From Rhodobacterales bacterium HTCC2255 (GTDB taxonomy: Bacteria > Pseudomonadota > Alphaproteobacteria > Rhodobacterales > Rhodobacteraceae): a stretch of DNA of 64,000 bases. Shown here one piece after another: positions 1-64,000 of this stretch. Position 1 is the first letter of the stretch, and each line of letters begins with the position of its first letter. The notes under the pieces were generated by a model. It searched no databases, had not been told where the DNA came from, and was given only the letters and a program-made list of their open reading frames with translations. The stretch covers positions 168,027 to 232,026 of the forward strand of contig DS022282.1 in NCBI GenBank assembly GCA_000153745.1, written 5' to 3'. A program made the position numbers and the translations under genes.

Positions 1-153
1 AATACTCTAAATAGCCATTTAAATGTTTTAAGCATAAATCTATTCCATTTTGACTATGATTATCAGGCGTTTTGTTTATGAGCAACTACAATGGCACTGG
101 ACTGATCATGCTAAGCTAATTAAATAGTGTTATAAAAATATAAGGGGAATCTC

Positions 154-840
154 TTGGCTATAAAATTCGACCAAAATAGACCTTTGGTAATTGCACCATC
201 AATACTTTCTGCTGATTTTGCAAAGCTAGGTGATGAAATTACCAGTGTTGAGGCTGCAGGGGCTGATTGGATACACGTTGACCCTATGGATGGACACTTT
301 GTCCCAAATCTAACAATTGGGCCAAATGTTGTCGCCGCAATACGCCCATACGTTAAAACGGTAATGGATGTTCATCTTATGATATCTCCAGCAGATCCAT
401 ATTTAGAGGCATTTGCCAAGGCTGGCTCTGATATTATTACTGTGCATGCAGAATCTGGTCCACATCTTGACAGATCATTACAAGCTATTCGCTCTTACGG
501 TTGCAAAGCTGGCGTAGCATTAAATATTACTACGCCACTTTCAGTTATCGAATATTGTTTAGATAAAATTGATTTAATATTAATTATGACAATTAATCCG
601 GGGTTTGGTGGACAGAAATTTACATATTCTATGATTGATAAAATATCTGCTGCGCGGAAAATGATTGGTGATAGACCAATTTGGCTTGAGGTAGATGGTG
701 GTGTTGATCCTGATACTGCACCATTGTGTTGGAACGCTGGTGCAAATGTACTTGTTGCTGGTTCAGCAGTATTTAAAGATGGATCACAAGAACAATATCA
801 AGATAATATAAACGCTATAAAGAACTCTTGTGCTGACTGA
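154..840 (+). CDS. rpe: ribulose-phosphate 3-epimerase
   Basis: Cytoplasmic enzyme interconverting ribulose 5-phosphate and xylulose 5-phosphate in the pentose phosphate pathway. The 228-residue TIM barrel has family length and motifs: APSILSADF near residue 14, the metal and acid residues H41 and D43, VHLM with H74, NPGFGGQ and EVDGGV. The start is a TTG placed six bases after AAGGGG (142-147); no in-frame ATG fits better. One oddity is a proline directly after catalytic D43 (DPMDG), where the family normally has a small hydrophobic residue. It runs convergent with the SYLF gene, five bases away. The family call is firm. Confidence 0.96.
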
Positions 841-845
841 ATTTT

Positions 846-1403
846 TTAACGCACAATACGTGAATACTTAGAGCCTTCTAGAGTTATGCCTAAATGAAGG
901 CCTTCTTGTCCAAAAATTACTCCATAGACGTCGTCTAGATATGTATTGCTGTCGATGTCAACTACATCGCCTTGATCAATTAAAGTATAGCCTAGGTCAG
1001 CTCCAACCGTCCAACCATCCTGTCTGCGAAAACGTGCAAGGCTTCTCTCAGACGTGAAAAACATTGCTGAAGAGTATCTTTGGATACCAAATTGAGGACC
1101 AATTGATACAGATGCCATAGAATAGTACTCAACAGGAGCTTGACCTATAAGAAGTGAACCTTCTCCGTATGATGTGCCGAGACCAATACTACCACGCCTT
1201 ATTCTTGGCATTATCAATATGCCAGCTGAGCTGTCAATTAAATTTGAAAATCTATTTCCTAAATTTCTTAGCTCTCTCATTGCTGTATCAACGCGACTAT
1301 CAATACGGCTTCGACTTGCTGCTATTGCTGGGGAAGTAATGCTTGTGGCTATTATTCCTGCAGCTGAGCCAATTATGAAAGATCTTCTTGATGATTTATG
1401 CAT
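846..1403 (-). CDS. SYLF (Ysc84-like) lipid-binding domain protein, exported
   Basis: A 185-residue exported protein. The N-terminus has a twin-arginine-type signal (SRRSFIIG at 5-12) followed by a hydrophobic stretch to about residue 29 ending AIA-A, so Tat export to the periplasm is likely. The remainder matches the SYLF/Ysc84 fold: a region near 57-80 (SSAGILIMPRI, GLGTSYGEG), a middle Gly-rich part (SIGPQFGIQ) and a closing LEGSKYSRI. Eukaryotic SYLF proteins bind phosphoinositides; the bacterial role is unknown. An AGGAG lies about seven bases before the ATG. It is monocistronic, convergent with rpe and in line behind hemB. Confidence 0.8.
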   Translation of the reverse strand: MHKSSRRSFIIGSAAGIIATSITSPAIAASRSRIDSRVDTAMRELRNLGNRFSNLIDSSAGILIMPRIRRGSIGLGTSYGEGSLLIGQAPVEYYSMASVSIGPQFGIQRYSSAMFFTSERSLARFRRQDGWTVGADLGYTLIDQGDVVDIDSNTYLDDVYGVIFGQEGLHLGITLEGSKYSRIVR

Positions 1404-1503
1404 ATAAATCTCCTGTAGTACTGCTTTTCACTCTTTGGTGAATTTGTTTTAATCATATATCAAACTTAATTCCATGTCACCACCATAGATTATGTAAGAA
1501 ATA

Positions 1504-2508
1504 TTATAATGGACTATCTAATATTTCTGCTATTTTAATTGCATAATATGAAAGAATTCCTGCACAACCAGCTCGTTTGAATGAAAGTAATGACTCAAAA
1601 ATAACTTTATCTCTATCTATCCATCCGTTTAATGCAGCTGCTTCTATCATGGCATATTCTCCAGATACTTGATAAGCAAAGCATGGAGCAGATATTTCTT
1701 TTGTGATACGTTGACAGACATCTAAATATGGCATTCCAGGTTTTACCATTATCATGTCAGCACCCTCTGAAAGATCACGCTGAATCATTCTCAGAGCTTC
1801 ATTTGTGTTAGCTGGATCTAATTGGTAGGTCTTTTTATCACCTTTTAGTGCGCCAGAGGCTCCAACAGCATCTCGGAAAGGGCCATAGTAAGAAGATGAG
1901 AATTTTGCAGAATATGCCATAATAGCAACATTTTGAAAATCATTAGATTCTAATGCAGATCTGATAATACCAATTCGGCCATCCATCATGTCTGAAGGTC
2001 CCAATATATTCGCTCCAGACTCAGCTTGAACGATAGCCTGTTTTTCCAGTGCCATTAATGTTTCATCATTTATTATTTCCCCATCTCGAAGTATTCCATC
2101 ATGACCATCTGAGTTATATGGATCTAATGCAACGTCCAACATAATTCCTATGTCTGGTACTGCAGAACGTATTGCTCTTGTAGCTCGGTTTACTAAGTTT
2201 TTTGGATTAAATGCTTCTGTACAGGATTTATTTTTATCTTTTATGTCGGTGTAGGGAAATAATGCTATTGCAGGAATTCCAACATTTGCAGCATGATTTG
2301 CCACTCTTATAGCCATATCAATGCTTAATCTGTTCACGCCAGGCATAGATGGTATCGGATCAGTGACATTTTCTCCCTCACATATGAACATAGGGTAAAT
2401 GAAATCATCTGGACTTATTGTTGTCTCAGACACCATTCTTCGCATCCAATCTGATTGGCGAAGTCTTCTTGGGCGTGACATCGGAAATGGTGCTAATTGA
2501 TTTTCCAT
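1504..2508 (-). CDS. hemB: delta-aminolevulinic acid dehydratase (porphobilinogen synthase)
   Basis: Condenses two 5-aminolevulinate molecules to porphobilinogen in haem and corrin synthesis. The 334-residue protein has the two Schiff-base lysines, K202 (YSAKFSSSYYGPF) and K256 (MVKPGMPYLD). The stretch that holds three zinc cysteines in the E. coli and animal enzymes reads LDVALDPYNSDGHDG (124-138) here, with aspartates (D125, D129, D134, D137) and no cysteine. This is the Zn-independent, Asp-rich type known from plants, Pseudomonas and Rhodobacter. It is transcribed divergently from mfd across a 137-base gap. No Irr box was found in that gap. Confidence 0.96.
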   Translation of the reverse strand: MENQLAPFPMSRPRRLRQSDWMRRMVSETTISPDDFIYPMFICEGENVTDPIPSMPGVNRLSIDMAIRVANHAANVGIPAIALFPYTDIKDKNKSCTEAFNPKNLVNRATRAIRSAVPDIGIMLDVALDPYNSDGHDGILRDGEIINDETLMALEKQAIVQAESGANILGPSDMMDGRIGIIRSALESNDFQNVAIMAYSAKFSSSYYGPFRDAVGASGALKGDKKTYQLDPANTNEALRMIQRDLSEGADMIMVKPGMPYLDVCQRITKEISAPCFAYQVSGEYAMIEAAALNGWIDRDKVIFESLLSFKRAGCAGILSYYAIKIAEILDSPL

Positions 2509-2645
2509 TAAATTCTCTTTTCATTATTACCTTTCATTGATTTAGCCTTTATGAGCAATAAAATCCAATCTTTTTAATGGATAAATATTAATGCTATATA
2601 AGTGTAGGGGTTGCACATAAATCTTGCCCAAGTTAAGCCAAATTT

Positions 2646-5600
2646 ATGAATAGTTTTTCCAAAAACATTATAAATTTATCTGGTGCCCCAGATGGCTTTG
2701 ATGCAAACATTTTATCTAATTTTATAACTGAAAAACAAAAGTCTATAATTTTTGTCGCAAGAGATGACAAACGTTTAGATCTGATGCGTAAATCGTTATG
2801 GTTTTTTTCACCAAATATACCCATTTTAGATTTTCCATCATGGGATTGCTTGCCTTATGACAGAGTTTCACCAAATGCAGATGTATCCTCAGCAAGAATG
2901 GCAACATTAGCAGCTTTATCATCAGGCTTTGAAGCACCAATTGTGCTTCTCACGACGTTAAATGCCATAACCCAATATATTCCTAATAGAACAATTGTTT
3001 CTAATAACAGTTTTGTTGCCATAGTTGGGAGAACTATCAATGTAAAAGAGTTAAGGGCCTACTTTTCAAAGATGGGTTTCGTTCAGACACCAACAGTTAC
3101 AGAGCCTGGGGATTATGCAATTCGAGGAGGAATTATTGATGTTTTTCCTCCGGGGGAAAGTGGTCCTGTAAGAATGGATCTTTTTGGTGATGAACTAGAG
3201 TCTGCTCGTAGATTTGATCCTGTTACTCAGAGAACAGTTGAAAATTTAGATCGGATTGAATTTGCCCCTGTGTCAGAGGTAATATTAGATGATGTGTCTA
3301 TTAACCGATTTAGAAACAATTATCGAAAAGAATTTGGATCAGCAGGGTTAGATGATCCATTGTATGAAGCGATCAGTGCAGGGCGAAAACATCAAGGCTA
3401 TGAACATTGGGCGCCGTATTTTCATGATGGGATGGAAACAATATTTGATCATCTACCCAATGCAGTAATATTTATGGATGAAAATATTGAAAGAATACAC
3501 ACCAGTAGATGGGATGGAATTAATGATCAATATGAAGCGCGCTTGGAAGCATTAAACTCTAAAAATAGATTAGAAACAGTATATAAGCCTATCAAGCCTG
3601 AATTATTTTATGTATCTCCAGATGATTTATTTGATTTATTAAATAATCGTGAGCAAAGAAAATTTATAGTTCTACCACAACCAACCGGTCCTAACTCTTT
3701 AGATATGAGAGCAAGAATTGGTAGAAATTTTGCTCCTGAAAGGCAAAATGAAGAACTAGGTTTATTTGAAGAATTTGCAAAACATATAATTGAAAAAAGA
3801 AAATCAACTTCTGTTATAATAGCATCTATGTCTTTAGGTGCGCGAGAAAGATTATACGGATTATTACAAGATCAAGGTTTATCAGGAATGGTAAACATTA
3901 AAACATGGAAAGATATAAATCAGTCAATAGGATCAATATCTCTTGCTGTGTGGCACCTTGAACATGGCTTTGAAGCCCCTGGCTTGACTATAATATCTGA
4001 GCAAGATGTGCTTGGTGAATTAATAATAAGAAAGACAAATAAGAAAAGACGAGCTAAAGATTTTCTAACAGAAGCATCAAGTCTTTCAGTTGGAGATCTT
4101 GTTGTACATGTTGATCATGGAGTTGGCCGATATCGTGGACTTGAAACAGTAAAAGCTGCTGGAGCTCCACATGATTGTTTGCTTTTAGAATATGCTAATA
4201 ATGATAGGCTATATCTACCTGTCGAAAATGTTGAATTATTAAGCCGATATGGTCATGAAACGGGCTTATTGGATAGATTAGGTGGAAGTGCGTGGCAAGC
4301 TAAGAAAGCAAAATTAAAAGAACGTATCCGAGAAATGGCAGATAAGTTGCTGCGAATAGCTGCTGAACGCTCTTTGCGTAAATCTGAGATATTAGAAGTA
4401 TCACCTGATAAATGGAATGCATTTTGTGCTCGATTCCCATATGTTGAAACGGATGATCAATTGAATGCTATTGAAGATGTTGTAAGCGATATGTCTTCTG
4501 GAAAACCAATGGATCGTTTAATATGTGGAGATGTTGGTTTTGGTAAAACTGAAGTAGCATTACGTGCTGCTTTTATTGCAGCAAGTGCAGGAACACAGGC
4601 TGCAATTATTGCTCCAACAACATTGTTAGCGCGACAACACTTTAAATCATTTGAAGAACGATTTCGTGGAACAGGTATAAGAGTCAAACAACTCTCAAGA
4701 TTTGTAACAACATCACAAATGAAAAAAAATCGTGAAGCTTTGCGAGATGGCGCTGTTGAAATTATTATAGGCACGCATGCATTGCTCGCAAAAGATATCA
4801 AATTTGCAAACCTTGGTCTGTTAATAATAGATGAAGAACAAAAATTTGGAGTTGGTCACAAGGAAAGATTGAAGCAATTAAGATCAGACATTCATGTATT
4901 AACATTAACTGCAACTCCTATTCCAAGAACATTACAGTTGTCACTTTCTGGTGTCCGAGAGCTTTCAGTCATTGGAACACCACCTATTGATCGTTTGGCT
5001 ATTAGGACTTACGTTAGTGAATTTGATACTGTGACATTGAGAGAGGCTCTATTAAGAGAGCATTATAGAGGTGGGCAAAGTTTTTTTGTTGTACCTAGGA
5101 TATCTGACCTTCCTGAGATAGAAGCGTTTATTGAAGAGCAAGTGCCAGAAATAAATCACGTAGTTGCACATGGCCAAATGCCAGCTGGCGAATTAGATGA
5201 AAGAATGAATGCCTTTTATGATGGAAAGTTTGGTATTCTTGTTGCAACAACTATTGTTGAGAGTGGTCTGGATATACCGACTGCTAATACAATTATAATT
5301 CATAGAGCAGATATGTTTGGACTATCTCAACTTTACCAGATTCGTGGCAGAGTTGGACGATCTAAAACAAGAGCATATGCATATCTTACAACGAAGCCGC
5401 GGCAAAAACTTACCCATGCCGCCATAAAAAGATTGCGAGTCTTGGGTTCATTGGACAGTCTTGGTGCTGGATTTATGCTAGCTAGTCAGGATTTAGATAT
5501 TCGTGGTGCTGGAAACATTTTAGGTGAGGAACAGTCTGGGAATGTTCGAGAAGTTGGTTATGAACTTTATCAAGAAATGTTAGAAGATGCGATTGCTAAA

Positions 5601-6101
5601 ATTAAATCTGGACAAATGGAGGGACTGACGGATGAGGGATCATGGTCACCTCAAATAAACTTGGGTGTTCCAGTCTTAATACCTGAAACGTACGTTCAAG
5701 ATCTTGATGTTCGTTTAGGTTTATATCGTAGGTTGTCAGCGTTGGCTAAAAAAATAGAATTAGAAGCATTTGCGGCAGAGTTAATTGATCGATTTGGTAA
5801 ATTACCAACTGAAGTCGATATGTTATTAAGAGTTGTTAGAATTAAAGGAATGTGCCGTGCAGCTGGCATTGCTAAGTTTGATAGCGGCCCAAAAGGCGCG
5901 GTAATACAGTTTTACCAAGATAAGTTTATTAGTCCATCAGGTTTAGCACAATATCTTTTAGATTCTCGTGGTACTGCAAAAATTAAAGATAATAAATTAA
6001 TTGTTCTTCGAGATTGGACAAATGACGACAAAAAGGTCAAGGGAGCATACATTATTGCCCGTGAGCTTGCTGTAATGGCAAAAAGTCAAAAAACTAACTA
6101 A
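2646..6101 (+). CDS. mfd: transcription-repair coupling factor Mfd
   Basis: DNA translocase that removes RNA polymerase stalled at lesions and recruits UvrA. At 1151 residues it is full length. In order: an N-terminal UvrB-like module (PDYAIRGGIIDVFPP-type region near 155-175), the RNA-polymerase-interacting domain (LVVHVDHGVGRYRGLE near 480-500), a RecG-like helicase core with Walker A GDVGFGKT near 628 and a DEEQ box near 727, the TATPIPRTLQ motif, the RIRGRVGRS region, and the C-terminal regulatory domain. The ribosome-binding site before the ATG is weak. The stop overlaps that of the convergent MFS gene by four bases. uvrA is also in this window, about 41 kb away. Confidence 0.97.
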   Translation: MNSFSKNIINLSGAPDGFDANILSNFITEKQKSIIFVARDDKRLDLMRKSLWFFSPNIPILDFPSWDCLPYDRVSPNADVSSARMATLAALSSGFEAPIVLLTTLNAITQYIPNRTIVSNNSFVAIVGRTINVKELRAYFSKMGFVQTPTVTEPGDYAIRGGIIDVFPPGESGPVRMDLFGDELESARRFDPVTQRTVENLDRIEFAPVSEVILDDVSINRFRNNYRKEFGSAGLDDPLYEAISAGRKHQGYEHWAPYFHDGMETIFDHLPNAVIFMDENIERIHTSRWDGINDQYEARLEALNSKNRLETVYKPIKPELFYVSPDDLFDLLNNREQRKFIVLPQPTGPNSLDMRARIGRNFAPERQNEELGLFEEFAKHIIEKRKSTSVIIASMSLGARERLYGLLQDQGLSGMVNIKTWKDINQSIGSISLAVWHLEHGFEAPGLTIISEQDVLGELIIRKTNKKRRAKDFLTEASSLSVGDLVVHVDHGVGRYRGLETVKAAGAPHDCLLLEYANNDRLYLPVENVELLSRYGHETGLLDRLGGSAWQAKKAKLKERIREMADKLLRIAAERSLRKSEILEVSPDKWNAFCARFPYVETDDQLNAIEDVVSDMSSGKPMDRLICGDVGFGKTEVALRAAFIAASAGTQAAIIAPTTLLARQHFKSFEERFRGTGIRVKQLSRFVTTSQMKKNREALRDGAVEIIIGTHALLAKDIKFANLGLLIIDEEQKFGVGHKERLKQLRSDIHVLTLTATPIPRTLQLSLSGVRELSVIGTPPIDRLAIRTYVSEFDTVTLREALLREHYRGGQSFFVVPRISDLPEIEAFIEEQVPEINHVVAHGQMPAGELDERMNAFYDGKFGILVATTIVESGLDIPTANTIIIHRADMFGLSQLYQIRGRVGRSKTRAYAYLTTKPRQKLTHAAIKRLRVLGSLDSLGAGFMLASQDLDIRGAGNILGEEQSGNVREVGYELYQEMLEDAIAKIKSGQMEGLTDEGSWSPQINLGVPVLIPETYVQDLDVRLGLYRRLSALAKKIELEAFAAELIDRFGKLPTEVDMLLRVVRIKGMCRAAGIAKFDSGPKGAVIQFYQDKFISPSGLAQYLLDSRGTAKIKDNKLIVLRDWTNDDKKVKGAYIIARELAVMAKSQKTN

Positions 6102-7297
6102 GCAGTATTTCTTGGATTTTTTAAGTTTAAAGCAAATGATATTATAGCCAATATAGTTACTCCTGTAATCAAAGGTAATCCAGTGCCGTTGAAAAGCATT
6201 CCGATTAATATGGCTATTGTTATACTAATTAATGTTGATGTTGATCCTATTATTGATGACGCAAGACCGGCGATATGGCCAACAGGTTCCATTGCTAACG
6301 CCATCAGATTTCCAACAGACATCGCCATAGTGAATAAAAGTACACATGACCACATTATAAATACTGGAAGGTATAAAAAGATTGGTATTAATTCCAAATA
6401 ATAAATAGATAATATAATTATTGAAAATATCATATTAAATCCAATTGCGCATGTTGATAAAAACCACATTCCTAATTTTTCAACTAGAGTGGCGTTTAAT
6501 ATATTTGAAAGTGCTGAAAAAAGTGCAATTCCACAAAAATATAAAGGAAATTTACTTTCTACATTTAGCCATTCACTAAATATTTGAGGAGCACTTGCTA
6601 TATACGAAAATAATCCACCTAATACCAATGCTTGGACTAATGTAGATATAATGACACGTTTGTTTGTAAATGTAGTTTTATAACCCTGCATCAAATTAGA
6701 AATTAGAAACGGTTGCCTATTTTTAACAATCAACGTTTCTTCTTGTCTAATTACGAGCCAAACAAAGGCAATTAATCCAGCGACAGTGCATGCAGTAAAT
6801 ATTGATCGCCAACCAAATGAAATCATTAAAAACTGTCCAAGCAACGGTGCAATTGCAGGAGCAAGTACAAAAATCATCATTGCCAATGATATAACACGAG
6901 CTAGTTTTCTTCCGTTATATAAATCGCGAACCATTGCAGTTCCAGCAGAGCGTGGTGCAGAAATACCCAAACCTTGAATGAACCTTGCGATTAATAACAT
7001 TAAAAAGTCTGATGTAATGATTGCTGCTATACTGGCCAGAATAAATAACGAAATTCCGGTACATAAAACAATTTTACGCCCGTATGTATCAGATATTGGG
7101 CCCGATATTAATTGGCCTAGTCCTGTCCCAAGTAAAAAAACTGTTATTATAAGTTGTGCATGATTTTCTGTTTGGAGCTTTAAATCGACTGCTATAATGC
7201 CCAATGCTGGAAGCATCATGTCGGTGCCAATGGCGATTAACGAAAACAGAAGTGCTATTAATGCTACGAATTCAGTTAGTGATAAACTTTTACCCAT
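6098..7297 (-). CDS. Bcr/CflA family drug-resistance MFS transporter
   Basis: Inner-membrane proton-coupled exporter of the major facilitator superfamily, 399 residues with about twelve hydrophobic segments. The loop after TM2 holds the MFS motif A (GPISDTYGRKIVL), and the Bcr/CflA-type stretch APRSAGTAMVRDLY follows, then a Pro/Gly-rich helix (LAPAIAPLLGQ). Relatives export sulfonamides, bicyclomycin, chloramphenicol or sulfur compounds; the substrate here cannot be read from sequence. The start lies four bases after the stop of the DsbA-like gene, so the two are probably co-transcribed. The 3' end overlaps that of mfd. Confidence 0.88.
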   Translation of the reverse strand: MGKSLSLTEFVALIALLFSLIAIGTDMMLPALGIIAVDLKLQTENHAQLIITVFLLGTGLGQLISGPISDTYGRKIVLCTGISLFILASIAAIITSDFLMLLIARFIQGLGISAPRSAGTAMVRDLYNGRKLARVISLAMMIFVLAPAIAPLLGQFLMISFGWRSIFTACTVAGLIAFVWLVIRQEETLIVKNRQPFLISNLMQGYKTTFTNKRVIISTLVQALVLGGLFSYIASAPQIFSEWLNVESKFPLYFCGIALFSALSNILNATLVEKLGMWFLSTCAIGFNMIFSIIILSIYYLELIPIFLYLPVFIMWSCVLLFTMAMSVGNLMALAMEPVGHIAGLASSIIGSTSTLISITIAILIGMLFNGTGLPLITGVTILAIISFALNLKNPRNTA

Positions 7298-7301
7298 TAA
7301 G

Positions 7302-7934
7302 TCATTGAGCTTCCTGAATTTCTTTAATTATATTATTCCAGACATCTGTAGTTTGAGCTCCCTGTACAACATATTCATTGGCAACAACAAATGCTGGAAC
7401 ACCTTGAATTCCTTTTTTCCTTGCGTCAGTGTCTCGAGCTTTTATGTCGTCTATATCTGCATCACTTTCTAATAATCGTCGTATGACTTCTTGATCCATT
7501 CCAGCAGCGTTTGCGATACGTGTAAGTACTGATTTTTCAGAGATATCACGACCTTCTTGAAAATATGACTTAAACAAACGGTCGACGATTATATTTTGTT
7601 TGCCTTCAATTCCTGCCCAATGAATTAATCTATGAGCATCAATTGTGTTTGGGGTTCTTTTAATCCCAGCAAAATTCATCAAAATTCCACTTTCATGAGC
7701 AGTTTTGTCTATATTACTATAAACTTTTATTGCTTCTTCCTGTCCACCAAACTTTGTTTCCAAGTATTCTCTTCTGTCCATACCTTTTTTTGGCATTGTT
7801 GGGTTTAATTGATACGGATGCCACTCAATTATAAAGTTATGGGTGGGATTTGCTTCTAAAGCACGATCTAATCGTGTTTTACCAATAAAACACCAAGGGC
7901 AAATTGGATCAGAAATTATATCAATTTTTGCCAT
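7302..7934 (-). CDS. DsbA family (FrnE-like) oxidoreductase
   Basis: Thioredoxin-fold disulfide oxidoreductase of the cytoplasmic FrnE/2-hydroxychromene-2-carboxylate isomerase-like branch, 210 residues and no signal peptide. The redox motif is CPWC at 12-15 (DPICPWCFIGK), a long helical insert follows, and the cis-proline loop is GVPAFVV near 178. The likely role is thiol-disulfide exchange or glutathione-linked chemistry in the cytoplasm; the exact substrate is unknown. It sits between the arsC-aquaporin pair (84-base gap) and the Bcr/CflA exporter (four-base gap), which suggests a stress or detoxification group read on the minus strand. Confidence 0.88.
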   Translation of the reverse strand: MAKIDIISDPICPWCFIGKTRLDRALEANPTHNFIIEWHPYQLNPTMPKKGMDRREYLETKFGGQEEAIKVYSNIDKTAHESGILMNFAGIKRTPNTIDAHRLIHWAGIEGKQNIIVDRLFKSYFQEGRDISEKSVLTRIANAAGMDQEVIRRLLESDADIDDIKARDTDARKKGIQGVPAFVVANEYVVQGAQTTDVWNNIIKEIQEAQ

Positions 7935-8018
7935 TTATGGGTTATCCTTTTAAATAATGATTTATATATAATTGAATAATAGTTTATAAATAATGCATAT
8001 TTTTAATCTGTTATCTAA

Positions 8019-8675
8019 TCACTCTTTTTCTGAAAATATATATTTTACAAGTATTAAAGCAACTAACATTCCAATAAACTGGCATGAAATAAACATGATA
8101 ATATTTGAAGGGTTAATGCCAGCGAATGTGTCTGAAAGTGATCTTGCTAAAGTGACAGCAGGATTAGCAAAACTTGTAGAAGCAGTAAACCAATATGCTG
8201 ATGTAATATAAAACCCAACAAGTGCAGGTATTGCATCTGTGCGTAGTTTCAATCCACCAAAAATTACGAGTATTAACCCAAATGTTGCTATAATTTCGGA
8301 GAAACCTTGCGATGCACCTTGCCTTAGCTTAGAAGAAATCTGAAATATATCTAGCTCAAACATACCGTGGGCAATCAATACCCCTAAGCCTGCACCTAGA
8401 ATTTGCAAAATAATAAAAATTATCGCATCTTTAGCGGTAATTTTTTTTGCTATTAACATAGCTACAGTAACAGTTGGGTTGAAATGAGCTCCCGAAATTG
8501 GTCCAAAAATTGTTATTAAAACATATAAAATAGCACCTGTAGCAATGGTATTTCCAAGTAATGCAATAGCTGCATTTCCGTTTGCTAGGGTCTCTCCCAT
8601 TATTCCAGACCCAATTACAGTTGCTAAAAGTATAGTTGTACCTGTGAATTCAGATAAGTATGCACGCATATTCAT
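8019..8675 (-). CDS. MIP/aquaporin family channel, arsC partner
   Basis: Inner-membrane channel of the MIP family, 218 residues with six hydrophobic helices and two half-helix signatures: NPT at 66-68 (GAHFNPTVTVA) in place of the first NPA, and NPA at 171-173 followed by the selectivity arginine R178. Its start is one base after the arsC stop, so the two are translationally linked. In Sinorhizobium meliloti an aquaglyceroporin (AqpS) beside ArsC lets arsenite leave down its gradient, and the same pairing supports that role here by inference. No arsR, arsB or acr3 is adjacent. A general solute channel is the alternative. Confidence 0.82.
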   Translation of the reverse strand: MNMRAYLSEFTGTTILLATVIGSGIMGETLANGNAAIALLGNTIATGAILYVLITIFGPISGAHFNPTVTVAMLIAKKITAKDAIIFIILQILGAGLGVLIAHGMFELDIFQISSKLRQGASQGFSEIIATFGLILVIFGGLKLRTDAIPALVGFYITSAYWFTASTSFANPAVTLARSLSDTFAGINPSNIIMFISCQFIGMLVALILVKYIFSEKE

Positions 8676-8676
8676 T

Positions 8677-9156
8677 TTAAACTATCCTACTTATATTATT
8701 GATATTTTTTTGAAGCGTGTTTGTTTCCATATTCTCAAATTCAAGATCGAGAAATGCTTTTGCCCGTTTTTCTAGAATATTATAAACTTTAGAAAAAGCT
8801 ATTTCTTTTTCAGAGCTCGATCCCTTTATATAAGCAGGATCAGGGACACCCCAATGGGCTCTGAGAGGATTGCCAGGCCAAAATGGACATTCCTCGTCTC
8901 TAGCATTGCCACAAACGGTGATAACAATATCCATAGTTATTTCAGAATTCGTTGAAAAAGTTGTCCAAGATTTAGAACTAAATTTTTTTGTAATTCCCTT
9001 TTTCTTTAATAATTCTATCGAGTAAGGATTTACGGTGCCAATTGGTCTAGAGCCAGCTGAATATGCTTTTAAACGGCCTTTGCCAAGACAATTCAAAATG
9101 GCTTCTAGAAGTATAGATCGTGCAGAATTACCAGTGCAAAGTACAAGAATATTCAT
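8677..9156 (-). CDS. arsC: arsenate reductase, low-molecular-weight phosphatase type
   Basis: Cytoplasmic reductase of arsenate to arsenite in the LMW protein-tyrosine-phosphatase fold, 159 residues. The P-loop is CTGNSARS with C7 and R13. C82 (ITVCGNA) and C90 (EECPFWPG) complete the three-cysteine relay of thioredoxin-coupled ArsC enzymes, and the WGVPDPA general-acid loop sits near 102-108. A plain tyrosine phosphatase would not need C82 and C90, so arsenate reduction is favoured. It is the first gene of the minus-strand group with the aquaporin. Upstream lies the structured element ending in a terminator at 9222-9250, which could attenuate it. Confidence 0.88.
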   Translation of the reverse strand: MNILVLCTGNSARSILLEAILNCLGKGRLKAYSAGSRPIGTVNPYSIELLKKKGITKKFSSKSWTTFSTNSEITMDIVITVCGNARDEECPFWPGNPLRAHWGVPDPAYIKGSSSEKEIAFSKVYNILEKRAKAFLDLEFENMETNTLQKNINNISRIV

Positions 9157-9221
9157 AAAACTTTCATTAATCTAAATAATAATAAAATTAAATATCTTAA
9201 TTCATATTTTGTAGATATTTT

Positions 9222-9297
9222 AAAAAAAAGCGTCCTCATAAAGAGGACGCCAAGTATTGAGGCAGGTTTCATACAGGCAGAAACCTATCGAGCAGTA
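9222..9297 (-). ncRNA. candidate small RNA or attenuating leader with terminator
   Basis: Read on the minus strand, this segment forms two consecutive hairpins. The first has arms AGGTTTC/GAAACCT (9280-9286 and 9264-9270) with a nine-base pyrimidine-rich loop. The second is a perfect eight-base-pair stem, GCGTCCTC/GAGGACGC (9243-9250 and 9230-9237), with a five-base loop, followed directly by eight U residues: a textbook intrinsic terminator. A sigma70-like promoter lies just upstream (9303-9332). The predicted transcript is about 75 nt with no convincing ORF. It ends 65 bases before the arsC start, so it is either a free small RNA or a premature-termination leader for arsC-aquaporin. No known family was recognised. 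Confidence 0.65.
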
Positions 9298-9302
9298 CTA
9301 CG

Positions 9303-9332
9303 CTTATAAACTATAGCTATGTAATAGGCCAA
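9303..9332 (-). promoter_or_regulatory. promoter for the minus-strand small RNA/leader
   Basis: On the minus strand, -35 TTGGCC (9327-9332) and -10 TATAAG (9303-9308) are separated by 18 bases; transcription would begin near 9296. The -10 is close to consensus and the -35 moderate. It is back-to-back with the plus-strand promoter at 9341-9368. Confidence 0.5.
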
Positions 9333-9340
9333 GGAAAAAA

Positions 9341-9368
9341 TTGATATTTCACAAAAGGGGCTTACAAT
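9341..9368 (+). promoter_or_regulatory. promoter for the YejA-like gene
   Basis: TTGATA (9341-9346) and TACAAT (9363-9368) are separated by 16 bases, each five of six to the sigma70 consensus. A start near 9375 gives a leader of about 33 bases to the ATG at 9408, which supports that ATG over the upstream TTG at 9390. Confidence 0.6.
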
Positions 9369-9407
9369 GGAGGTAAATCAACGACTCAATTGAAAGATGG
9401 CGCAACA

Positions 9408-11204
9408 ATGAAACAACAGATTAGTCTAAAAGCATTTTTATCAATACTCTCATTTTGTTTTGCAGGATCTACACTAGCAGATGCAAAACATGGCATAGCT
9501 ATGTATGGAGAACCCGATCTACCACAAGATTTTGTGTCCCTACCATATGTAAATTTAGATGCACCTCAGGGTGGCCGCTTGGTTTTTGGAGAGCGTGGTA
9601 GTTTCGATTCTTTTAATCCGTTCATTCTAAAGGGGAAGGCTCCATATGGAGTAAAAGTTCATACATTTGAAACACTTTTAGGGCGATCTTATGATGAACC
9701 ATTCACACTTTATGGTCTTTTAGCAGAATCAGTTGAGACTTCTAAAAACAGAGATTGGGTGGAATTTACGCTTCGAAAAGAAGCCCGGTTTTCTGATAAT
9801 ACACCAATTACAATTGAGGACGTAATTTGGTCATATGAAACTTTGGGAACTCAAGGTCACCCAAGATACGTAAGATCTTGGGGGAAAGTGTCGCGTGTAG
9901 AGAAAACAGGCGAAAGATCTGTGAGGTTTTATTCTGATAGTGGTGATCAAGAACTTCCATTAATACTTGGTCTCAGACCAATATTAAAGAAATCTGATTT
10001 TGATAACCGTGATTTTGCTACTAGTAGTCTTGAACCTATTACTGGTAGTGGCCCATACATTATAGATAAATTTGAGGCAGGAAGATTTATTCAATTCAAA
10101 AAGAATCCTGATTATTGGGGTAATAATATTGCCTTTAATCGTGGTCTTCATAATATTTCAGAGCTTAGGTATGATTATTATTTAGACAGTAATGTAATTT
10201 TTGAAGCTTTCAAAGCAGGGGATACTTCTTATTATCGTGAAGGAAATGGTTCTAAATGGGAAACAAATTATGATTTTGATCGGATAAACTCAGGTAATGC
10301 AATTAAATCTATAGTTCCACACAAGCGCCCATCTGGCATGAAAGGGCTTGCAATCAACACTAGAAGAGACAAGTTTTCTGATTGGCGCGTTAGAGAAGCT
10401 TTGATTCAAGCTTTTGACTATGAAAATTTCAACGAGAAAGTATACGGAGGAACAAAAATAAGATATGGTTCGTTCTTTTCTAATTCTAAACTGGGAATGT
10501 CACACGACGCAGCAAACGGCAGGGTGAAGGAATTATTAGAAAATTACAAAGATAGTCTCTTACCAGGAACACTTGAAGGTTACTCTTATCCTGAAAGTAA
10601 TGGAAAAAGAAATCGAAAGGGACTTAAAAAGGCAACTGAAATGTTATCAGAAGCTGGTTGGAATTTAGAGAACGGTATTTTGAAAAATTCAGATGGTAAA
10701 TCATTTGAAATTGAAATTATGTTACAAAACAATGCATCAGAATTAGAAGCTATTTCAAATATTTATGTAGATTCATTAAAAAGACTTGGAATTAATGTTA
10801 CTATAGCTTCGTTAGATTCAGCAGTGTTCAGAGAGAGAAAAAAATCATATGATTTTGATATGATGCCTAATCTTTGGTGGTTGTCTTTGTCACCTGGGAA
10901 CGAGCAAAAACTTTATTGGGGTCCAAAAGGAATTACTGAGCCAGGGACAAGAAACTATATGGGGGCAAAAGACCCAGCAATTGAGCCACTTATTGATCAT
11001 ATGTTAACGGCAACAGACCAATCTGAATTTGTAGCAGCTGTAAAAGCATTAGATAGAGTTTTAACTGCAGGAAGATATGTTGTGCCATTTGGATATGACA
11101 ATATTAGTAGACTAGCCCATGATAGCTCTTTAAAATTTCCAAATAGATTGCCAATGTATGGTGATTGGACAGGTTTTTTACCTGATGTTTGGTGGGTTGA
11201 ATAA
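9408..11204 (+). CDS. YejA-like extracellular solute-binding protein (family 5)
   Basis: Periplasmic binding protein of an ABC importer for oligopeptide-like substrates, 598 residues from the ATG at 9408. A Sec signal covers about residues 1-25 (MKQQISLKAFLSIL..., cleaved near LADA). The mature start HGIAMYGEPDLPQDF and YVNLDAPQGGRLVFGE resembles YejA, the binding protein for microcin-C-type peptides. Further family-5 features are SDNTPITIEDVIWSYE near 140 and GSGPYIIDKFEAGRFI near 215. I chose ATG 9408 because of its promoter and signal peptide; an in-frame TTG at 9390 would add six residues. No permease or ATPase genes are adjacent, so the partners must be elsewhere. It runs convergent with the ArgO-like gene. 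Confidence 0.88.
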   Translation: MKQQISLKAFLSILSFCFAGSTLADAKHGIAMYGEPDLPQDFVSLPYVNLDAPQGGRLVFGERGSFDSFNPFILKGKAPYGVKVHTFETLLGRSYDEPFTLYGLLAESVETSKNRDWVEFTLRKEARFSDNTPITIEDVIWSYETLGTQGHPRYVRSWGKVSRVEKTGERSVRFYSDSGDQELPLILGLRPILKKSDFDNRDFATSSLEPITGSGPYIIDKFEAGRFIQFKKNPDYWGNNIAFNRGLHNISELRYDYYLDSNVIFEAFKAGDTSYYREGNGSKWETNYDFDRINSGNAIKSIVPHKRPSGMKGLAINTRRDKFSDWRVREALIQAFDYENFNEKVYGGTKIRYGSFFSNSKLGMSHDAANGRVKELLENYKDSLLPGTLEGYSYPESNGKRNRKGLKKATEMLSEAGWNLENGILKNSDGKSFEIEIMLQNNASELEAISNIYVDSLKRLGINVTIASLDSAVFRERKKSYDFDMMPNLWWLSLSPGNEQKLYWGPKGITEPGTRNYMGAKDPAIEPLIDHMLTATDQSEFVAAVKALDRVLTAGRYVVPFGYDNISRLAHDSSLKFPNRLPMYGDWTGFLPDVWWVE

Positions 11205-11213
11205 CCAAAATCT

Positions 11214-11822
11214 TTAAAGTGATTTATATAATCCATAGGCGATTGCATACATTATAAATGCAATCGCAATATCCAAAAATACCCAAACTTTTATTGATTT
11301 AAAGTATGGAGCAAGAAATTTTGCTCCGTAGCCTAAACTAAAAAAGAAAACAAATGATGCAATCATAGCAAATATGGCGAATATAATTTTTTCAGATAAG
11401 TTATTATACTGAACTGATATTGCCCCAAGTAAAACCATTGTATCTAAATAAACATGTGGATTTAACCATGTGACAGCAGCTAAACTAGCCAGCACACTTG
11501 ATAGAGATTTTGATTTGCCATTAATCTCTATTTCGTAACTTCCAATATAAGCGGCCCATAATCTTTTAAATCCATATGAAATTAAGAAAATTATCCCACC
11601 TATAGTTAATACAAATGCTAAATTTGGAATTTTAGATGCTGCAAAATCAAATCCAAAGATACCAAATAGTATTAATATTGCATCACTTACGCTGCAAAAA
11701 ATACATGCCCAAAATATATGTTGTTTGGTTAAACCTTGGCGCAGTAGCATTGTGTTTTGTGCGCCAATAGCCAGAATAAGAGACAATGAGGTAAAAAAAC
11801 CTGTGAGACCTACAGTAAGCAT
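11214..11822 (-). CDS. LysE/ArgO family amino-acid exporter
   Basis: Inner-membrane exporter of basic amino acids or related compounds, 202 residues with about six hydrophobic helices. The LysE/ArgO signatures are IGAQNTMLLRQGL near 19-31 and TWLNPHVYLDTMVLLGA near 118-134. The pattern is nearer ArgO/LysE than the RhtB group, so arginine, lysine or toxic analogues are plausible; the substrate is inferred only. No LysG/ArgP-type regulator is next to it. It lies convergent with the YejA-like gene (nine-base gap) and 35 bases downstream of the DUF502 gene on the same strand. Confidence 0.85.
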   Translation of the reverse strand: MLTVGLTGFFTSLSLILAIGAQNTMLLRQGLTKQHIFWACIFCSVSDAILILFGIFGFDFAASKIPNLAFVLTIGGIIFLISYGFKRLWAAYIGSYEIEINGKSKSLSSVLASLAAVTWLNPHVYLDTMVLLGAISVQYNNLSEKIIFAIFAMIASFVFFFSLGYGAKFLAPYFKSIKVWVFLDIAIAFIMYAIAYGLYKSL

Positions 11823-11857
11823 TATATATTATGATTTCTATGACTTGTTTTAGTTGT

Positions 11858-12520
11858 TTATTTTTTTTGTGGTGGCTCTACGATACCTGCAGAAATGATT
11901 AGTTTCGCAGCATCTTCAACATCCATATCAAGTACTATGGTGTCTTTTTGGGGGACAAAAAGTAGAAAGCCCGATGTTGGATTAGGAGTTGTTGGCACAA
12001 AAATGCTATATAATTCACCGGCCCCTGCTTTTTCACGAATTTCACTACCAGTTTTTGTTGATATGAAGCCAATGGCCCAGATACCTTTTCGTGGATATTC
12101 AAACATACACACTTTATCAAAATTATTCTCTGATGATGTTGTTATCGTTTCAACTATTTGTTTAACACCATTATATATTGATCTAACTACCGGAACTCTA
12201 TCGACTATACTTTCACCAATACGTATTAATTGGCGACCAAATAATCCTTTCGTTATTGCTCCCATAAGTGTTGTGAATATTAGGAAGATTACAACACCGA
12301 CTCCCCTTATATTGAAGTCTACATAAGTAAGTGGATTATAATAACTAGGAACAAGGGGGAGTACTCTGTTATCGACAAAACCGACAAATGACCAAACCAT
12401 CCAAATTGTTAATGCAACAGGAAGAACAATGACTAAGCCTGTTAAGAAATTCCCTCTTAATCTAGCTAAAAAACCTGATTTTTTACGTTCAGGTTTAAGT
12501 TGATCATCTAAATTTAACAT
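11858..12520 (-). CDS. DUF502 family membrane protein
   Basis: Conserved inner-membrane protein of unknown function, 220 residues from the ATG at 12520. It has a charged N-terminus (LDDQLKPERKK), a first transmembrane helix with LTGLVIVLPVALTIWMVW, a second near [23 protein letters not shown], then a cytosolic or periplasmic domain with VPVVRSIYNGVKQIVETI and a conserved VPTTPNPTSGFLLFVP loop. That loop and the DMDVEDAAKLIISAGIV ending are typical of DUF502. An in-frame ATG at 12592 would add 24 residues unlike the family, so the later start is preferred, though neither has a clear ribosome-binding site. No function can be assigned. Confidence 0.82.
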   Translation of the reverse strand: MLNLDDQLKPERKKSGFLARLRGNFLTGLVIVLPVALTIWMVWSFVGFVDNRVLPLVPSYYNPLTYVDFNIRGVGVVIFLIFTTLMGAITKGLFGRQLIRIGESIVDRVPVVRSIYNGVKQIVETITTSSENNFDKVCMFEYPRKGIWAIGFISTKTGSEIREKAGAGELYSIFVPTTPNPTSGFLLFVPQKDTIVLDMDVEDAAKLIISAGIVEPPQKK

Positions 12521-12753
12521 AAATAAATAGTTAATTGCGGTCTTTGAATTTGTAAATAGGATACTTAATTTACAATATTCTTTTAACAGCATTAAAATGA
12601 ATAAGGTTTAAGGATGATTATGCTAAAGGCAAAATATAGTTTTAGCTTTACCGAAACAAGAAATTAAAAGTTTTAAGAAATACCATATTAACATAATAAA
12701 TATATTAAATGCTTAGATTGATAACCAATTATAGCACAATTAAGGAGTATTTG

Positions 12754-13257
12754 ATGACAGTAAGTGAAAAAATTGTTGCTGATTTTGTAGCAAATGATGT
12801 GGAGTTCATTACCACAGTGCCATGCAAGCAGTTGGCAGGAGTAATCGATGCAGTGGAAGCTAATTCAGATATTTACCACATTCCATCTAATAAAGAAGAT
12901 GAGGGAATGGGATTATGTGCTGGAGCTTACATGGGTGGTAAACGCCCTGCGATTATAATGCAAAATACTGCTATTGGTGTAACAGTTAATACATTGGTAA
13001 CGCTCACTCAGTATTACAGGATGCCACTTCCTATGCTTATTAGTTATCGTGGTGAACTAAGAGAACCTGTAGCATGTCAGGCTGAGATGGCTGTTCATAC
13101 AAAAGCTTTATTAAATCAATTAAATATACCAACCTATCATTTTCATAAAGAAGATGATGTAGAAGAATTTGATGCAATATTAAAGTACACTTATATGTGT
13201 AATAAACCAGTTGCTATTCTTACGGATGCATCATTCTGGGGAGGATATGGAGAATGA
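12754..13257 (+). CDS. comD: sulfopyruvate decarboxylase-like, alpha subunit
   Basis: N-terminal half of a two-gene TPP-dependent decarboxylase, 167 residues. It carries the pyrimidine-binding domain with KEDEGMGLCAGAYMGGK near 47-63, the glutamates expected to activate TPP, QNTAIG, and the MLISYRGE segment typical of ComD. ComDE converts 3-sulfopyruvate to sulfoacetaldehyde and CO2, known from coenzyme M synthesis in archaea and from sulfolactate or cysteate breakdown in marine bacteria. AAGGAG (12742-12747) fixes the ATG at 12754; an upstream ATG at 12709 lacks such a site. It overlaps comE by four bases. A phosphonopyruvate or other 3-substituted pyruvate substrate cannot be excluded, and no pathway partner is adjacent. 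Confidence 0.78.
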   Translation: MTVSEKIVADFVANDVEFITTVPCKQLAGVIDAVEANSDIYHIPSNKEDEGMGLCAGAYMGGKRPAIIMQNTAIGVTVNTLVTLTQYYRMPLPMLISYRGELREPVACQAEMAVHTKALLNQLNIPTYHFHKEDDVEEFDAILKYTYMCNKPVAILTDASFWGGYGE

Positions 13258-13808
13258 TTAGATCTGATATTTTACGCGACATTGCACCAATCTTAAGCAA
13301 TCAGCTTGTTGTTTGTAATATTGGTTTGCCGAGCCAAGAATTACATCTTATTGATGATCAGCCGTCAAATTTTTACATGCTTGGAACAATGGGTTTATCC
13401 TCTTCTATAGGTCTTGGCGTAGCTTTAGCTCAGGATAAAACTGTTATTTCAATAGATGGCGATGGATCTGTTCTTACAAACTTTGGAACACTTCCTACAA
13501 TTGCAAATAATGTTGCAGATAACTACATATTATTAATTATTGATAATGGAAGTTATGGGTCAACAGGTGATCAACCTACATACGCAGGTTTGAAAACATC
13601 TCTGACAAATGTAGCAAAAGCATGTGGGTGCGAAAATGTGATTGAATGTAGCGCTGCAGATACAGGTAAAACATTACAATCAGCAATTGACAGTAAGAAA
13701 ATGACAATAATTGTTGCTAAATGTGAATCTGGAAACATTAAGGTGCCGGTAATTACAAAAGATCCAGTTGTGATCAGAGATCGATTTATGAAAGCTGTAC
13801 AAGCTTAA
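13254..13808 (+). CDS. comE: sulfopyruvate decarboxylase-like, beta subunit
   Basis: C-terminal half of the same decarboxylase, 184 residues, starting at an ATG that overlaps the comD stop as ATGA. It provides the pyrophosphate-binding domain: GTMGLSSSIGLGVALA near 44-59, the TPP-Mg motif GDGS at 69-72, and its closing IIDNGSYGSTGDQPT near 95-109. With ComD it would form one active site at the subunit interface, decarboxylating sulfopyruvate to sulfoacetaldehyde or acting on a close analogue. A strong hairpin follows the stop, so comDE ends there and is separate from rpsB. No xsc, sulfolactate dehydrogenase or comABC gene is visible in the window. Confidence 0.78.
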   Translation: MIRSDILRDIAPILSNQLVVCNIGLPSQELHLIDDQPSNFYMLGTMGLSSSIGLGVALAQDKTVISIDGDGSVLTNFGTLPTIANNVADNYILLIIDNGSYGSTGDQPTYAGLKTSLTNVAKACGCENVIECSAADTGKTLQSAIDSKKMTIIVAKCESGNIKVPVITKDPVVIRDRFMKAVQA

Positions 13809-13815
13809 ATTACAA

Positions 13816-13850
13816 ATCCAGAGATGAATTATCATCTCTGGATATTTCAT
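13816..13850 (+). terminator. hairpin terminator after comE
   Basis: A perfect 12-base-pair inverted repeat (ATCCAGAGATGA, loop ATTA, TCATCTCTGGAT, 13816-13843) begins eight bases after the comE stop and is followed by a weak T-rich tail (ATTTCATT). It separates comDE from the rpsB promoter. Confidence 0.75.
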
Positions 13851-13879
13851 TAACAAAATACGCTTTATAAAGTTATAAT
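13850..13879 (+). promoter_or_regulatory. rpsB-tsf promoter
   Basis: TTAACA (13850-13855) and a consensus TATAAT (13874-13879) with an 18-base spacer, directly after the comE hairpin. A start near 13886 gives a leader of about 165 bases before rpsB. Confidence 0.6.
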
Positions 13880-13962
13880 TTCAAATATTAGACTTTATAC
13901 GCTTGCATTACTTTATTATTCGGTTTACCAGATCGATACTTAAATCCACAGGCGGAGCTTGA

Positions 13963-14036
13963 GGGTTATTGGGGAGAAATCCTAATAACTCCACCGGTTG
14001 GACATAATGTCCTTCACTTCGCTGAGGCAAAACCGG
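13963..14036 (+). promoter_or_regulatory. structured rpsB leader (candidate S2 autoregulatory element)
   Basis: Two structures follow one another just before rpsB. Stem I pairs GTTATTGGG (13965-13973) with CCTAATAAC (13981-13989) across a seven-base loop, extended by G-U and G-C pairs. A possible three-way junction follows: the outer stem CCGGTT/AACCGG (13994-13999 and 14031-14036) encloses GGACAT/ATGTCC (14000-14012) and CTTCA/TGAGG with a TTCG-containing loop (14012-14026). The junction ends 15 bases before the ATG and abuts the AAAAGGA ribosome-binding site. E. coli rpsB is autoregulated by S2 through its leader; the same role here is inferred. Confidence 0.55.
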
Positions 14037-14051
14037 AAAAGGAATATTACA

Positions 14052-15086
14052 ATGGCTCTACCTGAGTTCTCATTGCGCCAACTGTTAGAAGCGGGCGTAC
14101 ATTTTGGTCACCAAACGCATCGCTGGAATCCCCGAATGGATCAATATATTTATGGTTCTAGAAATGGAATTCACATTATGGATCTAACGCAAACTGTTCC
14201 TTTGCTGGATCAGGCGTTAAATGTAGTACGAGAGACAGTATCTAAAGGTGGAAGAATTCTGTTTGTTGGTACAAAAAGGCAAGCATCAAAAGCTGTAGCT
14301 GAGGCTGCCGAACGTTCAGCACAATATTACATGAATCATCGTTGGTTAGGTGGGACATTAACTAACTGGCAAACAGTATCAAAATCTATTCAACGCTTAA
14401 AAGCTATATCTGCACAAATGGAAACGGGTTTTGATGGTTTAACAAAAAAAGAACGATTAGGAATGGAGCGTGAACACGCTAAGCTTCACGCTTCGCTAAA
14501 TGGTATAGCTGAAATGGGCGGTACACCTGATCTGTTGTTTGTAATTGATACAAATAAAGAAGCTCTAGCAGTGGCTGAAGCAAATAAACTGGGTATTCCA
14601 GTAATAGGCATATTAGATACAAATTCAGCTCCTGAAGGTATTGATTATCCAATTCCTGGAAATGATGATGCTGCACGAGCTATTGGACTTTATTGTGATT
14701 TGATTGCACGTTCAGCACTTGATGGAATGGCAGCTCAAATGGGTTCTGCTGGTGTAGATCTTGGTGAGCTAGTAGATGCTCCAGTTGAAGAAATTTTAGA
14801 CGTAGTTGAAACTTCAAAAGAAGTAGAAGAAGAAACTCCTGAATCAGTTGGTACAAAGCCTACTCTTTTTTCAGAAGCACCATCAGAAAAAGATGATTTA
14901 AAAAAGATCACTGGTGTTGGACCAAAACTAGAGGAAGCAATGAATAAATTGGGAATATATCAATTTGCGCAAGTAGCTTCTTGGACAAACGATGAAATTA
15001 TGTGGGTAGATGACAGTTTGTCTGTAAAAGGTCGTATCGAACGTGATGATTGGGTTGGACAAGTATCTGAACTAATTAAAGATTAA
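14052..15086 (+). CDS. rpsB: 30S ribosomal protein S2 with C-terminal helix-hairpin-helix extension
   Basis: Small-subunit ribosomal protein S2, 344 residues from the ATG at 14052 ([20 protein letters not shown]), preceded by AAAAGGA. An in-frame ATG at 13998 is rejected because the added residues come from the leader hairpins and are not S2-like. Residues 1-230 are standard S2 ([32 protein letters not shown]). An acidic linker follows (about 245-280), then an extra domain at about 281-343 with [20 protein letters not shown] and [11 protein letters not shown]. This resembles the helix-hairpin-helix tail found on some alphaproteobacterial L21 and NuoE proteins. Ordinary S2 is about 240-260 residues. 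Confidence 0.95.
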
Positions 15087-15093
15087 TTTCTTG

Positions 15094-15120
15094 TACGGGC
15101 ATAAATGCCCGTATTTAATA
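15094..15120 (+). terminator. rpsB-tsf intergenic hairpin
   Basis: TACGGGCAT (15094-15102), a two-base spacer, then ATGCCCGTA (15105-15113) and TTTAATAAATTT. It lies between rpsB and tsf. The tail is weakly T-rich, so partial termination or an mRNA processing and stability hairpin are both possible. Confidence 0.55.
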
Positions 15121-15139
15121 AATTTCTAGGAGATAAATC

Positions 15140-16015
15140 ATGGCTATAACAGCTTCATTGGTAAAAGAATTGCGTGACACTACAGGTGCAGGTATGATGG
15201 ATGCAAAAAAAGCATTAACAGAAACTGATGGTAATATTGAAGCAGCAGTTGATTGGTTGCGAACCAAAGGTCTTGCAAAAGCCGCAAAAAAAGCAGGCCG
15301 TACAGCTGCAGAAGGTTTGGTTGGAGTGGCAGTAAGCGGTGGATCCGCAGTTGCAGTTGAAGTAAATTCTGAAACTGATTTTGTTGGAAAAAATGCGGAA
15401 TTCCAAGAAATGGTTGCTGGTATTACAAATGCAGCATTAAATGTTTCAGATATTGAAGCATTAAAATCAGCAAACATGGATGGTAAAACAGTTTCTGATG
15501 TTGTTACAGATAAAATTGCAACAATTGGTGAAAACATGTCAGTAAGGCGCATGGCTAAAGTTGAAGGTGAGGTCGTAGGTTCTTATGTGCATACTGCAGC
15601 AGCTGAAGGTATGGGGAAAATTGGTGTATTGGTTGCCTTAAATGGTGGTGATGAAACTATTGCCAAACAAATAGCAATGCATGTTGCAGCGACTAATCCC
15701 GCATCTTTATCTGAAGGTGATTTAGACCCAGCAGTAATAGAACGTGAAAGATCAGTTTTAACTGAACAAGCTCGTGAGTCAGGCAAGCCTGATGCAGTCA
15801 TTGAAAAGATGATTGTTGGACGGATTAAGAAATTTTATTCAGAAATCACATTGATTAATCAAGCATTTGTAATGAATCCAGATATCACTGTTGGTCAAGC
15901 AGCTAAAGATGCAGGTGCTGAAATATTGTCATTTGTAAGATTAGAAGTTGGTGATGGTATTGAGAAAAAAGAAGAAGATTTTGCTGCCGAAGTTGCAAAA
16001 ACAATGGGTGGATAA
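15140..16015 (+). CDS. tsf: elongation factor Ts
   Basis: Guanine-nucleotide exchange factor for EF-Tu in translation elongation, 291 residues, cytoplasmic. The N-terminal UBA-like domain has [19 protein letters not shown] near 8-26, followed by the signature [16 protein letters not shown] near 72-87 in the core domain, and the subdomain and dimerisation regions continue to a KTMGG end. An AGGAG lies eight bases before the ATG. It is second in the classic rpsB-tsf pair, 53 bases downstream of rpsB. Strong termination follows, so in this genome pyrH is not read through from tsf. Confidence 0.97.
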
Positions 16016-16043
16016 TCTTAAACCACTTTAACATTATTTTTTT

Positions 16044-16075
16044 AAAACCTCACAATTTATTGTGGGGTTTTTTTT
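16044..16075 (+). terminator. rpsB-tsf operon terminator
   Basis: AAAACCTCACAA (16044-16055) pairs with TTGTGGGGTTTT (16060-16071), with one G-U pair and a four-base loop, and runs into a continuous T tract to 16075. It is the clearest intrinsic terminator on the plus strand of the window. Confidence 0.88.
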
Positions 16076-16167
16076 ATTTACTGAAATGATTAAAAAATTA
16101 TGAATTTACACTAGAATATTACTGATCAATATATATCTTAAATTTAATAATATTAAGGTAAAATTTT

Positions 16168-17805
16168 ATGACACAAAAAAGAGCAGCTAATTTATTGGTT
16201 GAGTGCTTGATAAATCAAGGTGTAGATAAAATTTATGGTGTGCCGGGCGAAAGTTATCTTTCTGTATTAGATGCTCTATATGATTTTAATGATAAAATTA
16301 ATTTTATTTCAACAAGGCATGAAAGTGCTGCCTCATTTATGGCTGAAGCATATGGTAAATTAACAGGGGAAGTTGGTATCTGTTTTGTTACTCGTGGGCC
16401 TGGAGCTACGAATGCCTCAATAGGTGTTCATACTGCTATGCAGAATTCTTCACCTATGATCCTATTTATTGGTCAAATTGGTCGAGATATGACAGAGCGA
16501 GAAGCTTTTCAGGAGATTGATTATAAAGCATATTTTGGATCAATTTCTAAATGGGTTGTACAAGTTAATAATGCTGACCGATTGCCTGAAATCATTGGTA
16601 GAGCATTTTCAATGGCATTATCTGGAAGGCCAGGGCCTGTAGTTGTATCATTGCCAGAAGATATGTTGCGAGATTTAACAAGCGCTGTAGCTATTAATAA
16701 AATTCAAAAAACTTGTGCTGAAATCAGTGTTACGCAAGTAAATTTGATAAAAGATGAATTAGAAAATTCTAAGAAACCGCTTATTATATGTGGTGGTGGT
16801 GGATGGTCTGATATTGGAAGAGATTATTTAAAACGTTTTGCTGAAAGTGTAAATATTCCAGTTATATGTGGTTTTAGAAATCAAGATTTGATGGATACAA
16901 ATAGCTTCGCTTATGTAGGAGATGCTTCTTTTGGAAAACCACAATATATTAAAGATTTAATAAAAAATTCAGATTTAATTTTAGCAATAAATATTCGTTT
17001 TGGTGAAGTGATAACTGATGCTTGGAGTTTATTTGAATTCCCTCATCCTAAACAAAAAATAATTCATACTCATGTAAGTGAAGCCGAAATAAATAAAGTT
17101 TATCATTGTGAATTTGGTGTAGTTGCTAATCCAGATTCTGTTATGCAGGGGCTGCATGAGGCTAGTGTTAGTAAGAAGCCTTCTGATGCATTAAGGCGCA
17201 ATAAAGAGGATTTTGTTAAATCTAGAAAAATGGTTGATGCACACGGTACATTAAATGTTGCTAAAATTTGTAATTATTTAAATATTCATTCTGATAAAGA
17301 TGCCATTTTTACTAATGGGGCTGGAAATTTTGCTATTTGGTCAGGAAAATACCTTAATTATAGTAAAGAGCACAGATTATTGGCCCCTCAAGCAGGTGCA
17401 ATGGGTGCAGGTGTGCCTGCCGCGCTAGCTGCAAAGTCAATATTTCCAAACCGTCAAGTAATTTGCTTTGCTGGTGATGGAGATTTTCAAATGTCTTCTA
17501 GTGAACTGGGAACGGCAATGCAGGAAGGTTTAAACCCTATAATACTTATACATAATAATGGAAGTTATGGTACTATTAGGATGCATCAAGAAATGCGTTA
17601 TCCTAAAAGAGTAAGTGGAACAAATTTAAAGAATCCAAATTTTAAGTGCATTGCAGAAGCATACAATTTTGGTTATTCAAAAATAACAAATTTGAGTGAG
17701 TTTAGGGTCGCATTTGAGAAGGCTAAGACTTTTGATGTTTGTTTTATCATTGAAATGCTTGCAGATATAAAAGATATTTCACCAGGTAAAATTATTGATT
17801 TATGA
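16168..17805 (+). CDS. TPP-dependent enzyme, acetolactate synthase large-subunit-like
   Basis: Full-length (545 residues) TPP enzyme of the acetolactate synthase/pyruvate decarboxylase superfamily. The TPP-activating glutamate is E52 (STRHESAASFMAEAYGK), followed by TRGPGATNASIG. A central nucleotide-fold domain is present (PLIICGGGGWSD), and the C-terminal TPP-Mg motif is GDGDFQMSSSELG near 436 with HNNGSYG. No regulatory ilvH gene is adjacent, and its product is not certain to be acetolactate: many marine alphaproteobacterial relatives are uncharacterised decarboxylases or carboligases. It does not show the N-terminal pattern of sulfoacetaldehyde acetyltransferase. It lies alone between the tsf terminator and convergent miaA. 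Confidence 0.8.
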   Translation: MTQKRAANLLVECLINQGVDKIYGVPGESYLSVLDALYDFNDKINFISTRHESAASFMAEAYGKLTGEVGICFVTRGPGATNASIGVHTAMQNSSPMILFIGQIGRDMTEREAFQEIDYKAYFGSISKWVVQVNNADRLPEIIGRAFSMALSGRPGPVVVSLPEDMLRDLTSAVAINKIQKTCAEISVTQVNLIKDELENSKKPLIICGGGGWSDIGRDYLKRFAESVNIPVICGFRNQDLMDTNSFAYVGDASFGKPQYIKDLIKNSDLILAINIRFGEVITDAWSLFEFPHPKQKIIHTHVSEAEINKVYHCEFGVVANPDSVMQGLHEASVSKKPSDALRRNKEDFVKSRKMVDAHGTLNVAKICNYLNIHSDKDAIFTNGAGNFAIWSGKYLNYSKEHRLLAPQAGAMGAGVPAALAAKSIFPNRQVICFAGDGDFQMSSSELGTAMQEGLNPIILIHNNGSYGTIRMHQEMRYPKRVSGTNLKNPNFKCIAEAYNFGYSKITNLSEFRVAFEKAKTFDVCFIIEMLADIKDISPGKIIDL

Positions 17806-17818
17806 ATGCTTATAATAC

Positions 17819-18736
17819 TTAATGAATGTAGTTATAAATATTTTTAACGTCTATCTTGTGCCAATTGGACATTTTTGATCTGAACCAAGTTCGTTGCCTT
17901 TTCGCGTATTGATGTGTTTGAATTATTGCTTTTTCCACAGAAGTATTTAAATCATCCCCATTTTTTATATGTGAAATTAATTCTTTAGCTCCAATAGCTT
18001 TGCAAGAAGGATGATCTGCATTCCATAAGTCTAACTTCAATATATTTTTGCATTCGTCCAAAGCGCCTTTTTCCATCATTATGTTGAAACGCTTTTTAAT
18101 TCGATTATTTAACCAATGGGTATCGCTTATTAAATTTACTGGAATACATTCACTGAAATTAATTAACGGTGCGGGTGTATCATCTTGCCAATCGGCTAAA
18201 CTTTTTCCAGTTTGAGTGATAACTTCCCATGCTCGTCGTGTTCTAACCGGATTTCTATTATCAATTCTTTCTAATATTTTTTTATCTAATTTTATTAGTT
18301 TTTTTGCAAATGCATTTTTACCTTCATTTTGCTCAATTTTATCTGCTTCTAATTTAACTAAACTAGAAATGTCAGGTACCTCTGCAATTCCATTTAATAA
18401 TAATTGAAAATACAAACCAGTTCCACCTAACAAAATTGGACGAAGACCCTTTTCTTTTGCTTTGAATAATTCTTGTCTAACATCTCTAAGCCAATGACCA
18501 GAAGAATACTTATTTCCTACATTAATGTGTCCATATAATGAGTGAGGGCATTTTCTTATTTCAGAATTATCAGGTCTAGCTGTTAAAATTTTCCATTGTT
18601 TATAAATTTGTAATGAGTCTGCATTAATTATAATTCCATTATATTTTTGCGCTAATTCAATGCCAAATGTAGATTTGCCTGTTGCTGTTGCCCCAGAAAT
18701 CAATATTGGTTTGTTGCCTTTAAAAATTTGTTCCAA
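17819..18736 (-). CDS. miaA: tRNA dimethylallyltransferase
   Basis: Adds a dimethylallyl group to A37 of tRNAs that read UNN codons, using DMAPP. The 305-residue protein has P-loop SGATATGKST at 14-23, DSLQIYK near 40, GGTGLYFQLLLNG near 103-115, RNPVRTRRAWEV near 158-169 and QTHQYAKRQRTWFR near the C-terminus. It is encoded antisense between the TPP enzyme (13-base convergent gap, no terminator seen) and pyrH (divergent), which breaks the usual tsf-pyrH order. Its substrate comes from the MEP pathway, whose dxr gene is about 3 kb away; no regulatory link is visible. Confidence 0.95.
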   Translation of the reverse strand: MEQIFKGNKPILISGATATGKSTFGIELAQKYNGIIINADSLQIYKQWKILTARPDNSEIRKCPHSLYGHINVGNKYSSGHWLRDVRQELFKAKEKGLRPILLGGTGLYFQLLLNGIAEVPDISSLVKLEADKIEQNEGKNAFAKKLIKLDKKILERIDNRNPVRTRRAWEVITQTGKSLADWQDDTPAPLINFSECIPVNLISDTHWLNNRIKKRFNIMMEKGALDECKNILKLDLWNADHPSCKAIGAKELISHIKNGDDLNTSVEKAIIQTHQYAKRQRTWFRSKMSNWHKIDVKNIYNYIH

Positions 18737-18828
18737 TATGAGACACCTTTGGTATGGTTATTTATTAAACAAGTATGTATGCAGATAGATGTATGTTAAT
18801 TAATTTTTATGTTTTATACCATTGTTAG

Positions 18829-18857
18829 TTGATGAGCTTTAGAACAAATTTGATAAT
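18829..18857 (+). promoter_or_regulatory. promoter of the pyrH-lpxB envelope operon
   Basis: TTGATG (18829-18834) and GATAAT (18852-18857) with a 17-base spacer. Transcription would start near 18864, leaving a very short leader that contains the GGAG ribosome-binding site of pyrH. It appears to be the main promoter for about 11.6 kb of close-packed genes. Confidence 0.6.
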
Positions 18858-18875
18858 CTAGTTGGAGAAAAATAT

Positions 18876-19631
18876 ATGCCAGATAAAATAACCCTAACTG
18901 AATTCTCATATAAAAGAGTTATGTTAAAAATATCTGGTGAAGCACTCATGGGTGATCAAGGTTTTGGTCTCCATCCACCAACGGTTGAGAGAATTGCAAA
19001 AGAAGTGAAGCGTGTCAACGATTTAGGCATTGAACTGTGCTTAGTGATTGGTGGAGGTAATATATTTCGCGGTCTTCAAGGTTCAGCACAAGGAATGGAA
19101 CGAACTACAGCTGATTATATGGGCATGTTGGCAACTGTCATGAATGCACTGGCCATGCAAGGTGCTTTAGAGTCTATGGGAGTAAACACACGAGTTATTT
19201 CAGCAATACCAATGGATCAAGTGTGTGAGCCATATATAAGGCGACGTGCAGTTCGTCACTTAGAAAAAGGCAGAGTATGTATATTTGCTGCTGGTACAGG
19301 AAATCCTTATTTTACTACTGACACGGCGGCTACACTACGAGCTTCTGAGATGAGTTGTGATGCCATATTTAAAGGTACTCAAGTTGATGGTATATATGAC
19401 AAAGATCCTAATAAGTTTGATAATGCAAAACGTTATGATAATGTTTCTTTTGATGAAGTATTGCAAAAAAACTTAAAAGTAATGGATGCTTCTGCAATTG
19501 CTCTGGCTCGGGATAATAATTTGCCAATCATTGTTTTTTCACTATCTGAAAAGGGTGGTTTTAAAGGTATCATGTGCGGTGAGGGCACATTTACTGTTGT
19601 TGGAAATAAACCTGTAAAAGGAATAAATTAA
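18876..19631 (+). CDS. pyrH: UMP kinase
   Basis: Bacterial amino-acid-kinase-fold UMP kinase making UDP from UMP, 251 residues. Motifs in order: [17 protein letters not shown] near 15-31, [10 protein letters not shown] near 57-66, [18 protein letters not shown] near 82-99, [17 protein letters not shown] near 140-156 and [10 protein letters not shown] near 172. A GGAG lies nine bases before the ATG. It is first in the long envelope operon, and frr starts immediately after the stop. UDP is needed for UDP-GlcNAc, the starting compound for the lipid A genes downstream. Confidence 0.97.
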
Positions 19632-20183
19632 ATGTCAGATGATATAGATATTGATGCAATTGAAAAAAGAATGAATGGAGCAGTTTTAGCAATGAAATCT
19701 GAATTCCAAGCATTAAGAACGGGAAGAGCATCTGCATCATTATTAGATAAGATAATGGTCAACGCATATGGAGCTATGACGCCTTTAAATCAATGTGCAG
19801 GTATAAATGTTCCTGAACCAAGAATGATTACTGTAACTGTGTGGGACAAGACGCTGATTGATTCAGTTGATAAAGCCATTCGAGAAAGTAACTTAGGAAT
19901 AAATCCTGTTGGTGACGGAATGATGCTACGATTACCAATTCCTGAATTAAATGAAGAACGAAGAATAGAATTAACTAAAGTTGCAGGTGGTTATGCTGAA
20001 AGTGCACGTATTGCTGTGCGGAATGTTCGTCGCGATGGAATGGATCAAGTTAAAAAATCAGATGAATTAAGCGAAGATGATCAGAAAATATGGTCTGATG
20101 AGATACAAGAATTAACAAATGTATCTATTAAAAAAATTGATGAAGTCTTAGAGCAAAAACAAGCGGAGATAATGCAAGTTTGA
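19632..20183 (+). CDS. frr: ribosome recycling factor
   Basis: Splits post-termination ribosomes together with EF-G, 183 residues, cytoplasmic. It shows the three-helix-bundle pattern with [20 protein letters not shown] near 28-47, a hinge with [23 protein letters not shown]-type sequence, a second domain ([22 protein letters not shown] near 95-116) and the long C-terminal helix. The ATG follows the pyrH stop with no spacer, which implies translational coupling. pyrH-frr-uppS-cdsA is a very widespread order, so the function is certain from both sequence and context. Confidence 0.97.
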
Positions 20184-20196
20184 ATTTGCATCAATC

Positions 20197-20922
20197 ATGA
20201 AACAAGAAAAAAATATTATACCTGAAATCCTGCATGTCGCTATGGTGATGGACGGTAATGGCAGATGGGCAAATGAAAGGGCTTTGGCAAGGCTTAAGGG
20301 ACATGCCAAGGGCGCTGATCGCGTTCGCCACATTGTTCGTGCCAGTCTAGACATGAAAGTTACGCATCTTACTTTATTTGCATTTTCTACAGAAAATTGG
20401 AAACGCTCCGAGAGTGAAGTTATCGGTTTGATGGGTTTATTTAAAAAGTTTATGAAATCTGAAGCAAAAAAACTTCTCATTAATGGAGTTAAGGTTAGAT
20501 TTATAGGTAATAGATCACGATTAGATAAATCAATTATCAAATTAATGGATGAATTAGAATTTTTGACTAAAGAAAATGATAATCTTAACCTCACTATTGC
20601 GTTAAATTATGGTGGCCGAGATGAAATAGTAAGGGCAACAAAAAAAATATCTGAAAAAGTAAAATTAGGTCTCATAGATATTGATGATATTAATATTGAA
20701 ATGTTCTCAAATAATCTTGATACATTTGAATTACCCGATCCTGATTTAGTAATTCGTACGTCAGGTGAACTGAGAACTTCAAATTTCTTACCTTGGCAAT
20801 GTGCTTATTCAGAATATGTTTTTGAAAAAAGCAATTGGCCAGATTTTAATAAAGATATTTATGAAGAAATTTTAATAGAATTTAAAACTCGTGAACGAAG
20901 ATTTGGTGCTATTTTAAAATAA
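20197..20922 (+). CDS. uppS: undecaprenyl diphosphate synthase
   Basis: Cis-prenyltransferase that extends farnesyl diphosphate to the C55 lipid carrier for peptidoglycan and lipopolysaccharide, 241 residues. Catalytic D19 sits in HVAMVMDGNGRWA (13-25). STENWKRSE near 67-75 and RTSGELRTSNFLPWQ near 187-201 are the other family blocks, and EYVF follows. The C-terminal basic RERRFG is normal. The last base of its stop is the first base of the cdsA start (TAATG). Its prenyl precursor comes from the pathway begun by dxr two genes downstream. Confidence 0.96.
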   Translation: MKQEKNIIPEILHVAMVMDGNGRWANERALARLKGHAKGADRVRHIVRASLDMKVTHLTLFAFSTENWKRSESEVIGLMGLFKKFMKSEAKKLLINGVKVRFIGNRSRLDKSIIKLMDELEFLTKENDNLNLTIALNYGGRDEIVRATKKISEKVKLGLIDIDDINIEMFSNNLDTFELPDPDLVIRTSGELRTSNFLPWQCAYSEYVFEKSNWPDFNKDIYEEILIEFKTRERRFGAILK

Positions 20923-21713
20923 TGAATGCTAAATTAAAAAATTCCGATCTACTTGCACGTGTTATTTCAAGCATAGTTATGATCTTTTTAGGTGCTTTTT
21001 TTCTTGGAATAGGTGGCACTATATTTAAGATTATTCTTATATTAATTTCGGCAATATTAGCATGGGAAATTTTTAGTTTTAATCACCTTCATAAACATAA
21101 AAGAATATTAACTGCTATATTTTTTGCACTTATATTTGCATCATATATTTTATTTTCTCAAATATTATCATTAATTTTATTAATTATTTTTTTGATTTTT
21201 TATAAAGTTATAATCAAACACAATGACTATGCACAAAGGTCTATATATTTAATTTTAATTTTTTTTAGCCTAATAACTTTATCTGATTTAAGATTGGAAG
21301 TTGGTTTGGTGCAAACATTATGGGTCATCTGCTGTGTAATTGCTTCTGATGTAGGGGGTTATTTTGTTGGACGTACCGTTGGTGGTCCAAAACTTTGGCC
21401 AATAATTAGCCCAAAAAAAACTTGGTCTGGGATTATTGGTGGGTGGTTGTTAACTATAATAATTACTTATATTTTTATAATATTGTTCAAAGAAATTGAA
21501 TTTTATTTTTTATTTTTTTCAATATTTATTTCTATTTTTTCTCAGTTTGGTGATCTTTATGAGAGTTTCCTGAAGCGAAATGCTGGTATTAAAGACAGTA
21601 GTAATTTAATTCCTGGTCATGGAGGCTTTTTAGACCGTTTTGATGGAATGATAGGAGCCTTCTTTGCTGTATTTATAATTAATTTTATAAATATAAATAA
21701 TTGGATATTCTGA
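20922..21713 (+). CDS. cdsA: phosphatidate cytidylyltransferase
   Basis: Integral membrane enzyme making CDP-diacylglycerol from phosphatidate and CTP, the precursor of all main phospholipids. It has 263 residues with about seven to eight hydrophobic segments and an unusually Ile- and Phe-rich, T-rich coding sequence. The CdsA signature is intact near residues 214-240: NAGIKDSSNLIPGHGG followed by DRFDG. An earlier PKKTWSGIIGGW block lies near 165-176. The start overlaps uppS and the stop overlaps the dxr start (TGATG), so translation is coupled through the three genes. Confidence 0.95.
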   Translation: MNAKLKNSDLLARVISSIVMIFLGAFFLGIGGTIFKIILILISAILAWEIFSFNHLHKHKRILTAIFFALIFASYILFSQILSLILLIIFLIFYKVIIKHNDYAQRSIYLILIFFSLITLSDLRLEVGLVQTLWVICCVIASDVGGYFVGRTVGGPKLWPIISPKKTWSGIIGGWLLTIIITYIFIILFKEIEFYFLFFSIFISIFSQFGDLYESFLKRNAGIKDSSNLIPGHGGFLDRFDGMIGAFFAVFIINFININNWIF

Positions 21714-22882
21714 TGAAAAATATATCAATTTTTGGATCAACTGGATCTATAGGTTCTAATGCAGTAAAAATTTTGCTTAATCAAAAAAATGATTTTAACG
21801 TAGTAGTACTTACGGGTGGTAAAAATTTAAAAGAACTTGCTAAGCAATCAATATTATTAAAGCCTAAACATATTGTTATATCAGATCATGAACTATTAGG
21901 TGATTTGAAAGAATTACTTATAGGACATGATTTTGATATCACTGGGGGTAAAGAAGCACTGCTAAATGCCGCATCAATTCCTGTCGACGTATCATTACAA
22001 TCTATAATAGGTTTTGCAGGTGTCGAATGTAGTTTGATTGCTGCTAAGCACTCTAGAATTTTAGCATTAGCTAATAAAGAAAGTTTAGTTTGTGCAGGGT
22101 TACTTCTTAAACAGATTTGTAGAGATAATAATACAGCTTTAGTTCCTGTAGACAGTGAACATTCAGCAATATTCCAATGTCTAAATGGCGAAAATATTAA
22201 AACTGTTGAGCGTATAATCTTAACTGGTTCTGGTGGTCCTTTTTTAAATACTAAATTAAAAGATTTATTGAATATAACACCAAATCAAGCATCAAATCAC
22301 CCAAAATGGAATATGGGAAAAAGAATTTCAATAGACAGTGCATCTATGTTTAACAAAGCTATGGAACTTATTGAAGCTAATGAATTATTTGACATTGAAG
22401 CAAGTAAAATTGAAGTGCTAATACACCCACAATCTATAATACATTCAATGGTTGGCTTTAATGATGGATCAATCATTGCCCAATTAGGTCCGGCGGATAT
22501 GAAGGGAGCTATAGGTTTTGCAATCAATTATCCAAATAGAACTGAATTGCAAGTTGAGCGACTTGATTTTACAAAGATAAAACAATTAGACTTTGTTTCT
22601 GTAGATCACATTAAATTTCCGTCAATAAATCTGGCAATACAAGCTATAGAGCTTGGTGGACTAGCGGGAACAGCTTTTAATGCTGCAAAAGAGCAAGCTC
22701 TTGATGCATTCTTAGAGGGAAAAATAAGTTTCTTAGATATGTATAAATTTGTAGAGTTTGCATTGACCGAATATACAAATAATAAAACTGACAACTATAC
22801 TCTTATAAGTGAAGTTATAAGTCAGGATTCTCATACTCGAAGTGTTGTTTTGAAGGCAATTGAAGGTTTAATTAATGATTGA
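21713..22882 (+). CDS. dxr: 1-deoxy-D-xylulose 5-phosphate reductoisomerase
   Basis: First committed enzyme of the MEP isoprenoid pathway (DXP to MEP with NADPH), 389 residues. The NADPH motif GSTGSIGSN is at 8-16. ALANKESLVCAG and VPVDSEHSAIFQCL carry metal and substrate ligands, and the flexible-loop region and SASMFNKAMELIEA are present. I place the start at 21713, overlapping the cdsA stop, because the sequence then opens directly with MKNISIFGSTGS; an ATG at 21701 would add four residues. It feeds prenyl precursors to uppS and miaA. It overlaps rseP by eight bases. Confidence 0.96.
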   Translation: MKNISIFGSTGSIGSNAVKILLNQKNDFNVVVLTGGKNLKELAKQSILLKPKHIVISDHELLGDLKELLIGHDFDITGGKEALLNAASIPVDVSLQSIIGFAGVECSLIAAKHSRILALANKESLVCAGLLLKQICRDNNTALVPVDSEHSAIFQCLNGENIKTVERIILTGSGGPFLNTKLKDLLNITPNQASNHPKWNMGKRISIDSASMFNKAMELIEANELFDIEASKIEVLIHPQSIIHSMVGFNDGSIIAQLGPADMKGAIGFAINYPNRTELQVERLDFTKIKQLDFVSVDHIKFPSINLAIQAIELGGLAGTAFNAAKEQALDAFLEGKISFLDMYKFVEFALTEYTNNKTDNYTLISEVISQDSHTRSVVLKAIEGLIND

Positions 22883-24209
22883 TTTTATAGGTTCACTGCC
22901 AATAATTGGAACACCATTGATTTCAATTTTACCATTTTTATTCATTATAACCATTGTAGTTTTCGTTCATGAATACGGACACTACATAATAGGTAAGTTT
23001 TGCGGGATTCATGCTGAGATTTTTTCGGTTGGAATGGGACCAACTATTATTTCAAGAAAAGATAAACACGGTACAATTTGGCAAATTGCTGCAATACCTC
23101 TCGGTGGTTATGTAAAGTTTTTGGGCGATACAAATGCATCGAGTTTACCAAAAGGGGATATTGCCCAGCCGCATTCATTTAATAGTGCCAGTTTAAGATC
23201 AAAAACTTTAACTGTTTTGGCCGGACCAGTAGCAAACTTTATTTTATCATTTTTTATTTTTATGTTACTGGCTTTATGGCATGGGAAGCAGTCGAACGAA
23301 CCAATTATAGGAACTATACATCCTGAATTTAGCAAAAGTTATGATATTCAAAGTGGTGATATTATTGTCTCAATAAACGGTAGAAAAATATCAAAATTTA
23401 CAGATATTTATTCTTTTATTTATGATGATAATACTGTTCAGCATGCGAATTATATAATAAATCGTAATGGTGTGTTTATAAACACAATTGGACCTTTCCC
23501 AACAGTCCCAATTATTGGTTCAGTTATGCCAGTTTCACCCGCTAGTAATGCTGGATTAAAGTCTGGAGATTTAATAACCAAATTCAACGATCAATCTATT
23601 CTATCATTTAAACAATTACAAAAAATAATTGTTGAGTCTGATATTAAGAAGCAGAAAATAGATGTTTTAAGAAATGGTGAAATAATAAAATTATTAATAA
23701 CTCCTATGCTAAGAGAATTCCAAAATGCGAATGGTGAAATTGAGGAAAAAGTTTCAATTGGAGTATCCTCATCTTTAGCAATATCACCCTTTACTTCATC
23801 CGTATCTTTTAAAGAGTCTGTAATACATGGTTTTCAAAAGACATATTTAGTTTTAACTCAATCAATAATGCAAATTTCTAAAATTATAGTTGGTGATATA
23901 GGATTTGAGAATCTTCAAGGTCCTGTTGGAATTGCTCATGTTTCAAGTGACATTGCTAAATCTGATATTTCATATCTAATTCCATTGATTGCTATAATAT
24001 CTACATCAATAGGCTTTTTAAATCTTCTTCCTATTCCAATTTTAGATGGAGGGCATTTATTAATGTTTGCGTATGAAGGTTTAACAAAGAGAAAACCTAA
24101 TCAAAAATATCTTAATTTGGCAGCATTTGTAGCTATTTCTGGATTGTTAACTTTAATGTTTATTGTATCAATAAATGACCTTTCAAGAATTTTTATGTTT
24201 TGGAACTAA
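22875..24209 (+). CDS. rseP: site-2 protease RseP
   Basis: Inner-membrane zinc metalloprotease that cleaves transmembrane substrates such as anti-sigma factors and signal peptide remnants, 444 residues. The active site HEYGH is at 32-36 in the first hydrophobic helix, followed by KFCGIHAEIFSVGMGP. Two PDZ-like regions occupy roughly 145-300 (QSGDIIVSINGRKI, KSGDLITKFNDQSI), and the second catalytic motif is NLLPIPILDGGH near residue 384. It sits before bamA as in most proteobacteria, fitting an envelope-stress role. No rseA or rpoE homologue is visible in this window. Confidence 0.95.
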   Translation: MIDFIGSLPIIGTPLISILPFLFIITIVVFVHEYGHYIIGKFCGIHAEIFSVGMGPTIISRKDKHGTIWQIAAIPLGGYVKFLGDTNASSLPKGDIAQPHSFNSASLRSKTLTVLAGPVANFILSFFIFMLLALWHGKQSNEPIIGTIHPEFSKSYDIQSGDIIVSINGRKISKFTDIYSFIYDDNTVQHANYIINRNGVFINTIGPFPTVPIIGSVMPVSPASNAGLKSGDLITKFNDQSILSFKQLQKIIVESDIKKQKIDVLRNGEIIKLLITPMLREFQNANGEIEEKVSIGVSSSLAISPFTSSVSFKESVIHGFQKTYLVLTQSIMQISKIIVGDIGFENLQGPVGIAHVSSDIAKSDISYLIPLIAIISTSIGFLNLLPIPILDGGHLLMFAYEGLTKRKPNQKYLNLAAFVAISGLLTLMFIVSINDLSRIFMFWN

Positions 24210-24300
24210 TAACAAAAATTCTTAATAATTAGAAACATGCTTTAATTTTTATTTTTTATAAATTAAAGTAAAAACATATATTTCAATCAGGATTTTTTTT

Positions 24301-26625
24301 ATGAATATGTTTGCAGAATTAAAAGATATAAATAGTGCACTATCTAAAAAATTTAATTTAGTAATTAATGTTTTCTTTATTATTATGCTAAATTCTTTTA
24401 TATTTTATCCAGCTTTAGGAAATGCTGAGTCAACAAACATTACAGGCATTCATATAGTAGGAAATCAAAGGATTGAGTCACAAACCATTCTTTCTATTTC
24501 TGGTCTATCAATTGGTGAGAGATACTCTGATACAGAAATAAATAATGCATTATTGCGATTAAATGCTACGAAATATTTTAAATTAGTTAAAGTTAATTTG
24601 GACAAAAAGATACTAACTATCACTGTAGAGGAAAACCCTACAATAAATTCTATAAATTTTGAAGGTAATTTTAATTTAAAAGATGAAAATTTATTAGAAT
24701 TAATTGCAACAAGGGAGCGTCAAACATTTTCAGCATCCAAAATTGAGCATGATGCAGAAAAAATTGCCAAAGCATACAATATTAGTGGGCGTAATGTAGC
24801 ACAAGTAACCCCAAAGATTATTAATAAATCAAATAACCGTATTGATTTAGTTTTTGAAATTAATGAAGGCGAAATTTCCGAAATTGAAAAAATCACATTC
24901 ACTGGAAATCGTAATTTTTCTGACACTAGGTTACGAGGTGTGATTGCAACAAAACAAGCTGGTATTTTTAGAAGATTTATAAAATCTGACACATATATCA
25001 AGGACCGTTTAGATTATGATTTGCAATTGTTAAGAGATTTTTATATTAATAAAGGGTTTATTAACTTCAATGTGATTTCTACTTCTTCAAAAATGACAAG
25101 AGAAAAAGATGCATTTCTAATTAATTATTCAATTGAAGAAGGACAGAAATATGAATTTGGAAATATATCTATTTTATCAAAGAATGATAATATTGATTTA
25201 ATTAATTTAAATAAATTAAATAAAATAAAACGTAATTCTACCTATGACCCTAGAAAATTAAAGAAATTGATAGAAGAAATTGAAATCAGCTTATCAAAAG
25301 ATGGTACCAATTTTATTAATGTTATACCCAGATTACTGCCTGATAATGATAAACTTGATGTAAATATCGAAATAAACTTATCTCAATCAAATAAATTATT
25401 TGTTGAACGTATAGACGTGACGGGAAATTCTACAACGCTTGATGAAGTTATCAGGTTTAAATTTGACTTTGTTGAAGGCGATGCCTTTGATAAGAGAAAA
25501 GTTGAAAAATCTATCGATAGAATTAGGGCGCTTGGATTTTTTAGTAATGTCGGAGTTACCACAAGAGAAGGATCTTCATCACAAAAAATTATAATCGATT
25601 TAAATGTTGAAGAAAAAGCTACTGGTTCTTTAGGCATAGGAGCAGGATATAATTCTTCTGATGGTTCAGTTTTAACTTTTAATATAAGCGAGCGTAATTT
25701 TTTAGGTAAAGGTCAGAAAGTTGATCTAGATATATCTAACAGTAACGTTGAAAAACAAATGTCACTAGGATTAGAAGATCCTACATTTTTAGATAGAAAC
25801 CTTCTAGCTGGAATATCATTTGGTCGAAAGTCAAGCACACCATATTCAGTGCCATTGAAAAATGACAACACTTATTTTGCTCCAAAGATAAAGTTTCCGT
25901 TGAGTATGGACTCAACCCTTTCTCTTATTTATAGATATGATGAAGATTTAATTAAATTATCTTCGCCATCCGTTACAGTTTCACCGTTAGTTAGTGCTGA
26001 TGTTGGCGATGAAATAAAAAGTGCTATTGTGCTTTCTTATAATCTCAATAAAGCTAATTCTCTTGTTAGGCCAACTGCTGGATATAATTTTGAAGTTAAA
26101 CAAGAAATAAATGGACTTGGTGGAGATATTAAATATCTTAAAACAGCCTTAGATTTAAAAACTTATAATACTTTATTTACTGATGATATAATATTAGCTT
26201 CTAATTTAAGTTCTGGAATTATTAATGGTAATGACGCAAATGTTTTAAATAGGTTTTCATTAGGTGGGGATGAATTGCCTGGTTTTAGAAACTATGGAAT
26301 AGGCCCTAATGATAATGGTGATCCACTTGGTGGAAAAATGTTTGCAGCGTTTAATTTAGAGGCTTCATTCCCAATCGGTGTTCCTGAAGAATATGGTGTT
26401 TTTGGTGGAATATTTATTGGTGCAGGCTCTGTCTGGAAATTAGATAATACAAGCTCTGGTTCAAATGTTATAGATGATAGTGCTAAAGTTAGATCGGCTG
26501 CTGGGGTTTCACTATTTTGGGATACAATAATTGGGCCTTTACGTTTTAATTTTTCACGGCCTATTCAAAAAGAAATCAATGACATTACTGAGAATTTCAG
26601 ATTTACAGTAGACACGCGCTTTTAA
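24301..26625 (+). CDS. bamA: outer membrane protein assembly factor BamA
   Basis: Outer-membrane beta-barrel insertase, 774 residues. The first part is charged and is followed by a hydrophobic signal (about 19-42, ending near GNAES). Five POTRA-like units run from about residue 48 to 420 (first: ITGIHIVGNQRIESQTI; last: RIDVTGNSTTLDEVI). A C-terminal barrel follows, containing the RGF-like block as LPGFRNYGIGP near 659-669 and ending in a phenylalanine (FTVDTRF). The start may be the ATG at 24301 with AGGA upstream. The gap from rseP is 91 bases, so it may also have its own promoter. It directly precedes a Skp-like chaperone gene. Confidence 0.96.
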   Translation: MNMFAELKDINSALSKKFNLVINVFFIIMLNSFIFYPALGNAESTNITGIHIVGNQRIESQTILSISGLSIGERYSDTEINNALLRLNATKYFKLVKVNLDKKILTITVEENPTINSINFEGNFNLKDENLLELIATRERQTFSASKIEHDAEKIAKAYNISGRNVAQVTPKIINKSNNRIDLVFEINEGEISEIEKITFTGNRNFSDTRLRGVIATKQAGIFRRFIKSDTYIKDRLDYDLQLLRDFYINKGFINFNVISTSSKMTREKDAFLINYSIEEGQKYEFGNISILSKNDNIDLINLNKLNKIKRNSTYDPRKLKKLIEEIEISLSKDGTNFINVIPRLLPDNDKLDVNIEINLSQSNKLFVERIDVTGNSTTLDEVIRFKFDFVEGDAFDKRKVEKSIDRIRALGFFSNVGVTTREGSSSQKIIIDLNVEEKATGSLGIGAGYNSSDGSVLTFNISERNFLGKGQKVDLDISNSNVEKQMSLGLEDPTFLDRNLLAGISFGRKSSTPYSVPLKNDNTYFAPKIKFPLSMDSTLSLIYRYDEDLIKLSSPSVTVSPLVSADVGDEIKSAIVLSYNLNKANSLVRPTAGYNFEVKQEINGLGGDIKYLKTALDLKTYNTLFTDDIILASNLSSGIINGNDANVLNRFSLGGDELPGFRNYGIGPNDNGDPLGGKMFAAFNLEASFPIGVPEEYGVFGGIFIGAGSVWKLDNTSSGSNVIDDSAKVRSAAGVSLFWDTIIGPLRFNFSRPIQKEINDITENFRFTVDTRF

Positions 26626-26626
26626 A

Positions 26627-27160
26627 ATGTTTTGTAAAAAAATATTACTTTTTTTATTTATGATTAATGTACCAAGTTTGGTTTTGTCACAATCATATCC
26701 AGTGTATAAAAATACATCTTCAATAGCTATTGTAGATCAAGAAGCATTATTTTCTAAATCCGATTGGGGGAAGAAAACTTTAAAAGAAATTGAAGAAAGG
26801 GTTGCTATTTTATCTGCAGAAAACCGATCTATTGAGAAAATGTTGGAATTCGAAGAACTTTCATTAACTGAAAAACGTAAAATTATAAATAAAACTGAGT
26901 TTGATCTACTCGCTATGAAATTTGATTTAAAAGTTAAAAAAATACGGGAAAATCAAGCGGATAAGCAGTATAAAATTAATATTCATTTAAATGAATCAAG
27001 AAAAATATTTTTTGATAAAATTACACCAATATTGTTAAATTATATAGATGAATTAGGTGTTGAGGTGTTGCTTAATAAAGATACAGTTGCGTTGGCTAGT
27101 CTTGGAAGTGATATAACAAATGCAGTCATAAATGTAATTAATGATAGATTAAACAATTAG
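26627..27160 (+). CDS. skp: OmpH/Skp family periplasmic chaperone
   Basis: Periplasmic chaperone for unfolded outer-membrane proteins, 177 residues. A signal peptide covers about 1-21 (KKILLFLFMINVPSLVLS). The mature part is highly charged and helical, with the OmpH start SIAIVDQEALFSKSDWGKK near 32-50 and a long coiled-coil stretch rich in E, K and R, the tentacle region of Skp. It begins one base after the bamA stop and ahead of fabZ. The similarity is to OmpH-like proteins of alphaproteobacteria; sequence conservation is low, so the call rests on charge pattern, length and position. Confidence 0.85.
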   Translation: MFCKKILLFLFMINVPSLVLSQSYPVYKNTSSIAIVDQEALFSKSDWGKKTLKEIEERVAILSAENRSIEKMLEFEELSLTEKRKIINKTEFDLLAMKFDLKVKKIRENQADKQYKINIHLNESRKIFFDKITPILLNYIDELGVEVLLNKDTVALASLGSDITNAVINVINDRLNN

Positions 27161-27188
27161 TTTTAGAGAATGGTTATAAGGATAGAAT

Positions 27189-27659
27189 ATGTCAGATTTA
27201 AATAACAAAAATCAAAATGCAGATATTCAAGACATAAAACGCATGATACCGCATCGATATCCTTTTTTACTGATAGATGCAGTAAAAGAAATTAAATTAA
27301 ATGAAAGTGCTATTGGCATCAAAAATGTTACATTTAATGAACCACATTTTCAAGGACATTTTCCTGAGAGGCCAGTTATGCCTGGCGTGACAATTGTTGA
27401 AGCAATGGCTCAAACGGCTGCAGTTTTAGTAGTGAAGACTTTAAATATGATTGATAATAATATGTTAGTCTATTTCTTAACAATTGATAAATGCAAATTT
27501 AGACACGTTGTTTCACCTCCTGATCAGTTAGAGTTACATGTTAAAGTCTTGCGTGGAAGAGGGAAATTATGGAAATTTTATGGTGAAGGTAAAGTTGGAG
27601 ATGTCGTTGTTGCAGAAGCAGAGTTTACTGCCATGATGGTTCCACCAGAAGAGGCATAA
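27189..27659 (+). CDS. fabZ: 3-hydroxyacyl-[ACP] dehydratase FabZ
   Basis: Dehydrates 3-hydroxyacyl-ACP in fatty acid synthesis and competes with LpxA for hydroxymyristoyl-ACP, 156 residues with a hot-dog fold. MIPHRYPFLLIDAV near 19-32 and the catalytic block FQGHFPERPVMPGVTIVEAMAQ near 53-74 contain the active histidine and glutamate. An AAGGA lies six bases before the ATG. It lies between skp and lpxA; in many other proteobacteria lpxD would stand just before it. The association with lpxA suits balancing of phospholipid and lipid A supply. Confidence 0.96.
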   Translation: MSDLNNKNQNADIQDIKRMIPHRYPFLLIDAVKEIKLNESAIGIKNVTFNEPHFQGHFPERPVMPGVTIVEAMAQTAAVLVVKTLNMIDNNMLVYFLTIDKCKFRHVVSPPDQLELHVKVLRGRGKLWKFYGEGKVGDVVVAEAEFTAMMVPPEEA

Positions 27660-27663
27660 TTTG

Positions 27664-28470
27664 ATGTCAATCGATTCAAGCGCAAACATACACCCAAGCA
27701 GTGTTATTGATACAGGGGCAATTATTGGAGCCAATGTGAACATTGGACCGTTTTGTCATTTAGGTTCAGAAGTAATTTTAAATGATGGAGTAGAGTTGAA
27801 ATCTCATGTGGTAGTGTCTGGCTGGACGTCCATTGGTGAAAATACAACTATATTTCCTTTCGCATCTATTGGTCATATTCCCCAAGATTTAAAGTTTGGT
27901 GGTGAGCATACAAAATTAGAGATTGGCAAGCGAAATAGAATACGTGAACATGTTACAATGAATCCTGGAACTACCGGCGGAGGTGGATTAACCAAAGTTG
28001 GTGATGATGGTTTGTTTATGATGGGTGTCCATATAGGACATGACTGTATAGTTGGTGACAAAGTTATAATGGCTAACAATGCTTCATTGGGTGGCCATTG
28101 TATTATTGAAGACAACGTTGTTATTGGCGCATTAGCTGGAGTGCACCAGTTTTGTCGAGTTGGGCGTGGGGCCATGATTGGTGGACTATCTGCAGTTGTA
28201 GCTGACGTAATTCCAATGGGAATGGTCATTGGAGAAAGAGCTAATCTTGATGGCTTAAATCTTATTGGCTTAAAAAGAGCTGGTGTTGATAAAGATCATA
28301 TAAATGGATTAAGGGCAGCCTTTAAGATGATTTTTCAAAGCAATAATAATATTAAAGATACAATTGAGCCAGCACTTGATGCTTACAAAGGTAATCCATT
28401 AGTTGAGGAAATGATTTCATTTATAAAATCTGAAACTTCGCGTTCCCTAACAATTTCATCAAAGGACTAA
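27664..28470 (+). CDS. lpxA: UDP-N-acetylglucosamine acyltransferase
   Basis: First enzyme of lipid A synthesis, moving a hydroxyacyl chain from ACP to UDP-GlcNAc. It has 268 residues with a left-handed beta-helix of hexapeptide repeats (SANIHPSSVIDTGAIIG onward) and a C-terminal helical part. The catalytic histidine region is GVHIGHDCIVGDKV near 119-132, and MNPGTTGGGG precedes it. I chose the ATG at 27664; a TTG one codon earlier is possible. It begins four bases after the fabZ stop and is followed two bases later by lpxI, giving the order fabZ-lpxA-lpxI-lpxB. Confidence 0.96.
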   Translation: MSIDSSANIHPSSVIDTGAIIGANVNIGPFCHLGSEVILNDGVELKSHVVVSGWTSIGENTTIFPFASIGHIPQDLKFGGEHTKLEIGKRNRIREHVTMNPGTTGGGGLTKVGDDGLFMMGVHIGHDCIVGDKVIMANNASLGGHCIIEDNVVIGALAGVHQFCRVGRGAMIGGLSAVVADVIPMGMVIGERANLDGLNLIGLKRAGVDKDHINGLRAAFKMIFQSNNNIKDTIEPALDAYKGNPLVEEMISFIKSETSRSLTISSKD

Positions 28471-28472
28471 TT

Positions 28473-29321
28473 ATGCAATCACCGTGTTTAGCAATTGTTG
28501 CTGGGGCAGGTGACTTACCTATTCAGATAGTAGAACATTGTAAAAATAATAATATAGACTTTAAAATTATACATTTTGAAGGAGTAGATTTACATTGGTT
28601 AAAACAATTACCAGTTATAAATGCAAAATTTGAAAAACCTAATGCATTGTTCGCATCCTTAAATGATTGTGGTTGTAATCAAGTAGTATTTGCAGGTGCA
28701 ATGAAGCGACCAAAACTCAATCCATTAAAGTTTGATGCAAAGTTTTTAAAGATTGCATCAAAGTTACTCCCTGCATTAAAAAAGGGTGATGACACAACAT
28801 TGAAAATTATTGCAGAAATATTTGAAAAAGAAGGATTTGAAATAATAGCAACTGATAAAATCTTAAAAAATATATTTGTACCTGAGGGCGTATTTACAAA
28901 AAAAAATCCAAGCGAAAATGATTTAATCGATGTAATGCGAGGTTTTGAAATTTTAAACATCATTTCAAAAGCTGATATTGGGCAAGCTTGTGTAATAGCT
29001 CAGGGTTTATGTTTAGGAATAGAAACAATACAAGGATCAGATGCATTAATAAAATTTGCCGGTCAAAGTAAAAAAAATTATCTCAATGATGAAAGTGATG
29101 GAAAAGGTGTATTTATTAAATCGCCTAAGCTTAATCAGGATAAACGAATTGATGTCCCTACAGTAGGTGTTGAAACTATCAGAACTATTGCTGAAGCCGG
29201 TCTGTCTGGTCTTGCTATCAAAGCTGATTGTGTGCAGATGATTGATAAAAATGCCTGTATCGATACGGCAAATCAACTTGGTATATTCATTACATCAGTA
29301 TCGTCTGATAAAGTACTATGA
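28473..29321 (+). CDS. lpxI: UDP-2,3-diacylglucosamine pyrophosphatase LpxI
   Basis: Cleaves UDP-2,3-diacylglucosamine to lipid X and UMP at the inner membrane, replacing LpxH in most alphaproteobacteria. It has 282 residues of the former DUF1009 family. The N-terminal domain opens LAIVAGAGDLPIQIVEHC; the centre has VFAGAMKRPKLNPL near 69-82 and KKGDDTTLKIIAEIFEKEGF near 103-122; the C-terminal domain has GVETIRTIAEAGLSGLA and IKADCVQMID. It overlaps lpxB by four bases (ATGA), and its product is the direct substrate of LpxB. Confidence 0.94.
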   Translation: MQSPCLAIVAGAGDLPIQIVEHCKNNNIDFKIIHFEGVDLHWLKQLPVINAKFEKPNALFASLNDCGCNQVVFAGAMKRPKLNPLKFDAKFLKIASKLLPALKKGDDTTLKIIAEIFEKEGFEIIATDKILKNIFVPEGVFTKKNPSENDLIDVMRGFEILNIISKADIGQACVIAQGLCLGIETIQGSDALIKFAGQSKKNYLNDESDGKGVFIKSPKLNQDKRIDVPTVGVETIRTIAEAGLSGLAIKADCVQMIDKNACIDTANQLGIFITSVSSDKVL

Positions 29322-30484
29322 ACAAATTAAAATGCTATATCATCGCGGGCGAATTATCAGGTGATAAACTTGGTGCTTCATTAATTGATGGTTTAATTGA
29401 AGTAACAAATAAAAATGTTTCGTTCTCTGGAGTAGGTGGCCCGTTAATGGAATCTGCTGGTTTTAACAGTTTATTTAAAATGTCTGATTTGTCTTTAATG
29501 GGTTTAATTGAAATAATTCCTAAAATACCAATGTTAATTTCTCGTATTAAATTGACAGCTAATTCAATAATTAGTCAGAATCCAGATGTCTTAATTACCA
29601 TAGATAGTCCAGATTTTTGCATGCGGGTTGCAAAAAAGGTTCGCAATGCTTTACCAAATTTAAAAATTATTCATTACGTTGCGCCTTCCGTTTGGGCTTG
29701 GCGCCCTGAAAGAGCTGCTAAAATGTCTAAATATGTTGACCATGTTTTAGCGTTACTCCCTTTTGAACCACCATATATGGAGGCAGAAGGTATGACTTGT
29801 GACTTTGTTGGCCATCCAGCTGTTTCTAGTCCACATGTAAGCAAAAAAGCTCAAGAAAAATTTAAAAAAAAGTACAACTTACATAACGGTCCAATCATTA
29901 CAGTTTTGCCTGGCTCTAGAATTGGCGAAATAAAAAGAATGTGCCCTATATTTAATAAGGTACTGAATAATATTGAAAAACTATACCCTGACTCACAATT
30001 TATACTGCCTGTAGCTTCCTCAGTGGAGAAAGACGTAGTAAATGCTGTTAAATCATGGAATGTAAAACCCTTACTACTTTTAAATGAGGGTAAAGATTTA
30101 AAAGAATTAGAACACGACAAATTTATAACCTATTCTATTAGTTCAGCTGCATTGGCTACATCTGGTACAGTATCATTAGAACTGGCTGCTAAAAAATGCC
30201 CTATGATTGTTGCTTACAAAGCTAATTGGTTCACAACTAGAATGGTTAAGAAATTAGCAAAAATAGACACAGCTAATTTGATTAATATTATCACAGATAC
30301 AAAAGTTATACCTGAACACCTTTTTGAAAATTGTACAGTTGAGAATATTACTGAAAGCCTTAGATCATTACTAAATAACGATAATAACCAAATTAAAGCG
30401 ATGGAAGAGACTATGAATAGATTAGGCGCAGATCATAAGGATATACATCTATTAGCTGCTAATTCTGTATTAAATAATATTTAA
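29318..30484 (+). CDS. lpxB: lipid-A-disaccharide synthase
   Basis: Membrane-associated GT-B glycosyltransferase joining lipid X and UDP-diacylglucosamine into the lipid A disaccharide, 388 residues. The N-terminus has IIAGELSGDKLGASLI near 8-23 and FSGVGGPLMESAGF; KIIHYVAPSVWAWRPERA near 117-134 is the family block; VLPGSRIGEIKRM near 199-211 and SGTVSLELAAKKCPMIVAYKAN are in the C-terminal domain. Its ATG overlaps the lpxI stop. It is the last gene of the envelope operon; the next gene is 105 bases away with its own ribosome-binding site. Confidence 0.96.
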   Translation: MNKLKCYIIAGELSGDKLGASLIDGLIEVTNKNVSFSGVGGPLMESAGFNSLFKMSDLSLMGLIEIIPKIPMLISRIKLTANSIISQNPDVLITIDSPDFCMRVAKKVRNALPNLKIIHYVAPSVWAWRPERAAKMSKYVDHVLALLPFEPPYMEAEGMTCDFVGHPAVSSPHVSKKAQEKFKKKYNLHNGPIITVLPGSRIGEIKRMCPIFNKVLNNIEKLYPDSQFILPVASSVEKDVVNAVKSWNVKPLLLLNEGKDLKELEHDKFITYSISSAALATSGTVSLELAAKKCPMIVAYKANWFTTRMVKKLAKIDTANLINIITDTKVIPEHLFENCTVENITESLRSLLNNDNNQIKAMEETMNRLGADHKDIHLLAANSVLNNI

Positions 30485-30589
30485 ATATTTAAATAATTTT
30501 ACGCATTTTTATTAAATAGTGACGTGATTAAGCTGTAAATAGAATTTAGATAACATATTAAAATAATAATTAACTTAGGAAATTTACAT

Positions 30590-30859
30590 ATGGTTTTTAA
30601 AGGAAATCTTAGTATAGACCCACGAGGTTTAATATTTGAATCATATAGAATTGATGGAATTACAATTGAAGAATGTCGTATGATTTTTTTGGATTGGGCT
30701 CTTGCGGGTTCCAAATCTGATTTATCAGAAGATATAAATATTTTACTATCTGAATATCAGGTAAAATTTGATGATCACCCAATGACTACAGTGCTTCGCG
30801 CCGGATTATCCAAATCTACGAATACAGGTCGGCGTGGTGGAAGATCTGGTAGGCTATAG
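30590..30859 (+). CDS. small conserved protein of unknown function with Arg/Gly-rich tail
   Basis: An 89-residue soluble protein without signal or membrane segment. The start ATG at 30590 is preceded by TTAGGA at nine bases. The body is well folded in appearance (LSIDPRGLIFESYRIDGITIEECRMIFLDWAL), then an acidic segment, HPMTTVLRAGL, and a basic tail made of Gly, Arg and Ser. I believe I recognise similar short proteins in Rhodobacterales, but cannot search to confirm, and no function is known to me. The basic tail might contact nucleic acid. It follows lpxB and faces the convergent M20 peptidase 43 bases away. Confidence 0.7.
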   Translation: MVFKGNLSIDPRGLIFESYRIDGITIEECRMIFLDWALAGSKSDLSEDINILLSEYQVKFDDHPMTTVLRAGLSKSTNTGRRGGRSGRL

Positions 30860-30902
30860 TTTTAAAATACTTAAATATATCTAAAAACAATTAGTTATAT
30901 AT

Positions 30903-32273
30903 CTAAGCTAATGCGTGTAATATTCTTACCCAAGACCTTATGCCTTTATGAAAACTTCTTATGTCATACTTTTCGTTTGGTGAATGAATTGAATCATCAT
31001 CTTGTGCAAAGCCAATAAGCATAGTTTCCAAACCTACAATACTTTGAAAATGCCCAGCAATTGGAATAGAGCCCCCACAGCCTACATAAACACCAGGATT
31101 TTTCCATTCTGAAGATAATGCACTTCTAGCAATTTCAAACGATGGGTTATCTATTGCCATATTAGATGCCATAGAAGAACCATGTAATTTATATTCTAAA
31201 GTACAGTCTTTAGGTAAATAACTTTGAATGTGCTTTGTAAACGCTGATTGAATTTTTTCAGGATTTTGCTTTCCAACTAGTCTGAAGCTTACCTTTGCGT
31301 GGGCTTCACTTGGTAGTACTGTTTTAAAGCCTTCACCTGTATAGCCACCCCAAATACCATTTATTTCTGCTGTAGGGCGAGACCAAATTTGTTCTAAAAC
31401 TGTTCTATCATTTTCCCCAGCTGGAATTTTTAATCCTACTTCTGATAGGAACGAGTTTTCATCAAAAGATAAATCATTCCATTGTTGAATGATTTGTTCT
31501 GGTAATTCTGTTACACCATTATAAAATCCTTCAAGTGTGACACGGCCATTTTCATCATGCATTGCTCCCAATGCCTTAGTTAGAACCCTAATTGGATTAA
31601 TAGATGGGCCGCCGTACATTCCAGAATGCAAATCTTTATTTGGACCTTTAATTGTTATTTCTTGGCTAACCATGCCCCGTAACATCGTAACAATAGATGG
31701 GGTATCTTTTTCAACCATTCCAGTATCACATATTAATGCAATATCGGCTTTCAATTCATCTACATGTTTTTTCATATATGGAACTAATGAGGGTGACCCG
31801 CTCTCTTCTTCACCTTCAAAGAAAATAGAAATTTTATTTGGTAGACTACCTGTAACATCTTTAAATGCTCTACATGCTTCGATGAAAGTCATTAGCTGAC
31901 CTTTGTCATCTGATGCTCCACGTCCACGAATTACAGGGCCATTTTTTGTTTCTTCTAATTTAGGTTCAAAAGGGTGGTTTTCCCATAATTCGATTGGATC
32001 AATAGGTTGCACGTCATAATGTCCATAGAATAGTGTATGAATACCACCTTCGCCGCCTTTTGCCATGACCATAGGGTGACCGGGAGTTTCTCTAATCTCT
32101 GCATTAAATCCAATCGACACCAAATCATCTACGAGCCATTCTGCGGCTGAAATACATTCATCAGAATATTTTGAATCAGTGGAGATGCTCTGAATGCGCA
32201 TTAAATCCATCAATCTAGCTATTGAATTTTCAAGATCACCATCAACATGGTCTAAAATTGTATCTAATGACAT
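30903..32273 (-). CDS. M20 family metallopeptidase (dipeptidase-like)
   Basis: Di-zinc hydrolase of the M20/M25/M40 family, 456 residues, no signal peptide, so probably a cytoplasmic dipeptidase or amidohydrolase. Zinc ligands and catalytic residues are visible: GHYDVQP with H85 and D87, GRGASDDKG near 117-125 with the bridging aspartate, EGEEESGS near 153-160 with the catalytic base, DTGM near 193-196, and a C-terminal SIHSPNEKYD histidine. A dimerisation lid domain lies between about 210 and 330. GGAG lies seven bases before the ATG. It is monocistronic, divergent from sulP. The substrate is not determined. Confidence 0.9.
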   Translation of the reverse strand: MSLDTILDHVDGDLENSIARLMDLMRIQSISTDSKYSDECISAAEWLVDDLVSIGFNAEIRETPGHPMVMAKGGEGGIHTLFYGHYDVQPIDPIELWENHPFEPKLEETKNGPVIRGRGASDDKGQLMTFIEACRAFKDVTGSLPNKISIFFEGEEESGSPSLVPYMKKHVDELKADIALICDTGMVEKDTPSIVTMLRGMVSQEITIKGPNKDLHSGMYGGPSINPIRVLTKALGAMHDENGRVTLEGFYNGVTELPEQIIQQWNDLSFDENSFLSEVGLKIPAGENDRTVLEQIWSRPTAEINGIWGGYTGEGFKTVLPSEAHAKVSFRLVGKQNPEKIQSAFTKHIQSYLPKDCTLEYKLHGSSMASNMAIDNPSFEIARSALSSEWKNPGVYVGCGGSIPIAGHFQSIVGLETMLIGFAQDDDSIHSPNEKYDIRSFHKGIRSWVRILHALA

Positions 32274-32408
32274 TTCATGACTCCATTTTTCTCTCTTTTG
32301 GTCATTTTTATAATTTTGATCAAGATTAAAGTAATCGATTTCAATTTAAATGTTGCATTATCTGTTAAAAAGAGTAGCGGGAGCCAATCTAATAACTTTG
32401 GTATCTAA

Positions 32409-34157
32409 ATGTTTCATATTAATTATTTCCCAGCAAAAAACTGGCTTAATAAAGTTAATGGTCAGACTATACAATCTGATGCATTTGCAGGTTTCACAAA
32501 CGCTGCGATTGTATTACCTCAAGGTGTAGCCTTCGCAACGATTGCTGGTTTGCCGCCTGAGTATGGATTGTATACAGCAATGATTACGGCTATTATAGCT
32601 GCCCTATTTGGTTCATCCATGATAATGATATCTGGACCAACCACTGCAATATCAGCAGTTTTATTTGCTACACTTAATGATGTGGCTACTCCTGGATCTG
32701 CTCGATATGTTGAGTTAGCTCTTATGGTTACTGTCATGGTGGGTATATTCCAAATGGCAGGGGGTATAGGTAAATTAGGCGGCATTGTTTCATTTGTATC
32801 ACATTCTGTGATGACTGCATTTACTGCTGCTGCGGCATTATTAATTATGGTTAGCCAACTCTCAGGTGCACTTGGGGTGAATGTTGAAAGAGGTGGAAAT
32901 GTTATTGAAAGAATATTAAGACTTAGTGAACATTTTGTAGAAGTGAACCCATCTGCTGTTATTATTTCAGGTATAACACTGCTCTCTGCAATTTTTTTAG
33001 CAAAAGTATTTCCTAAATTACCTGGTTTTTTATTGGCGCTAATAATTGGTTCTGGAATTGCTTATTTCTTAGATTCTGAAAATGCTGGTGTTGCAATGGT
33101 TGGAGCAATTCCAGATGAATTACCATCTTTACATATACCTAAAGTTAGTTTTGGTGATATGGGAGCCCTTGCTCCAGGAGCTGCTGCTATTGCATTGGTA
33201 GGTTTGTTAGAAGCAATATCAATTGGTCGTGCTTTTGCTGTTAGGAGGAAAGAAGATTTTGATGCAAATCAAGAGATGGTTGGCCAAGGATTGTCTAATG
33301 CGATTGGTGGATTTTTCCAGTGTTATGCTGGCTCTGGTTCATTTACCCGCAGTGGAGTGAATTTTACCGCCGGTGCTGTGACACCTCTTTCTGGTTTGTT
33401 TGCAAGTTTATTTCTTGCTCTTATTCTTGTATTTATTGGTTCATGGGTCGCTTATATTCCTGTTCCCGCTATGTCGGGCCTCATTTTATTTGTCGCTTGG
33501 AAATTAATCGATATTAAAGAATTAAAACATATTTTAGGAACGCGATGTGCTGAAACTGTTATATTATGTCTTACTTTAGCAGCAGGCCTATTTATTGAAT
33601 TAGATTTTGCTATTTATATTGGTGTTATATCTTCATTGTGTGTTTTTATCTACGACAGTGCCACGCCTCAAATACCCATAATTGCTCCAATTGAGCAAGG
33701 GAACGGGCAAAGAAAATTTCGTGATATTGGTACCCTGGCACCTGACCTATGTCCACAAGTACTTATTATGAGATTAGATGGCCCACTTTTTTTTGGTTCA
33801 GTTGAACATGTGGAAAAGCGACTAAAAGAAATTCATAAACAAAATATTAAACAAAAACATTGGGTTTTAGCATTAAAAGCTGTTGGGAAAATTGATTTAG
33901 CAGGCGCTGATTTACTTATAAAAACTATTCGTGAAGTTAAAGCGCGGGGTGGAACCTTCAGAATTGTTGCGCATTTTGAGCCATTAATTAAATCACTAGA
34001 AAGATTACATGTTTTAGATGAGCTTGGTAAAGATAAAATGTATAGTTCAAAGTTTGAAGCAGTAAATGCAGCAACAAAAGATTTTGATGAACATATTTGT
34101 AAGGGATGTTTGCGTGAAATGTTTGTAGAATGCGATAGATTAAGAGAAGCTGAATAA
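32409..34157 (+). CDS. SulP family anion transporter with STAS domain
   Basis: Inner-membrane anion carrier of the SLC26/SulP family, 582 residues. The membrane part has about 10-14 helices with the signature LPQGVAFATIAGLPPEYGLYTAM near 36-58 and GSFTRSGVNFTAGA near 310-323. A cytosolic STAS domain occupies about 440-560 (VLIMRLDGPLFFGSVEHV, GKIDLAGADLL). Substrates in the family are sulfate, bicarbonate or dicarboxylates and cannot be decided here. The extreme C-terminus has a CxxC plus a third cysteine (ICKGCLREMFVEC), suggesting a small metal or redox tail. No ribosome-binding site is obvious at this ATG. Confidence 0.9.
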   Translation: MFHINYFPAKNWLNKVNGQTIQSDAFAGFTNAAIVLPQGVAFATIAGLPPEYGLYTAMITAIIAALFGSSMIMISGPTTAISAVLFATLNDVATPGSARYVELALMVTVMVGIFQMAGGIGKLGGIVSFVSHSVMTAFTAAAALLIMVSQLSGALGVNVERGGNVIERILRLSEHFVEVNPSAVIISGITLLSAIFLAKVFPKLPGFLLALIIGSGIAYFLDSENAGVAMVGAIPDELPSLHIPKVSFGDMGALAPGAAAIALVGLLEAISIGRAFAVRRKEDFDANQEMVGQGLSNAIGGFFQCYAGSGSFTRSGVNFTAGAVTPLSGLFASLFLALILVFIGSWVAYIPVPAMSGLILFVAWKLIDIKELKHILGTRCAETVILCLTLAAGLFIELDFAIYIGVISSLCVFIYDSATPQIPIIAPIEQGNGQRKFRDIGTLAPDLCPQVLIMRLDGPLFFGSVEHVEKRLKEIHKQNIKQKHWVLALKAVGKIDLAGADLLIKTIREVKARGGTFRIVAHFEPLIKSLERLHVLDELGKDKMYSSKFEAVNAATKDFDEHICKGCLREMFVECDRLREAE

Positions 34158-34161
34158 AACT

Positions 34162-35310
34162 TCAATTATTAGTAATCCAACCACCACCATATATTCTGGT
34201 GCCTTCAATATCATAAAATACACATGCCTGGCCTGGTGCAATGCCTTCCTCTGCCATTACTAACTCTACAGTCGCAGTCGTTTCAGATATTGGCTTTATA
34301 ATTGCTTCTTTTGGTGATCGCGTAGATCGAACGCGAACCGCTAAAGTACGTTCTTTTGAATCTAAAAAATTATCTTCGCCAAGCCAATTTATTTCTTTAA
34401 TTAAAACTGTTCTAGTGGCTAATGCTTCTTTTGGCCCGACAATAACTTCTCGACTATCTGCATCAAGCTTTATGACATACAGTGGATCTCCACCCCCAAT
34501 TCCAAGTCCTCGACGCTGTCCTACTGTATAATTTATTATACCTTTATGTTCACCTAATACGGCACCATCTTGGCTAACAATTTGTCCAGGGTTGGCAGCC
34601 TCGGGGCGCAATTTTTCAATAACAGCTGCATATGATCCGTTTGGTACAAAGCAAATGTCTTGGCTGTCAGGCTTATCAGCTACAGGTAAGCCATATTTGT
34701 GTGCTAATTCACGTGTATCTTTTTTTGATTTAAGGTGTCCTAGAGGAAAGCGCAAATAATCTAGTTGTTCCTGTTTGGTCGAGAATAAAAAATAACTTTG
34801 ATCGCGATCTTGATCTGCTGCTTTATGCAACTCTGCTTTTCCATTTTCAACAAATCTTTGTATGTAATGTCCAGTGGCCATGCAATCTGCATCAAGGTCT
34901 TTTGCTGTTTCCAACAAATCTCTAAATTTTACACGCTCATTACAACGTATACATGGAACTGGTGTTGCTCCTGCTAAGTAAGCATCTGCAAACTCATCTA
35001 TTACACTTTCTTTAAATTTATTTTCATAATCAAGTACATAGTGAGGAAAGCCCATTTCTTCAGCAACTCTGCGTGCGTCCTGAATATCTCTTCCCGCACA
35101 ACAAGCACCTTTTTTGGCTAATGCTGCACCATGGTCATAAAGTTGCAGAGTTACGCCTACAACATCATATCCTTCTTCAGATAACATAGCAGCAACAACA
35201 GAGCTATCTACTCCTCCAGACATAGCTACAAGCACACGGGTATCCTTGGGATCTTTAGCAAAGCCCATTGAATTGAGAGCTTTTGTGTTTTGTATCATAA
35301 TTTTGTCCAT
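34162..35310 (-). CDS. mnmA: tRNA-specific 2-thiouridylase MnmA
   Basis: Makes 2-thiouridine at the wobble position of tRNAs for Lys, Glu and Gln, using ATP and relayed sulfur. The 382-residue protein has PP-loop SGGVDSS at 31-37, the nucleophile cysteine C123 in [11 protein letters not shown] and the partner C220 in [10 protein letters not shown], then the [14 protein letters not shown] block near 261-274 and a C-terminal beta-barrel. Two in-frame ATGs (35310 and 35298) precede the fold and neither has a clear ribosome-binding site; the longer is given. It is convergent with sulP with a four-base gap. Sulfur would come from the desulfurases of the suf operon. Confidence 0.95.
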
Positions 35311-35445
35311 TTTTTTTGCTTATAGTAAAATCTTTATTACTCTCAAGCTATAAATAGTTTTTTATTAAATAAAATCTCTAAAAATAAATATCCTTTTTTT
35401 TAGTTTATCCTTTACGCTTAGCTGTCTAGACTTTAAATTTTGTAA

Positions 35446-39685
<4,240 letters not shown>

Positions 39686-39717
39686 AGCATTAAATTAATG
39701 TACAAAAACTTGGAAAT

Positions 39718-40161
39718 TTAAATATTTTTTATATTTGAAAATGCATCTATAATAGCTTCAAAACTAAGCATAATTGATGCGTGTCTGTTTTTATAAGTTA
39801 TAGCAGGTATCAATACCTCTAAATTTTCAAATGGTTTTTGAGGTATTGGTCCATTTTTAGTCAGCATATTATATAATTGATCGCGGCCGAGTTTAACTTG
39901 ATCAATTCCTAATCCTATAATTTTTTCTGCTATTATTGAAGATGAAGCTTGGCCTAATGCACATGTTTTTACATCGTGGCTAAAGTCAGTAATTTTACCT
40001 TCATTTACATTAATCCAAACTTGTAAATTTGAACCACACATAGGTGAACGTCTTGATGCAGTCCCTGAATATATTTCTAGGGGGGTTGTAAATGGAATAT
40101 TTCCTGCAAATTCCAGGATTCTTTTTGAATAAAGGTCTATCATTTCAGAATTATCAGACAT
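39718..40161 (-). CDS. IscU/NifU-N-like iron-sulfur scaffold protein
   Basis: Small scaffold-fold protein of the IscU/NifU N-terminal family, 147 residues from the ATG at 40161; an ATG at 40173 would add four. Two of the three cluster cysteines are present, C42 (SPMCGSNLQVWI) and C67 (KTCALGQASSS). The place of the third, usually a His-Cys pair before a Ser, reads RHASIMLSF, so His is kept and Cys is Ala. It may therefore be a carrier or a regulator rather than a full scaffold. It is divergent from hisI and not part of the suf operon 15 kb away. Confidence 0.82.
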   Translation of the reverse strand: MSDNSEMIDLYSKRILEFAGNIPFTTPLEIYSGTASRRSPMCGSNLQVWINVNEGKITDFSHDVKTCALGQASSSIIAEKIIGLGIDQVKLGRDQLYNMLTKNGPIPQKPFENLEVLIPAITYKNRHASIMLSFEAIIDAFSNIKNI

Positions 40162-40238
40162 ATTACTTAACATTCATTATTACGATTTATATCTTATTAG
40201 ATCATGTAAATTAAAGATAAAAGGCAAAGGAACTACAA

Positions 40239-40601
40239 ATGGCTAAATTTGATATTTCGTCACTTAAATTTGACGATAATGGTTTAATTCCGGCAGTTGT
40301 GCAGGACACAACAACACTTGAAGTTCTTATGGTTGCATGGATGAATAAATTATCATTAGAAAAAACGTTTGAAACAAATTTAGCAACTTTTTGGTCAAGA
40401 TCAAGAAAGTGTCTTTGGGTAAAAGGTTTGACTTCAGGAAATACACAAAAAGTAGATAAAGTGCGATTTGACTGCGATCGAGACTGTATTTTGTTGTTAG
40501 TTACTCCTGAGGGACCAGCTTGTCATACCAATAGGAGAAATTGCTTCTACACTGAATTAGAAGAAGGTTCAGAAAATATTATATTAAATCCTGAAACTTA
40601 A
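40239..40601 (+). CDS. hisI: phosphoribosyl-AMP cyclohydrolase
   Basis: Third step of histidine synthesis, opening the adenine ring of PR-AMP; 120 residues, without the HisE domain, as is usual in alphaproteobacteria. The start LKFDDNGLIPAVVQD and EVLMVAWMNKLSLEKTF lead to FWSRSRKCLWVKG near 48-60, the metal site FDCDRDCILLLV near 76-87 and GPACHTNRRNCFY near 92-104, which bind zinc and magnesium. AAAGG lies eight or nine bases before the ATG. It is a lone his gene here. The stop overlaps the convergent gluQ stop by four bases. Confidence 0.96.
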   Translation: MAKFDISSLKFDDNGLIPAVVQDTTTLEVLMVAWMNKLSLEKTFETNLATFWSRSRKCLWVKGLTSGNTQKVDKVRFDCDRDCILLLVTPEGPACHTNRRNCFYTELEEGSENIILNPET

Positions 40602-41416
40602 TTTAGCATTTTAGATATTTGTTTAAGTAAGTATCCGGATTCTCTATAACTTTTTATGGATCTTGCGTCATCTCGTTTAGCAAGTCTCTTACCAAATTCA
40701 TCTTTAATGAGTTTATGGTGATGATAAACCGGGGTAGGTAACTTTAATATATGTTGTAAGATGACATGAATCTTTGTTGCATCTAATAAATCTTCACCAC
40801 GAGTGACATGAGTTATACCTTGAAAAGCATCGTCTAAAACTACAGAAAGATGGTAGGATATGCCAATATCTTTTCGCGCCAAAATAACTGATCCTATTTG
40901 GTTAATTGCTTCTTCTTTTGTAAATGATATTTTTCCATAAGCCTCATCAAAAAAAGAAAAGTTATCTTTATCCAAATTATATAAATTTAATCTAAGTGCC
41001 GTTTCAGGCATTTTTTTTGTTTTAAGTTTATTCAAGCATGTATTTGGATAAATGATACCATCTGGGCCAAACAATGGCGTTTCGTTAGGAGCCGAAGCAA
41101 TATTTATATCTTTTCTGGAGCAATCACATGAAAATAAATAGTTGTTATTCCATAAGCTTTGAAGTGTTTTTTCATAATCAGGAAATCTTGACGATTGTTT
41201 TAATATTGGTGTTTCGTATTTAATTCCAAGCCATTTCAAATCATCTAATATTTGATCAACATATATTTCTCTACATCTGACCTGATCTATATCCTCTATT
41301 CGCAACAGTAATTTACCACCTGATTGGACTGCAGAACTGTAGGCGAGTAATGCAGAATAAGCATGCCCAAGATGCAATAATCCTGTGGGAGAAGGGGCAA
41401 ATCTTTCTATTTTCAT
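40598..41416 (-). CDS. gluQ: glutamyl-Q tRNA(Asp) synthetase
   Basis: Truncated paralogue of glutamyl-tRNA synthetase that attaches glutamate to queuosine in tRNA(Asp), 272 residues with no anticodon-binding domain. The class I signature is RFAPSPTGLLHLGHAYSALLAY (5-26, HLGH). The zinc-binding stretch holds CDCSRKD and a later cysteine (PNTCLNK). VTRGEDLLDAT near 203-213 and the degenerate KMSKS-like motif GKRLAKRDDARSI near 241-253 follow. It is 26 bases downstream of trmFO on the same strand, and with mnmA it adds to a group of tRNA-modifying genes in this region. Confidence 0.94.
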   Translation of the reverse strand: MKIERFAPSPTGLLHLGHAYSALLAYSSAVQSGGKLLLRIEDIDQVRCREIYVDQILDDLKWLGIKYETPILKQSSRFPDYEKTLQSLWNNNYLFSCDCSRKDINIASAPNETPLFGPDGIIYPNTCLNKLKTKKMPETALRLNLYNLDKDNFSFFDEAYGKISFTKEEAINQIGSVILARKDIGISYHLSVVLDDAFQGITHVTRGEDLLDATKIHVILQHILKLPTPVYHHHKLIKDEFGKRLAKRDDARSIKSYRESGYLLKQISKMLN

Positions 41417-41442
41417 CTTTTATTCAAATCCATGATAATAAT

Positions 41443-42792
41443 TTAAGTATTATTTAACCATGAAGTCCAATCATTCTTCGCTCTATCAGTATAAGCTTTA
41501 TAACGATCTTTTCGATTGCGACGGCCACCTTTCACATTTTCAACAGGTGGAAATAATCCAAAATTAACATTCATTGGCTGAAAGGTTTTTGCGTCAGCGC
41601 CACCTGTGATGTGACTAATTAAAGCACCCATTGCAGTTGTATTGGGTGGGCTTTTAATATTTTTACCTGTACTTTCGGCGACTGCTAGCCTTCCTGCTAG
41701 CAAACCCATTGCAGCACTTTCAACATAACCTTCAACACCAGTTATTTGTCCTGCGAATCTAATATTTGGCCGTGTTTTTAATCTCATCTGATCATCAAGT
41801 AATAAAGGAGAATTTATAAAAGTATTGCGATGAATCCCTCCTAGTCTTGCAAATTTAGCATTTTCAAGACCTGGTATCATAGAAAGTACTCGTGTTTGCT
41901 CACTATATTTCATTTTGGTTTGAAAGCCTACAATATTGAAAAGAGTTCCAAGTGCATTATCTCTGCGCAATTGAACAACTGCATGTGCTTTGATTGTAGG
42001 CTGATGAGGATTGGTTAAACCTACAGGTTTCATCGGCCCCCACCTAAGCGTTTCTTTACCTCTTTCGGCCATGACTTCAATTGGCAAACAACCATCAAAA
42101 TATGGTGTGTCCTTTTCCCAATCTTTAAATTCTGTTTTTTCAGAATCTAATAAAGCATCGATGAAATTATCATATGTCTCTTTATCCATTGGACAATTTA
42201 GATATGCTGTTCGCTCTTCATCAGTTTCACCTTTATCATAACGTGATTGCATCCATGCTTTTGACATATCGATACTATCTGCAAATACAATTGGTGCAAT
42301 TGCATCAAAAAAAGCCAATGATTTTTGGTCAGTGTTTTCTAAAATATCATTTGCCAAGCTTTTGGATGTTAATGGACCAGTCGCAATAATTGTATGACCC
42401 CAGTTTTCTGGTGGCAAATTATGAATTTCACTCCTGTCGATTGTGACTAGGGGATGATTAGTAATCTTTTTAGTGACTGAAGCAGAAAAAGCTTCTCTGT
42501 CTACAGCCAATGCAGATCCAGCTGGTAGGGCATGTTTGTCACCCATTTCCATAATAATAGAATTTGCAGATCGCATTTCCCAATGAAGTAATCCAACAGC
42601 ATTTGATTCATCATCATCAGACCTAAATGAATTTGAACAAACAAGTTCTGCTAGATCATGAGTTTGATGTGCAAATGTTTCAACACTTGGTCGCATTTCA
42701 TGAATTATAACAGGTATTCCAGCAGAAACTATCTGCCAAGCTGCTTCTGATCCAGCCATGCCGCCGCCGACTATGTGTATAGGTTTAATCAT
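41443..42792 (-). CDS. trmFO: folate/FAD-dependent tRNA (uracil-54) methyltransferase TrmFO
   Basis: Methylates U54 in the T loop of tRNA using methylenetetrahydrofolate and FADH2, 449 residues. The FAD-binding Rossmann motif is [17 protein letters not shown] at 5-21, followed by [17 protein letters not shown] near 50-61, [10 protein letters not shown] near 195-204 and GRGKETLR-type [14 protein letters not shown] as [13 protein letters not shown] near 229-241. The C-terminal [20 protein letters not shown] block is also typical. It lies directly downstream of gyrA, whose terminator sits in the gap, and before gluQ. Confidence 0.95.
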
Positions 42793-42816
42793 TTTTTTGA
42801 TCTATTTCGATTAAGT

Positions 42817-42844
42817 AAAAAAACGAGCCAATATATTTTGGCTC
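42817..42844 (-). terminator. gyrA terminator
   Basis: On the minus strand GAGCCAA (42838-42844) pairs with TTGGCTC (42825-42831) and is followed by G and seven T residues (42817-42824). It lies seven bases beyond the gyrA stop and just ahead of trmFO. Confidence 0.8.
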
Positions 42845-42851
42845 ATTTTTG

Positions 42852-45569
42852 TTATGTATTTTCATCTATTATAGTTATGCCATCATCAGAGACATCACTA
42901 TCTTCTGTGTCAGCAATATATGCAACAGAAACAACTTTTTCACCATCTTTAGTGTTAAATACAGTCACTCCTGATGAAGATCTGCCTTGTAATGAAATTC
43001 CAGAAACTGGACATCTTATTGACTGCCCGGTTGATGTGGCCAGCATGATTTGATCTTCTTCGTGTACGGTAAATGCTGCAACAACAGTATCATCTCTTCT
43101 ATCTAGGTTTGCAGCAGCAACTCCTTGACCACCACGACCAGATACTCGATATTCATGTGCTGAAGATCTTTTGCCAAAACCACCAGAAGTAATGATTAAA
43201 ATCCAATCTTCAAGTTCGGATAATTCATTATATCGTTCTTGGCTAATATCATTATTAGGTGTTTCATCTTCTGAAAGTGCCCTTCGCATTTTAAAATAAG
43301 CCGTTCTTTCATCTGATGATGCATTAACATGCCTAATGACTGCCATAGAAACTACCTTATCTCCTGGAGCAAGTTTAATACCTCTAACACCTGTTGAATC
43401 TCTTCCTTTAAATACTCGCACGTCAGTTGTAGGGAAGCGAATAGCTTTTCCTAGTGATGTGGTAAGTAAGAAATCGTCACTTTCAGTTGCAATGCGAACA
43501 TTAACTATCGAAACACCTTCTGGTAGCTTCATCGCAATTTTGCCGTTTGATTTTACATTTGTAAAATCAGACAGTGCGTTTCTTCTTACTCCGCCAGCAT
43601 CAGTCGCAAAAACAATTTGAAGATTGCCCCATTCTTCATCAGGAGCATCAATTGGCATTAGTGCCGCAATAGAAACCCCTGTATCAATTGGAAGAATGTT
43701 TACAATTGCCTTACCTTTTGCATTGCGCCCACCTAAAGGTAATCGCCAAGTTTTAAGTTTATAAACCATTCCATCTGTTGTGAAGAACAGTAATGCAGTA
43801 TGTGTATTAGCTACAAACATATTTGTGACGAAATCTTCATCTTTTGTGGACATACCTTGAATGCCTTTGCCACCACGTTTTTGTTCTCTAAATTCAGCTA
43901 AATTTGTTCGCTTAATATATCCAGAATTAGTTATTGTAACGACCATATCTTCTTTTTCGATAAGATCTTCGTCATCCATATCACCAGCCCATTCAATTAT
44001 CTCAGTCCGGCGAGGTACAGCAAATTTTTCATGTACTTCTTTCAATTCGTCTGAGATTATAGACATAATACGATCTCTTGAACGTAAAATTTCTAAATAG
44101 TTCTGAATTTTACCTGCAAGTTCTTCTAATTCATCAGTCACTTCTTTTACACCCATAGCTGTAAGCCTTTGGAGGCGAAGCTCTAAAATGGCGCGTGCTT
44201 GAGTTTCAGAAAGGTTATAAGATTTGTCTTCGTTTAAAGTATGGCTTGGGTCATCTATTAATGAAATATATTGAGATATATCTGCTGCAGGCCAACGGCG
44301 CGTCATAAGTTTTTCACGAGCTTCTGCTGGATCATTTGATCCTCTAATAGTTGCAACTATTTCATCTACATTAGATACGGCTACAGCTAGGCCACAAAGT
44401 ATATGGCTTCGTTCACGTGCTTTATTCAATTCGAACGCTGTACGCCTTGCTACAACTTCTTCTCTAAAGCTAATAAAATAACTCAGGAATTTGTATAATG
44501 TTAATTGTTCGGGTTTTCCGCCATTTAGTGCTAACATATTGCATCCAAATGATGTTTGCAGCGGTGTAAATCTAAAAAGTTGATTTAAAACAACTTCAGC
44601 TGTTGCATCACGCTTCAATTCAACGACAACTCTAACTCCAACTCGATCAGATTCGTCTTGAACATGTGAAATACCTTCAATTTTTTTGTCTCGAGATAGT
44701 TCAGCAATCTTTTCAATCATTGATGCTTTGTTAACTTGATATGGAATTTCATCGATGATTATTGCATATCGACCAGCGCGTATTTCCTCTACGCGTGTTT
44801 TAGCTCTAATGATAACTGACCCACGTCCTTCGTTGTAAGCCTTAACTGCTCCAGAACGCCCTAATATTACTGCACCAGTCGGAAAATCTGGAGCTGGCAC
44901 ATATTCCATCAAATCAGAACTTGTTAGTTCTGGGTTATCTATTAATGCTAATGTTGCATCAATAACCTCACCAAGATTATGAGGAGGAATATTCGTAGCC
45001 ATACCCACTGCAATTCCACCAGCACCATTCACGAGCATATTTGGATAACGAGCGGGAAGTACTGTAGGTTCAGATTCTTTTCCATCGTAGTTATCTTGAA
45101 AATTAACAGTATTTTTATCAATATCTAAAAGTAAATATTCAGATGGTTTGTCTAACCGAGCTTCAGTATAGCGCATTGCAGCAGCGTTATCGCCATCCAT
45201 TGATCCGAAGTTACCTTGTCCATCTATTAATGGTAAAGACATTGAAAAATCTTGAGCCATACGCACAAGTGCGTCATAAATAGCGCTATCACCATGTGGG
45301 TGATAGCTCCCCATTACATCACCAACTGATTTTGCAGACTTCCTGTAAGATTTATTGTGTGTGTACCCGTTTTCATGCATTGCATAGAGAATTCTACGGT
45401 GAACAGGTTTTAACCCATCTCGCAAATCTGGTATTGCGCGACTTACAATAACTGACATTGCATAATCTAAATAAGAGGTTTTCATTTCCTCTTCTATTGA
45501 TATCTGAGGACCATCATATGATGGTATTTCAGGGGTATCATCTGTTGGCGTTTTTATTTCATCAGTCAC
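42852..45569 (-). CDS. gyrA: DNA gyrase subunit A
   Basis: Breakage-reunion subunit of gyrase, introducing negative supercoils with GyrB, 905 residues. The start is a GTG (GTG ACT GAT GAA) with AGG about ten bases upstream. The catalytic tyrosine is Y134 (AMRYTEARL). The quinolone-resistance region reads [13 protein letters not shown] with S95 and D99, the residues normally linked to susceptibility. A GyrA-box-like QKRGGKGI is present near 563-570, and six beta-pinwheel repeats fill the C-terminal part, with an acidic tail ([11 protein letters not shown]). A promoter lies at 45599-45627 and a terminator follows. Confidence 0.97.
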
Positions 45570-45598
45570 TTTAATTCTACCTGCTATATTTTGTATAA

Positions 45599-45627
45599 TT
45601 TATAACATATATTGTAATAAAACGCAA
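45599..45627 (-). promoter_or_regulatory. gyrA promoter
   Basis: On the minus strand, TTGCGT (45622-45627) and TATAAA (45599-45604) are 17 bases apart. Transcription would start near 45592, about 23 bases before the GTG start of gyrA. Confidence 0.55.
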
Positions 45628-45726
45628 CTTGTAGTGTCTTATTGGTATTTTTAAGTGAAATTATAAGATTTTCATTTTATTTATTATAAATCAGTATATT
45701 AAATCGCATTGTTAATCTAAAAATAC

Positions 45727-46680
45727 TTAAGATTTTGGTATAACCTCATATCCAGCTTCTTCTGCTTCATTATCTGTCATTTCGGAGGGGAATCCCTCAG
45801 CAAGTACATTTAAGCCAGTTGCATCTTCAAGGCGCCTAATTATGTTTGGTGACCACTCACGTGTGCCATATTTTTTTATTCCATCCTCAAAAATAGTATT
45901 TAACAATGGTGATATTTCCAGAGGTACATTGTGTTTCTCTGCAATATTTTGGAAAAGCCCAATATCTTTTGCAACTAAGTCCATTGTGAAGCTTATATCT
46001 CTTGAGCCATTGAGTATTACCTGACTTTCAGTTTCATGTACAAATGAATTGCCTGAACTTATTTTAATTGCTTCATATGATGTACTTAAATCCATACCAG
46101 CTGCTTTACAGGTAACTAATGCTTCAGCACATGACACTAAGTTAGCTGTCGCTAAATAATTAGTTACAACCTTCAGAACTGATGCTGATCCTAGCTCGCC
46201 AGTATGTAATATTCTTCGGCCCATTTTTTTTAATAATGGTAAAATGGATTCAAATATTTTTCTTTCACAACCAGCAAATATAGCAATATTACCAGTATCT
46301 GCTCGATGACATCCACCTGAAACTGGGCAATCAACTGCAAATCCAGATTTTGCTGATATTAATTTACCTATTCTTACTACTTCATTCTGATCTGTTGTCG
46401 ACATTTCCATCCAAATTTTGCCTGGTTTCATGCCTTCTAATAATCCGTCTTTATCTTCCATAACTGAAGCTGAAGCAGCTGGTGATGGTAAACAGGTAAT
46501 TACAGCATCACATTTTTCCATGAGTGTTCTATTGTCTATACAAGTTTTAGCACCCATATTCGTAAATTTCTTAACAAGATCTGCATTCAAATCTCGAACA
46601 TATAATTCCACATTGTTTCTTAAAAGGGAGCCTGCGAGTTTACCGCCAACATTTCCTAAGCCAATAAAACCAATTTTCAT
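45727..46680 (-). CDS. beta-hydroxyacid dehydrogenase family NAD(P)-dependent oxidoreductase
   Basis: Member of the 3-hydroxyisobutyrate dehydrogenase/tartronate semialdehyde reductase family, 317 residues from the ATG at 46680. GGAAGGA lies seven bases upstream, which decides against the longer ATG at 46716. The cofactor loop is GLGNVG at 7-12, the substrate loop DCPVSGG at 117-123, and catalytic K170 with N174 in LKVVTNYLA. The substrate could be hydroxyisobutyrate, 2-hydroxy-3-oxopropionate or a sulfonated analogue; nothing nearby decides. The C-terminal 30 residues are acidic and rather long for the family. It is a single gene between gyrA and ssb. Confidence 0.86.
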   Translation of the reverse strand: MKIGFIGLGNVGGKLAGSLLRNNVELYVRDLNADLVKKFTNMGAKTCIDNRTLMEKCDAVITCLPSPAASASVMEDKDGLLEGMKPGKIWMEMSTTDQNEVVRIGKLISAKSGFAVDCPVSGGCHRADTGNIAIFAGCERKIFESILPLLKKMGRRILHTGELGSASVLKVVTNYLATANLVSCAEALVTCKAAGMDLSTSYEAIKISSGNSFVHETESQVILNGSRDISFTMDLVAKDIGLFQNIAEKHNVPLEISPLLNTIFEDGIKKYGTREWSPNIIRRLEDATGLNVLAEGFPSEMTDNEAEEAGYEVIPKS

Positions 46681-46736
46681 TATCTGATCCTTCCAATTTT
46701 TTAAAGGAGATGACAAATATAAAAATAAATCGTATT

Positions 46737-46760
46737 AAAAAACGACATTTTTAATGCCGT
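46737..46760 (-). terminator. ssb terminator
   Basis: On the minus strand, ACGGCATT (46753-46760), loop AAA, then AATGTCGT (46742-46749) with one G-U pair, running into a T tract (46737-46742). It lies about 60 bases beyond the ssb stop. Confidence 0.7.
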
Positions 46761-46821
46761 AATTTTATATAAATCGCTTAAAAACATGAAAACAGAACGA
46801 TAATAAGAAAAATTATATTAT

Positions 46822-47310
46822 CTAGAAAGGAATATCATCATCAAGATCACTTGGGCTCGGCATGGATTGGCTTCCTTGATCAAAAGAGCTCGAACTTGAA
46901 TTGTTCCCACCACTACCAGTAATATTATATGAAGGACCTGAAGCATTTTCGCCTCCAGATCTTCCATCAAGCATTGTAAGTGTTCCACCATAATTTTGAA
47001 TTACGACTTCAGTAGAATATCTGTCATTTCCAGATTGATCTTGCCATTTCCTGGTTTGTAAAGCGCCTTCGATGAAAACTTTGGAACCTTTTTTCAAATA
47101 TTGTTCACAAATTCTAACAAGACCCTCAGCAAAGATTGCTACAGTGTGCCATTCTGTTTTTTCACGATTTTCGCCAGTATTTTTGTCTCTCCACCTATCG
47201 GAAGTAGCTATTCGAAGATTGCAAACTTTTCCACCATTTTGAAATGTCCGTACTTCAGGATCTGCGCCTAAATTACCAATTATCATAACTTTATTTAATG
47301 AACCTGCCAT
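46822..47310 (-). CDS. ssb: single-stranded DNA-binding protein
   Basis: Homotetrameric ssDNA-binding protein for replication, recombination and repair, 162 residues. The OB fold occupies about 1-112 ([49 protein letters not shown]). A flexible Gly- and Ser-rich linker with FDQGSQ follows, ending in the acidic partner-binding tip DLDDDIPF. It is divergent from uvrA across a 199-base gap, a common arrangement in proteobacteria. I searched that gap for the alphaproteobacterial LexA site GTTC-N7-GTTC and saw none. A terminator follows at 46737-46760. Confidence 0.97.
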
Positions 47311-47472
47311 ATTTATCCTCGTCGAATCTCTAAATTTTTAATGCTATTTAAAGCATACTGTCTTGATAGGCGAATAAAAGGTAAAAAACCTTAAATATCT
47401 ATTTTTTTTATAATACTTTGAATTTTCAAACATATTTAAATTTTATAAAAAAACTATAGCTTATTATTAAAG

Positions 47473-47505
47473 ATGCCTTAGATATCATATATGAAATTAA
47501 GGCAT
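47473..47505 (+). promoter_or_regulatory. inverted repeat covering the uvrA ribosome-binding site
   Basis: ATGCCTTA (47473-47480) is repeated inverted as TAAGGCAT (47498-47505), a perfect eight-base match separated by 17 bases. The second arm contains the AAGG ribosome-binding site and ends four bases before the uvrA ATG. It could form an RNA hairpin that masks translation start, or be a protein operator. Confidence 0.4.
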
Positions 47506-47509
47506 TATC

Positions 47510-50344
47510 ATGACTGAATTAAAAAAAATTGAAATACGTGGCGCACGTGAGCATAATTTAAAATCAATTGATGTAGATATCCCTCGAGATAAATTAGTTG
47601 TGATAACTGGTCTTTCAGGTTCAGGGAAATCTTCTCTAGCTTTTGATACAATATATGCTGAAGGGCAACGCAGATATGTTGAAAGCCTTTCCGCATATGC
47701 TCGGCAATTTCTTGATATGATGCAAAAACCTGATGTTGATCATATTTCAGGGCTGTCTCCAGCAATTTCAATTGAACAAAAAACTACTTCAAAAAATCCA
47801 AGATCTACTGTTGGAACAGTGACTGAAATTTATGATTATATGCGATTGCTTTTTGCAAGAGTGGGTACACCATATTCTCCTTCAACTGGTAAACCAATTG
47901 AAGCTCAGCAAATTTCTGAAATGGTAGATCGCGTTATGACGATGGAAATGGGTACGCGTGCATATCTTTTGGCACCAATCGTTAGAGATAGAAAAGGTGA
48001 GTATAAAAAAGAATTCAAAGAATTGAAAAAACAGGGTTTTCAAAGAACAAAAGTAAACGGAAAATTCTACGATTTAGATGAAGTCCCTGAATTAGATAAG
48101 AAATTTAGACATAATATTGATGTCGTCGTTGATAGAATTGTCATCAAGAAGGATATAGAGCAAAGATTAGCGGACAGTTTCAGAACTTCTCTCGATCTTG
48201 CAGATGGAATTACTATATTAGAAATTGCTTCAAATGATGAAAATCCAGAACGTATAACGTTCTCAGAAAAATTTGCTTGCCCTGATAGTGGCTTCACCAT
48301 TCCAGAAATTGAGCCAAGGTTATTTTCTTTTAATGCTCCAGTTGGTGCTTGTCCTGAATGTGACGGATTAGGTGTTGAGTTATTTTTTGATGAAAGACTT
48401 GTAGTTCCAGATCCTAATTTAACACTTTACGATGGTGCTTTGGCTCCATGGGCAAAGGGTAAATCTCCTTATTACCGACAAACCATTGAATCATTGGCAA
48501 ATCATTATAATTTTAACACTATTGCAAAATGGTTTGATCTTCCTGAAAAAATTAAGAAATTAATGCTATATGGATCCGGAAGTGATGAAATAAAATTTAG
48601 ATATGATGATGGTGGCCGGGTTTATGAAGTTACTAGAAAATTTGAAGGTGTTATTCCTAATATGGAAAGACGCTATAGAGAAACTGATAGTAATTGGGTA
48701 AGAGAAGAATTTGAACGGTATCAGAACAATAGAAGCTGTGGGACATGTGATGGGTTTAGACTAAGGCCTGAGGCATTGGCTGTAAAAATATCAGGTATAC
48801 ATGTTGGACTTGCTGTTCAAATGTCAATTAGTGATGCTCTTGAATGGATTTCATCCATACCAGAAAATTTATCAATTCAAAAAAATGCAATTGCTCATGC
48901 TATTTTAAAAGAAATACGCGAACGGTTAGGTTTCTTAGTAAACGTTGGATTGAACTATTTAACACTCTCTCGTTTTTCTGGTACTTTATCAGGTGGCGAG
49001 AGTCAGAGAATAAGGTTAGCCAGTCAAATTGGCTCAGGTTTAACAGGCGTGCTATATGTACTAGATGAACCTTCAATTGGTTTGCATCAGCGCGATAATG
49101 GTCGTTTATTAGAAACTCTTAAAAATCTTCGAGATCAAGGAAACACTGTTATTGTGGTTGAACATGATGAAGAAGCTGTCAGAAGTGCAGACTTTGTTTT
49201 GGATATAGGTCCTGGTGCGGGTGTTCATGGTGGCAATATTATTGCCAAAGGTACTCCAAATCAAATTATAAAAAATAAAAAATCCATAACTGGTCAATAC
49301 TTAAGTGGTTCGCGGAAGATTAACATACCTTCCAAAAGGCGAAAAGGTAATGGTAAGAATATACAAATTACAAATGCGACAGGAAACAATTTAAAAGGCA
49401 TTAATGCATCTTTTCCATTGGCTACTTTTACGTGCGTTACAGGTGTTTCAGGTGGTGGTAAATCAACACTTACTATTGAAACATTATTTAAGACAGCTTC
49501 CATGAGGCTTAATGGTGCTAAACAAACTCCTGCACCTTGTGATGAAGTTAAAGGGCTAACATATCTAGATAAAGTAATTGACATAGATCAAAGGGCAATT
49601 GGTAGAACCCCAAGATCAAATCCAGCTACGTATACAGGTGCATTTACACCTATCAGAGAGTGGTTTGCAGGCTTACCTGAGGCAAAAACAAGGGGTTACA
49701 AACCAGGTAGATTTAGCTTCAATGTAAAAGGTGGAAGGTGTGAATCCTGTCAGGGTGATGGATTGATAAAAATTGAAATGCATTTTCTTCCGGACGTTTA
49801 TGTTGAATGCGAAACATGTAAGGGAAAGCGTTATAATCGAGAAACTTTAGAAGTTTTATTCAAAGGAAAAAGTATAGCAGATATACTAGATATGACTGTT
49901 GAAGATGCTGAAGATTTTTTTAAAGCTGTTCCTAGTATCAGAGATAAAATGACTGCTTTGATGCGAGTAGGCCTAGGATATATAAAAGTAGGGCAATCTG
50001 CTACGACACTATCTGGAGGTGAAGCTCAACGTGTCAAATTATCTAAAGAATTAGCTAAAAGATCTACAGGTAGAACACTCTATATATTAGATGAACCAAC
50101 CACTGGACTACACTTTGAAGATGTTAGGAAGCTATTAGAAGTTCTTCATGAACTTGTTGAGCAAGGTAATACGGTAATTGTTATTGAACATAATTTAGAT
50201 GTTATAAAAACAGCTGATCATATTATAGATATTGGACCAGAAGGTGGAGATGGAGGTGGTGAAATAGTTGCATTTGGCACACCTGAAGCTGTTGCAAGTT
50301 CTTTGGAAAGTTATACAGGTTTTTATCTAAAAGATATGATTTAA
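47510..50344 (+). CDS. uvrA: excinuclease ABC subunit A
   Basis: Damage-sensing ATPase of nucleotide excision repair, 944 residues, working with UvrB and recruited by Mfd. It contains two ABC ATPase modules: Walker [10 protein letters not shown] at 31-39 and a second GVSGGGKST near 645; signatures [12 protein letters not shown] and [11 protein letters not shown]; two zinc modules with CPECDGLG and [15 protein letters not shown]. The ATG has AAGG nine bases upstream inside an inverted repeat (47473-47505). It is divergent from ssb. No gene is coupled downstream; coaD starts 141 bases later. Confidence 0.97.
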
Positions 50345-50485
50345 TTATTACCCTCTTTTATAAAAGACGAAACAAAATATTGAATATTGTATTCAAACTA
50401 AACTGTTTGTATTAAATTTATATTAATGTAGATATTAAATGTAATTTTTACAATATAATTTCAAATTGTTTATCCGAGGTTTATT

Positions 50486-50983
50486 ATGCGTATTGGTCTT
50501 TATCCTGGAACATTTGACCCCATAACTCGAGGCCATTTGGATATCATTAAACGCGCATGCGTTTTAGTTGATAAATTAGTAATTGGTGTGGCAATTAATA
50601 GAGATAAAAACCCGTTATTTTCACTTGAAGAGCGTGTTGAGATGATTGAGAGAAATCTTTCAAAATTTGAACATAATGAAACAAATATAATTGTAGAGCC
50701 CTTTGAAAACCTTTTAATTGATAAAGCTACAGAAGTAGGTGCGCAAATTATAATTAGAGGATTAAGAGCTGTATCTGATTTTGAATATGAATATCAGTTA
50801 GTTGGCATGAATAGAGCAATGAATGATAATATTGAAACAACTTTTTTAATGGCTGAAGCAAAACACCAAGCCATTGCTTCTAGGCTAGTAAAAGAAATAG
50901 CAAGATTAAATGGTGACGTATCGAAATTTGTCACACCAGGTGTTGAAACTTCATTAAAAGAAAAATTTAAACATAAAGTATAA
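50486..50983 (+). CDS. coaD: phosphopantetheine adenylyltransferase
   Basis: Penultimate step of coenzyme A synthesis, forming dephospho-CoA from 4'-phosphopantetheine and ATP, 165 residues. The nucleotidyltransferase signature is YPGTFDPITRGHLDIIKRA at 5-23 with the conserved GH pair. IIRGLRAVSDFEYEYQLVGMNRAM near 92-115 and the C-terminal SSRLVKEIARLNGDVSKFV-type block (as ASRLVKEIARLNGDVSKFV) are characteristic. The ribosome-binding site is GAGG about ten bases before the ATG. It is followed by two cyclophilin genes, a cluster often seen near gyrA in alphaproteobacteria. Confidence 0.96.
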   Translation: MRIGLYPGTFDPITRGHLDIIKRACVLVDKLVIGVAINRDKNPLFSLEERVEMIERNLSKFEHNETNIIVEPFENLLIDKATEVGAQIIIRGLRAVSDFEYEYQLVGMNRAMNDNIETTFLMAEAKHQAIASRLVKEIARLNGDVSKFVTPGVETSLKEKFKHKV

Positions 50984-51052
50984 CTTTTGATCTTTATGTT
51001 TACTAAAAGTAAATTTAAATAAATATTAATCTATAACTTAAAAGGCGAAAAA

Positions 51053-51559
51053 ATGTCAGATAATCAAGATCTTGAAAATACAATTATAATTGAACTAAAA
51101 GATGGGCCAGTACATATCACTTTACTGCCTGATGTGGCACCACTTCACTGTGCTAGAATGAAAGAGCTCGCAAGATCAGGTCAATATGATAATGTATGTT
51201 TTCATAGAGTTATAGATGGTTTTATGGCACAAACTGGTGATGTCCAGAATGGAGATATGGAAGATGGTTTTAATCTAAGTTCTGCAGGAACTGGTGGCTC
51301 TAGTCTACCAAATTTACCTGCTGAATTTTCAAAACTGCCTCACGATCGTGGAACCATAGGTGCAGCTAGATCGGCAAGCCCTGATTCAGCTAATTCTCAA
51401 TTTTTTATCAATTTTAGTGATAATAATTTCCTTAATGGCCAATACACAGTATACGGCCGCGTGACTTCAGGTATGGAACATGTCGATGCGATTGTTAGAG
51501 GAGAACCTCCACACGCTCCAGATAGAATGATTTCTGTGAAAGTAGCGTCAGATTTATGA
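51053..51559 (+). CDS. cyclophilin-type peptidyl-prolyl isomerase, cytoplasmic
   Basis: Catalyses cis-trans isomerisation of prolyl bonds, 168 residues, without signal peptide. Cyclophilin blocks are CFHRVIDGFMAQTGD near 48-62 with the catalytic arginine, GTIGAARSASPDSANSQFFINF near 101-122 and FLNGQYTVYGRVTSGMEHVDAI near 127-148. It lies after coaD with AAGG upstream of the ATG and overlaps the next cyclophilin by four bases. This forms a pair of cytoplasmic and periplasmic versions made from one transcript. Confidence 0.94.
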   Translation: MSDNQDLENTIIIELKDGPVHITLLPDVAPLHCARMKELARSGQYDNVCFHRVIDGFMAQTGDVQNGDMEDGFNLSSAGTGGSSLPNLPAEFSKLPHDRGTIGAARSASPDSANSQFFINFSDNNFLNGQYTVYGRVTSGMEHVDAIVRGEPPHAPDRMISVKVASDL

Positions 51560-52137
51560 TCAAATCATTAATACTTTACGTAATTTTGCTTTTTTCAGTT
51601 TTTGCAAACACTGTGTATGCTGCTGATCCTGAAAACATAATGGTAATCGAAGTTGAAGGTGAAGCAAATGGAATAATTGAAATTCAATTATTGCCTAATG
51701 TCGCCCCACTACATGTTGAACGCATCAAAATATTAGCAAGAGATGGTTTATATAACGATGTAGTTTTTCACCGTGTAATTGATGGTTTTATGGCTCAAAC
51801 TGGAGATGTGAAATTTGGTAAGGTTGAAGGATATAAGCGTCGATATGCAGGCCAAGGAGGTTCTAATTACCCAGACTTGGACGCTGAATTCAGTACTTTA
51901 AAATATGAAAAAGGGACTGTTGGAATGGCTAGAGCACAAAATCCAAACTCAGCTAATTCTCAGTTTTTCATAATGTTTAATAGTAGCCCGAATTTAGACG
52001 GAAATTACACGGTTATTGGTAATGTAATCAAAGGGCAAGACGTGGTAAACTCTATTAAACGTGGCGCAATGAGTGATAATGGGTCAGTTATAGATCCAGA
52101 TATTATGAAAAAAGTTTGGATAAAGGCAGATAAATAA
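51556..52137 (+). CDS. cyclophilin-type peptidyl-prolyl isomerase, periplasmic
   Basis: Second cyclophilin, 193 residues, with a signal peptide at about 1-22 (IKSLILYVILLFSVFANTVYA) that targets it to the periplasm. The catalytic block is VFHRVIDGFMAQTGDVKFG near 75-93, followed by GTVGMARAQNPNSANSQFFIMF near 127-148 and LDGNYTVIGNVIKGQDVVNSI. It clearly shares a recent ancestor with the gene before it (same blocks and spacing), so the pair probably arose by tandem duplication. The ATG overlaps the previous stop as ATGA. A strong inverted repeat follows the stop. Confidence 0.94.
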   Translation: MIKSLILYVILLFSVFANTVYAADPENIMVIEVEGEANGIIEIQLLPNVAPLHVERIKILARDGLYNDVVFHRVIDGFMAQTGDVKFGKVEGYKRRYAGQGGSNYPDLDAEFSTLKYEKGTVGMARAQNPNSANSQFFIMFNSSPNLDGNYTVIGNVIKGQDVVNSIKRGAMSDNGSVIDPDIMKKVWIKADK

Positions 52138-52143
52138 TAATTT

Positions 52144-52176
52144 ACGCTAGCCAGAAAATTATTTGGCTAGCGTTTC
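52144..52176. terminator. bidirectional terminator after the cyclophilin pair
   Basis: ACGCTAGCCA (52144-52153) and TGGCTAGCGT (52164-52173) form a perfect ten-base-pair stem with a ten-base A/T loop, followed on the plus strand by TTTC. It lies seven bases beyond the stop, between convergent genes. Confidence 0.65.
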
Positions 52177-52184
52177 AAACTCCA

Positions 52185-52213
52185 AATTCTTAATATAATG
52201 AATATTAAGAATT
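52185..52213. terminator. second inverted repeat, probable tyrS terminator
   Basis: AATTCTTAATAT (52185-52196) and ATATTAAGAATT (52202-52213) form a 12-base-pair stem around a five-base loop, five bases from the tyrS stop. The stem is AT-rich and lacks a long T tract, so its strength as a terminator is uncertain. Confidence 0.5.
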
Positions 52214-52218
52214 GAAAT

Positions 52219-53469
52219 TTAAATAACTTTTATTAATGCGTGCTTCTTTTTAGATGCACTAATTTTTGGAGTTTTCTGCAAGTCAGCAGCATATAGCATA
52301 AAGCCTGCATCATTAATTACTTGATCATTAAGTCTAGCGCCGCCTCCAGCAATTATACGCTTCGCCTCTTTGCCAGAAGAGACAAGTCCAGTTCTAACCA
52401 GCGCTTGAGTGAAGCTAATACCATCTATTATTTCAGTATTTAGTATTTCTAAGGTTGGAAGGTTTTCGTCAGAACTATCTTCTGTAAACACTTTATGCGC
52501 AGTTTTTTCTGAACTTATTGCTGCTTCTTCGCCATGACACATCTTTGTTACTTCATTAGCTAGTATAATTTTAGCTTCGTTTATGTTCTGTCCTTCCAGT
52601 GATCCTAAACGATCACATTCTGAGACTGGTAATTCTGTGAATAATTTTAAAAATTTACCTACATCAGCGTCTAAGGTATTCCTCCAAAATTGCCAAAATT
52701 CATATGGCGATAATTTATCTGAATTAAGCCATATGGCGCCATTAGCTGATTTTCCCATTTTGGACCCATCTGCCTTAGTCAATAATGGTGTTGTGAGGCC
52801 AAAAACTGATTTTTTATTTAATCGCCTTGTTAGATCAATACCGTTTACAATGTTGCCCCATTGGTCGGACCCACCCATTTGAAGGGAAACATCATAACGG
52901 TTATTTAATTCCATAAAATCATATGCTTGAAGTAACATGTAATTAAATTCTAAGAATGTTAACGGTTGTTCTCTATCAAGTCGAAGCTTAACACTTTCCA
53001 TTGAAATCATTCTATTTATAGTAAAGTGTTTTCCAATATCTCTAAGAAATTCGATATAGTTGAGTTTGTCTAACCATTCAGCATTATTTATTATTTTTGC
53101 ATCATTTGAATTATCCCCAAATGATAAATATTTTTCAAAAACTTTTTGTATTCCATTAATGTTTTCATTAATTATTTCAGTAGTAATTAACTGTCGGCTT
53201 TCATCTTTACCTGATGGATCACCTATTTTAGTTGTGCCTCCGCCCATTAATGGAATTGGTTTATGACCTGTTTTTTGTAGCCATCGTAACATCATAATTT
53301 GAATTAAAGAGCCAATATGAAGACTATCTGCAGTTGCATCAAAGCCTATATAAGCAGGCATACAACCTTCAAGAAGTTTTTCATCTAATCCTTGTATATC
53401 CGTACAATCTTGCAAAAAGCCACGAGATAGCATTTCTTGCAAAAACTCTGATTTAGGGTTGTAAGTCAT
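52219..53469 (-). CDS. tyrS: tyrosyl-tRNA synthetase
   Basis: Class I synthetase charging tRNA(Tyr), 416 residues. The ATP site is [16 protein letters not shown] near 37-52 (HIGS in place of HIGH). The tyrosine pocket includes [25 protein letters not shown] near 175-199, and the mobile loop is [14 protein letters not shown] near 230-243. A C-terminal S4-like RNA-binding domain begins near 345 ([22 protein letters not shown]). It is a single minus-strand gene, divergent from anmK by 78 bases, and two inverted repeats follow it. Confidence 0.96.
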
Positions 53470-53547
53470 ATTGGTTTGCTTTCATTTATACATATATAAG
53501 CCCTTTTAGCGGCAATTTTGCGAGTGGCAAGTAGGAGACGTTAGTTT

Positions 53548-54630
53548 ATGATTTATAAGTGCTTAGGATTAATGTCTGGTACATCCCTAGATGGTGTTGA
53601 CGGTGCTATTTGTTTGACAGATGGAAATAATATTGTGAGGTTTGAAAAAACGTATTTTCGACCTTATAATTCAAAAGAACAATCAGTACTCAAAGCTAAA
53701 CTTAACAGTTGGCCTGAAAATACGAATTTAGATGAAGCATTGCAAATAGTGCAAAATGCACATCTTGATGTAATTAAACATTTTCCGGAAGCTGATTTAA
53801 TAGGATTTCATGGTCAAACCCTAAATCATGATCCAAGTCTGAGAAGAACTTTTCAATTAGGTGACGGTGAAGAACTGGCTAAACTATCTGGAAAAAAAGT
53901 AATATGGGATTTTAGATCACCTGACATGATTAATGGCGGACAGGGAGCGCCCTTAGCGCCATTTTTTCATTTTGCATGCGCAAAATTACTAAAAATAAAA
54001 GAAACGGTTGCATTCGTAAATCTAGGTGGTGTGGGAAATATTAGTTTAATAAATTCAAACATGCATCTTCCTGAAGAAAAAAACTCTGTTATTGCCTTTG
54101 ATACTGGGCCTGCAAACGCACCTATAAATGATTTTATGTTTTCTAGGTTAGGTTTGTCATGTGATGTAAATGGGGATTTGGCTCAACGTGGAAAGATTAA
54201 TAAAAAAATAGTTGATACCGTTTTAAATTTAAATTTTTTCAATAAAAAACCGCCTAAATCATTGGATAGAAACGATTTTTCCACGGTATCAGAGTTGGTG
54301 TCAGATTTATCAAACGAGGATGGAGCTGCAACATTAACAGCAATATGCGTTGAAGCAATTATTGCGGCTCAGAAACATTTGCCATCAATTCCATCTCGTT
54401 GGCTTATCTGTGGAGGAGGGCGAAAAAACCGCACAATTATAAGAGCCTTACAGAAGCGATTAGAAAATCCCGTAACAACTGTTGATGAGGAGGGTTTGGA
54501 TGGGGATATGTTAGAAGCCCAAGCATTTGGCTATCTAGCAGCTAGGGTAGTCAATGATTTACCATTAACAAGTCCCACAACAACCGGTTGTGATAATCCC
54601 ACTTATGGTGGGAAAATATCACAACCGTAA
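53548..54630 (+). CDS. anmK: anhydro-N-acetylmuramic acid kinase
   Basis: Phosphorylates and opens 1,6-anhydro-MurNAc from peptidoglycan turnover to give MurNAc-6-phosphate, 360 residues with the sugar-kinase fold. Visible blocks are LGLMSGTSLDGVDGA near 6-20, IGFHGQTLNHDP near 91-102, FVNLGGVGNIS near 156-166, FDTGPANAPINDFM near 185-198 and LICGGGRKN near 289-297. The last 14 codons are made from one arm, loop and second arm of a long inverted repeat (54585-54627), so the hairpin is part of the coding region. It is convergent with the hydrolase gene, 11 bases away. Confidence 0.95.
   Translation: MIYKCLGLMSGTSLDGVDGAICLTDGNNIVRFEKTYFRPYNSKEQSVLKAKLNSWPENTNLDEALQIVQNAHLDVIKHFPEADLIGFHGQTLNHDPSLRRTFQLGDGEELAKLSGKKVIWDFRSPDMINGGQGAPLAPFFHFACAKLLKIKETVAFVNLGGVGNISLINSNMHLPEEKNSVIAFDTGPANAPINDFMFSRLGLSCDVNGDLAQRGKINKKIVDTVLNLNFFNKKPPKSLDRNDFSTVSELVSDLSNEDGAATLTAICVEAIIAAQKHLPSIPSRWLICGGGRKNRTIIRALQKRLENPVTTVDEEGLDGDMLEAQAFGYLAARVVNDLPLTSPTTTGCDNPTYGGKISQP
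54585..54627. terminator. inverted repeat in the 3' end of anmK
   Basis: CGGTTGTGATA (54585-54595) is matched exactly by TATCACAACCG (54617-54627), with an inner CCCAC/GTGGG stem (54598-54602 and 54608-54612). It ends at the anmK stop codon and could end transcripts of both convergent genes, though no T tract follows on the plus strand. Confidence 0.5.
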
Positions 54631-54641
54631 GAAATGCAATA

Positions 54642-55295
54642 TTATCTAGTATTCTCTGTTAATCTACGCCTAACATAAGTGTCGACTGATCCAATCATAG
54701 TATCCATGTGATCATTCTCGAAAAAGTGCCCAGAGCCTTCTAGTACTTCGTGTGTAATAGTGATACCTTTTTGTTCATGCAATTTTCCTACCAGTCCTTC
54801 AACGTCGACAGGTGGAACAACTCGGTCAGATGACCCATTAATTATCAATCCTGAAGCAGGACAAGGGGCTAAGAAGCTAAAATCATATGTATTTGCAGGC
54901 GGAGCTGCTGAAATAAAACCAGAGATTTCTGGTCTTCGCATAAGAAGTTGCATACCAATCCATGCTCCGAAGCTAAAACCAGCAACCCAACAATGTTTTG
55001 CATTTGGATTCATAGCTTGAAGATAATCTAATGCAGATGCTGCATCTGATAATTCTCCAACACCTTGATCATATTCTCCTTGTGAGCGTCCAACACCTCT
55101 AAAATTAAATCTTAGAACAGTAAAACCCATATTATAAAATGCGTAGTGTAGGTTATAAACTACTTTGTTATTCATAGTCCCACCAAATTGTGGATGTGGG
55201 TGTAATAAAATTGCTATTGGGGCATCTTTTGTTTTTTGTGGATGATATCTACCTTCAAGGCGACCATCTGGACCTGGGAAAATTACTTCTGGCAT
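54642..55295 (-). CDS. alpha/beta hydrolase, DeoC-unrelated CocE/dienelactone-like family
   Basis: Cytoplasmic alpha/beta hydrolase of about 217 residues from the ATG at 55295 (MPEVIFPGPDGRLEGRYHP). An ATG at 55334 would add 13 basic residues and is not preferred. LLHPHPQFGGTMNNKVV near 32-48 and RFNFRGVGRSQGEYDQG near 63-79 are typical of the conserved bacterial group with this fold. The nucleophile elbow is GFSFGA near 108-113, the acid lies in SSDRVVPP near 157-164, and the base is in GSGHFFEND near 187-195. The substrate is unknown. It is divergent from iscR and shares the 162-base regulatory gap with the suf operon. Confidence 0.85.
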   Translation of the reverse strand: MPEVIFPGPDGRLEGRYHPQKTKDAPIAILLHPHPQFGGTMNNKVVYNLHYAFYNMGFTVLRFNFRGVGRSQGEYDQGVGELSDAASALDYLQAMNPNAKHCWVAGFSFGAWIGMQLLMRRPEISGFISAAPPANTYDFSFLAPCPASGLIINGSSDRVVPPVDVEGLVGKLHEQKGITITHEVLEGSGHFFENDHMDTMIGSVDTYVRRRLTENTR

Positions 55296-55342
55296 AATAT
55301 TATTGCTTCTCTCACGTTTGCTTCTATTCACCATTTCAAATG

Positions 55343-55371
55343 TTGACTAAAATGGTCAGTAACTTTAGAAT
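55343..55371 (+). promoter_or_regulatory. suf operon promoter
   Basis: TTGACT (55343-55348) and TAGAAT (55366-55371) are exactly 17 bases apart, each five of six to the sigma70 consensus. Transcription would start near 55378, giving an 80-base leader to iscR. The two operator-like sites below lie over its -35 and -10 boxes. Confidence 0.7.
55344..55358 (+). promoter_or_regulatory. inverted repeat over the suf -35 box (possible IscR site)
   Basis: TGAC (55344-55347) and GTCA (55355-55358) form a short palindrome with a seven-base centre, overlapping the -35 box. IscR of Rhodobacterales is known to act at its own operon; assigning this site to IscR is inference. Confidence 0.35.
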
Positions 55372-55380
55372 GGTTCTAAA
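55364..55380 (+). promoter_or_regulatory. Irr (ICE) box over the suf -10 box
   Basis: TTTAGAA-TGG-TTCTAAA (55364-55380) is a perfect 7-3-7 palindrome and matches the iron-control element described for the alphaproteobacterial haem-responsive regulator Irr. It overlaps the -10 box and the expected start, so bound Irr would block transcription of the suf operon when iron is low. Confidence 0.8.
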
Positions 55381-55457
55381 TTGAGGTTAAGTTTCCTACT
55401 AATCACTCTGACTAAGGATTTGGTAAGGTTTCGTCAACTAAATAGGGCTCTCGAAGT

Positions 55458-55919
55458 ATGAAACTTAGCACAAAAGGCAGATATGCCATGATTGCGTTAG
55501 TAGACTTAGCAATTGAAGGTGAAAAAGGTTTGGTTTCATTGGGTGAAATATCTGATCGTCAAAATATATCATTAAATTATTTAGAGCAACTGTTTCTGAA
55601 GCTAAGACGAAAAGAAATAATAACATCTGTACGTGGTCCAGGTGGGGGGTACAAATTGGCTAAGTCTGCTGAGGCAATTCGTGTTTCTGATATTTTAACC
55701 GCAGTTGATGAAGATATGAATGCTCTTTCAAAAGGTGCAGGAGTTTCTGGCGCATCCTCTGGCACTAGAGCTCAGTCATTAAGTAATAGGCTTTGGGAAA
55801 GCCTATCAGCGCAAGTGTTCGTTTATTTACATGCAACAAGATTATCAGACCTAATAGAAAATCAAATTGCACCATGTCCTGCTGTACCATCCCTTTTTCA
55901 ACTTGTTGATGAAAGTTAG
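55458..55919 (+). CDS. iscR: Rrf2 family regulator IscR, single-cysteine type
   Basis: Winged-helix regulator of iron-sulfur assembly genes, 153 residues. The DNA-binding part has KLSTKGRYAMIALVDLA at 2-18, LEQLFLKLRRKEIITSVRGPGGGYKLAKS near 42-70, and a dimerisation helix with LWESLSAQVFVYL near 112-124. The three clustered cysteines that bind the [2Fe-2S] cluster in E. coli IscR are absent: the loop at 92-106 is Gly, Ala and Ser. The only cysteine is C140 (APCPAVP). This matches the unusual Rhodobacter type. It is first in the suf operon, so self-regulation is likely. Confidence 0.93.
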   Translation: MKLSTKGRYAMIALVDLAIEGEKGLVSLGEISDRQNISLNYLEQLFLKLRRKEIITSVRGPGGGYKLAKSAEAIRVSDILTAVDEDMNALSKGAGVSGASSGTRAQSLSNRLWESLSAQVFVYLHATRLSDLIENQIAPCPAVPSLFQLVDES

Positions 55920-55962
55920 GTTTAATGTCTAAATATATGATTATATTTGGTTTGTTTTTATT

Positions 55963-57003
55963 ATGAAGCGTGTTTATCTTGATTGGAATGCGACTGCTCC
56001 ATTGCGAAAAGAAGCACGTGAAGCTATGATTTCTTCCCTTGATATCATTGGTAACCCTTCAAGTGTTCATTTTGAAGGAAGGCTAGTAAAGGGTTTAATT
56101 GAAAAAGCTCGTTTACAATTATCGGAATCATTTGGTTGTGATCCTAATGGAATAATTTGGACTAGTGGTGCTACTGAAGCGGCAAGCTTGATGATGCATA
56201 ACAAAAGATTAAACTGCTCTGATATTGAACATGAATGTGTCAAATCACATGGAATTAGTAATCTTATTGTTAATAGCGATGGTATTGTAGAAAAAGCTGA
56301 CGAATTTGTCCTTCAGGGTGCCAATAGTGAAACTGGCATTTGCCAAGGAGAGAATATCAAAGGTGCTGTTATGAGTGATCAGGTGCAAACTTTTGGTAAA
56401 TTACCTATTTCGTTTAATTGGCTTGATGTTGATAGTGCAATTCTTTCTGCTCATAAAATTGGTGGGCCTAAAGGAGTTGGAGCCTTGATTTTAGCCGATG
56501 GCATAGATGCAACATCGATCATCAAGGGTGGAGGCCAAGAACAGGGTCGAAGATCTGGAACCGAAAACTTATATGGAATTATTGGTTTTGGAGCTTCTGC
56601 TTTGGCTGCAGCAAAGGATCTAACAGATGGTGTATGGGAGCAAGTTTCTGAATTAAGAAATAAAATGGAAATGAGAATTGCCGATATAGCAAGTGACGCT
56701 ATCTTCATAGGAAAGGATGTTGAAAGGCTTCCTAACACTAGTAATTTTTCAGTACCTGGGTGGAAGGGTGAAACACAAGTTATGAATATGGATTTAGCTG
56801 GGTTTGCCATATCTGCAGGATCTGCTTGTTCTAGCGGAAAAGTAAAATCAAGTCAGGCCTTGAACGCAATGGGCTATGATGACATTACCGCATCAAGTGC
56901 AGTAAGGATTTCACTTGGTCCTAGCACAACAGAACATGAAGTAATGAATTTTGTAGATGCTTGGAGTAAAGCATACAAAAAATATGCAGTAAAAACTGCT
57001 TAA
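55963..57003 (+). CDS. cysteine desulfurase (NifS/IscS-like) of the suf operon
   Basis: PLP enzyme releasing sulfur from cysteine for iron-sulfur clusters, 346 residues and thus shorter than typical IscS (about 400). It opens RVYLDWNATAPLRKEA; ATEAASL follows near 70-76; PLP lysine K165 is in SAHKIGGPKGVGAL (162-175); RRSGTENLYGIIGFG is near 196-210; and the sulfur-carrying C289 is in SAGSACSSGK (284-293). It is second in the operon, 43 bases after iscR. A second desulfurase, SufS, ends the same operon; the two probably divide the sulfur supply, for instance to tRNA thiolation. Confidence 0.9.
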   Translation: MKRVYLDWNATAPLRKEAREAMISSLDIIGNPSSVHFEGRLVKGLIEKARLQLSESFGCDPNGIIWTSGATEAASLMMHNKRLNCSDIEHECVKSHGISNLIVNSDGIVEKADEFVLQGANSETGICQGENIKGAVMSDQVQTFGKLPISFNWLDVDSAILSAHKIGGPKGVGALILADGIDATSIIKGGGQEQGRRSGTENLYGIIGFGASALAAAKDLTDGVWEQVSELRNKMEMRIADIASDAIFIGKDVERLPNTSNFSVPGWKGETQVMNMDLAGFAISAGSACSSGKVKSSQALNAMGYDDITASSAVRISLGPSTTEHEVMNFVDAWSKAYKKYAVKTA

Positions 57004-57015
57004 AGGACGAACTAT

Positions 57016-58521
57016 ATGACTGATATGATAGCAAAAGATGGCGTAGAAGCTGAAACTGTAGAAGCAGTTAAGTCATTGAGTGGCAAGTATAAATATGGCT
57101 TTTCAACTGATGTTGAAATTGAATATGCTCCATTGGGTTTAAGTGAGGATATAGTTCGGTTAATTTCTGAAAAGAATGATGAACCAGAATGGATGCTGGA
57201 ATGGCGCTTACAGGCATTTGAACGTTGGAAACAAATGAAAGAGCCTGATTGGGCTATGGTCGATTATCCCAAAATAGATTTTCAGGATATATATTATTAT
57301 GCAAGACCAAAATCTATGTCTGAAGATAAACCTAAATCATTAGATGAAGTAGACCCAAAATTACTAGAAACCTATGAAAAATTAGGAATACCGTTAAAAG
57401 AACAAGCTCTTTTAGCGGGTGTTGAAGTTCCTGATGGTGATCGAAAGGTTGCTGTTGATGCTGTTTTTGACTCAGTTTCGGTGGGAACAACATTTCAAAA
57501 AGAATTAAAAAATGCTGGAGTTATTTTTATGTCAATTTCAGAGGCATTAAAAGAGCATCCCGACCTTGTGAAGAAGTATATTGGTTCTGTGGTTCCGCAA
57601 TCTGATAATTTCTATGCAACATTAAATTCTGCGGTCTTCTCAGATGGATCATTTGTTTATATTCCTGAGGGTGTAAAATGCCCAATGGAACTATCTACAT
57701 ATTTTCGAATAAATGCTGAAAACACTGGACAGTTCGAGAGGACATTAATTATTGCAGAAAAAGGTTCATCAGTATCATATTTAGAGGGCTGTACAGCTCC
57801 TCAGCGTGATGTGGCACAGCTTCATGCAGCCGTTGTAGAATTGGTAATACAAGAAGATGCAGAGATAAAATACTCTACTGTTCAAAACTGGTATCCAGGC
57901 GACGAAAATGGAAAAGGTGGGATTTACAACTTTGTCACAAAAAGAGCTGATTGCCGTGGTGACAGAGCAAAAGTTATGTGGACACAAGTTGAAACTGGTT
58001 CAGCAGTAACATGGAAGTATCCTTCATGTATTTTACGCGGAAATGAAAGCCAAGGTGAGTTTTATTCCATTGCTATAGCAAATAATATGCAACAAGCAGA
58101 TACTGGTACAAAGATGATACATTTAGGTAAAAATACAAAATCTAGAATTGTTTCAAAAGGTATTTCAGCTGGGAAAGCACAAAATACATATCGAGGCCTG
58201 GTTTCTATGCACCCAAAAGCAGAAAACGCCAGAAATTACACTCAATGTGACTCACTCTTAATTGGTGATAAATGTGGTGCTCACACAGTTCCATATATCG
58301 AAGTAAAAAATAACACAGCTCGTGTAGAACATGAAGCAACTACATCCAAGGTTGATGATGATCAGTTGTTTTATTGTCGACAACGAGGCATGGATGAAGA
58401 AGAAGCAGTAGCATTAGTAGTAAATGGTTTCTGTAAAGAAGTATTACAAGCATTGCCAATGGAATTTGCAATGGAAGCACAAGCGTTGGTAGCAATAAGC
58501 CTTGAAGGCTCAGTAGGATAA
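57016..58521 (+). CDS. sufB: Fe-S cluster assembly protein SufB
   Basis: Scaffold subunit of the SufBCD complex, 501 residues, cytoplasmic. The N-terminal helical part holds [13 protein letters not shown] near 58-70. The beta-helix core includes [31 protein letters not shown] near 193-223 (family block), [20 protein letters not shown] near 258-277 and [22 protein letters not shown] near 369-390. The cluster-binding and sulfur-accepting cysteine region near [17 protein letters not shown] and the [21 protein letters not shown] block are intact. RBS AAAGGA lies about eight bases before the ATG. sufC follows after three bases. Confidence 0.96.
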
Positions 58522-58524
58522 AAA

Positions 58525-59280
58525 ATGTTAAATATCAAAAACTTAAAAGTTGGACTTGCAGAAGAAGATAAACAAATTCTCAATGGTGTGGATTTAAATA
58601 TTGGTGAGGGTGAAGTTCATGCAATCATGGGGCCAAACGGATCTGGAAAATCAACAACTTCATACGTTCTTGCTGGTAAAGATGGATATAATGTTACTGC
58701 TGGTTCTGCAGAATTAAATGGTGAGAACCTACTGGATATGGATCCTGAAGAGCGTGCCGCTGCTGGATTATTTTTAGCTTTTCAATATCCGGTAGAGATA
58801 CCAGGGGTTGGTAATATGACTTTCTTACGCACAGCTGTTAACGCCCAGAGAAAAGCTCGTGGAGAAAAAGAATTAACAGCTGGAGAATTCTTAAAAATTG
58901 TTCGTGAAAAAGCTAAATCATTAAAAATAGATGCAGAAATGTTGAAGCGTCCCGTAAATGTTGGTTTTTCTGGTGGTGAAAAAAAACGAAATGAAATTTT
59001 GCAAATGGCAATGTTAGAACCAAAAATGTGTGTTTTGGATGAAACTGACTCTGGTTTAGATGTAGATGCCATGAAGCTTGTTGCAGAAGGCGTCAATGCA
59101 CTGCGTGATGGTAAAAGATCTTTTCTAGTTATTACTCACTATCAGCGCCTGTTAGATCATATCAAACCTGATGTCGTACACATTATGGCAAATGGAAAGA
59201 TTATTAAAACTGGTGGTCCAGAATTGGCGCTTGAAGTTGAGCAAAATGGGTATGCAGATATTTTGGCAGAGGTTGCTTAA
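58525..59280 (+). CDS. sufC: Fe-S cluster assembly ATPase SufC
   Basis: ABC-type ATPase of the SufBCD complex, 251 residues. Walker A is GPNGSGKST near 38-46 (IMGPNGSGKSTTSYVLAG). Family blocks PEERAAAGLFLAFQYPVEIPG near 73-93 and GFSGGEKKRNEILQMA near 149-164 (ABC signature) follow. Walker B is CVLDETDSGLDVDAMK near 173-188, and the switch histidine lies in LVITHYQRLL. It starts three bases after sufB and two bases before sufD, so the three subunits are translated in step. It powers cluster assembly on SufB and SufD. Confidence 0.97.
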   Translation: MLNIKNLKVGLAEEDKQILNGVDLNIGEGEVHAIMGPNGSGKSTTSYVLAGKDGYNVTAGSAELNGENLLDMDPEERAAAGLFLAFQYPVEIPGVGNMTFLRTAVNAQRKARGEKELTAGEFLKIVREKAKSLKIDAEMLKRPVNVGFSGGEKKRNEILQMAMLEPKMCVLDETDSGLDVDAMKLVAEGVNALRDGKRSFLVITHYQRLLDHIKPDVVHIMANGKIIKTGGPELALEVEQNGYADILAEVA

Positions 59281-59282
59281 AA

Positions 59283-60566
59283 ATGAATTCATTAATAGGA
59301 AAAAATGAAATTTCTGATACACTTGCAGACTTTTTTATACAGCCTAATGGCGCTACTTGGGCCAATAACATTAGATCTGAAGCCCTGGTGGCGTTCAATG
59401 ATTTTGGAGTACCAACAAAACGGGATGAATATTGGAAATATACTAATCCTCAAAAGTTAACTATGATTCCAACTGAGCCTGCGGCTTTGTTTTCTAATGA
59501 TGAACCCCCAATGTTCGAAAGTATTGATCGTGTTAAAATAGTATTTGTAGATGGTATTTTAGATCTGTCACAATCTGACGATTTAATATTAGAAGGCGCT
59601 ACTATTGAAACTCTTGTTGATGCAACTTCCAAAGATATTCATTGGGCAAAAGATTTATTTGGTTCTTTAGAAAAAAATGGTCAAAAGCCAGTTAAACGTC
59701 CGCTTGCAGCACTTAATACAGCAATGGCTGCTGAAGGCTTAGTTATTAGAATAACTGACAAATGCAAAAAACCATTAGCAATTCGTTACATCCATAACTC
59801 AGAAACATCCGATGCATTAGTTCATAATATCATCAAAATTGAGAGTAATGCCCAATTTACTTTACTTGAGAGCGGTGCTGGCGCAGCACGTTTTAACTCA
59901 GTTCTCGAGGTAGACGTTGCTGATAATGCAGATTTTCATCATGTTAGAACTCAGGGTAGGGATCATGAACGCAAAACTGTTACTCATATTTTCGGTCGTC
60001 TTGGTAAAGAAAGTATCTTTAAATCTTTTACAATGACTGTAAACGGAACTCTCACAAGAAATGATGCTGTTTTAGAATTTACTGGTGATAATGCTCGTGC
60101 AACTGTGGCAGGTGCCACTGCAGGTGATGGTGAAAGTTTTCATCATGATGATACTGTATTTATCACCCATGACGCAGTTAATTGCGAAAGTAGGCAAGTA
60201 TTTAAGAAAGTTCTTAGAAATGGAGCAACTGGTGTATTCCAAGGTAAAATTTTAGTAAAGGCTGATGCGCAAAAAACTGATGGATATCAGATATCTCAGG
60301 GCCTTCTGTTAGATGACAACTCTAATTTTTTGGCTAAGCCAGAATTAGAAATTTATGCTGATGATGTTGCCTGTTCACACGGTTCAACTGTTGGAGCCAT
60401 TGATGAAGATGCAATTTTCTATTTGGTTTCTCGTGGTGTTCCGCGAAAACAGGCGCAAGATATGTTAGTATTAGCATTTTTAGCTGAAGCTATAGATGAA
60501 ATAGACAGTAATGACTTAGCTGATGACATAAATGATCGCTTGGCAGCTTGGATGAATAGGCGGTAA
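59283..60566 (+). CDS. sufD: Fe-S cluster assembly protein SufD
   Basis: SufB paralogue and partner in the SufBCD complex, 427 residues. The N-terminal region has AFNDFGVPTKRDEYWKYTNPQKL near 36-58, typical of SufD. The beta-helix core follows (VHNIIKIESNAQFTLLESGAG near 179-199, GRLGKESIFKSFTM), ending with CESRQVFKKVLRNGATGVFQGKI-type sequence near 300-322 and the conserved ADDVACSHGSTVGAIDEDAIFYL near 361-383. The normal conserved histidine in CSHGST is present. It lies between sufC and the small membrane gene, which starts five bases after its stop. Confidence 0.95.
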   Translation: MNSLIGKNEISDTLADFFIQPNGATWANNIRSEALVAFNDFGVPTKRDEYWKYTNPQKLTMIPTEPAALFSNDEPPMFESIDRVKIVFVDGILDLSQSDDLILEGATIETLVDATSKDIHWAKDLFGSLEKNGQKPVKRPLAALNTAMAAEGLVIRITDKCKKPLAIRYIHNSETSDALVHNIIKIESNAQFTLLESGAGAARFNSVLEVDVADNADFHHVRTQGRDHERKTVTHIFGRLGKESIFKSFTMTVNGTLTRNDAVLEFTGDNARATVAGATAGDGESFHHDDTVFITHDAVNCESRQVFKKVLRNGATGVFQGKILVKADAQKTDGYQISQGLLLDDNSNFLAKPELEIYADDVACSHGSTVGAIDEDAIFYLVSRGVPRKQAQDMLVLAFLAEAIDEIDSNDLADDINDRLAAWMNRR

Positions 60567-60570
60567 AGGC

Positions 60571-61050
60571 GTGTCTGTATTAAGTGATATAAAGCTAGCA
60601 CATTATAAGCCCCGCCAGGTAATGAAAAGATACCTAGAAGATGGGATAAGAGAAGAGCAAACACTTTTTTTTGCTATACTCTTTGGATTATTAAGTTTTC
60701 TGTCTTTATTGCCTGCATTAGCAAAACATGCTTTTTTAACAAATGAAAGTTTATCTGCCCTTGCTGCTGCACAATTTATATCATCAGTATTTATGATGCC
60801 ACTTTTGATGTACGGAATAGCTGCCGTTTCACATTTAATATTGAAATATTTTGGCGGGCAGGGGGATTACATTGGGGCAAGAAGAGCACTATTTTGGGCT
60901 GCTTTAGTAACAACACCAGCTATTTTGTTAACCTCAATTGCAGAGGCGTATTTCTCTGAAATTAGTACAATACTTTCAGTTATTACAACTATGATATTTG
61001 TTTGGCAGTGGGTTTCAAATTTAAAAGAGTTAGAATTTAATAATGTATGA
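60571..61050 (+). CDS. YIP1-like small membrane protein in the suf operon
   Basis: A 159-residue integral membrane protein with an amphipathic N-terminus (about 1-30) and four hydrophobic helices (near 31-48, 66-92, 103-121, 128-148). It looks like the Yip1-family proteins found between sufD and sufS in Rhodobacterales, but no function is known there. The start is a GTG: AGGCGG (60558-60563) lies seven bases before it, while the next ATG (60622) would remove a conserved basic stretch. It overlaps sufS by eight bases, so it is co-translated with a cytosolic assembly system. It might place the Suf complex at the membrane; that is speculation. Confidence 0.75.
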   Translation: MSVLSDIKLAHYKPRQVMKRYLEDGIREEQTLFFAILFGLLSFLSLLPALAKHAFLTNESLSALAAAQFISSVFMMPLLMYGIAAVSHLILKYFGGQGDYIGARRALFWAALVTTPAILLTSIAEAYFSEISTILSVITTMIFVWQWVSNLKELEFNNV

Positions 61051-62263
61051 TGTAAATAAAATTAGAGCAGATTTTCCAATATTGTCGCGTAATGTTAACA
61101 ATAAACCACTTGTATATCTTGATAATGGCTCTTCAGCACAAAAACCAAAAGTAGTAATTGATGCTGTTTCAAAGGCATATTCTGAAGAATACTCTAATGT
61201 TCACAGAGGCTTACACACACTATCTAATATTGCTACTGACAATTATGAGAGTGTGAGAGGTAAAATACAAAACTTTCTTGGTGCTGATCACCCTGAAGAA
61301 ATCATATTTAATTCTGGTGCAACAGAAGGAATAAATACTGTCTCTTATTCTTGGGCTGTACCAAACTTAAAAGCTGGAGATGAGATTATTCTTTCTATTA
61401 TGGAACATCATGCAAACATTATTCCGTGGCATTTTTTAAGAGAGAGACAAGGTGTCGTCATAAAATGGGTTGAAACGGATGAAAATGGAGATCTAGATGC
61501 CCAAGCTGTTATTGATGCTATAAATCCAAAAACGAAACTAATTGCAATAACACAAATGTCTAATGTTCTTGGAACAGTCGTTGATGTTAAAGAAATATGT
61601 AGAGTTGCTCAAGAAAACAATATTGTTACACTTATAGATGGGTCACAATCAAGTGTACATTTACCTATCAACGTAAAAGATATTGGCTGTGATTTTTTTG
61701 TAATAACTGGGCACAAACTTTATGGTCCATCATCATCTGGTGCATTATATGCTCGTAAAAAACGCCATGAGGAAATGATTAATTTCATGGGTGGTGGAGA
61801 CATGATTAAAATAGTTGAACGTGATCACGTAACATACAATATTTCCCCGCACAGATTTGAAGCTGGAACTCCTGGTATTGTACAAATGATAGGTCTTGGT
61901 GCTGCAATCGATTATATGCAAGAAATTGGGACTGATCATATAGCCAAGCACGAAACATCATTAAGAGATTATGCAAATACCAAGCTTTCAAATCTAGATT
62001 TTCTGAACATACAGGGTAATTCAGTAAATAAAGGAGCGATATTTTCCTTCACACTTAATGGTGCTGGGCATCCTCATGATATTTCAACTATAATCGATCA
62101 ACGGGGAATAGCTGTGCGCGCCGGGCACCACTGTGCACAACCTTTGATGAAACATTTAGGCGTTACATCTACTGCACGTGCATCATTTGCAATGTATAAT
62201 ACAACAGAAGAAATAGATAAGTTAGCTGATGCTTTATCTTTCTGTTACGAAATACTTTCGTAA
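61043..62263 (+). CDS. sufS: cysteine desulfurase SufS
   Basis: Group II PLP cysteine desulfurase supplying sulfur to SufBCD, 406 residues. PVYLDNGSSAQKP-like start (PLVYLDNGSSAQKP near 22-35), SNVHRGLHTLS near 51-61, GATEGINTV near 92-100, PLP lysine K225 in ITGHKLYGPSSSG and the active cysteine C364 in RAGHHCAQPLM are all in place. No sufE or sufU gene is next to it. It is the last gene of the operon; the usual alphaproteobacterial followers sufT (DUF59) and sufA are absent, and a minus-strand gene lies 108 bases downstream. Confidence 0.96.
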   Translation: MYDVNKIRADFPILSRNVNNKPLVYLDNGSSAQKPKVVIDAVSKAYSEEYSNVHRGLHTLSNIATDNYESVRGKIQNFLGADHPEEIIFNSGATEGINTVSYSWAVPNLKAGDEIILSIMEHHANIIPWHFLRERQGVVIKWVETDENGDLDAQAVIDAINPKTKLIAITQMSNVLGTVVDVKEICRVAQENNIVTLIDGSQSSVHLPINVKDIGCDFFVITGHKLYGPSSSGALYARKKRHEEMINFMGGGDMIKIVERDHVTYNISPHRFEAGTPGIVQMIGLGAAIDYMQEIGTDHIAKHETSLRDYANTKLSNLDFLNIQGNSVNKGAIFSFTLNGAGHPHDISTIIDQRGIAVRAGHHCAQPLMKHLGVTSTARASFAMYNTTEEIDKLADALSFCYEILS

Positions 62264-62371
62264 TGTCTTTTAACATGTTGTAAAGTATGTATTTATATGA
62301 AAGTTAACATAATATATATTATCGGATATCGTTATTGTAATTAAAAGCTATATGTATATATGCTCCCTCAT

Positions 62372-63643
62372 TCAATCGATGCTTAAACCACTTGGTACAG
62401 ACTTTGGAATACCAATACGCTCTATGGTATCTCCTGTAAGCGTACCCATAAATAAAACCAAATCGTTTATTTCGGAATCAGATAATTTAATTGGTTCGAT
62501 ATCAATAAAAGAACTTTGTCTAATCATCTCTCTAACATCTTCCTGAATAATAAAATCATTCATATTTAAATGCTGAATACTTGGTAGACTTACATATTCT
62601 TGTTTCCACAGCCCCTTCTCTTTTAATGGATTTAAATGATGTTGAATGATTCCTTTAAGATCAGGATATGCACCATTATGACCATATGGAGCTGAAAGTT
62701 TAATATTTCTTAACATTGGAGTTCTAAATCTATATGCATCTGACAAATCATCTGTCTCAGCCATATGGCCGGTATCTCTGGGTAAAGGATCAAAAATTCT
62801 AGTTCTACCTGGCCCAAATGATGGAAGACTTATTGAATAAAACTTTTGGTCTGAAAGTAATTTTCCATTATGACAATCATTACATTTGGCTTTGCCAAAA
62901 AATAAATTCATACCTGATTTTTCAGAATTTGTTAAAATCATTTTGTTTCCAGATATAAATTTGTCATATCTTGAGTCATTAGATTTCCACTCAGTCGATA
63001 TGAACGCCGCTAAAGCATTTGCAATATCGACAATATTTACCTGAGTATAATGACTAATATGTTCATATGAGCTAACAAATTTGGATCCATAATCATTAAT
63101 ATTCCGCACCCTTTTTGCTATAATTGGCCATGGAGCGTCTATTCGATCATGTGCTGCACCTGCCACGTCATTTTCACCAGGGTTTCCGGCCATTTCAAAT
63201 TGAGAAACCAGTGGAAATATTGCTTGAGCTGCTAATATTGAATCAAATCCAACTGGCAACCATTCTTCAGCTGGGCTATCAAATATATTTTCATATGTAT
63301 CTTTTTTTGATAATCTGCCATCATGAAATAAAACATTTATATCTTTTGAGCCTAAGTTCCATAAAGCTGTAGAGTTTCGTGGTATTCTTTTTTTTATTAA
63401 ATCACTTCCAACTGTTCGTTTCGGTCCTAGTCCTACACCCCCCTCACCTATCCCCAGAGGCAATCCATCGCTTGTGCCATGTTTTGGATGGTGACAAGTA
63501 CCACAAGAAATATTTCTATTTCCTGATAAAATTTTATCATAAAACAAGAGTTGCCCAAGTTGAATCTGATCAGGTGTAAATGTTGGAAAATCATCATCAG
63601 TTAATGCTTGTGGTAATTTATTAGCTTCAGCTATACCAGACAT
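62372..63643 (-). CDS. dihaem cytochrome c peroxidase (CcpA/MauG family)
   Basis: Periplasmic dihaem protein of the bacterial cytochrome c peroxidase/MauG superfamily. Haem motifs are CGTCH (in ISCGTCHHPKHGTSDGLP) and CNDCH (in GKAKCNDCHNGKLLSD), with GHNGAYPDLKGIIQHH near the C-terminus. From the last standard start, ATG 63643, the protein has 423 residues but begins inside the hydrophobic core of what should be its signal peptide (HLIILLLMSGIAEA). The reading frame stays open upstream to 63919, antisense to the Sel1 gene, with no ATG, GTG or TTG at a sensible place. A rare start codon or a disturbed 5' end is possible, so the start is unresolved. Confidence 0.8.
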   Translation of the reverse strand: MSGIAEANKLPQALTDDDFPTFTPDQIQLGQLLFYDKILSGNRNISCGTCHHPKHGTSDGLPLGIGEGGVGLGPKRTVGSDLIKKRIPRNSTALWNLGSKDINVLFHDGRLSKKDTYENIFDSPAEEWLPVGFDSILAAQAIFPLVSQFEMAGNPGENDVAGAAHDRIDAPWPIIAKRVRNINDYGSKFVSSYEHISHYTQVNIVDIANALAAFISTEWKSNDSRYDKFISGNKMILTNSEKSGMNLFFGKAKCNDCHNGKLLSDQKFYSISLPSFGPGRTRIFDPLPRDTGHMAETDDLSDAYRFRTPMLRNIKLSAPYGHNGAYPDLKGIIQHHLNPLKEKGLWKQEYVSLPSIQHLNMNDFIIQEDVREMIRQSSFIDIEPIKLSDSEINDLVLFMGTLTGDTIERIGIPKSVPSGLSID

Positions 63644-63661
63644 TAAAAGTAGGATTATTAG

Positions 63662-64000
63662 ATGCGATATATACTGATATTTTTTATGATTATTTCCACG
63701 CCTTGCTTTGCGGGCATCGAAAAAGCTCGTGACCTTATGGAAAGTGGAGATTTTAAAGAGGCCTACAATGAATTGTTGCCCGCTGCACGATCTGGTAACG
63801 CTGATGCTGAAGAACTTATTGGCGTAATGTACGCAATGGGACAAGGCGTTGAAAAAGATGATCAAAGAGCTTTTGAATGGTATTTGCGCGCGTCTATGAA
63901 GGGTCATCCAGGAGCCCAATCCGGGATTGGATGGTACTATGAGGTTGGTCGTGGTGTCGTTGGTATAGATTTGGTCAGATCTTATATGTGGTATACCCTT
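63662..64000 (+). CDS. Sel1-repeat protein, exported, truncated by window end
   Basis: Open frame from ATG 63662 that runs off the window with 113 codons visible. A signal peptide spans about residues 1-17 (RYILIFFMIISTPCFAG). TPR-like Sel1 repeats follow: ARDLMESGDFKEAYNELLPAA, then GNADAEELIGVMYAMGQGVEKDDQRA with EWYLRAS, then GHPGAQSGIGWYYEVGRGV with a start of the next. Such proteins act as periplasmic adaptors in envelope processes; the partner is unknown. It is divergent from the peroxidase gene with only 18 bases between their ATGs, and the antisense peroxidase frame overlaps it. Confidence 0.85.
   Translation, partial: MRYILIFFMIISTPCFAGIEKARDLMESGDFKEAYNELLPAARSGNADAEELIGVMYAMGQGVEKDDQRAFEWYLRASMKGHPGAQSGIGWYYEVGRGVVGIDLVRSYMWYTL

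Follow-up and report, generated by a model that had tools for sequence, protein, structure and literature searches.

A very probable StsR orthologue in Rhodobacterales bacterium HTCC2255: a frozen small-RNA core and two matching elements in the mraZ/dcw leader

The closest described system is that of StsR (formerly RSs0827) in R. sphaeroides, a 72-nt Hfq-bound small RNA (sRNA) under the control of RpoHI/RpoHII, which is induced by stress and abundant in late stationary phase (PMC8307010). UpsM and the dcw 5′ UTR are its binding partners; StsR promotes the cleavage of UpsM by RNase E, lowers rpoE mRNA, and pairs with that mRNA 10 nt past the start codon (PMC8307010). The partner, UpsM, is a 206-nt RNA which arises from termination within the 268-nt mraZ leader; its terminator lies 84 nt upstream of mraZ, and long terminator-bearing mraZ leaders are described as exclusive to Rhodobacteraceae (PMC5089854). 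The StsR pairing and the drop in dcw mRNA are reported again in PMC8625941 and PMC11354728.

The locus analyzed here lies in a stretch of 64,000 nucleotides (the window) from the genome of Rhodobacterales bacterium HTCC2255. The gene of a very probably StsR-type sRNA occupies positions 9222..9296 on the minus strand and is 75 nt long. Its end is the T run, and its start is probably A9296, judging by the position of the −10 box and by the sharp onset of conservation at this base. Read from A9296, the order of elements is ACTGCTCGAT, AGGTTTC, TGCCTGTAT, GAAACCT, GCCTCAATACTT, and then a GC-rich hairpin and eight T residues down to 9222. The 5′ end ACTGCTCGAT (9287..9296, minus strand) carries at nt 2-8 the heptamer CTGCTCG, which complements CGAGCAG of the dcw leader, and nt 1-7 have a predicted unpaired probability of 0.9-1.0. 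Next comes the predicted 5′ hairpin (9264..9286, minus strand) with a 7-bp stem AGGTTTC/GAAACCT (arms 9286-9280 and 9270-9264) and the 9-nt loop TGCCTGTAT (9279-9271). The loop and the 3′ arm include the target-pairing segment TGCCTGTATGAAACC (9265..9279, minus strand), a perfect complement of the mraZ leader of the same genome. The conserved core ACTGCTCGATAGGTTTCTGCCTGTATGAAACCTGCCTCA (9258..9296, minus strand, 39 nt here), delimited by identity across the loci found with the search pattern given below, includes the segments ACTGCTCGATAGGTTTC and ACTGCTCGATAGGTTTCTTGCCTGTATGAAACCTGCCTCA. The unit is closed by an intrinsic terminator with an eight-T run (9222..9251, minus strand; stem 9251-9229, T run 9229-9222), whose helix covaries.

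The folding energy of the 79-nt stretch 9222-9300 is −27.5 kcal/mol versus −13.5 ± 2.5 in 200 shuffles, none of which was as good (z −5.7). The initial annotation of this DNA had proposed a minus-strand promoter, a stem-loop and a terminator which together form a small RNA of about 75 nt, and a UGCCU motif repeated in loop and linker. All three elements were confirmed in the sequence, all on the minus strand; the motif is present twice, in the loop and at linker nt 33-37; and an independent RNA unit of about 75 nt (9296-9222, minus strand) is borne out by its own promoter, hairpin, terminator and conservation. Searches for tRNA, tmRNA and Rfam 15 families at their thresholds gave no match in the window.

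The promoter has a −35 element CTTGG (9329..9333, minus strand), which places TTG at −36 to −34 from the probable start, and a −10 element TATAA (9304..9308, minus strand), with 20 bases between CTTGG (9333-9329) and TATAA (9308-9304). Both elements are recognized by sequence and conservation, the latter in 145 upstream regions. In these 145 distinct regions the conserved letters are TTGG near −35 and TATAA near −10 (T-35 in 99%, G-33 in 97%, T-12 and A-11 in 99%), while C-14 is found in 61% and T-13, which does not stand out, in 38%. In R. sphaeroides, TTG at −36 to −34 reportedly matters to both RpoH factors, and C-14/T-13 are enriched in RpoHII promoters (PMC3441632). TTG at −36 to −34 in the window and C-14 in 61% of the regions agree with the published RpoH logos, T-13 at 38% does not, and TTGG/TATAA also resembles sigma-70; by its letters the promoter is thus compatible with RpoH control, which it fits and does not prove. 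The generic sigma-70 scan of the window did not list it. In the genome of HTCC2255 there are two RpoH-like sigma genes that score under the NCBIfam cut-off, matches to ChrR-type anti-sigma proteins, and hfq in two copies, one each on contigs C1 and C2. The second hfq copy may belong to a plasmid or stem from contamination. A sigma-70-like site TTGATA-16-TACAAT (window 9341-9368, plus strand) is directed at the divergent solute-binding-protein gene; it starts 8 bases from the −35 element of the sRNA, and these divergent promoters nearly abut.

How widely is this RNA distributed among the relatives of HTCC2255? Matches at E 0.05 or better were detected in 388 of 394 sampled family genomes and 387 of 393 genera. 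Judged by E value, 383 of the 388 are strong and five are weak (G237, G307, G405, G406 and G461; E 0.015-0.04). With the 111-base stretch as query, all 61 same-family genomes of a 101-genome sample gave a match (in G008 a partial one only), and in other families 2 of 40 genomes did so, with E values of 0.05-0.07 that are no better than chance. A pattern of 21 fixed bases (AGGTTTC, one to three arbitrary letters, then CCTGTATGAAACCT) was found in at least 118 stretches of named genomes, with Ruegeria, Paracoccus, Sulfitobacter, Leisingera and Planktomarina among the matches listed. In 148 of 148 loci found with the pattern, a selection in which diverged copies cannot appear since each locus was chosen for containing it, the 10 bases before the pattern (ACTGCTCGAT) and the 6 bases after it (GCCTCA) are identical. 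The variable loop letters are TTG in 141 loci, TG, as in the window, in 6, and GTG in 1. These 148 loci include a few duplicates and correspond to 145 distinct stretches. Because arms, loop and flanks are all identical, the constraint appears to act on the sequence and not on the shape alone. Two Neomegalonema records (L058, L122) have the same core with different terminators; as this genus is placed in Neomegalonemataceae, order Rhodobacterales, the sRNA extends slightly beyond the family.

The sRNA length, judged by sequence, is 71-81 nt in 43 of 44 picked loci. These 43 sequences make up the alignment and the covariance model, L145 being left out as its end was not found, and both are offered as a resource for an sRNA which has no Rfam 15 match at threshold. 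The window sRNA, itself among the 43, scores 95.5 bits over the full model. Across the class, under stricter filters by which weak matches are lost, 10 of 289 genomes matched: 4 of the family (at least 95 bits) and 6 others (at most 33 bits). The six non-family matches (E 9e-5 to 1e-3 per genome) were rejected as terminator alignments with 0 of 5 core pieces. In the terminator helix, two-sided changes occur in 8 of 10 pairs, and the cells with such changes in the structure number 56 versus 14.6 ± 3.0 in shuffles. The columns of the 5′ stem are invariant in all 43, so that covariation neither supports nor contradicts the 5′ hairpin. Conservation in close relatives, the test which the initial annotation had set for itself, thus turned out in its favor: the RNA is kept, with covariation in the terminator and with the 5′ stem retained as identity rather than as covariation. 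A separate observation concerns a weak match to the model elsewhere in the same genome (G000:C1:1294664-1294719, L254), a hairpin with the loop ACTGCTCGT and a terminator, between a putative DNA-methyltransferase gene and a mutY-like gene. Similar hairpins are present in near relatives, with loop letters that are not conserved.

The best Rfam match of the 111-base stretch was RF00519 (E 0.012), and one may suppose that the RNA belongs, as a diverged form, to the MmgR (suhB, alphaR8) family of alphaproteobacteria, for which PMC12559287 mentions a characteristic 10-mer. However, the score is 20.9 bits against a cut-off of 41, most of the match is due to the terminator, the 5′ stem is unmatched, and the consensus UUUcCUCCCU is absent. 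We therefore ruled out membership in RF00519 on the sub-threshold score and on the missing 5′ stem and consensus stretch, and consider even a divergent kinship of this kind extremely improbable.

The initial annotation had allowed for a second role, in which the element acts in cis as an attenuator or leader of arsC-aquaporin. The distance it gave is correct: the arsC ATG (9156) lies 65 nt beyond the T run, on the same strand, and 16 further loci have arsC in this adjacent position. Nevertheless, this amounts to just 17 of the 137 loci whose downstream flank is 500 nt or longer (arsC being recognized as Pfam LMWPc); the remaining 120 have no detected arsC downstream while core, promoter and terminator are kept, and in 10 loci arsC is found upstream instead, more than 1.5 kb away. 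The conserved neighbor stands on the other side. It is the divergent gene of a solute-binding protein of family 5 (PF00496; 9390..11204, plus strand), which we regard as a conserved landmark and do not propose as a target, and which is the immediate upstream neighbor in 136 of the 143 loci where the upstream flank is 400 nt or longer. Six loci with an upstream flank of 1500 nt or more have no solute-binding-protein gene, and the sRNA is still present. As arsC synteny is rare and the solute-binding-protein gene can be missing, the sRNA is an independent gene, and the conserved unit consists of the core with its own promoter and terminator. A cis role by termination or read-through before arsC is thus very unlikely. 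What stands of the earlier proposal is the small RNA and its size of about 75 nt; its alternative of a cis-acting attenuator falls, and with it a misleading link to arsenic. The arsC-like, aquaporin-like and DsbA-like genes (window 7302-9156) form a cluster near the sRNA, which is directly downstream in near relatives of the window and, in some other genera, upstream, beyond the solute-binding-protein gene.

The evidence for a partner in trans came from the genome itself. A blastn search with the sRNA gave a 15-nt match at C1:1956323-1956337, one of three equal next-best matches. Like matches occurred in seven more genomes, six of which share the 12-mer CCTGTATGAAAC. In the loci L036 and L037 the match precedes mraZ and is on the strand opposite to it, and a putative rsmH follows mraZ. 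Such a position means that the mRNA leader carries the complement, GGTTTCATACAGGCA. In the mraZ leader of HTCC2255 the 15-nt perfect complement of the sRNA loop and 3′ arm is situated 171-185 nt upstream of the start codon, and a strong terminator hairpin has the start of its stem about 81 nt upstream of mraZ.

The mraZ loci were then re-selected by Pfam search in 61 relatives, with further stretches taken by coordinates, a procedure which avoids choosing loci by the sRNA match itself. Of 37 family genomes, 31 yielded the gene, the exceptions being G008, G011, G013, G019, G026 and G030. Two leaders were left out, L212 (G036), where mraZ was not located by its motif, and L239 (G001), with a leader of 118 nt, so that 29 usable family leaders remained. 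As controls served 19 genomes of other families with mraZ, represented by 16 loci; three of these (L200, L213, L224) had no located mraZ, and 13 were left.

In 23 of the 29 family leaders the longest exact complement of the sRNA is 14-18 nt and always falls in the same place. When G-U pairs are allowed, a helix of 15-18 bp forms at this place in 26 of 29; in L236, L238 and L243 the helix of at least 15 bp is kept after substitutions which leave G-U pairs. By comparison, the best of the 13 other-family leaders reach 9 nt in exact pairing and 11 bp once G-U pairs count, none attaining 12 bp, and letter-shuffled leaders have a maximum of 9-13 nt per leader with a mean of about 6.7. The three exceptions in the family are L210 and L229, which keep 11 bp only, no better than the best control, and L207 (G010), with a one-base deletion in the conserved site and a listed 12-bp helix which lies elsewhere. 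Joint folding of the sRNA with the leader of the same genome gains −20.8 kcal/mol versus −7.9 ± 3.0 for 100 shuffled leaders (best −18.1).

In the leader alignment the pairing element forms a conserved island, followed by CGAGCAGACA and then by the terminator. The sequence CGAGCAGAC, which contains CGAGCAG, the complement of sRNA nt 2-8, is present in 26 of 29 family leaders versus 0 of 13 others, and GAGCAGA stays largely single-stranded in the fold predicted for the HTCC2255 leader. The predicted joint structure includes the 15-bp helix and lacks pairing of the 5′ end; that the sRNA 5′ end joins the leader pairing we infer, therefore, from its conservation. The terminator arm of the same leader (L036:3429-3470) holds ATCGAGCAGT, whose 10 nt complement nt 1-10 of the sRNA, and the sRNA could pair with the UpsM-like terminator itself. 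Pairing to the terminator arm is given no weight as a general feature, as a second copy of CGAGCAG exists in 6 of 29 leaders only. Pairing with the leader gives nt 9-17 and nt 34-39 (GCCTCA) no role beyond the stem, and the identity of GCCTCA is not explained by it.

Taken together, these data make us highly confident that the window sRNA is the local StsR orthologue and acts in trans, the match to StsR being made by published partner, promoter, size and conservation and not by the StsR sequence. Alternatively, the window RNA could be an undescribed sRNA of its own, spread through the family and likewise pairing with the dcw leader, and StsR would be another gene. An identification by features leaves some room for this alternative, as does the search for an rpoE site: in 28 rpoE genes of family genomes (28 of 30 loci, L177 and L180 having no located rpoE) the duplexes were scattered with no consistent site, although by a crude method which allowed large loops and ignored accessibility. 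On the other hand, size, RpoH-compatible own promoter and UpsM partner all agree with StsR, and two RNAs with one partner would be a less simple reading when these three features already fit. We consider the existence of such a second RNA improbable, and retain StsR. With the RpoE fragment of PDB 2q1z, taken as a marker for R. sphaeroides, matches were obtained in 10 of 13 chosen genomes (best 79% identity), and none at E 1e-45 in the 394 family genomes, a search that included no known positive. The letters of the core and of its antisense were not found in the main texts of the literature searched. The earlier sRNA catalogues of Paracoccus denitrificans (PMC5107571) and Ruegeria pomeroyi (PMC4809877) may already include this RNA.

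What was obtained here is the gene with its conservation, a pair of conserved sites in the leader that complement the sRNA, and, in the same genome, genes of RpoH-like factors and of Hfq. By analogy with R. sphaeroides, action of the same type, with induction, UpsM pairing, RNase E cleavage and an effect on growth, probably takes place in the window organism too. An RpoH-type sigma factor would transcribe the sRNA from its own promoter under stress and in stationary phase, and the RNA would act in trans, probably bound by Hfq. Its exposed loop TGCCTGTAT would contact ATACAGGCA, which is part of UpsM as well as of the long mraZ/dcw 5′ leader, and the pairing would extend through the 3′ arm to 15-18 bp, opening the sRNA hairpin. 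The free 5′ end CTGCTCG may then pair with CGAGCAG in a bulge of the next predicted hairpin of the leader. Remodeled in this way, the leader would be exposed to RNase E, and the expression of division and cell-wall genes would go down when growth should stop.

A broader proposal we put forward tentatively and with slightly less than even confidence: StsR may be a brake on growth which is present almost throughout Rhodobacteraceae and their nearest relatives and which can scarcely change. Its core of some 40 nt, detected in 387 of the 393 genera sampled and without a difference among the loci inspected, would be frozen by two pairings, of the loop and 3′ arm with one site and of the 5′ end with the bulge of the next hairpin, and sRNA and leader would form a conserved two-part RNA switch by which stress is coupled to division. 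The reading as StsR in itself puts the StsR-UpsM brake, known from R. sphaeroides, into a relative with a genome of 2.3 Mb and into almost all sampled genera of a very large bacterial family, with two exact conserved pairing sites named.

Among known systems, the MmgR/alphaR8/suhB family (RF00519) resembles the window RNA in that its sRNAs are short, alphaproteobacterial, and built of a 5′ hairpin and a GC-rich terminator. UpsM and the dcw 5′ UTR are a target and not a counterpart of this RNA; HTCC2255 has a similar mraZ leader with a terminator, from which a like transcript probably arises. StsR shares with the window RNA its nature as an orphan sRNA, its size (72 nt there, about 75 nt here), an RpoH-compatible own promoter, and the mraZ/dcw leader (UpsM) as partner. 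It differs in belonging to another species, and its induction, cleavage and growth effect are known for R. sphaeroides. The window RNA would accordingly represent a known kind of regulator, trans-acting by all signs and very probably StsR, whose interest lies in the frozen core and in the two leader elements which match it.
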